Of a stretch of 37,922 nucleotides of DNA, positions 1 to 37,922 are shown one piece after another. The DNA is from Verrucomicrobiota bacterium (lineage in GTDB: Bacteria > Verrucomicrobiota > Verrucomicrobiia > Limisphaerales > UBA9464), in NCBI GenBank assembly GCA_947454005.1, contig CANGMH010000006.1, forward strand, positions 1-37,922, given 5' to 3'. Position 1 is the first letter of the stretch. Every line of letters begins with the position of its first letter. The notes beneath the pieces were generated by a model. It did no database searches. It worked only from the letters and a program-made list of their open reading frames with translations, and was not told where the DNA came from. Position numbers and translations under genes: made by a program.

Positions 1-3000
1 GATCGGCGCCGAGTTGGCGAACACCACGTTCGGGATGACCGTCAAGTCGAACGATTTGGACACCTTCTGAGAACCGCCAGCGGCGGGCTCCTGGGCGGTG
101 ACGGTGATCGTCGCCGTGCCGGTGTTGATACCAGCGGGCAAGAGGTTCAACGACCACAAGCCGCCACCTTTGTTCACCAGATTCAAATTGGCAGCAGGCA
201 CCAATTCGTTGTTGGAGGAGGTCGCGGTGACGATCAAATCAGCCGCAGCGGTCTCGACATCACCCACAGTGAAGGTAATCGGACCAGTACCGATGGCCGC
301 CTGTGTGGATTTGTTGGAGAGGGCGCTGATCGTCGGCAAATCGTTCACCGGGTTCACGATGAACTGGAACGAGGTGGTGTCGGTGTTTCCGAGACCATCG
401 TTGACTGAGAGCGACACCGTGTTGGTACCGAAGAGGTTGGCCTTCGGAGTGATGACCAAGGTGCGGGTCGAACCGGTTCCGCTGACCGCGATGGATGCAG
501 TGTCGATGCTGGTTCCGGCAGTCACGCTGGCGGTGAAGTTGAAATTCACGCCGGGCTGGTTATCGCCGAGGGTCACGGTGACGCGCTTCGCAACGTCTTC
601 ATCGGTGACCTGATCGCCAACCGAAACTATCTTCGGAGACGTCTGGATGCTCAGCTTCCAACCGTCGAAGAACACACCACCACGCTGGCTCGGAGTCCCG
701 TTGTCGTCAGCGACGTAGAGGGACCAAGTGCCGTTCGGGTCGATGTTGTTGAAGGCGGAGAGGTTGTTCTGGTACGGCGCAGCGGGAGCGGGCGTCGGGA
801 GGCTGTCACCGGGTTCCAAATCGGTGACGTGGAAACGTCCCGACGAAATCGCCGACGAGGTCAACAGCGGTGCGCTGTCGTCGAAATACACCGATGCGGA
901 ATTGAGCGCCGTCGAACCGCCAACATCGCTCATGAGCATCACCTTGACCGGACTGACACCAGGACCGACCAAGACAATGTCCAAGTCTTGAGGCACCGGA
1001 TAAACGATACCCAAAAGGGCAACTTCGACTTTGGTGATTTTTCCGACCAAACCGTTGACCGCCAAAGTAGAAGGATACGAGGTAGCCGTCGGCTTGTCGG
1101 AATTGACCGTGAGCTGCGCGGCGTTCTCGAAGAGAGAAACCGAAGGAACGTCGACGTTGAACGGGAAAGTCGTCGAGGCGGACAGCAGGCCATCGCTGAC
1201 CGTCAAGGTGATATCCGTATCGCCAGGCGCAATCCCCTTCGGGAAGATTGTCGCGGTACGGCTCGTTCCAGTCCCGCTCAACACGATTCCGCTGTTCGGA
1301 ACCAGCTTCCCATTGCTCGAGAAGGCAGTGACCGTGAGTGTGTTCGGGTCATTGTCCACATCACCGATGGTGAACGGTACCGTGAAGAATCCACCGACGC
1401 GGACGAGCTGTTTCGCGACCGGATTGATGGTCGGGGCATCGTTCACCGGCGTCACCGTCAACCCAATCAGCGCCGAGGTGCTGAAGTTGTTGTTGTCGGT
1501 CGCGGTCAAGGTGATGTTGTTCGTACCGAACTTGTTCAGTTCCGGGGTGATGACCACCGTGGCGATGCCACTGGCCAGCGTCGCGGACACCTTTGCCAAG
1601 GAGGCATCACCGAAAGAGGCGGTGACGTTGGTGACAGAGCCATCGAAGTCAGCAACCGGGACCGTGATGGTCTTCGCAGTGTCTTCGGCAGTGGTCACCG
1701 CGGCGATCGCGTTGCCACCATTGAGGCTCGGCGCGGAGAAGATGCGGAGGATGAACCCACCGGCAATGTTGCCAGAAGCGCCCGAAGCCGTGTCGACCAC
1801 GGAGAGAGACCACACACCGCGCGGGTCGGTTCCACCGAAATCGGAGAGTTGAGCGTTGGGGGTGATGCCACCAACTGACAGACCGGGGTTACCAGTCGGC
1901 AGATAGGTGCCGTTGGTGATCGCGGAACCAGTCGGTATCGCGGACGCGGCCGTCGGAGAGAAATCAATCCGGCTGCGGTTGAACGCGTTGAGACCCGGTT
2001 GAGCACCCAGCAGCACCACGGTCTTGCCAGTCGGACCCGTCAAATAGACCGCGAGGTCCGCGGGGTTCGGGTGGGTCACATCCGCGAGGGTCACTTCAAG
2101 ACGGCCGATATTGCCGATGAAGTTGGTCGGAACCGTCAGCGTCGCCGGGAACGGCGAGGCGTTGGCGTTGTCAACGATGGTGATGTTGCCCGAGTTCGTT
2201 CCGAAGGAACTTGCGAAGACCGGTTGCGCGACCGGGTCCACCGTGACGTCAAGGCTGACGGTGTTGGTCCCCAAGACGCCAGTGGAGCCGGTGTCGACGA
2301 TGGAGATGGTCAACGTCGCCGTGCCAGAAGCCGCGCCACGCGGATTGATGGTCAAGGTGCGGTTCGTGGTGGACAAATTGCCGGTCACGACCAACCCGGC
2401 GGACTCGACGATGTTCGTGTTGCTCGAAGTCGCGGTGATGGTGAGGTTGGCCAGCACGCTGTCGACATCGTTGACCACCGCGGAAAGCGACGCCGACTTG
2501 CCGACCACCGTGTTCACGCGGTTGGTGGACAAGGTGATCAGCGGCGCGTCGTTCACCGCGGCGACGTTCACGGTCAGGACGACCGGAATCGATTCACCGA
2601 CGCCATCCTTGGCGATGACCGTCACGGTCACCGTCCCGTTGGCATTGGGCTTGGGCTGGATGACCAAGATGCGATCCTCGCCATCGCCCGTGACCAACAG
2701 GTCGTTGGGGACGATGCTCGTATCGCTCGAGGTGACCTTGAAGGTCATCGAGGACAGCGGGGTGTCGCTATCCTTCAGTTTCAACGGAACGTTGACCACC
2801 GTGTCCTCCGTCGCCGGGATGACGCTGTTCGTCACCGAAAGGAGCGGGGTGGTGAAGACGTTCAGCGTCCAAGACCGGATGGAACCGGAGTTGAACGACT
2901 GGTCGTCGGCAACGTAGAGATCCCAAGAACCGTTGGGGTTGTCGCCATTGAAGACTCCCAAGGTGGCACCGAACGGGGCCGTCGGGCCACCGGGGTACAA

Positions 3001-3489
3001 ATCAACTCCGCTGGCGTCACCAGCGAAATCGACCACGTCGGTCGGCTTGTAGGTGCCGTCACTGATCGCCGAAGAGTCGGGCAACAGACCAGCAGCCGCA
3101 TCAGCGAAGGTCAGGTTGACGCCGTTCAGCGCGAAGCGGTCGCCCACATCGCTCATCAGCTGGATGACCTTGCCACTCGCGGCGTTCTTCAACGCTACGT
3201 TGATGTCGTCCGGGTAGTTGTGGATGACACCGTTCAACGTGACGGTCACGCGTTCGATGGTGCCAAGAAGATTGCTGGTCACCAGCGACGACGGGAACGG
3301 CGTCGCCGCAGCGGTGTCGGACACGAAGATGCCCGGCGTCGTTTCACGGCGGGTCGCATCATTGATGATGATGGAACCGGTCTGGGTGAGGCTGGTCTGG
3401 CCGAAGGCGGAGGCAGCCGTCAAGAAGGACGCCAAGCCTCCTGTCGCCCAACGCAATATCCTGCGCGCGCTGTTAGTATTGAAGTTCAT
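1..3489 (-). CDS. Large secreted/surface protein with repeated P-domain (proprotein-convertase-like) and Ig/cadherin-like modules; C-terminus beyond left edge
   Basis: Manual minus-strand translation from ATG at 3489: MNFNTNSARRILRWATGGLASFLTAASAFGQTSLTQTGSIIIND..., open to base 1. Three modules with 'NPNGSWDLYVADD', 'DPRGVWSLSVVDT' and 'DPNGTWSLYVADDN' cores, separated by 'VNDAPLITLS' / 'VNDAPTINPV' / 'VNDLPTISAL' repeats. Confidence 0.88.
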   Translation of the reverse strand, partial: MNFNTNSARRILRWATGGLASFLTAASAFGQTSLTQTGSIIINDATRRETTPGIFVSDTAAATPFPSSLVTSNLLGTIERVTVTLNGVIHNYPDDINVALKNAASGKVIQLMSDVGDRFALNGVNLTFADAAAGLLPDSSAISDGTYKPTDVVDFAGDASGVDLYPGGPTAPFGATLGVFNGDNPNGSWDLYVADDQSFNSGSIRSWTLNVFTTPLLSVTNSVIPATEDTVVNVPLKLKDSDTPLSSMTFKVTSSDTSIVPNDLLVTGDGEDRILVIQPKPNANGTVTVTVIAKDGVGESIPVVLTVNVAAVNDAPLITLSTNRVNTVVGKSASLSAVVNDVDSVLANLTITATSSNTNIVESAGLVVTGNLSTTNRTLTINPRGAASGTATLTISIVDTGSTGVLGTNTVSLDVTVDPVAQPVFASSFGTNSGNITIVDNANASPFPATLTVPTNFIGNIGRLEVTLADVTHPNPADLAVYLTGPTGKTVVLLGAQPGLNAFNRSRIDFSPTAASAIPTGSAITNGTYLPTGNPGLSVGGITPNAQLSDFGGTDPRGVWSLSVVDTASGASGNIAGGFILRIFSAPSLNGGNAIAAVTTAEDTAKTITVPVADFDGSVTNVTASFGDASLAKVSATLASGIATVVITPELNKFGTNNITLTATDNNNFSTSALIGLTVTPVNDAPTINPVAKQLVRVGGFFTVPFTIGDVDNDPNTLTVTAFSSNGKLVPNSGIVLSGTGTSRTATIFPKGIAPGDTDITLTVSDGLLSASTTFPFNVDVPSVSLFENAAQLTVNSDKPTATSYPSTLAVNGLVGKITKVEVALLGIVYPVPQDLDIVLVGPGVSPVKVMLMSDVGGSTALNSASVYFDDSAPLLTSSAISSGRFHVTDLEPGDSLPTPAPAAPYQNNLSAFNNIDPNGTWSLYVADDNGTPSQRGGVFFDGWKLSIQTSPKIVSVGDQVTDEDVAKRVTVTLGDNQPGVNFNFTASVTAGTSIDTASIAVSGTGSTRTLVITPKANLFGTNTVSLSVNDGLGNTDTTSFQFIVNPVNDLPTISALSNKSTQAAIGTGPITFTVGDVETAAADLIVTATSSNNELVPAANLNLVNKGGGLWSLNLLPAGINTGTATITVTAQEPAAGGSQKVSKSFDLTVIPNVVFANSAPI

Positions 3490-3541
3490 CGGGTTGACTA
3501 TGTTTAGTTCACTCAATTCTTGACAAGCTAATTCACAAGGG

Positions 3542-3553
3542 GCCGCTAGCGGC
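3542..3553. promoter_or_regulatory. Perfect 12-bp palindrome GCCGCTAGCGGC upstream of the surface-protein gene
   Basis: Self-complementary sequence read directly; about 53 bp upstream of the ATG at 3489. Function is inferred only. Confidence 0.3.
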
Positions 3554-3933
3554 GCAAACACGCCACTCGCACTGCAACCTTGCTATCTGATGTTCTGGGT
3601 TCAATAGCGGGACCATTTGCGGACCCTTGTTTGCTTGATTTTAGGACTGTCTTTTCCTCGGCACTAGGAATTCCCCGGCTGCATACCACGGCGTAGGGAC
3701 GTTCGTCCAGACTATTGTGGATTAGGGTTTTGTCGGCCTCCCGCCGGGGAACCTCTCGTCGTCGGTGGAGACCTCTTCGCTACCACGGAGTTTCGTGCCG
3801 GGACGAGCCGTTGCTGCCGCCCCACACCGAGGGTACCGGATCGTCCGGGGACATCCATCAGGGATCTCTTAGGGATCCGGAAGAGCCGAGATCTGCGGAA
3901 CCGGTTGCGGGATCGGATGTTCAATTGGACACG

Positions 3934-5088
3934 CTAATTCGCAGCCAGGTGCTTGATGGCACCCGCCAGAGACGCCAGGTGGACGGATAGCTTGAAGCGG
4001 CTCTCGAACGCTTCCCGATGATGAAGCCCGTCCTCGCTCCTCGCGACCTCCAGCAATGCGGCCGCCGCGAGGTCCGGGCGTCGGGGTTCGACAATCCCGG
4101 GCCTTCCGGGAGGAAGCATCTCCGGGATCGCCCGCCAAAGGGTGGTCACCACGGGCAATCCGTAGGCCATCGCCTCAGCGACACCGAGAGGTTGGCCTTC
4201 GGTGGCGTAGTAGGACGGGAACAGGAAAACATCCGCGGCCCGGAACGCTTCGGCCTTGGCGGCACCGGACAGGAAACCGATCTGACGGACCCGCCCGACA
4301 GCATCGGTGCGGGCAATCCTCCGAGAGAACTCATCTTGGAGCTCAGGGTCCGGGAATGTGCCGGCGACGACCAGGTGGAACCGCAGACACGGCGTGACGT
4401 CCGCAGCGAGGCGGTTGGCGATGGTGACGGTCTCCACGGCATCGAAGACTCCTTTGTCCCTGGTGCAGAGGGCCATGAACAGGACCTCGACATCCCCTCC
4501 TTCAGTCGACCGTCGCGCAAGGCGGCATGCCCGTTGGGGCGCCAAGGTCGTGAGAAACTCGGCGCAGGGGTCTTCGACACCGTTGCCGACGATCGCCACC
4601 GTGCGGGGATGGAGTTTCTCAGCGTCCGTCTGGCTAAAACGCGACAGCACGATGCTCAACGCCACGCCCCCCAACAACCGTTGCGTTATCCAGCGTTCCC
4701 ACGGTCGGGCATCGGTCTCGAGCCAGGTCCCGAGCCCGACTCCGTGCCAATGGAACACGACCTTCCGGAACCAGGGCCGCAGGAGCGCCATGACGATCCA
4801 GTCCCTGTAGAGCGGCGTCCGTTTCGGGGGTGTCGGCACGTAGTACAGGGTGTCGGCACCGTGACGGACGCGGAACCAGATCGCGCGAGCGCAATAGCCG
4901 AGCAATCTCGGCAGCTTCCCACCCCGTGCTGAACCGACGTCGCCAAGGTCGTCGGACAACCGCGCGTCGACGTGGAAGACCTCGATGCCCAAGGAGGGAT
5001 CGGCGCGGAAACCGTCGACGAGGTACTTCACCATCTGGCTCTGGCCGTGGAGCGGCGGCGGCACATGGGCAAAGACGAGGAGCTTCAT
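3934..5088 (-). CDS. Glycosyltransferase, GT4-like
   Basis: MKLLVFAHVPPPLHGQSQMVKYLVDGF N-terminus and C-terminal 'DVFLFPSYYATEGQPLGVAEAMAYGLPVVTT' typical of GT4; start placed at the MKLL Met rather than the longer ORF start at 5112. Confidence 0.9.
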   Translation of the reverse strand: MKLLVFAHVPPPLHGQSQMVKYLVDGFRADPSLGIEVFHVDARLSDDLGDVGSARGGKLPRLLGYCARAIWFRVRHGADTLYYVPTPPKRTPLYRDWIVMALLRPWFRKVVFHWHGVGLGTWLETDARPWERWITQRLLGGVALSIVLSRFSQTDAEKLHPRTVAIVGNGVEDPCAEFLTTLAPQRACRLARRSTEGGDVEVLFMALCTRDKGVFDAVETVTIANRLAADVTPCLRFHLVVAGTFPDPELQDEFSRRIARTDAVGRVRQIGFLSGAAKAEAFRAADVFLFPSYYATEGQPLGVAEAMAYGLPVVTTLWRAIPEMLPPGRPGIVEPRRPDLAAAALLEVARSEDGLHHREAFESRFKLSVHLASLAGAIKHLAAN

Positions 5089-5135
5089 CGGCCCCCGGAT
5101 TTGGCTACGCACGAGGACAAATTCAAACCTGAATC

Positions 5136-5164
5136 GGCCGGACCGGTTCGGACCGGGCCTTTTT
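5136..5164 (+). terminator. Terminator/attenuator-like hairpin with T-run in the leader of the M20 gene
   Basis: GGCCGGACCGGTTCGGACCGGGCC followed by TTTTT; ends about 40 nt before the GTG start at 5205. Confidence 0.4.
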
Positions 5165-5204
5165 CCTGCCCCTTGGACATTGGGACCGCTAGTCTTCTTC
5201 GAGC

Positions 5205-6347
5205 GTGGCCGTCGCCTCTCCCATCGTCCGTCTGTTGCTCGATCTCATCGCGGTACCGAGCGTCAATCCGGCATTCCTGCCGCTCGGCGATGTCCGTGCC
5301 GGCGAGGCCCGGGTCGGCGAGCTGGTGGCCGAGACGGCCCGGTCCGGCGGATTGGACGTGACCCGAATCGACGCCGCTCCCTGCCGAGCGAACATCATCG
5401 CCCGGCTGAGACCCAGCGGTCCGGTGAAGCACCGTGTCCTCCTCGCGCCGCACCTCGACACGGTCGGCTTCCCGGCGCTCGACGCGCTGCTGCGCCCGAA
5501 GCTCTCGTCCGGACGCGTCATCGGCCGCGGCGCATGCGACACGAAGGGCTGCGTCGCCGCGATGCTCTCCGCGGTGCTGGCCGTCGCGAAGTCGGGACGA
5601 CGACCGATGTCCACGGAGATCGTCTTCCTCGGGTTGGTCGACGAGGAGAACGGCCAGGCCGGCTCCCGATACCACGCGCGGCATGGCGACAAGGCCGATC
5701 TCGCCGTCGTCGGCGAGCCCACGCGTCTCGAAGTGGTCACCGCGCACAAGGGCGACGTCTGGTTGCAGCTCCGCACGCGCGGACGAAGCGCGCATGGCGC
5801 GACGCCGCGGCTCGGGCGCAACGCCGTTCATGCGATGGCCGGGGTGGTCGAGGCGCTGGAGGTGGATTACTCGGCGGAGCTCGCGGCGCGTGCCCATCCG
5901 CTCTTGGGATCACCGACCATCAACGTCGGCGCGATCCGCGGCGGCACGCAGCCCAACATCGTGCCCGACGAGTGCGTCATCTCCGTCGATCGCCGGACCC
6001 TTCCCGGCGAGACCGAGGCCGGCGTGAAGCGGGAGATCGCGGCGTTGCTGCGGCGCAAGAAGCTCAAGGCGGAGTTCGGGAACCTCCGGCTCTCCGCGTG
6101 CGATCCGCTGGAGACCGATCCGAAACTGCCGCTCGTCCGTTCGCTCTGCCGGGCGGCCGGCCGTCGCCGCACGCTCGGCGTCCATTACTTCTGCGACGCG
6201 GCTCCGCTGGCCGCCGGCGGCATCCCCAGCGTGGTGTTCGGGCCCGGCGACATCGCGCAGGCGCACACCGACGACGAATGGATCTCGGTGGCCAGCCTCG
6301 AGCGCGGGGCCCAGGTGCTCGAGAAGTTCCTGCGGTCGCTGGACTGA
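5205..6347 (+). CDS. M20-family metallopeptidase/deacylase (ArgE/DapE/ACY1-like)
   Basis: GTG start; 'LLAPHLDTVG', 'GRGACDTKGCVAAML', 'GLVDEENGQAGSR' and 'VVGEPT' match the M20 metal-site motif pattern. Confidence 0.92.
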   Translation: MAVASPIVRLLLDLIAVPSVNPAFLPLGDVRAGEARVGELVAETARSGGLDVTRIDAAPCRANIIARLRPSGPVKHRVLLAPHLDTVGFPALDALLRPKLSSGRVIGRGACDTKGCVAAMLSAVLAVAKSGRRPMSTEIVFLGLVDEENGQAGSRYHARHGDKADLAVVGEPTRLEVVTAHKGDVWLQLRTRGRSAHGATPRLGRNAVHAMAGVVEALEVDYSAELAARAHPLLGSPTINVGAIRGGTQPNIVPDECVISVDRRTLPGETEAGVKREIAALLRRKKLKAEFGNLRLSACDPLETDPKLPLVRSLCRAAGRRRTLGVHYFCDAAPLAAGGIPSVVFGPGDIAQAHTDDEWISVASLERGAQVLEKFLRSLD

Positions 6348-6413
6348 ACACCGGATGAAGCCCACACCGACCTGCCGTCCGCTGCCGTCCGGCCCGGCCC
6401 CGGCCACACGCTG

Positions 6414-7652
6414 ATGCGCGTCGCTTTCCTCACCCACGAACCGTTCTACCCGCCGAGCGGAGGCGGCTCCGCGGAGGCGGTCTATCTGGTGGACGAGTTC
6501 GTCCGGCGCGGGCATCAGGTGCACCTGTTCTGTCCCGACTTCCCGGACCGCGGTTCCGTGGCCGGGAAGCACCGCATCAACATCCATCCGTTCACGCGCT
6601 GGGAGATGGGCCGCTACACGCGGCTGCGGAACCTGAAGTACCTGCTGTACCCCGGCGCGCTGGCGGCGCACGTGCGGCGGACCTTGCTCTCGCAGCAGAA
6701 GATGCGGCGCGAAGAGTTCCGTTACGACGTCCTCTTCGCCCAGCACACCATCGCGGCGGTGGCGGCGGGAAGGCTCCGCGTGCCGTTGCGGACGCCCGTG
6801 GTGCTGAACTTCTTGGATTATCTGACCGGGTTCATGGAGACGTGGCCGGGCTGGGTCATGCCGGGACCGGTCGTCCGGGCGCTCACCCGTTTCGAGCTGG
6901 GCTTGCCGCGGCGATACGATGTCGAGGGCGTGCTCACGGTGTCGGAGCCGCTGGCGGAGCGATTCGCCGCGACCGGCTTTCCGCGCGAACGGATCCGGGC
7001 GATCCAGTACGGCTACGATCCCGCGTTGTTCCATCCCGGTGCGGGCGAGGAACGGGGAACGGGGAACGCGGAGCCGGTGGTCGTGATGCACGGGTCGTTC
7101 GACCAGCATCACCTCGGCCCGATCGCACGGACCGCGGTGGCCCGGGTCTTCGCCGCGCGTCCGACAACGACGTTCCGTTTCGTCGGACGCGAGACCCCGG
7201 CGCTCAGGAGCTTCGCGGCGAGCGTGCGCGCGACGGACCCGGGGATCCGGCTGGAGCTGACCGGATTCATCCCGTACGACGAGGTCGCGCGACATGTCGC
7301 GTCGGCCGATGTCGGCCTCGTGCCGTATGAGGCTTCGAACGGCACCCACTGCGCCTTCGTGGCCAAGGCGGTCGAGTATCTCGGCTGCGGCGTCCCGGTG
7401 GTCAGCACGCCGTTGGAGAACCTCCGCCGCTACTTCGCGGACGAGCCGGCGATGAAGTTCAGCGGGATGGACGGCGCGAGCTTCGGCGACGCCGTGCTCG
7501 CGTGGCTCGCGGTACCGGTCGAGGAGCGTCGTCGCCTCGGACTGGCGGCCAGCCGCCGCGTCGCCCGCGATCTCGATTGGCGGGCGGTCACGGGGAACGC
7601 GGTGCGGGCCGTCGAGACGATGACCGGCAACCCGGCGGAGGCCGACGCATGA
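6414..7652 (+). CDS. Glycosyltransferase, GT4-like
   Basis: MRVAFLTHEPFYPPSGGGSAEAVYLVDEFVRRGHQVHLFCPDF; C-terminal 'DVGLVPYEASNGTHCAFVAKAVEYLGCGVPVVSTPLENLRRYF'. Confidence 0.9.
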   Translation: MRVAFLTHEPFYPPSGGGSAEAVYLVDEFVRRGHQVHLFCPDFPDRGSVAGKHRINIHPFTRWEMGRYTRLRNLKYLLYPGALAAHVRRTLLSQQKMRREEFRYDVLFAQHTIAAVAAGRLRVPLRTPVVLNFLDYLTGFMETWPGWVMPGPVVRALTRFELGLPRRYDVEGVLTVSEPLAERFAATGFPRERIRAIQYGYDPALFHPGAGEERGTGNAEPVVVMHGSFDQHHLGPIARTAVARVFAARPTTTFRFVGRETPALRSFAASVRATDPGIRLELTGFIPYDEVARHVASADVGLVPYEASNGTHCAFVAKAVEYLGCGVPVVSTPLENLRRYFADEPAMKFSGMDGASFGDAVLAWLAVPVEERRRLGLAASRRVARDLDWRAVTGNAVRAVETMTGNPAEADA

Positions 7653-8938
7653 GCGCGGCCAAGGACGGATTCTTCCGGCAGAGCGCTTGGCTGGCGGCCG
7701 CGACCGTCTTGGGCGGCGCGTTCATGACCGCGGTGCATCCCGTCGCGTCCCAGATGGGCGATGCCGAGTACGGCGTGCTGGGCGCGATGCTCAAGCTCTT
7801 CCTGCTGCTCGGGATCCCGAGCGGCGGCTTGCAGGTCGTCTTCGCCCAGCAATCCGCCGCCGCGGTCACACCGGACCTCCGACAGCGGCTCGCCGGCACG
7901 GCGCGCCGCGTGTTGTGCGGGATCGCCGTGGTCTGGTCGGCACTGGCCGTGGTCACGCTCGTGTGGAGCGGAGCAATCGCGCGCCGGCTCAACTTGTCCG
8001 ATGCGACGGTGCTATGGCCGACGCTCGCGGCAGCGTTCACCTGGCTGGCACTGCCCGTGTTCAAGGGTCTGCTGCAAGGGCGGCAAGAGTTCGGCACGCT
8101 CGGTTGGATCGGGATCCTTGAAGGTGCGGGCCGGCTCGGGGCGATGGCGGTCGTCGTCCTAGGATTCCACGGCCATGCGGCCGGCGCGATGGGAGCGGTG
8201 GCTTTCGGACAGGCGCTCTCCTTCGTCGTCGCCCTCCGGGCCACAAGGAGCGTCTGGCTCGCTCCCGGCGCCGAAACGGATTGGTCCGGCTGGATCCGGC
8301 GCACGGTACCGTACACCGCCGGTGCGGCGGGATTGTCGGTGCTGTCGCTCTTCGACGTCGTCTTCCTGAAAGCGGTGATTCCAGCGGCGCAGGAGAAAGC
8401 CTTCTCGCTGGGCCAGCTCTATCTTCCGGCGAACAACATCGGGTTCGCGTTGACCCAGGTCACCGTCCCGTTGGCGATGGTGATGTTCCCCATGATCGCC
8501 CGGAGCGTCGCCACCGGCGTGAAGTCGGACGCTCTGGTCCTCGCCCTCTCGGGCACCGCGCTGCTCGGGTGTTGCGGCTGGATCGCCGTGCTGGCGCTGC
8601 CGAAGCTGCCCCTGCAGATCCTCTATTTCCGGACGCCCGCCACCTGGGCCGCGGCCCCGCTCGTGCCTTGGTGCGTCTTCGCGATGCTCTCGTACGTGCT
8701 CGCCAACGTGCTGGTGACCGACCACCTCGCCCGGGCGCGTTTCGCCGTGGTGCCTTGGGTCGTCGCGATCGCCGCGGCCTTCGTTGCCACCCTGGTGGCG
8801 CTGAAGCCGACCTTGCTCACGATGGATCCGCTCGCGGCCTATCGGGTCGTGGCCTCGGTCGTGGCTGGAGCGAACCTTTCGCTTCTCGCCGTCGCCGCTT
8901 GGTTCACCTGGGGCGGGAAGCGGACGTCGACGGCCTGA
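7649..8938 (+). CDS. Polysaccharide flippase-like multispanning membrane protein (MATE/MOP, Wzx-like)
   Basis: MSAAKDGFFRQSAWLAAATVLGGAFMTAVHPVASQMGDAEYGVLGAMLK; many hydrophobic segments; ATGA overlap with the upstream GT stop. Confidence 0.8.
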   Translation: MSAAKDGFFRQSAWLAAATVLGGAFMTAVHPVASQMGDAEYGVLGAMLKLFLLLGIPSGGLQVVFAQQSAAAVTPDLRQRLAGTARRVLCGIAVVWSALAVVTLVWSGAIARRLNLSDATVLWPTLAAAFTWLALPVFKGLLQGRQEFGTLGWIGILEGAGRLGAMAVVVLGFHGHAAGAMGAVAFGQALSFVVALRATRSVWLAPGAETDWSGWIRRTVPYTAGAAGLSVLSLFDVVFLKAVIPAAQEKAFSLGQLYLPANNIGFALTQVTVPLAMVMFPMIARSVATGVKSDALVLALSGTALLGCCGWIAVLALPKLPLQILYFRTPATWAAAPLVPWCVFAMLSYVLANVLVTDHLARARFAVVPWVVAIAAAFVATLVALKPTLLTMDPLAAYRVVASVVAGANLSLLAVAAWFTWGGKRTSTA

Positions 8939-9001
8939 GCCAAAAGCCCTGACTCCGTCCTTCGCGTCTTCGCACGGATCGGGACCGTCTTCCCAGGCGG
9001 C

Positions 9002-11437
9002 TCACTTCGCCGGAGCCGCCACCGCGGCGGTCTCCTTCTCCGGCGCGCTGACGACCAAGGTCACCGGCTGCGTGCGGGGCCGCCAGGTGCGGTCGTCGGC
9101 CGTGGCGGTGCCCACGATGGTGAACACGTGCTCCTTCGCGGCGGCTTTCTCCGACACGACGAGGCGGATGGTCGCGAGGTTCGCGTTGGCCGGGACCGGG
9201 CCGACGGTCGCGAAGACGCCTTCGGGCAATCCGTCGATGCGCAGCGGGATCTCGTTGGTGACGCCGCGCCGATCCGCCTTCACGACGAACTCCGTGGTGT
9301 TCGCCGGCGAGACCGAGTTCGTCGGCAACGCGACCACCGCCAACTTGAACGGATCGGTCCGGAAGAACGGTGATCCGGGCAACATCGCTGTGAGGAACAA
9401 CGGGATCCGGGTCACCGTGAGCGGCACCGGCGCCGCGACGTGCTCGGCCACGGTGGCGCCGTCGACCGTCGCCTCGGCGCGGATCATCAGCGGACGGGTG
9501 GAGACCTCGGAATTATACGCGGCCGAGAACGCGAGCTTCGCGCGCGACTGACCGGAAGGCACGGTGACCGCCGGCAGGCTCACGCCGGGCAGATCCTCGG
9601 CGAGCACCCGGATGTCGCCGGTGAAACCGGCGCGCCGGACGACGCTGATGTCGAACGACCCGCCGCTGTTCTGTTCCGCGCCGGCCGCGAGCGTCGCGAC
9701 ATCGACCGAGAAGGGCGCCGCAGGGATCACCGACAAGAACCCGAGCGACGGAGCCGTGGCCGGCTTGGTCACCGTGCGGCCGGCCGCTTCCCCGGTCGCG
9801 ACCGGATCCAGACGGAAGTGGCCGGTCCCGGCATCCGGACGCGCGCTGAAGACCAGCCATCCGCTCGCCGGACCTTCCGGCGCGAACATCAAGGTGCCCG
9901 CGCTGACCCCCGGCGGCAAGATCCCGCCGGTGACGCGCACGACACCGTTGAAACCGTTGCGCCGCTCGATGTCGCACCGCACGGCGGTATGACCTCCGGC
10001 ATGGACTCGATATCGGTCCTGCGCGAGGCGGACCGTGAAATCCGGCGCCGTATCCGGCGGGCGCACGGTCATCCGATATCCGAAGCGTTCGCCCCCGCGG
10101 TCGGTGAGGTCGCGGATGGTGAGCAGGTATTCCGCGTCCTTCTTCGCGTCGAACTCGATGCGCGCGTCGAGGCCGTTGGCGTCGTCGTTGCGCTGGAGCA
10201 CCGCGCCGGTCGGGTCGCTGAGCGTGAGCAAGGCATCCAACGGCGAACCGAACTGCCGCGCCCGGATCTCCACCACGAGCTTCTGGTCGGCCACGGCTTT
10301 GAAGCGGAAGACGTCCGAGTCCTTCGGTTCGCCGATGCGCCCGTTCAACACCCCGGGGACGGTGATGACGTTCGCGTTGGTCGCGGTTCCGTTGGGCTCG
10401 GCCTCCATCTGCTCGGGAAGGTCGCCGGCCTCGAACGGCAAAGGATTCGACCGGCCCCGGAGCGTCGCGAGGCGCACGTCCTGCAGACCCGGCGGAGCGT
10501 CGGCGGCGATGGAGACGGCGAGTTTTTCGCGGCCTTCCAGGTTCAGTCCTTTGAGTCCGACATCGACCGTCGTGCCTCGGCGTCCGCCGAACGGGAAAAG
10601 GAAATCGAGGTACGGGAGCGTCCCGGCGACAAGGCGGTAGCGGTAGTTGCCGCCGCCTTGGAAACGGAGGTCCTGGATCTTCGCGAAGTAATCGGCCTCG
10701 GCGGGCGCGGTGAAATCGAGGAACGGATCGAGACCGTGGACGTCCTCGCTGCGCGCGATCTCTTTCCCGGCGGCATCGAGCAGGAGAAGCGTCGGGTCCA
10801 ACGGTGAGCCGGTGCGGTTCGCCTGCACGTCGAAGAGGATCCGCTCGCCGGACTTCGCGTGGAACCGGAAGAGATCCGCCTCGGTGCTGGCGTGGATCAC
10901 ACCGGAGACCGCGGCCGGGAGCGGGATCGATTGCGCCTCGGCCGGCAGGTTGTTCGGTTCGCGTTCGACGAGCTCGGGCAGCTCGCTGACGTCGATGGCG
11001 ACCGGATTGGACACGCCGGTCGACGAAGCGGCGCGCAGCTCACGCGGACCGAACGGCGCGTCCGCCGCGACGACCAGGCGCACCTCGACCGACTTGACGT
11101 CGGCCGGCGACGCCTCGCCGGTCAATCCGCCCTTGGTGGATTCGAGCACGACCGTCGAGGAACCGGACTTCGGCAGCAGGGTCGCGACGACGCCTTCGCC
11201 GGTGACGAGGACCTTGTCGACGGCGCCGAGGCGTTCGCCGTCCAGGTTGAGCACGTTGGTGGTGCCGCGCTGGAACCAGCGCACCGAGGCCGATTCCAGG
11301 CGCTGGAGCGACTGGGCGCCCAAGCGGCCGGTCTCGGCGAGGCAGACGGCGGCGAGGAGGACGAGGATCGAGGAGCGCACAGGAGACACGGTCGTTCGGG
11401 AGGTTCGCCGCCAGCGGGCGACGGTCGCGGGATCCAT
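9002..11437 (-). CDS. Secreted protein with two PPC (bacterial pre-peptidase C-terminal)-like domains
   Basis: Signal-like 'SSILVLLAAVCLAETGRLGAQ'; modules 'REPNNLPAEAQ...DLFRFHAKSGERILFDVQA' and 'AEPNGTATNAN...DVFRFKAVADQKLVVEIRA'. Start placed downstream of the DUF1501 stop (MDPATVARW); exact start uncertain. Confidence 0.82.
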   Translation of the reverse strand: MDPATVARWRRTSRTTVSPVRSSILVLLAAVCLAETGRLGAQSLQRLESASVRWFQRGTTNVLNLDGERLGAVDKVLVTGEGVVATLLPKSGSSTVVLESTKGGLTGEASPADVKSVEVRLVVAADAPFGPRELRAASSTGVSNPVAIDVSELPELVEREPNNLPAEAQSIPLPAAVSGVIHASTEADLFRFHAKSGERILFDVQANRTGSPLDPTLLLLDAAGKEIARSEDVHGLDPFLDFTAPAEADYFAKIQDLRFQGGGNYRYRLVAGTLPYLDFLFPFGGRRGTTVDVGLKGLNLEGREKLAVSIAADAPPGLQDVRLATLRGRSNPLPFEAGDLPEQMEAEPNGTATNANVITVPGVLNGRIGEPKDSDVFRFKAVADQKLVVEIRARQFGSPLDALLTLSDPTGAVLQRNDDANGLDARIEFDAKKDAEYLLTIRDLTDRGGERFGYRMTVRPPDTAPDFTVRLAQDRYRVHAGGHTAVRCDIERRNGFNGVVRVTGGILPPGVSAGTLMFAPEGPASGWLVFSARPDAGTGHFRLDPVATGEAAGRTVTKPATAPSLGFLSVIPAAPFSVDVATLAAGAEQNSGGSFDISVVRRAGFTGDIRVLAEDLPGVSLPAVTVPSGQSRAKLAFSAAYNSEVSTRPLMIRAEATVDGATVAEHVAAPVPLTVTRIPLFLTAMLPGSPFFRTDPFKLAVVALPTNSVSPANTTEFVVKADRRGVTNEIPLRIDGLPEGVFATVGPVPANANLATIRLVVSEKAAAKEHVFTIVGTATADDRTWRPRTQPVTLVVSAPEKETAAVAAPAK

Positions 11438-11462
11438 GGAAACCGGGCGGGCTTCCGTCGGT

Positions 11463-12917
11463 TCAGCTGAACAGTCCGAGCACCGGCTCGGCCTGGACCA
11501 GTTCACGCGGTTGGTTGAGGTGGTTCATCACCATCGTGTGGGGATCGATCCCGAGCGCGTGGTAGATGGTGGCGACGATCTGCGTCGGGTGCACGGCGTT
11601 CTCGGCGGGGCTGCTGCCGGTGGCGTCGGACTTGCCGTAGAGCGCTCCGCGGCCGACGCCGGCGCCGGCGATGAAGGCCGTGTAGCAATACGGCCAATGG
11701 TCGCGGCCGTCGGGCGAATTGGTGTTGCCGCTGGTGCTGACGCCGAGGCGCGGGCTGCGGCCGAACTCGCCGAGCGCGACCACGAGCGTCTCCTTGAGCA
11801 GGCCGCGCTGGTCCATGTCCTCGATGAGCGCGCTGAGGCCGGAATCGAGCTTCGGGCAATGCAGGTTGCGGAGCGGGCCGAAGTTCGCGGCGTGGGTGTC
11901 CCATGCGTCGACGGTCGGATCACCGTTCGCGACCGCGGGCCAGTTCATCTGCACCACGCGGGTGCCGGCCTCGATCAGGCGGCGCGCGAGCAGGCAGCCT
12001 TGGCCGAAGGTGTGGCGACCGTAGGTGTCGCGGAGCTTGTCGGGCTCTTTTCCGAGGTCGAACGCATCGCGCGCCCGCCCGCTGCTCACGAGGTCGAAGG
12101 CCTTGTGATAATAGCTGTCGAGGGCGTACTTGCCGACCGCCTTCTCCATGTCGGGCATCGCGTCGTTGACGGTCTTGAGCAAGGTCTCGCGCCGGCCGAG
12201 GCGCTCCTTCGAGACCTCTTTGCGGAGCGTCAGGTCGGCGAGGTTGATCTCCTTCGCCGGGTCCTGGTAGAAGTAGTACGGATCGAACGCCGCGCCGAGG
12301 AACCCGGCGGTGCCGCCCTTGCCGATGACGTTCGATTCCTGCAACGGACGCGGCAGCATGACGAACGGCAGCATCGGGACCTCGGGCGGCCGGAGCCGCG
12401 AGATCTGCGAACCGAGATGCGGGAAATCGTTCGGTGCCGGCGGTTCGAGCTGGCCGGACGGCGACACGCGGTCCGGCGTGTAGCCGGTCATGATCTGGTA
12501 GATCGCGGCGGTGTGGTTGAAGAGCCCGACCGGCGTGTAGCTCATCGAGCGGATGAGCGTGGCCTTGTCGATCTGCTGGGCGAGCTTCGGCATCACCTCG
12601 CTGAGGAAGGTGCCGGGCACCTTCGTGCGGATGGGCTTGAAGTCGCCGCGGACGTTGGACGGCGCGTCGGGCTTCGGGTCCCAGATGTCGATGTGGCTCG
12701 GTCCGCCCTGGAGGTAGAGGATGATGACCGACTTCGCCTTGCCCCAGCCGTTCTTGGCCATGCCGGCGGCCGGTCCGGCTCCGGGCGCCTGCTCCGCTTG
12801 GAGCCGGAGGATGTCCGCGAGGCTGACGCCGACGAGGCCGGCGCCGCCGAGGCGGAGGAACTCACGGCGGCTGAAGCCGTCGCAGGTCGCGCCGAATTTT
12901 CCGGGGATGGAGATCAT
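11463..12917 (-). CDS. DUF1501 family protein with Tat-like signal (first copy)
   Basis: [41 protein letters not shown]; '[25 protein letters not shown]', '[10 protein letters not shown]', '[28 protein letters not shown]'. Confidence 0.93.
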
Positions 12918-12931
12918 GAGATCGGGTCGGG

Positions 12932-15442
12932 TCAGCGGTTGAACAAGAACGCCGGGCTGTTGAGCAAGGCCCAGGCGAGATCCTGGGCCCCTTCGAGCCG
13001 TTTGCCCCCTTCGCCGAGCTGGATGGCGGCGAGTTCTTTCTCCGTGGGCGGACGGTTGAGGCAGCTGAGATAGACCTCCTCGACGACCTTGCGGTCGTCC
13101 TTCTCGGCGATGACCAGCTTGGCGAAACGGTTGTCGGCGCTGGTGACGCAATCGCCGAGCGTGGGGCCGTTGATGAGGTTGAGGGCGTGCGAGAGGGTGA
13201 CGTTGCTGCTGCGCTCGCATTCGCAGGCGCTCTGGCGCTTCGGCCGGCCGAAGAGCGTGAGGAAGTCGTTGCCGCCGACCATGCCGTCCGGCACCGAGAC
13301 GGCGCGCAGCCCTGCGGGCAGGTCCTTGAACTGCGCCCGATGGCCCGTCGCCACCGACACGGCGTCGAGCATCTGCTCGGCGCTGAGGCGACGCGGGACG
13401 GCGTGGGAGAAGTTCATCGTGTCGTCCTCGTTCCAGCGGTTCGGCACGATGCTGAGCTGGTAGGCGCGCGATTGGCAGAGCGTGCGGAGCAGCCAGCGCA
13501 CGTCGTGGCCGCTCTTCACGAACCCGGTGGTGAGCGCCTCGAGCAGCGCGGGGTTGCTGGGCGGGTTGCCGGCGCGGATGTCATCGACCGGATCGATGAT
13601 CCCGCGGCCGAAGAAGTAGCTCCAGAAACGGTTGACCGTGGACCGGGCGAAGTACGGATTCGTCGGCGAGGTGAGCCACTCGACGAAGGCGGCCCGCCGG
13701 TCCTCTCCCGACGCGATGTCGCGGGCGTGGCCGTACGGGACGTGAGGCGGCACCGGCTTGTCGTTCTTCGGGTGCTTCACCTCACCGCCGTCGTAGTTCT
13801 GGTAGACGATCTCCTCGGAGACCTGCTCGGAGGCGTAGGTCTCGGTGCCGCGGATGAGCGTGTCGCGGCCGAGCGTGCCGCGCTTGAAGGCGACCTGCGC
13901 GAAGAACGCGCCGAACTCGTAGTACTGGTTCTGCGTCCAGCGCTCGAACGGATGGTCGTGGCACTTGTTGCAGTTGAAGCGCACGCCGAGGAACGTCTGC
14001 GACACGTCCTCGGTCATCTTGCCCGGGTCGCGGAGCGCGCGGAGATAGTTGCCCGCGGGGTTCTCGAAGGTGCTGCCCTTGGCGAGGAGCAGGTCCCGCG
14101 CGAACTGGTCGTACGGACGGTTCTTGGCGAACTGTTCCTGGATCCACGTGCGGAAGACCCAGACGCCTTTCTTGCCGAGGTTCTCCGAGTTGCACTGGAG
14201 CAGGTCGGCGAACTTGTTGGCCCAGAACTCCGCGTAGGTCGGAGACCCGATGAGCTCTTCGACCAAGGCATCCCGCTTCTTCCGGGATGGCGTGGCGTCG
14301 GCCAAGAACGCGCGGACCTTCTCCGATGTCGGCGGCTGGCCGGTGAGGTCCAGATGGACGCGGCGGACGAACTCGGCATCGGTGCAGAGGTCCGACGGAT
14401 TGATCTTCATCCGCTGGAGCTTCGCGTTGACGTGCTGGTCCACGAAGTTGTGCTCCGGCATCGCCGCGAACTGGTATCCGGACCGGTCGCCCATCACGAC
14501 GACCTCGCGGGCCGAGTACAGGCCTTCGTAGCGGACCAACACCGCCATCTCGCCGCGGCGCAGTGCGGTGAGCGTGCCCTCCTTCACGAGCGCCACCTCC
14601 TCGTTGTTGCTCGAGAGCACGGCTTCGCGGGTGACATCGCGGGTCGTCCCGTCGGGATAGGCGGCCAGCACGATGAACTGTTGCTGGCGGCCGGGCAGGT
14701 CGATCTCGACGGTCGCCGGCAAGATGGTGATGTTCGTGGCCCGGGCCTTCGCGACGTCCTCGAAGCGGGCGCCCTCGGCGATCCAGCGCCGGAGCAGCGC
14801 GTGGTAGCGGGAGCCCGGCTTGATCGCTTGACGGCCCTCGTGCGGCACCTCGGCGAGCGGCTTCTGGAGCATCAGCGATTCGTCGACCGCGGCGCGGTTG
14901 AACCGCCGGCCGCTCAGGTCGTTGACGAGCGCTTGGTAGTCGAAATCCGGATCGTAGCCGCGCAGCGACAGCTTGAAGCCGTTCTTGCCCTTCGCCGACC
15001 CGTGGCAGGTGCCCTGGTTGCAACCAGTCTTGCCGAGCACCGGCTGGATCTCGCGGACGAAGCCCACGGGCCGTTCATCGATCCCGGCGACCTTCACCGC
15101 GAGCTTCGCGGTCAAGCCGCCCGCCGCGACGGTGACCATGGATTCCCCGGTGGACTTGCCGGTCAGATAGCCGTCGGGCTCGATCATGACCGTCGCGGAT
15201 CCCGCGGTGAGCTTCGCCTCGCCGGTGAGATCGACCTCGCCCCCGTCCGTCCGCTCGCCGAAGACCAACACCTTCCGCGAATCGCGGGCGTCTTCGAGCG
15301 TCAACGTGGCCGGCTCGAGGCGCAGCGACCGGACCGCGGGCAACGGCGGCTTCGGCGGGACGACCTTGTCCGGCGCGCGTTCGCCCGCCGCCGGGATGAC
15401 GCACGGCATCAGGACGGCGAGGACACAGCAGAATCGTTTCAT
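12932..15442 (-). CDS. DUF1549/DUF1553 protein with N-terminal BIG2-like Ig domain and CX4CH motif (first copy)
   Basis: '[30 protein letters not shown]', '[21 protein letters not shown]', '[18 protein letters not shown]', '[37 protein letters not shown]'. Confidence 0.93.
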
Positions 15443-15575
15443 TGCAGTGGCGGGCATTGCCGGAACCGGATCGGGGATGAGGTGGACAAGCTAGGTTCCG
15501 CCGATGCTCTGGAACAAGCGCGAATTCGACGGACGCTGACGTGCCGCCGGGCGGACGAACGGTCCACGGCGACGG

Positions 15576-17048
15576 TCAGACCAGCATCGGCTTCACGACC
15601 TCGCCATGCACGTCGGTCAGGCGGAAATCCCGGCCTTGGAAGCGGAAGGTCAGCTTCTCGTGGTCGAAGCCCAGCAGGTGGAGCATCGTCGCGTGCAGGT
15701 CGTGCACGTGGACCTTGTCCTTCACGACGTTGAAGCCGAAGTCATCGGTCTCGCCGAGGCTGAAGCCCCGTTTCACGCCGCCGCCGGCGAACCACATCGA
15801 GAACGCCTGCGGATGGTGGTCGCGGCCGAGCGAACGCCCAAGTTCGGCGCTGGCCTCGACCTGGGGCGTGCGACCGAACTCACCGCCCCAGACGACCAAC
15901 GTCTCGTCGAGCAGACCGCGCTGCTTGAGGTCCCGCACCAGAGCGGCGCAGGCCTTGTCGGTGATCGCCGCCTGGCCTTTCACACCGCCTTTGACGTCGC
16001 TGTGATGGTCCCATGCCTCGTGGAAGAGCTGGACGAAGCGCACGCCGCGCTCGACGAGCCGCCGGGCGAGAAGGCAGTTGTTCGCGAAGGAGGCCTTGCC
16101 CGGTTCCGCGCCGTACATCTCGAGCGTCTCTTTGGATTCTTTCGAGATGTCCATGAGCTCGGGCGCGCTCGTCTGCATGCGGTACGCCATCTCGAAGGCG
16201 TTGATGCGCGTGGCGATCTCCGGGTCGCCGACCACGCCGAGCCGCTGCTCGTTGAGGTCCTTCACCGCGTCAAGCGTCTTGCGCTGGAGCGACGGGCTCA
16301 TGCCGGCCGGATTGGACAGGTAGAGCACCGGGTCCGCGCCCTTGCGGAAGAGCACGCCCTGGTAGGACGACGGCAAGAAACCCGAACCGTAGTTGCCCGC
16401 GCCGCCGCTAAGGCCGCCGGCGGAGTTCATCACCACGTAGCCCGGAAGGTCCTGCGACTGGCTGCCGAGACCGTACGTGACCCACGAGCCCATGCTCGGC
16501 CGGCCGAACTGCTGCGAGCCGGTGTTCATGAAGATCTGCCCCGGCGCATGGTTGAAGGCATCGGTCGTCATCGACCGGACGATGGTGATGTCGTCGGCGA
16601 CACCGGCCAGTTCGGGCAGCGCCTCGGAGATCCAGGCGCCGGATTTGCCTTGCCGGGCGAACTTGAACTCCGGTGCGTAGATCGCCGAATCCGGCTTGAT
16701 GAAGGCGTACGTCTGGCCTTTGAGCACGTCCTTGGGGACGGGCTGGCCGTTGTACTTCGCGAGCGTGGGCTTATGGTCGAAGAGCTCGAGCTGGCTCGGC
16801 GCACCGGCCATGAAGAGGTAGATGACCGACTTCGCCTTGCCGGGGAAATGGCCCTTCTTCGGTGCGAGCGGGTCCGCGGCCCCGGGAAGCGACCGAGCGG
16901 CTGCCGGTTTAGCGGCGGCGGCGGACGCCTTGTCGCCGAGCAGCGAAGCCAGCGCGATGGAACCGAGCCCCACACCGCATTCGCGGAAGAACCAGCGGCG
17001 GGACAGGAAGCGTTTCCGTTCGAGATCGAGTTCGAGTGGCAGGTTCAT
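15576..17048 (-). CDS. DUF1501 family protein with Tat-like signal (second copy)
   Basis: '[25 protein letters not shown]', '[33 protein letters not shown]', 'GGEFGRTPQ', '[22 protein letters not shown]'. Confidence 0.95.
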
Positions 17049-17052
17049 GGCG

Positions 17053-20000
17053 TCATTCCTTCGTGATGGTCTCGTCGAGGTTGAGGATGGCGCGGGTCAC
17101 CGTGCTCCACGCCGCGAGGTCGCCGAGGCTCGCGCCCGGCGGCAGGGGCGCCGGATTCTTCGGGTCGGAGTAGGCGAACTGCGACGCGTCCTTCGGCTTG
17201 GCGGCGAACTCCTCCCGCGCCGATGCGAGCAGCTTCAAGAGCACCGCGGTCTCGGCGATGGTCGGCGTCCGGCTCACGCACTGGCGGAAGGCCCAGGTCG
17301 CGCGCGCCGAATCGGATGGCGCCGCGCTCAACGTGCGCCAAGCCAACCAGCGCGCGGCCTGTTTGAAGGTCGGTTCGTTCAACGTCGTGAGCGCCTGGAG
17401 CGGCGTGTTCGAGCGGTTGCGGCGCACGCAGCTCTGCTCGGCGGCGGGCGTGTCGAACATCAGCATCGCCGGATACGGGACGCTGCGCTTCCAGAACGTG
17501 TACATCGCGCGTCGATAGCGGTCGTCGCCCTCGCTGACGTTCCAGGCGATCTGGTTGTACGCGAGCGCCATCACTCCGTCGGGCAACGGCGGGAAGACGC
17601 TCGGCCCTCCGACCTTCGGCGACAGCAGGCCGCTGGCGGCGAGCGCGATGTCCTGGACGGCCTCGGCATCCACGCGCTGGCGCGGTCCGCGCGCCAAGTA
17701 CCGGTTGTAGGCGTCCTTCTCGAGCGCCTCCGGTGCGACGCGCGACGATTGCCGATAGGTCGCCGACTGCACGATGAGACGGTGCAGCTCCTTCATGCTC
17801 CAGCCGCGCCGCATGAACTCGGACGCCAACCAGTCGAGCAGCTCAGGATGCGACGGCTTGTCGGCGCGCGTGCCGAAATCCTCCGGCGTCGGCACAAGAC
17901 CTGTCCCGAAGTATTGCTGCCAGACGCGGTTCACGATGACGCGCGCGGTGAGCGGGTTGTCCATGGACACGAGCCAACGGGCGAGGCCGAGGCGGTCGCG
18001 CGGTGCATCGGCGGGGAAGGCGGGGAGCACGGCCGGGACATCCGCCGTGACCGCGGTAGTGGGCTTCTGCCAATCGCCGCGTCTGAAAATCCGCGTGTCG
18101 CGCCGGGTCTCGCGCGACCGAAGGGCGAGCGTCGTGTTCTCGGCCGCGGGCCATCCCTTCCAGGCTTCGTCCCACGCTTTGGCGGCGTCGGCGAGCGACG
18201 GTTCCTGGAAAAGGAACACCCGGAGGAGCTCGCGCTTCTGCTCGGTGGTGCGCTGGGCGGAAGGGATCGAGGCCACCGCATGCTGCTTCTCGCTGAGCGG
18301 GTCCGCGGCGAGCGGGTCGGTGGCGGCGGTCGTGCTCAGGCGGAACCGTCCGGGGATGAAGCTGGAGACCTTGTCGCTGCTGTTGTTGAGGCCGCCGCCG
18401 GGCTTCGAGTTGATGGTGATCAGCAAGCGCGAGCCGCCCTCGAAGCCGAAGGGCTTCTCCGCTTGGAAGACCGCGCGGCGCTCCTGGTTCCGGCGCCCCT
18501 TGGTGAAGGCCGCGCCCCAGCCGCCGTTCGTGGTCACGCCGTCGATCATCGCGCTCGCGGGCAGGCCCGGAGCCTCCACATCGGCGGAGGCCCGGACGAA
18601 CTTCACGCGGTTCGTCGTCGCCACGAAGTTGGTCGCACCCGCGTTCGGCGCGGCGAGCTCCTTCAGGGGTGTCGCGTCGACGGTGAATTCCGTGATGAGG
18701 AAATCACCGTTGCCGTCGAGCCCCGGGCCGTCGGACGGCAGGTTGCCGTGGTTCAACGCCTCGAAACGGAACCCGGTGAGGTTGGTCTGTGGAAGGTCGA
18801 CCCAGACGCGGATGATGCCGCTGTTGTAGACGTCGCCGCCGCCGAGCAGCGAGAAGTCCTCCTGCTTCTCGAACTTCATCGGCGTGGTGTGCCATTCCTT
18901 CGGGTCGATCGGCTGCCAGTCGACGGCCCGGGATCCGGCCGCATCGATCCAACGCACGAACTTCGCGGCGACATCGGGATCACCGAGCAGCTTGTCCTCG
19001 ATCGCCCGCGCGGCCGCGGCGATGGCATCGCGCTTGGCCTGGGTGTCCTTCGCCGGCACGTCGAGCTTCGGTTCCACGTCCTGGTTCAGGAAGTCGTAGA
19101 ACTGGAAGTACTCCTTCTGCGAGATGGGATCGAACTTGTGGTTGTGGCACTGGGCGCAGGCGATGGTCAGGCCGAGCCAGGTGCGGCCCACGGCGTCCAC
19201 CCGGTCGATGATGGTCTCGACGCGGAACTTCTCCGGTTCGACGCCGCCTTCCATGTTCACCATCGAGTTCCGGAGGAAGCCCGTGGCGATCTCCATGTCC
19301 GCGCCGCCCGCTCCGGGCGCGGCCTTGGCGAGGAGGTCGCCGGCGAGCTGCTCGCGGGTGAACTGGTCGAAGGGCTTGTCCTCGTTGAACGCCTTGATCA
19401 CCCAATCGCGCCACGGCCAGATGCTGCGGGTGCGGTCTTTCTCGAAGCCGTTGGAATCGGCGTAGCGCGCGGCGTCCAGCCACCAGCGCGCCCACTTCTC
19501 GCCGTGGTGCGGCGAACGCAGCAGGCGCTCGACGGCCTTGGCGTACGCGTCGGTCGAACGGTCGGCGACGAAGGCGTCCACCTCGGCGGGCGTCGGCGGC
19601 AATCCCGTGAGGTCGAGCGAGAGCCTGCGGATGAGCGTGGTGCGGTCGACTTCCGGCGAAGGCGCGAGCTTCTCGTGCTCCAAACGGGCGAGGACGAAAT
19701 TGTCGATCGGGTTGCGGACGGCTTTGCGCGACCTCGACCCGACCTTGGGCGGCTGCGGATGCGTGATGGGTTGGAAGGCCCAATGTTTTCCAGCCTTGGC
19801 CGCGGCGGCGGACTCCGGCCAGACGGCTCCTTGGTCGATCCAATCGCGGAGCAACGCAATCTTCTCGGGCGGGAGCGCGTCCGCCTTCTTCGGCATGCGG
19901 GCGATCTCGGAGTGGGTACCGGAGACCGCTTGCACGAGCAGCGAACCGGCCGACTTCCCCGCGACGAAGGCCGGGCCGTGGTCGCCGCCCTTGACAGCTT

Positions 20001-20187
20001 CGGTCTTCAGGTCGAGCCGCAGGCCGTTCTCGCTGCGCGACGGGCCGTGGCACTTCACGCAGTTCGCCTCGAAGATCGGCTGGATGTCCTTCGCGAAATC
20101 CACCGTCGCCGCCCACGCCGGCGAGGCGCCGAGCGCGGCGATGGCCAAGCCGAGGCGGAGCAAGCGGTGGAAGGGCGTGGCGTTCAT
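17053..20187 (-). CDS. PSCyt1/DUF1549/DUF1553 protein (second copy)
   Basis: '[40 protein letters not shown]', '[23 protein letters not shown]', '[25 protein letters not shown]', '[41 protein letters not shown]'. Confidence 0.96.
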
Positions 20188-20302
20188 GCGTCGAGATTCG
20201 ACCGACGAAGCCGGGGCTGTCAGCCTTCAAAAATCATCGGATCGGTCCGGGCATGTCCCGTCCGGCCGCGGGCGGGGATTATCCGGTGAAACGAAGCCCG
20301 TC

Positions 20303-21433
20303 ATGAACGACCCGGAACTGCTCCAAGCTTGGGCCACCCGCCGCGACGAACCTGCGTTCGCCGAACTCGTCCGCCGCCATCTCGGCCTCGTGTACGGCTC
20401 GGCCCTGCGTCAGGTGCGCGAACCCGTGCTGGCACAAGAGGTCGCCCAAGCCGTGTTCCTCGTGCTGGCCGACAAGGCCGGCACGTTGGGCGACAGCGTG
20501 GTCCTGTCCGGCTGGCTCTTCCGCACCACGCGCTTCGTCGCCGCCCGCGCGATGCGGGCCGAACGCCGCCGTACCCACCACGAACAACAGGCCGCCGCCA
20601 TGCAACGCATCGACCTCGACGCCTCGTCCTCCGCCGCCACCGACCGTTGGGACGAGGTCGGACCCCATCTCGACGCGGCGTTGGCCGCCTTGCCGGCGAC
20701 CGACCGGAACGCGGTGCTGCTCCGTTTCTTCGAGAAGCAACCGTTGCGCGCCGTCGGCGACCGGCTCGGCCTCGGGGAAGAAGCGGCCAAGAAACGCGTG
20801 AGCCGCGCGGTCGAGAAGCTGCGCGCGTTCCTCGCCGGCAAAGGCGTGGTGCTGACCGCCGCCGGGCTGCTGGCATTGCTGACCGAAATGCCGTCGAGCG
20901 CCGCCCCGGCAGGACTCGCCGACAGCATCACCGACGCGGTCGGGACGGGCTCCGCCGGTCCGGCTGCCACTGAGTTGGCGAAAGGTGCCGCTCGTGATTG
21001 GTTCACCGCCCGGCTGCTCGACGTGGCGCCTTGGTTCGCCGCGGCGCTGGTGCTCCTGATGGCAGGCGGCGCTTGGTGGGCCGCCCCGACCTCCTCGGCC
21101 GGGAGCCAAGTCGCGGCGGCTTCCGCGGAGGGCACGGTCATCCCGACGTCCGCGTCGACATCCGCCGTCTCGACGGTGCTTCCGCCTCCGGCACAAGTCG
21201 GTCCGTCGAGGATCCTGCTCAACGTCCGTTCGGCGGAGGACAACCGACCGCTCGCCGCACGGGGCATGGCTGTCTTCTGGGCTTGGCGCAGTGTCTTGGA
21301 CCGACAGGAAGTCACGACAGACGCCAACGGATTCATCGAGATTCCTGTCACGGATCCGAAGCTCGACTCCTTGCGCTTGTTCGTGTCGTCCCCCGGGTCA
21401 TGTGCCCGTCACCCTCTTGTGGAATCGGCATGA
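20303..21433 (+). CDS. ECF-type sigma-70 factor with C-terminal TM segment; 5' part of a split longer gene
   Basis: MNDPELLQAWATRRDEPAFAELVRRHLGLVYGSALRQV (sigma2-like), 'LPATDRNAVLLRFFEKQPLRAVGDRLGLGEEAAKKRVSRAVEKLRAFL' (sigma4-like), TM 'WFAAALVLLMAGGAWWAA'. Confidence 0.9.
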   Translation: MNDPELLQAWATRRDEPAFAELVRRHLGLVYGSALRQVREPVLAQEVAQAVFLVLADKAGTLGDSVVLSGWLFRTTRFVAARAMRAERRRTHHEQQAAAMQRIDLDASSSAATDRWDEVGPHLDAALAALPATDRNAVLLRFFEKQPLRAVGDRLGLGEEAAKKRVSRAVEKLRAFLAGKGVVLTAAGLLALLTEMPSSAAPAGLADSITDAVGTGSAGPAATELAKGAARDWFTARLLDVAPWFAAALVLLMAGGAWWAAPTSSAGSQVAAASAEGTVIPTSASTSAVSTVLPPPAQVGPSRILLNVRSAEDNRPLAARGMAVFWAWRSVLDRQEVTTDANGFIEIPVTDPKLDSLRLFVSSPGSCARHPLVESA

Positions 21434-21647
21434 GTTCGTCGAACCGGTGTTGCTCCACACGTGTCGGTTGCAACGCGGGCAGATCCTGCAGGGCTTCGTC
21501 CAAGACGAAGCCGGCCGGCCCGTGGCCGAGGCCCACATCCAGTTCATGGGCCCTGGCACCGACCGAGGCGAACGATAGAGCGTCGAGTACCATGACCGGT
21601 TCAGCGCCGTCGTCACGGACACCGCGGGGCGCTTCCGGAGCGACCAG

Positions 21648-23330
21648 ATGCCATCATTGCTCGGCCGGTTCTTGAGCTACACGGTGTCGCACCCGGATTT
21701 CGTGCGCGAACGGCGGGGGTTGAGCAGCCCGGCGATGTTGGCGACCAACCACCTCGTCGTGCTCCGGCGAGGACTGTTCTTGAAAGGCCGCGTCGTCGGT
21801 CTCGACGGTGTCCCGGTAGCGGAGGCCCAAGTGGCAGAAGATCGGGACTCCGGTCATCCGCCACGGGAATCGATAACCGCTGCCGACGGCCGCTTCACGT
21901 TGGGGCCTTTCACCAAGGGGTCGGTCCGATTCGAGGTGTCAGCCACCGGCTTCAAGACGAGCCAGCAGTCCATGCAGTTGGACGTTGCGAGTGACGAAAC
22001 CGTGGTCGAGCTAAGCCCCGATCCCGGATCTAACGGCGGGGAGATCAGGCGGGTCGGAGAGTCCACCGTCCGGATCGTCGGCACCGTGGTGGACGCCGAA
22101 TCCGGCGAACCGGTGCGTTCGTTCCAAGTGCGGCTCAATGAGCATCGCGGCGTTGCCAAGAACCTCATCGGACAAGGGAACGGCGGACGCTTCGACTGGC
22201 CGGTCGACATGGTGTTCTTCCAAGAGTTCTCCCTGGAGGTGGAGGCGGACGGTTATGAGACGGTCGCCTCGGATACCCGTCCGGCGCGGAATGGCACGCA
22301 AGAGTTCGCCTTTCGCCTGCGACGCGGCAGCAACGTCAGCGGATCGGTCGTCGGCCTCGACGGGCGGCCGGTCGCCGGTGCTTTCGTCGGGCTCAACGGG
22401 GAGGGTCACGGGTTCTTCGTGGGGCGGGATGGGCTTCCGGTGTCGGGCAATGGTGCACCGCAAACCATCACCGACGCGGCCGGACGTTTCTCGCTGCGGC
22501 GTCAGCTCGGCGCGCAGACCGTCCTCGTCGTTCATGAGCTCGGCTGCACCCTGGTCCCGATCGGCGAGGGTTCCCTCGCGCCCATCGTCTTGAGACCTTG
22601 GGGCGCGATCGCGGGGACTCTGCTCGTCGGCGGAAAGCCGGCCGCGGGACAAACCGTTTCGCTGGGAGTTCCCCTTCCGGACGACGACTCCATCCCTCCT
22701 GGTATCCAAGCGCAGGGCAACGCAACGACCGATGCCGAGGGTCGCTACCGCTTCGACCGTGTGCCCGCCGGGTCGTTCGCCGTGAGCCGATACTTCAACT
22801 TCAACCGCGGTGGCACCGGACCGGTCGGCATCGGTGCGCCACATCGGGTGGAGGTGCCCGCGGGCGGGGTCGGCGAAGTGACCATCGGCACCTCAGGACG
22901 CGAGGTGGTGGGGCGGCTGGCTTTGGCCAGTCCGGTCGCAGGCTATGATTGGCGCGACGACCTGCAATCGCTGGTGCAGGTGCGGGACGATCTGCCGCCG
23001 GTCAGGCCGACCGTGGGGTTTCCCGGTAGTCCGGAGTTCATGAAGTCCGTCCGTGCCGATAACCGCCGAGAGGCGCAGATCGCGAAGCATTTCTTGACCC
23101 TCCAGCCCGACGGTTCGTTCCGCATCGACGATGTGCCGCCCGGCAACTACCTGCTCAAACTGCGCGTCTCCACGCCGCCCAAGGAGGTGACGGCGAGCGA
23201 CGCCGATTCCTTCTTCCGTCCCGAGCTGGGCAAGCTGGAGCGACCGGTCGTCATCCCGGACAGCCCGGATCCGGCCACGGCCAGCCCGCTCGACCTCGGC
23301 GTCCTCACCCTCCCGGTGAAGCAGCCGTGA
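21648..23330 (+). CDS. C-terminal fragment with repeated carboxypeptidase-regulatory-like beta-sandwich modules (ORF as given; ATG is probably internal)
   Basis: 'GLFLKGRVVGLDGVPVAEAQVAED...TAADGRFTLGPFTKGSVRFEVSATGFK', 'VRIVGTVVDAESGEPVRSFQVRLN', 'GSVVGLDGRPVAGAFVGLNGEG'. Confidence 0.55.
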   Translation: MPSLLGRFLSYTVSHPDFVRERRGLSSPAMLATNHLVVLRRGLFLKGRVVGLDGVPVAEAQVAEDRDSGHPPRESITAADGRFTLGPFTKGSVRFEVSATGFKTSQQSMQLDVASDETVVELSPDPGSNGGEIRRVGESTVRIVGTVVDAESGEPVRSFQVRLNEHRGVAKNLIGQGNGGRFDWPVDMVFFQEFSLEVEADGYETVASDTRPARNGTQEFAFRLRRGSNVSGSVVGLDGRPVAGAFVGLNGEGHGFFVGRDGLPVSGNGAPQTITDAAGRFSLRRQLGAQTVLVVHELGCTLVPIGEGSLAPIVLRPWGAIAGTLLVGGKPAAGQTVSLGVPLPDDDSIPPGIQAQGNATTDAEGRYRFDRVPAGSFAVSRYFNFNRGGTGPVGIGAPHRVEVPAGGVGEVTIGTSGREVVGRLALASPVAGYDWRDDLQSLVQVRDDLPPVRPTVGFPGSPEFMKSVRADNRREAQIAKHFLTLQPDGSFRIDDVPPGNYLLKLRVSTPPKEVTASDADSFFRPELGKLERPVVIPDSPDPATASPLDLGVLTLPVKQP

Positions 23331-23420
23331 GTGTCGGCGCAGCGCGTGGCGCGGTCTCCAAGCGCGGCGACGGCGAAGCGCGGAGGACTTGATCCGCGGG
23401 TCGGCTGGAGGCCCCGACCT

Positions 23421-23438
23421 GCGGACTGGAAAGTCCGC
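23421..23438. repeat. Perfect hairpin GCGGACT-GGAA-AGTCCGC
   Basis: 7-bp stem with 4-nt loop, in non-coding DNA between the split sigma gene and the histidine kinase. Confidence 0.6.
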
Positions 23439-23543
23439 GCTCCGCGGCCCGCCGTGGCTTCCATCCATTGCGACGATGGAGCCCGAAAACCGCCTTGGCT
23501 GGCCCTGCCTCCTTCCGACCGAAGCCGGAACCCCATGCGGCTG

Positions 23544-23565
23544 CGATTTGACACTTCCCTGACAA
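23544..23565 (+). promoter_or_regulatory. 22-bp motif CGATTTGACACTTCCCTGACAA upstream of the histidine kinase
   Basis: 20/22 identical to 27430-27451; contains an 11-bp-period direct repeat TTGACACTTCC/CTGACAATTCG. Confidence 0.5.
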
Positions 23566-23616
23566 TTCGTCTGCCGCCGCTTGGGAAGCTGGGCTACGAA
23601 CTGGTCCGACCCCCGC

Positions 23617-26274
23617 ATGGAATACTTCACGCTCTTGTTCCTCTCGCTCTCGGTGTTCGCCGTACCGTTCTGGGTGGCCTCCATCGGGGGACGGTTCCGG
23701 ACGCGCTTTACAGAGACGGCCCGGCGGCGGCTCAAGCACAACACTTGGGCGTTCCTTGGCCTGCTGTTCGTGCAATGGCCGCTCCACCTGAGCGTGCTTT
23801 GGCAAAGTGTCCGCTACGGCGAGTGGCCACCCGGCATCCGGCTATCCGGCACCGCCTGCTGGACGGCGTTGACGTTGATCCTGCTCTGGTCGCGACGAGA
23901 GCTTGTCCGCAAAGCCGCCGCTGAACCTCCTCCGCTCGTGCCTCCGGGCGAGCCCGCCGCGCCTTCGCTCCGGATCCAGCTCGCGCTGATCTTCCTGCCG
24001 GTGCTCGTGCTGGCGATCGTGGGACTGGTGGCGTTGTCGCGCGACCGGGCCGCGGTCGAAGCAGAAGCCCGCCGACGCGCAGGTGAGCTGGCGCAAGAGC
24101 TGACCGTGAAGCTCAGCGGGTCGCTACCGAGCCGCCTCGGCGAGGTCGAACTCGCCGGCAACGTCTGGCTCGGGGACGGGATCGTCGGCCCTGCGAATGT
24201 CCATTGGCCGGGGGCACTTCCCTCCAATTTTGACCCGAACCATGTCGCGGACATTTTCCTCGATCGCGGGCGGAAGAATTTCCGGACCCAGCCGGAAGCG
24301 TCGCTCCCGGTGGAGATCCGCTTCGCCGCGGACGGGACCTTGAACGGGCCCCGGCCTTATCGTCCCGTGCCTCAACCACCCGAGTGGGTCCGTGAGCTTG
24401 CTGGCGAGACGGCGGTGGCGTGGGAGAACCTGCGAGCCGCGGAGAACGACATCGACCATCCCGAACGGCTGTCGCCCGCGGTGCAGGCCGTCGCCGAGGT
24501 GACCCGGGAACTGGGCCCGAACCGGCAGGCGGCGTTCCTGTCGCTCCGGCGCACCGACGCCGAGGCGGCGAAAGCGGTCGGCCAGCTGCTCGAGTTCGGC
24601 ACGCGTGCGGTCGTGGACCGGCTGGAGACCGAGAACGGTCTACCGCTGGGTGCGGTCGCGTTCGCCGAAGCTCTCCGACGCGCGCCGGAGGCCAAGTTGG
24701 ATCGAGCTTGGTTCACTCTTCTGCGCGACCTCACGTTCACACAACCGTCGTGCCTGACGCCGTGGGCGATCGACCAAGGCGACGAGATGGCGCGCCGATC
24801 CGGCGATATCGAGCACCTCAGGCTCATGCGCGAACTGCGCGCCCGATGGACCGGTGCCGAACGACTTCGCGGGCTTGGTCGCCAGCTGGGCGAGGAGGCC
24901 CGACCCACGCCGACGACACTCCGCAACCTGTGGCTGACGAACCAGGCCGCGGCTTGGTTCGCAGCCATCCAACCCGGGGTTTCGACGACGTATACTTCCA
25001 CCAATGGCCAAGGCATCACGATCACCAACCAGGAATCCCGGGTGCGGCTCTACTCCGCCGACACGCTCGGGTTGTCGGCCTTCAATGCTCTCCACACGAT
25101 GGCGACGGCGGATGGCCGCGAGCGCGGCACTCCGCCGCGGCTTCCCGCCGGGCTGAAGCTGTCCATCGAACTGGAAGGGCGTCGTCTGGTCCTGCCGAGC
25201 GCCTCTTGGATTCTGGACGAACCCGCGGGGCCGGCGCCGTTGCTCGCCGAAGCGACCGAGGTGTTCCGGTTGGAGGGGATGATGCACCCCACTGGCGAGA
25301 GATTCGAAACGTGGCCGTCTCATCCCCGTTTCACGGTGCGGGTGCATCTCGCCGACCCGGCGGCGCTGTTCGCGGCACAACGCCGGCAGCAGTGGCTCTT
25401 CGGCGGCATGATCCTGTCCGTCGCCGGGATCGCGGGCCTCGGCGGCTGGCAGGCCAACCGCGCCTTCCGCCGGCAGCTCGCGCTCAGCGAGGAGAAATCG
25501 AACTTCGTCTCGAGCGTCTCGCACGAACTGCGCGCGCCCCTCGCCAGCATGAGGCTGCTCGCCGAGGGATTGGCCGAGGGCCGCGTGACCGAGGAGTCCA
25601 AACGCCGCGAATACGCCGGCTTCCTCGTGCAGGAGACGCGCCGGCTCGGCTCGCTGGTCGAGAACGTCCTCGACTTCGCCCGCATCGAACAGGGCCGCCA
25701 ACGTTACGACTTCGAGCTGACCGACGTGGGCCGGCTCGTCCGCGAGACGGTGAAGCTGCTCCAACCCCGCGCCGCCGAATCGGGCATCGGACTGACTTGT
25801 CCGACGGACGAGCCGGCTTGCGCGGAGGATCACCCTCAACCCGTCACGGCAACACTCGGCCGCGCTTCCCGATCGGGATCTTCCGATCCTCGAACTGAGA
25901 TCGCCTGCGACGGCCCTGCCATCCAGCGCGCCCTGCTCAACCTGCTCGACAACGCCTTCAAGCACGCGCCCGTCGGCAGCGCGGTGACGGTCACGCTCGG
26001 GTCGATCCCCGGTCCGCGATCCGCGATCTTCATTTCTGTGGCCGACTCCGGCCCCGGCATCCCGGCGGAGGACCAAGCGCGCATCTTCGAGCGCTTCTAC
26101 CGGCGCGGCTCCGAGCTGCGCCGCGAGACGCAAGGCGTCGGCCTCGGCCTGGCCATCGTGAAGCACATCGTGGAGGCCCACGGCGGCCGCGTGCGCGTGG
26201 CGAGCACGGTCGGTCAGGGTGCGACCTTCACGCTGGAACTGCCGGCCGCTCCGCGGAGGGGGAGTGATCAGTGA
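23617..26274 (+). CDS. Sensor histidine kinase with multiple N-terminal TM segments and a large extracytoplasmic region
   Basis: 'KSNFVSSVSHELRAPLASMRLLAEGLAEG' (H box), 'IQRALLNLLDNAFKHAP' (N box), 'VADSGPGIP', 'FERFYRRGSELRRETQGVGLGLAIVKHIVEAHGGRVRVAST' (F/G2 boxes). Start at MEYFTLL. Confidence 0.95.
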   Translation: MEYFTLLFLSLSVFAVPFWVASIGGRFRTRFTETARRRLKHNTWAFLGLLFVQWPLHLSVLWQSVRYGEWPPGIRLSGTACWTALTLILLWSRRELVRKAAAEPPPLVPPGEPAAPSLRIQLALIFLPVLVLAIVGLVALSRDRAAVEAEARRRAGELAQELTVKLSGSLPSRLGEVELAGNVWLGDGIVGPANVHWPGALPSNFDPNHVADIFLDRGRKNFRTQPEASLPVEIRFAADGTLNGPRPYRPVPQPPEWVRELAGETAVAWENLRAAENDIDHPERLSPAVQAVAEVTRELGPNRQAAFLSLRRTDAEAAKAVGQLLEFGTRAVVDRLETENGLPLGAVAFAEALRRAPEAKLDRAWFTLLRDLTFTQPSCLTPWAIDQGDEMARRSGDIEHLRLMRELRARWTGAERLRGLGRQLGEEARPTPTTLRNLWLTNQAAAWFAAIQPGVSTTYTSTNGQGITITNQESRVRLYSADTLGLSAFNALHTMATADGRERGTPPRLPAGLKLSIELEGRRLVLPSASWILDEPAGPAPLLAEATEVFRLEGMMHPTGERFETWPSHPRFTVRVHLADPAALFAAQRRQQWLFGGMILSVAGIAGLGGWQANRAFRRQLALSEEKSNFVSSVSHELRAPLASMRLLAEGLAEGRVTEESKRREYAGFLVQETRRLGSLVENVLDFARIEQGRQRYDFELTDVGRLVRETVKLLQPRAAESGIGLTCPTDEPACAEDHPQPVTATLGRASRSGSSDPRTEIACDGPAIQRALLNLLDNAFKHAPVGSAVTVTLGSIPGPRSAIFISVADSGPGIPAEDQARIFERFYRRGSELRRETQGVGLGLAIVKHIVEAHGGRVRVASTVGQGATFTLELPAAPRRGSDQ

Positions 26275-26388
26275 TCAGTGTTCAGTATCCAGTGAACAGC
26301 ATCCAGGACCTCGTCCCACTCACTCACTGGCTTACCCACTTACCGGCTCACTGACCCACTGGATACTGGTTACTGATCACTGATCACT
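26263..26388. repeat. 126-bp inverted-repeat element with heptamer tandem arms
   Basis: Left arm 26263-26294 AGTGATCAGTGATCAGTGTTCAGTATCCAGTG; right arm 26357-26388 is its reverse complement with 3 differences. Confidence 0.85.
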
Positions 26389-26401
26389 TCCCCGCTGCCA
26401 A

Positions 26402-27091
26402 ATGCCCCGCATCCTCATCATCGAAGACGAGCTGCCGATGCGCACCGCGCTGGCCGATCTGCTCACCAGCGAAGGCCACCGCGTGCTCGTCGCCGCCGAC
26501 GGCGAGGACGGCCTCGCCCGCGCCCTCGCTGAGCAGCCCGATCTCATCCTGCTCGACGTGATGATGCCCCGGCTCGACGGCTTCGCCCTCGCCGGTGAGC
26601 TGCGACGGCTCGGCCGCTCCACACCCATCCTCATGCTCACGGCCAAGGGGCAGGTGGACGACCGCGTGCGCGGCCTCGACGCCGGCGCGGATGATTATCT
26701 GGTGAAGCCGTTCAGCGGCGACGAGCTGCTCGCGCGGGTGCGGGCGCTGCTCCGGCGGCATCAGCGCGACGCGGTCCGCGTGCCCGACCGCATGCGGCTC
26801 GGCGCGGTAGAGCTCGATTTCGCACGCCTCACCGCCCGACGCGACGGCCGAGCGCTGCATCTCACGCCCAAGGAATGGGCGATGCTGCGGCTGCTGCTCG
26901 AAGCGACCGGCGAACCGGTCTCGCGCGAGCGCTTCCTCGACGTGGTGTGGGGCGTGAACGCGTTCCCGACCACACGCACGGTGGACACGCACATCGCCAC
27001 CTTGCGCGCCAAGCTGGAGCCCGACCCCGATGCGCCGCGCTTCCTCAAGACGGTGCACGGCATCGGCTACAAACTGGAGGGCGCGGTGTGA
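26402..27091 (+). CDS. OmpR/PhoB-type winged-helix response regulator
   Basis: 'PRILIIEDELPMRTALADLL', 'LILLDVMMPRLDGF', 'ILMLTAKGQVDDRVRGLDAGADDYLVKPFSGDELLARV', 'HLTPKEWAMLRLLLEATGEPVSRERFLDVVWG', 'RTVDTHIATLRAKLEPDPDAPRFLKTVHGIGYKL'. Confidence 0.98.
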   Translation: MPRILIIEDELPMRTALADLLTSEGHRVLVAADGEDGLARALAEQPDLILLDVMMPRLDGFALAGELRRLGRSTPILMLTAKGQVDDRVRGLDAGADDYLVKPFSGDELLARVRALLRRHQRDAVRVPDRMRLGAVELDFARLTARRDGRALHLTPKEWAMLRLLLEATGEPVSRERFLDVVWGVNAFPTTRTVDTHIATLRAKLEPDPDAPRFLKTVHGIGYKLEGAV

Positions 27092-27129
27092 ATCAGCCGA
27101 CTTCGCCAGCCCCGTGCGAGGTCCGCGAG

Positions 27130-27386
27130 GTCCTGGACTGCGGCAGTCCTCTGCCGCTTTCGAGCGACGAATTGGTCGCGAAGAGGCACAAGAAGCGCAA
27201 AAGCCGCTGGTGGCTCCACTCGCCTCTGAGCGGAGCGCCGAGCAATGCTCGGCACGGCTGGCCACAGCACTCCACGCAGGCCGGGCGAGGTCCGGCGCTC
27301 CGGACGAAGCCATCACCGGACAGCCGCTTCTTTTGCGCCTTTTCGCGGCCGATCAAAAGCGCCAGAGGACTGGCGCACTCCAAGAC
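27130..27386. repeat. Long imperfect inverted repeat with nested hairpins (structured intergenic element)
   Basis: Left arm 27130-27209 versus reverse complement of 27321-27386; nested CGGCAG-TCCT-CTGCCG (27141-27156), GCCGAGC-AAT-GCTCGGC (27237-27253), GTCCGG-CGCT-CCGGAC (27290-27305), GCCAG-AGGA-CTGGC (27361-27374), GCTGGCG-N6-CGCCAGC (27387-27406). Confidence 0.75.
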
Positions 27387-27429
27387 GCTGGCGCGCCTTC
27401 GCCAGCCGCACGGCACCGATCGCTCCTCC

Positions 27430-27451
27430 CGATTTCACAATTCCCTGACAA
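27430..27451 (+). promoter_or_regulatory. Second copy of the 22-bp motif: CGATTTCACAATTCCCTGACAA, upstream of the SLBB protein gene
   Basis: 20/22 identical to 23544-23565; 46 nt between motif end and the ATG at 27498 (51 nt in the first copy). Confidence 0.5.
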
Positions 27452-27497
27452 CCCCGCTCCCGGACTTCCTCACGCTGTGACGCGACGATCCTCCACC

Positions 27498-28751
27498 ATG
27501 AAAACTCTGCGTTCCCTGCTCGCGCTCCTTATACTGGCTGCCCTCCCCGCCGCGGCCGCCGCGACCGATGCGCTCAACGACGCGTTGCGACGCGGTCTGC
27601 TCGCCGAAGAAGCCCAGCGTGATCTCCCGGCCGCCGTCGCGGCCTACGCGGAAGCCGTCCGCGCGGGCGACGACCTGCGCGCGTCGATGGCCACCGCTCT
27701 CTTCCGCCTCGCGGAATGCCGACGCCGTCTGGGCCAAACGAACGAGGCGCAGGGACTCTACCGCCGCTTGCTCCGCGAGTTCCAGGACCAGACGAACGTG
27801 GTCTCCTTGGCCCGCCGACAGGTCCCGAGGACGGCGGTGCGATCGCGTGGGACCGACCTGATCGAGGCCGAGCTCCGGGAGAACGCCAATGCGCTCCGGA
27901 ACGCAGCGGCCGCCGAAGCCGAATTGGCCGCCGAACTGGAGCGCTACTCCGCGATGAGACCGGAACAACTCCACTTCGCGCTGGCGGCCAGCCATCCGAC
28001 GCCGGAGCTCACCCGGTTGAAGTCGGAGCGGAACCAGGCCGAAGTGCGACGGGCGTCGCTCAACCCGGACTTCGGCCCGCAACACCCCGAGGTCCTCCGG
28101 ATCGCAGCGGTGCAGGCGAAGCTGGACGAGCAGTCGGCCAAGGAAATGGAGGGGGTGATGGGTTCTTTGACCGCCCAGTTGTCGAATCTGAGGGCGCGGA
28201 TCGACCAGGAGCGGTCGAAGAGGAATTCGCTCGCAGCGTTGCACGAAGAAGCACTGGGTTCCGGCAACCAGAACGAGGACATGCCGGTCGACCCGCGGTC
28301 GGAACAGGAGCAACTGCTGCTGCAGGAGATCAAGATCGCCGAGAACCAGGAAGCCGACCTCCGCAAACGCTTGGAGGCGGGGCGTGCCGGACAGGATCAG
28401 CTCTTCAAGTCGCAGCGCGAGGTCCTGGCGCTGAAGCGGCAGTTGGCGGCGTTCCATCCACAGATGGACGGATGGATCCCGCCGGTCAAAGCAGGCGGAG
28501 ATGCCGGCGGCACGGTCTCCGTCGTGGGCCAAGTGAGCCGGCCGGGGCGGATCGAGCTGCCGGCCGGCAAGTCCATGGATCTGATCGAAGCCATCGCGGC
28601 CAGCGGAGGGTTGACGAAGGCGTCCGAACGGAAACGGATCAAGGTACGACGCGACAACTTGGTCCAGATCCTCGACTGGGACGACGCGCTGAAGAACCGG
28701 TTCGAGCTGAGGCCAGGCGACGTGGTGGAGGTCGGCGAGATCGGATTCTGA
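27498..28751 (+). CDS. Secreted TPR-like/coiled-coil/SLBB-domain protein
   Basis: Signal 'MKTLRSLLALLILAALPAAAAATDA'; TPR-like 'FRLAECRRRLGQTNEAQGLYRRLLREF'; 'NPDFGPQHPEVLRIAAVQAKLDEQ' resembles GNVR/Wzz-type segments; C-terminal 'VSVVGQVSRPGRIELPAGKSMDLIEAIAASGGLTKASERKRIKVRRD...ELRPGDVVEVGE' SLBB-like. Confidence 0.8.
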   Translation: MKTLRSLLALLILAALPAAAAATDALNDALRRGLLAEEAQRDLPAAVAAYAEAVRAGDDLRASMATALFRLAECRRRLGQTNEAQGLYRRLLREFQDQTNVVSLARRQVPRTAVRSRGTDLIEAELRENANALRNAAAAEAELAAELERYSAMRPEQLHFALAASHPTPELTRLKSERNQAEVRRASLNPDFGPQHPEVLRIAAVQAKLDEQSAKEMEGVMGSLTAQLSNLRARIDQERSKRNSLAALHEEALGSGNQNEDMPVDPRSEQEQLLLQEIKIAENQEADLRKRLEAGRAGQDQLFKSQREVLALKRQLAAFHPQMDGWIPPVKAGGDAGGTVSVVGQVSRPGRIELPAGKSMDLIEAIAASGGLTKASERKRIKVRRDNLVQILDWDDALKNRFELRPGDVVEVGEIGF

Positions 28752-28948
28752 CTGGGAGCCGGTCCGAGAACCTCGTTGGTGGATCGAATCGTCCTTCGGT
28801 CCACGGCGGTGGGCCGAACCAGGCCGCCCTTGGACGACGTCTCGGCGGGTGGAGCAACTCCGGCTTCAAGCACTCCAGTGGCCGCAGGTCGATCTCCGGC
28901 CGCGGCAGGACAACGAACTGAGACCGGAGACAAGAGCGGCCGACCGGC

Positions 28949-29812
28949 TTACGCCGCGACGCCGGCCTTGGTCTTGACGGCGACCTGTTCCGCGCTGGGC
29001 AACCGGATATCCCACGCCAGCTTCATCGCGGCCATCGCCCGGATCATCATGAAGACGACGTCGCATTGCCACCAGCGGAGGCCGTGGCGGGCGGAGGTCG
29101 GAAACGCATGATGGTTGTTGTGCCAGCCTTCGCCGAAGGTCAGGAGCGCGCAGACCAGGTTGTTCCGGCTGTGGTCCCCCGTGTCGTACGGCGTCGAGCC
29201 GAACAGATGGCAGATGGAGTTGATGCTCCAGGTCGAATGGTGGACGAGGAACAACCGCACAAATCCGCCCCATAGCACACCGGTCAGGAAGGCGTTCCAG
29301 CTTCCGGTGATGGCGAGAGCGACCGCGCCGGGCAAGACGAGACCGAGGAAGATCCAGAGGAAGTAGAAGCGGTTCAACGCCATGAGCTGGCGGTCGCGGA
29401 TCATGTCGGGCACGAGCCGGACGTAGTTCTCCGGCTCGTGGGAGAACATCCAGCCGACATGCGAGTGCCAGAGGCCCCGGACCGATTCCCAGAGCCCGTG
29501 TCCGTCGTGATGGGGGGAGTGCGGGTCGCCGGCCTCATCGCTGCACTTGTGGTGCCTGCGGTGGCAGGCCGCCCAGAAGAACACCGGGCCTTGGGCCGCC
29601 ATGCTGCCCGCGATGCAGAGCGCGACACGCACCGCCGGGACGCATTTGAAGCTGCGATGGGTGAAGAGCCGGTGGTACCCGAGGGTGATGCCGAGCATCG
29701 TCACCGCGTACATCCCGCCGCATAGCACCAGGTCCAGGAGCGTGATCCCCCGGCCCCAGAACAACACGACAGCCCCGGCGAAGGCGACCAGCGGTGTGAT
29801 GACCGTGACCAA
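28949..29812 (-). CDS. Membrane fatty acid (acyl-CoA/acyl-lipid) desaturase
   Basis: Histidine boxes 'HRLFTHRSF', 'HRRHHKCSDEAGDPHSP', 'GEGWHNNHHAFP'. Start is TTG in the supplied track; no in-frame ATG/GTG seen back to the upstream TGA. Confidence 0.93.
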   Translation of the reverse strand: MVTVITPLVAFAGAVVLFWGRGITLLDLVLCGGMYAVTMLGITLGYHRLFTHRSFKCVPAVRVALCIAGSMAAQGPVFFWAACHRRHHKCSDEAGDPHSPHHDGHGLWESVRGLWHSHVGWMFSHEPENYVRLVPDMIRDRQLMALNRFYFLWIFLGLVLPGAVALAITGSWNAFLTGVLWGGFVRLFLVHHSTWSINSICHLFGSTPYDTGDHSRNNLVCALLTFGEGWHNNHHAFPTSARHGLRWWQCDVVFMMIRAMAAMKLAWDIRLPSAEQVAVKTKAGVAA

Positions 29813-30277
29813 TGCGACCGAACGTTCGAAACGTTGGTTGGGCTGGGCGGGTGCCTGCGATGAAGATGCTTTGATGCGATTGGCTCAAGGAACACAAATC
29901 GGATGCGGCCCATGGCAAAGGCAACCTTGCCTGAGTTCTCCCGGGTGCAAGGCAAGGTCCCGTGTTTTCACGCGCGTTCCCGGCCGGCTACCTGAAAGGG
30001 GTCGATTCTCTCTGGATTCCGAACACCCCCATAGGAGCGGCGCATCCCCAACTCCGCAAGGCCAACTTCCCTGCCGGTCCTCGACAAGACGATTTTTAAC
30101 TTTCCGGTCACAGAGCACGCCCGATGACCGTCGCATGCCGGGCCGGGATCCGTGGCCGAGGACCCGGGACGGGGCGATCGGTTCCGCCGTGGATCGGCCA
30201 GGGCACGGTTTCTCGCTTGAATCTGGCCCGTGAGCGTCCTTTGCCCGGGCCGCGTCGGAGGCTAGCTTGTCGGCCCG

Positions 30278-31366
30278 ATGACTCCGCTCCCGCTGCACGA
30301 AGTCCACGCCGCCCTCGACGCCCGGTTCACCGGAGTGAACGGGCAAGAGGCGGTCGCCGACCACGGGGATTGGCTGGCCGAGCACACTGCGTTGCGCACC
30401 GCGGTCGGGATCATCGACCTCAGCTTCCGCGGACGCATCTGCCTCACCGGCGCCGACCGCGTGCGGTCGCTGAACGGCCAGGTGACCAACGACGTCAAGG
30501 CCCTCGCCGCTGGCAGCGGTTGCCACGCCGCGTTCTGCAGCCCGAAGGGCCGGCTCGTCGCCGACGCCTTCATCCACGCGCTGCCGCAGGAGCTGCTGCT
30601 CGACTTCGAACCGGGCCTCACCAGGTCCCTCACCGAACGGCTCGAACACCACATCGTCGCCGAGGACGTCCAGGTGGTGGACGTCGCGCCCTACTACGGC
30701 TTGTTCAGCGTGCAAGGACCGCGCGCCGCGGAAGTCATCGGCAAATTGGGGTTGTTCCCGCTGTTGCCCACCGGCCGCCTCGCTTCGGTCTCGGCGCCCG
30801 ATCCGACGCTCGGCGAGCTCTACCTGATGGAACACCAGCGCGTGGGTTTCCCTGGATTCGACCTCTTCGTGCCGACGGACGCCTTGGCCGCGGTGCTCGA
30901 CAAGTTGGCAGCCGCGGCGCAGGAGGTCGGGGGACGGCTCGTCGGGTTCACAGCGTTCGAGGCGGCACGCTTCGAGGCGGGCATCCCTCGGCTCGGCGTC
31001 GAGATGGACGACACCCATCTGCCGCCCGAGGCCGGCCTGGACCGCGATGCCATCAGCTACACCAAAGGCTGCTACACCGGTCAGGAGACCATCGCCCGCA
31101 TCCGCACCTACGGCCAGGTGACGAAGGCGCTGCGCGGGATCCGGCTCGCGGACGGCCTCGCGACGTTGCCCGCGAAGGGCGACCGGCTCGTGAAGGAGGG
31201 TCGCGAGGTCGGGACCATCATGAGCGCGTTGACGTCGCCCTCGTCGGGTCGCCATCTCGCGCTCGGTTATGTGCGCAAAGAGTGCAACGCCGTCGGGACC
31301 GTGCTGGTGCTCCGGACATCTTCCGGGGAATCCACGGCCACGGTCGTGCCGCTGCCGTTCGATTGA
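30278..31366 (+). CDS. ygfZ: YgfZ/GcvT-like folate-binding protein
   Basis: 'KGCYTGQETIARIRTYGQVTKALRGI' matches the YgfZ signature; N-terminal 'TALRTAVGIIDLSFRGRICLTGADRVRSLNGQVTNDV'. Confidence 0.9.
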   Translation: MTPLPLHEVHAALDARFTGVNGQEAVADHGDWLAEHTALRTAVGIIDLSFRGRICLTGADRVRSLNGQVTNDVKALAAGSGCHAAFCSPKGRLVADAFIHALPQELLLDFEPGLTRSLTERLEHHIVAEDVQVVDVAPYYGLFSVQGPRAAEVIGKLGLFPLLPTGRLASVSAPDPTLGELYLMEHQRVGFPGFDLFVPTDALAAVLDKLAAAAQEVGGRLVGFTAFEAARFEAGIPRLGVEMDDTHLPPEAGLDRDAISYTKGCYTGQETIARIRTYGQVTKALRGIRLADGLATLPAKGDRLVKEGREVGTIMSALTSPSSGRHLALGYVRKECNAVGTVLVLRTSSGESTATVVPLPFD

Positions 31367-31408
31367 GCGGATCGCGCCGATCGGTGGCATGCGCCGAGGC
31401 CCGCCTCT

Positions 31409-32596
31409 TCAGCGCTGCCCCGACCTCGGGCCACCAGCAGCCACGTCCGCCAAGACCCGGCGCCAATCCTCGAACGCGACGTCACGCCGGCACTCGGCCT
31501 CGATCCACACCCGTCCAAGCTCCGCTTGGGCGCGGCCCTTGTCCGGGTCCCGCGCGATCTGGAAGAAGACCTCCGCCATCGCGTCCACGTCCCGCCGAGG
31601 CGTGAGCAAGGCATGTCCGCGGAGCCGCACCGCCATGCCGCCCACTTCGCTCGCCACGACCGGGACGCCGCAGGCCAGCCCCTCGATCGTCGCCAGCGAG
31701 AGCCCTTCCTCCAGGGACGCCTGGCAGACCACGTCAGCGGCACGGAAGTAGTCGGCGAGCTCGCGCATCGGATGCAGCGCCGGTCGGCCGAGGACCCAAT
31801 CCGCCGTGTCGGCCAGACCCAGCTCGGCCGCCAGCCTAAGGAAATCCTCGTAGCCGCCTCCTAGGTTCAGCACCACGGCATCGACCCCTCTTCGACGGAG
31901 CGCAGCGGTCGCCCGGAGGACGGTTTCCGGATCCTTCTCGTGGCTGACCCGGCTGGGGAAAAGGATGAGGAACCGGTCCGTCGGAAGCCCGTGGCGTTGG
32001 CGCAACGCGGTCCGTTCGGCGGCCGAGGCCGGACGGAAGCGCCCGGTGTCGACCCCGTAGTAATGCCCCAGCTGGACCCGCTTTGAGTAACGCGCCGCCA
32101 CGGACCGGAGGTACGGGCCCCAGGCCACGCATCGCGTGACCCATCGGCCGTTCACGGTCATCAACCAGCGCATCACCTGCTCGCCGAGCCACGCTTCCAC
32201 CGGACCGATCTGCCGCCGCTCGCGACGGCATCGGAAATACTCGATCGCCGGGACGAGCACGCTGACGACGACCGGGACCCCTCGGGGCACGCAGGCCAGG
32301 TTGGCGCTCAACGTGCCGCGGAGGAGTTCCTGCGAGAGCACGACGTCGAACTCGCGGGCGTGCCGCCAGAGCCAGGTGAACGAACGCCACTGGAACGACA
32401 GGCGTCCTCCGGGGATCTCGTGGACCGGGATGTCCAGCCCTGCCTCGCGGATGCGGTTGTCGAGCCCGCTCGCGCGGAAGGGCGCCTCGGAGACGACCAA
32501 GGTCAGGTCGCAGATGCCGGCCAGACCGACGACGAAACGGATGTCCGTATGCCCCTCGACGAGGAACAGCACGCGCGTTGTTCGGCCAGCGATCAT
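31409..32596 (-). CDS. Glycosyltransferase, GT4-like
   Basis: 'RTTRVLFLVEGHTDIRFVVGL', 'LFPSRVSHEKDPETVLRATAAL', 'ADVVCQASLEEGLSLATIEGLACGVPVVASEVGGMA'; ATG overlaps upstream stop (ATGA). Confidence 0.92.
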   Translation of the reverse strand: MIAGRTTRVLFLVEGHTDIRFVVGLAGICDLTLVVSEAPFRASGLDNRIREAGLDIPVHEIPGGRLSFQWRSFTWLWRHAREFDVVLSQELLRGTLSANLACVPRGVPVVVSVLVPAIEYFRCRRERRQIGPVEAWLGEQVMRWLMTVNGRWVTRCVAWGPYLRSVAARYSKRVQLGHYYGVDTGRFRPASAAERTALRQRHGLPTDRFLILFPSRVSHEKDPETVLRATAALRRRGVDAVVLNLGGGYEDFLRLAAELGLADTADWVLGRPALHPMRELADYFRAADVVCQASLEEGLSLATIEGLACGVPVVASEVGGMAVRLRGHALLTPRRDVDAMAEVFFQIARDPDKGRAQAELGRVWIEAECRRDVAFEDWRRVLADVAAGGPRSGQR

Positions 32597-33738
32597 CCGG
32601 TCGGATGAGGGTTCTTTGCCCCGACCCCTGCGGACAAGCCCCGATTTTCCGCGACGCTCTCGTAGACCGACCATGTCGACCCCGCGCAGACCTCCCAGCT
32701 ATGGCGCGCGATCGTCGCGCGGGCCGCTCTTCCGATGATCATCGCCGTCGTCGGATCCGCCTCCAGACGCCCGAGCTGCTCGTGGAGGCTCTCCGGCGAT
32801 GTCGGGTCGCACAAAAGCCCGTCATGGCCGTGCCGCACCAGCTCCGCCGCCCCCATCTCGCGCCCGAGCACCACCGGCAAGCCGCTCGCCATCGCCTCCG
32901 TGGCCACCATGCCGAACGGGTCGTAGGCGCTCGGATAGATGAACGCATCGGCGGCCCGGAAAGCGATCTCCGGGGTCGCCTCGAATCCATGGAAGGTGAT
33001 CCGCCCGGTGACGCCGAGCTGACGCGCCAAGGCCCGATGGGCATCCACCACAGAACGGGTGACCACGAGCAGACGGACATGGGGGAACATCGGCATCTGG
33101 GCGATGACTTCGCGGAGGCCTTTCACGGCTTCGCCCATGAACAACCAAGTGCGGCCCTCGGCACCGAGGCCGTAGCGTGCGCGGGCCTCCGCGCGCTCTT
33201 CTTTGTCGCGGGCCGGGCGGAAGCGGACCGCGTCGGTGCCGTGCGGGATCACGCTGAACGGACGGTCCCATCCGTATTCCTCCACGAGCTCCGCGCCGAG
33301 GCGTCGCCCCATCACGATGGCATGCCGCGCCCGTCGTCGCTTGTAGAACGCCCGCTCGAGCGGCGTGACGATCGCGGAGAACAACCGGTCCTTGGACCGC
33401 GCCGCCGACGGCAACCGCCGGAGCCGTGCGGCGTTGACCATGTGGACGGTGATGACATCCGCCCGCCAGGAAGAGAGCCCCTGTGCATGGACCAAGTCAT
33501 GCCGGGCTCCGCGGAGCTTGAGCTCGGCCCCGGCCAAGAACGTGAAGACGGTCGTCAGATGCCGTCCGCGCCATGCCGGCACCGGTCGCCAATCGACATA
33601 TGCGAGCTCCGCTGGATCGGCCGTGGCCGAGTAGACGGTGAACCGGCACCGGTCGCGGAGGTGCCGGACCAGTTCGATGCAGTAGCGTCCCTGGCCGTTG
33701 TTGCGGTCGAAATCATGGACCACGAGCGCGACTTCCAT
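32593..33738 (-). CDS. Glycosyltransferase, GT4-like (paralog of the divergent gene at 33885)
   Basis: MEVALVVHDFDRNNGQGRYCIELVRHL; 'FMGEAVKGLREVI', 'YPSAYDPFGMVATEAMASGLPVVLGREMGAAELV'. Confidence 0.93.
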   Translation of the reverse strand: MEVALVVHDFDRNNGQGRYCIELVRHLRDRCRFTVYSATADPAELAYVDWRPVPAWRGRHLTTVFTFLAGAELKLRGARHDLVHAQGLSSWRADVITVHMVNAARLRRLPSAARSKDRLFSAIVTPLERAFYKRRRARHAIVMGRRLGAELVEEYGWDRPFSVIPHGTDAVRFRPARDKEERAEARARYGLGAEGRTWLFMGEAVKGLREVIAQMPMFPHVRLLVVTRSVVDAHRALARQLGVTGRITFHGFEATPEIAFRAADAFIYPSAYDPFGMVATEAMASGLPVVLGREMGAAELVRHGHDGLLCDPTSPESLHEQLGRLEADPTTAMIIGRAARATIARHSWEVCAGSTWSVYESVAENRGLSAGVGAKNPHPTG

Positions 33739-33884
33739 GGACAAGCGGCCAGCGTCCGGGCCGGTCGGGACGGCGTCAAGCCGCACGAACCCGAGCGGCG
33801 CGGCCGAGCTTGCGGACGGCGGAGCGACCTCTCTAGGCTCGCTCCACGGTCGAGCGGCGACCGTCGGCACCTGCACGAAGACGG

Positions 33885-34991
33885 ATGAGAATCGCACTGG
33901 TTGTCCACGACTACGATGCCAACTTCGGCCAAGGACGCTACTGCGTCGAACTGGTCCGGCATCTCCGTGGACGCGCGGAGTTCGTCGTCTACTCCAACAC
34001 CTTCGCCGCGAAGGAGGGTCCCGGGCTGCGCTGGCGACGGGTCCCGGCCGATCGTCGCAACGCCGTCACGACGGTGTTCTCCTTCCTTCCCGCCGCGGAA
34101 GCGATGATCCGGCGCGACAAGCCCGACCTGATCCATTGCCAAGGACTCACGTGCTGGAGCGCGGACATCATCACCGGCCACATCTGCAATGCCGCCCGCG
34201 GACGCCGGCTCCGGACGCCGGCCCGCCGGCCCCATGCCTTCATCCGGCTGGTGAAGCCGTTCGAACGCGCGTTCTACCGCCAACGAAGGGTCCGTCGTTT
34301 GATCGCGATCTCGCGTTCGCTCGAGACCGAGATCCGCGAGGAGTACGGATGGACGAAACCGGCGAGCGTGATCTACCACGGGACCGACACATCACAGTTC
34401 CACGCGGTCGCGGACGCTACCGAGCGCTCGGCGCTGCGTCGACGCTTCAAGGTCCCTGAGGACCGGTGGATCTGGTTGTTCATGGGCGAGGCCGTCAAGG
34501 GACTCCGCGAGGTGATCGAACAACTCGGATCGTTCCCGCAGGCCCATCTGCTCGTCGTGTCGCGTTCCGAGCTCGGTCCCTACCGGGGTCTGGCCGAATC
34601 GCTCCACGTGGACCATCGGACGACGTTCCACGGATATGAACCGGCCTCGGCGGATGCTTTCCGCGCGGTCGATGTCTTCGTCTATCCGAACGACTACGAT
34701 CCGTTCGGCATGGTGGCCACAGAGGCGATGGCGACGGGCATCCCGGTGGTGCTCGGTCGCGCGATCGGAGCCGCCGAGCTTGTGGACCACGGCCGGAACG
34801 GTCTGCTCTGCGACCAGCAGGATGACGCGTCCATCCGCGCACAACTGACCCGGCTCGCTGCCGATCCGGCGGGCGCGAGATCGATGGGCCTCGCCGCCCG
34901 CGCCACGATCGAACAGCACACGTGGGACGTGTGCGCCGAAGAGACCTGGAGCGTGTACGAACAGGTGCTCAGGGAGAAGCAAGCGACGTGA
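33885..34991 (+). CDS. Glycosyltransferase, GT4-like (paralog of the divergent gene at 32593-33738)
   Basis: MRIALVVHDYDANFGQGRYCVELVRHL; 'FMGEAVKGLREVI', 'YPNDYDPFGMVATEAMATGIPVVLGRAIGAAELV'. Confidence 0.93.
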   Translation: MRIALVVHDYDANFGQGRYCVELVRHLRGRAEFVVYSNTFAAKEGPGLRWRRVPADRRNAVTTVFSFLPAAEAMIRRDKPDLIHCQGLTCWSADIITGHICNAARGRRLRTPARRPHAFIRLVKPFERAFYRQRRVRRLIAISRSLETEIREEYGWTKPASVIYHGTDTSQFHAVADATERSALRRRFKVPEDRWIWLFMGEAVKGLREVIEQLGSFPQAHLLVVSRSELGPYRGLAESLHVDHRTTFHGYEPASADAFRAVDVFVYPNDYDPFGMVATEAMATGIPVVLGRAIGAAELVDHGRNGLLCDQQDDASIRAQLTRLAADPAGARSMGLAARATIEQHTWDVCAEETWSVYEQVLREKQAT

Positions 34992-36085
34992 ACCCGCCCA
35001 AGATCACTTTCCTCGTCAACAGCGGCCCGGACAGCATCGAAGCTGTCCGTGCCCGTGGATTGGCCAGGCGGTTGCCACCGGACAAGACGAGATTTCTGTT
35101 CCGGGAGGGGTCGCGTCTTTCGACCTGGTTCCGCTGGGCTGCCGAGCTCAAGCGCGACCGGCCGGATCTGCTGTACGTTCTCAACACCGCGATGCCCGGC
35201 GCCGCGCTGGCGGTCTGGTGGCGGAGGTGGCACGGGGTACCGTATCTGGTCGACACCGGCGACGCGATCCACGAGATGGCGCGACGTTCCGGGATCCAAG
35301 GCGGTTGGCGTCTGCCGCTGCTCTGGCTTCTGGAGAAGGTGTCCCATCGTGCTGCGGCCGTGGTCGTGGTCCGGGGCACACGGCATCGCGAACACCTCGT
35401 CGCTTCCGGCCTGCCCCGCGTGACCGTGATCCGGGATGGTTACGCCGAACAGGCGTCCGCCACGCCCGAATCGGTCGAGGCGTTGAGAAGGCGCTTGGGG
35501 CTAAAGGGCCGGTTCGTGGTCGGGGTGATGGGCTCTCTCGTCTTCAGCCCAAGCCTCGGTATCTGCTACGGTTGGGATCTCATCCGGGCTTTGGTGGACC
35601 TCAAAGATCTGCCTGTCACCGGACTCATCATCGGGGACGGGGACGGAAAAGCTTGGTTGGAAGCTCAGGCCGAGACCGCAGGGGTGGCCGACCGTGTCGT
35701 CTTCTGTGGGCGGATCCCTTACGCTGACGTGCCGACCTACCTCCGTTTGATGGATGTCGCCCTGTCCACGCAGACCAACAACCTGCCCGGTCAGGTCCGG
35801 ACGACCGGAAAACTCCCGGAGTATATGGCCGCGGAGAGGTTCATCCTGGCCAGCCGTGTCGGTGAAGCAGCGCTCCTGCTTCCGGAACTGATGCTGCTGG
35901 ACTATGAAGGGGAGGTTGACGACAGATACCCGGACCGTCTCGCCAAGCGTGTCCGCCTGCTCCAATCACAGCCCGAACTTCTCGAAGTACGCCGGACGAT
36001 GCCGCCGCTCGCCTTCCGGGAATGCAACTACGACCTGCTCAGCCAAAAGCTTATGGACTTGGTCTGGGAACTACCGGCCTCCTAA
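34988..36085 (+). CDS. Glycosyltransferase-like protein
   Basis: GTG start overlapping upstream TGA; 'KITFLVNSGPDSIEAVRARGLARRL', 'VVGVMGSLVFSPSLGICYGWDLIRAL', 'VVFCGRIPYADVPTYLRLMDVALSTQTNN...TGKLPEYMAAERFILASRVGEAALLL'. Confidence 0.85.
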   Translation: MNPPKITFLVNSGPDSIEAVRARGLARRLPPDKTRFLFREGSRLSTWFRWAAELKRDRPDLLYVLNTAMPGAALAVWWRRWHGVPYLVDTGDAIHEMARRSGIQGGWRLPLLWLLEKVSHRAAAVVVVRGTRHREHLVASGLPRVTVIRDGYAEQASATPESVEALRRRLGLKGRFVVGVMGSLVFSPSLGICYGWDLIRALVDLKDLPVTGLIIGDGDGKAWLEAQAETAGVADRVVFCGRIPYADVPTYLRLMDVALSTQTNNLPGQVRTTGKLPEYMAAERFILASRVGEAALLLPELMLLDYEGEVDDRYPDRLAKRVRLLQSQPELLEVRRTMPPLAFRECNYDLLSQKLMDLVWELPAS

Positions 36086-36471
36086 CCCGTCCCCCGGATC
36101 AAGAACCCCAGCTCGATCAGCACGACCAGTCCGAGGACCGACCACAGGGCCAGTCTGTTGATACGGAGATCACACGGCGCCGTCGGGGACAGCTGGAACC
36201 TCAGATAGACGGACCCACAACCGATCATTGATCCGTCCGGGATGTCCTGCGCCGTTGCAGGCGCTCCGTCGATGGTCACGATCCGGTCCTCACCGGCTCG
36301 AAGGAAAAACCGGTGTCCGGGAGAGAGTTCGACTCTGAAATGGGAGTCCCAGACGCCCGGGTCGGCCAAGCAAAAGTCGGCCCCTGACCGGCCGACGGTG
36401 AAAGGAAACCGCGACATCCGCACCTGCGTGCCAGATCTCTGCCCCGACACGACGGTCAGCTCGACCGTCAC
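36082..36471 (-). CDS. Small FHA-domain protein with C-terminal TM helix
   Basis: 'FPFTVGRSGADFCLADPGVWDSHFRVEL...IVTIDGAPATAQDIPDGSMIGCGSVYLRF' FHA-like; 'LALWSVLGLVVLIELGFLI' TM. Confidence 0.8.
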   Translation of the reverse strand: MTVELTVVSGQRSGTQVRMSRFPFTVGRSGADFCLADPGVWDSHFRVELSPGHRFFLRAGEDRIVTIDGAPATAQDIPDGSMIGCGSVYLRFQLSPTAPCDLRINRLALWSVLGLVVLIELGFLIRGTG

Positions 36472-37100
36472 AGGATGCTGCGCTTCACATAGATCGAGTC
36501 GCCGGGGTACATCGGCAGATCGAGCTTGGGATCACTCAAGGCCTTCTTGACGTTGATGAACACCTGTTGCCGGTTCGCTCGGGTGACGATGACCGAGGTG
36601 CGGTCCGCATATTCCGTAAAACCCCCGGCTGCGTTGATCGCTTTGGTGACCGTCATGTCTCCGAGATATGCGATCGGACCGGCAGATCGGACTTCACCAC
36701 CAACGGAGATAGACAGGCTCAACCGTTCGATGATGACCGACATCCGGCGGTAGATGCGGCGTTGATTGACGTAGATGTCCTGGATCTCTTTCTCGATGTC
36801 GGTCCGCTTTTTCCCGAGCAAGTTGATCTCGACTCCCTTGGGCAAGGTCAACTTCCCGTCTTCCGGGACCTGCTGCTCGGTGGGCAATGTCGCATCCGGG
36901 ATATCGCTGATGACGATCCGGATCTTATCGCCGGCACGCAGCAGATCCGGGCCGAGCGCATTCGGTTCAGAGGCCGTTGACGGGACCGGGGCAGAAGCAG
37001 CGGCACCTCCGGTGGTCTCACAGCCGGTGACGAGAACGGCCAGCATCAAGCCAAGCACCAGCAGGCCGGTCTGGGAAACTTTCGATAAGGACCACTTCAT
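36468..37100 (-). CDS. Outer-membrane polysaccharide export (OPX/Wza-like) lipoprotein
   Basis: Lipobox-like 'LMLAVLVTGCETT'; 'LLRAGDKIRIVISDIPDATLPTEQQVPEDGKLTLPKGVEINLLGKKRTDIEKEIQDIYV' and 'ISVGGEVRSAGPIAYLGDMTVTKAINAAGGFTEYADRTSVIVTR'. Confidence 0.93.
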   Translation of the reverse strand: MKWSLSKVSQTGLLVLGLMLAVLVTGCETTGGAAASAPVPSTASEPNALGPDLLRAGDKIRIVISDIPDATLPTEQQVPEDGKLTLPKGVEINLLGKKRTDIEKEIQDIYVNQRRIYRRMSVIIERLSLSISVGGEVRSAGPIAYLGDMTVTKAINAAGGFTEYADRTSVIVTRANRQQVFINVKKALSDPKLDLPMYPGDSIYVKRSIL

Positions 37101-37133
37101 GGACGGTGACATGGGATTCGGTTGCGATGACGC

Positions 37134-37922
37134 TCAGAACTTTTGCTTCAGATCCAGACCGGCTTTACCGGTGGAGGATTTGCCTTCCCCGGGCTTCTTT
37201 TCACCGGCAGGACGGCTGTCGTCGCTCTTGGAGTAGTAATCGTAGTAGTAACCGCTGTAGTAATAGTAGTAGCTGTCCTGCGAGATGTTGATGTTGTTGA
37301 GCACGACACCCAACAGCTTGCCGCCGACCTTCTCCACCATCTGCTTGGCGCGCAGCGTCATCTGCTGCGGATATTTGCGGTACTGGACCACCAGGACGGC
37401 CATGTCCACTTCGCTCGCGAGGATCGAGGCGTCGCTCACACCCATGATGGGAGGCGAATCGAAGAACACGAAGTCGTAACGGCTCTTCGCCTCGTCGATG
37501 AACGCCCTCATCGCCGAGGAGTTCAAGATGCCCATCGAACTGCTCGGAAGCTTGCCGCTGGCCATGAAATCCATGCCCGGCTGCGTTGTCGTCTGGATGA
37601 CCTCTTCGAGCTTGTTCTGCTTCAGGAGGTAGTTCGTGAGCCCCATGTTGTTGGGCACGCCGAGGATCTTATGGAGGCTGGGACGTCGAAGATCGGAGTC
37701 GACGATCAACACCCGGCTCCCTTGCTGCGCGAAGATGGTCGCAAGGTTGAAGATCGTCGTCGATTTGCCCTCACCGGCACCACCGCTGACCACGGTCATC
37801 GTCCGCAGATTTGGATCTTTCCGCGAGAACAGGATGTTTGTGCGCAAGACACGATAGGCCTCCGCATGCGGGCTCTCGGGACCTTCGTTGATCAAGGCGC
37901 CGACGTTCTGCGGGATGACGCC
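37134..37922 (-). CDS. CpsD/CapB-like bacterial tyrosine kinase (BY-kinase), N-terminus beyond right edge
   Basis: Walker A 'VVSGGAGEGKSTTIFNLA', Walker A' 'VLIVDSDLRRPSLHKILG', Walker B 'YDFVFFDSPPIMGVSDASIL', C-terminal 'YYYYYSGYYYDYYS'; frame stays open to 37922. Confidence 0.95.
   Translation of the reverse strand, partial: GVIPQNVGALINEGPESPHAEAYRVLRTNILFSRKDPNLRTMTVVSGGAGEGKSTTIFNLATIFAQQGSRVLIVDSDLRRPSLHKILGVPNNMGLTNYLLKQNKLEEVIQTTTQPGMDFMASGKLPSSSMGILNSSAMRAFIDEAKSRYDFVFFDSPPIMGVSDASILASEVDMAVLVVQYRKYPQQMTLRAKQMVEKVGGKLLGVVLNNINISQDSYYYYYSGYYYDYYSKSDDSRPAGEKKPGEGKSSTGKAGLDLKQKF

Follow-up and report, generated by a model that had tools for sequence, protein, structure and literature searches.

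Our analysis indicates that the inverted element lying between a sensor-kinase gene and a regulator gene (26263–26388) is probably one copy of a dispersed family of REP-like palindromes, in which slippage and template switching renew the repeats and whose copies are tolerated at gene ends and in linkers (rough probability 0.6). It is unlikely to be a purpose-built switch for the kinase–regulator pair. The window, i.e. the whole stretch of 37,922 nucleotides analysed here, comes from a verrucomicrobial MAG of 4.3 Mb in 460 contigs (hereafter G000).

The element is built of AGTNNNC heptamers, and its left arm matches the inverse of its right arm (32 nt each) at 29 of 32 positions, which reproduces the structure described in the initial annotation of this DNA. 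As also described there, the element provides the last residues (SDQ) and the stop codon of the kinase and ends shortly before the regulator ATG (Table 1). The mRNA hairpin expected earlier is borne out by a strong predicted fold (-74.4 kcal/mol, z -8.1). A search for AGTNNNC x3+AGT, with one mismatch allowed, gave five matches in the window, all within the element, and none in 100 shuffles. Periodicity in the left arm decays inward; the right side, read inverted and inward, passes from AGTATCC to the octamers AGTGGGTC and AGTGAGCC, and the unit period is therefore 7 with some 8. The loop has the same orientation as in the related genome G002 (forward score 22.5 versus reverse 9). The window copy contains no U-tract for intrinsic termination, and the spacer TCCCCGCTGCCAA contains no obvious Shine–Dalgarno sequence. 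The kinase carries HisKA and HATPase_c domains, with freshwater verrucomicrobial MAGs as its nearest named relatives, and the regulator carries Response_reg and Trans_reg_C. Pfam gives no match at E ≤ 0.001 for kinase residues 1 to ~630 (23581–25490). Elsewhere in the window, a minus-strand coding stretch (37214–37280) encodes a tyrosine-rich peptide, DSYYYYYSGYYYDYYSKS, resembling a bacterial tyrosine kinase tail; together with an SLBB protein (27030–28751), it suggests an exopolysaccharide export cluster.

Table 1. Coordinates of the window element and of the two genes that it separates
Feature	Position	Strand	Description
Sensor histidine kinase CDS	23581..26274	+	last four codons, AGT GAT CAG TGA (S D Q stop), fall within the left arm
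Left arm	26263..26294	+	AGTGATC AGTGATC AGTGTTC AGTATCC AGTG; letters AGTGATCAGTGATCAGTGTTCAGTATCCAGTG
Inner left units	26291..26304	+	AGTGAAC AGCATCC
Loop	26305..26344		site-specific; contains degenerate ACTCACTCACTGG-type words
Inner right octamers	26345..26360	-	AGTGAGCC, AGTGGGTC on the minus strand
Right arm	26357..26388	-	AGTGATC AGTGATC AGTAACC AGTATCC AGTG on the minus strand; inverse = AGTGATCAGTGATCAGTAACCAGTATCCAGTG
Spacer	26389..26401	+	13 nt, TCCCCGCTGCCAA
OmpR-type response regulator CDS	26402..27091	+	ATG at 26402

The search for other copies that the initial annotation had proposed found them both elsewhere in the same genome and in relatives. G000 contains at least 13 element sites: AGTNNNC x5 has 26 matches at 12 sites/contigs (versus 4 for the reversed control), and the inverted pattern adds a 13th site on contig C87. 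Many of these sites are full hairpins resembling the window copy. Counts of the inverted pattern are 6+23 in G000, 8+20 in G002, 26+41 in G003, 25+39 in G004 and 15+11 in G014, while its reversed control is absent (0) from all five. Within the genus, the inverted pattern is thus frequent in G002, G003 and G004 and has no match in G005–G007; across the phylum sample, 34 of 388 genomes match the pattern. Matches in G007, G012 and G027, and the majority in G035 (AGTCGTC, AGTTCAC and AGTCTTC), proved to be uniform direct repeats and were rejected as hairpins. Loop sequences at different sites show no relationship, and the copies have only the word in common. Single-arm arrays also exist (L003, L014 and L160). 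Locus L160 (G002:C207, ~7922) is a long one-arm heptamer array with SRQSSVV repeated, and its G000 orthologue L003 has four units only, which suggests expansion in 7-nt steps; the assignment of both loci to ORFs is possibly an artefact of the gene caller. Strings of the element sequence had no match in the literature.

We then compared the positions of the copies relative to genes, using contexts from a simple home-made gene caller and regions picked for containing elements. Intergenic two-armed copies lie in co-directional, convergent and divergent spacers in the proportions 13, 6 and 0 in G004 (n = 19), 9, 1 and 0 in G002 (n = 10) and 9, 6 and 2 in G003 (n = 17). In G004 and G002, divergent spacers account for ~23–24% of the intergenic sequence, and finding 0 of 29 copies there in these two genomes has a chance probability of ~0.0004. 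The median distance to the stop side is 4 nt in G003/G004 and 15 nt in G000/G002; to the start side it is 57.5 and 23 nt, respectively.

Two-armed copies also occur inside ORFs (5/22 in G003 and 9/28 in G004), where they are read in one frame, the left arm as SVISxxSVIS and the right arm as LITDxLITD. In G003/G004, in-frame copies are found in DnaE (DNA polymerase III alpha), a U32 peptidase, an AcrB-type pump, a flavoprotein and DUF1553-like genes (named from sequence). The U32 peptidase linker measures 14–28 aa in most relatives and 47–55 aa with the hairpin in G003/G004; in G000/G002 it holds a one-arm remnant, and in G005 a hairpin of a different heptamer (AAGTCCA). The DnaE hairpin is present in G003/G004, and the linker of G000/G002 is longer and shows no more than a degenerate trace. 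In PheT the array is single-armed, not two-armed, and only in G003/G004 do its words take the place of a 29-aa linker, with no change in length. Tandem DUF1553-like paralogues on G003:C86 (L135–L137) and G004:C60 (L131–L134) each carry a word hairpin, all at one linker (TYRQ...RDADNRLLW), and one orthologue has CGTAAATC octamers in its place.

The kinase–regulator junction itself varies among relatives. In G002, whose kinase orthologue is 85–92% identical, a similar hairpin differs in unit order and retains the SDQ-stop ending; the AGTNNNC arms of G014 have diverged; G032 carries a hairpin made of AACATCC words, and G028 one made of GGAGTGAT octamers, which also supplies the kinase stop; and G005 has an inverted spacer of ACACGGAT type. 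In G017, G007 and others the junction is 2–56 nt long and the hairpin is absent. A de novo scan detected hairpins of period 6, 7 and 8 in several genomes, with words such as AACATCC, TGGAGTGA, AGTCCCG and TAATCC, and none in shuffled sequence. Hairpins of GTCANNN words, the reversed control pattern, are frequent in some other families of the phylum, in the verrucomicrobial genomes G061, G131, G352, G228 and G103; other lineages therefore appear to use other words.

Comparisons between close species show that element positions are stable while their internal content turns over. In G000, 11 element loci (10 distinct sites, with one listed twice) could be mapped, and for each of them the orthologous spacer of G002 also bears an element; three sites map to G003/G004 as well. 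Empty sites, which the initial annotation had proposed to look for, were not found in the G000/G002 pairs; an empty orthologous site does exist in relatives at pheT. Unit numbers differ between orthologous elements. In G003/G004, four loops run opposite to the orientation of their flanks and arms and align only as the reverse complement, and a word-blind scan of 251,126 aligned bp of the two genomes recovered the same four short inversions and no others. Inverted loops were found in 0 of 10 G000/G002 pairs; for inversion the central 44 nt were scored, as global alignment with flanks masked some inversions. An apparent inversion at L019/L088 was rejected because its reverse match involves the palindromic arms only and its loop is forward. 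Loops of 30–45 nt are short for site-specific inversion. Template-switch mutation is known to flip loops (PMC8794818, PMC8604942).

The arms are imperfect tandem arrays of a 7–8 nt word (CAGTNNN); under the preferred reading, replication slippage would change unit numbers, and template switching between the arms would flip the loops. At gene 3' ends the element adds stop codons to frames running into it, and it is probably present in transcripts as a hairpin. Copies would be tolerated where insertions do little harm, i.e. at gene ends and in protein linkers. The most economical account of the window spacer is that it hosts one old copy, common to G002. An effect of this copy on kinase or regulator expression is possible and would be incidental, such as REP-like protection of the mRNA 3' end or mild attenuation; nothing singles out the kinase–regulator locus.

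Slippage and template switching alone explain neither the strict polarity of the elements nor their conserved CAGT core. The arms are oriented CAGT->loop<-ACTG; reverse-polarity hairpins (ACTG...CAGT) have no match in 11 genomes, and a local count gave 204 versus 2 reverse. Between orthologues, the CAGT core diverges by 2.7–4.5%, the NNN positions by 19–29% and the flanks by 14–19%, with detection bias able to account for at most about twofold of the low core divergence. Given this polarity and core, a selected or enzyme-driven component is possible. The copies could be selected RNA or protein-recognition elements, in which the CAGT hairpin is bound by a protein or acts as a 3'-end stabilizer or bidirectional terminator and is kept for mRNA function. 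We consider this unlikely. The conserved core with free NNN, the strict polarity, the strong predicted hairpin and the way copies hug stop codons, with few or no divergent spacers, all favour it, but copies sit in mid-ORF in dnaE, pheT and other genes, the words are wholly absent from the same-genus genomes G005–G007, orthologous junctions have other words or none, and the window copy lacks a terminator U-tract. Arm complementarity within elements does not exceed that between elements (permutation p 0.06–0.86), i.e. compensation specific to the hairpin was undetected; as the arms of one element match no better than those of others, this weighs against hairpin-specific selection.

A broader and rather improbable interpretation is that Verrucomicrobia hold an unrecognized class of word hairpins that renew themselves while keeping a strict polarity and a conserved core; permissive sites (gene ends, protein linkers) would persist, and the word in them would be replaced by lineage (CAGTNNN, AAGTCCA, AACATCC, TGGAGTGA and AGTCCCG). 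If true, it would imply a novel activity, driven by a polymerase or another enzyme, by which one word is written or homogenized genome-wide.

Mobility as a MITE- or REPIN-like element with a transposase acting in trans is very unlikely. It would fit the dispersal over unrelated sites, the empty pheT site, the gain in the U32 linker and the presence of Y1 transposases. However, the loops are unrelated between sites, so no element sequence has been copied; the G000/G002 pairs lack an empty site and three sites are common to G003/G004; and the pheT array is an equal-length replacement, not an insertion. No linkage to a RAYT-type transposase was seen: Y1_Tnp genes are found in each of the 11 genomes, whether these contain words or not, and in 12 loci no words flank them apart from one chance pair. 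Least probable of all is a dedicated attenuator or translational insulator that sets the kinase:regulator ratio, as the initial annotation had envisaged: the hairpin fills the spacer almost to the ATG and recurs in G002 and, with diverged arms, in G014, but members of the same family occupy a dozen further places in G000, copies are found next to or within numerous unrelated genes as well as in convergent spacers, and orthologous pairs elsewhere have no hairpin (G017, G007 and others) or unrelated words (G032, G028).

Under the preferred reading, an apparent regulatory hairpin in a two-component operon would thus be one copy of a genome-wide repeat family. This family offers a bacterial system for tracing, across close species, how palindromes arise, slip and flip their loops. 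The in-frame copies in dnaE and the U32 peptidase gene, together with the pheT array, indicate that the repeats also alter housekeeping proteins. The strict polarity and the conservation of the CAGT core raise the question of what recognizes or rewrites the word.

Several known systems resemble these elements in part. Template-switch mutation and the small hairpin-loop inversions of chloroplasts both invert a loop between inverted-repeat arms; here, by contrast, the inversions recur at a single repeat family within one bacterial genus, with loops of ~30–45 nt. Rickettsia palindromic elements are palindromes of ~100–150 bp kept in-frame in genes, like the in-ORF copies of G003/G004, but their copies are homologous, whereas only the word is common here. 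The MITE type differs in having a conserved body between TIRs, which is absent here, and an unsystematic look noticed no target-site duplication. Cyanobacterial STRRs are 7-bp direct tandem repeats in spacers. The initial comparison with them applies only in part: each arm forms an array of this kind, as do the single-arm loci (L003, L014 and L160), but the overall architecture is inverted, and the phylum is another. The TAACTGA heptamers known from Beggiatoaceae, cyanobacteria and Bacteroidetes repeat a fixed word in direct orientation and mostly lie immediately before start codons; some overlap upstream stop codons, and their indels come in 7-nt steps (PMC4679880). They share the heptamer unit, and their in-frame reverse complement, AGTTATC, is an AGTNNNC word; the CAGTNNN words differ in being inverted, variable in the three middle bases and placed on the stop side. 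REP/BIME elements (GTAG- and CGTC-tagged) are short dispersed palindromes by stop codons that often supply the stop and in some cases lie in ORFs (PMC3733652). The elements described here share all three features, i.e. the position near stop codons, the occurrence in ORFs and the supplied stop, and stop supply and occurrence in ORFs are therefore not unique to them. They differ in that the terminal unpaired GTAG/CGTC tag is absent, the window element starting and ending with AGTGATC/GATCACT, and in that their arms are tandem heptamer arrays around site-specific loops, as opposed to the short conserved stem of REP.
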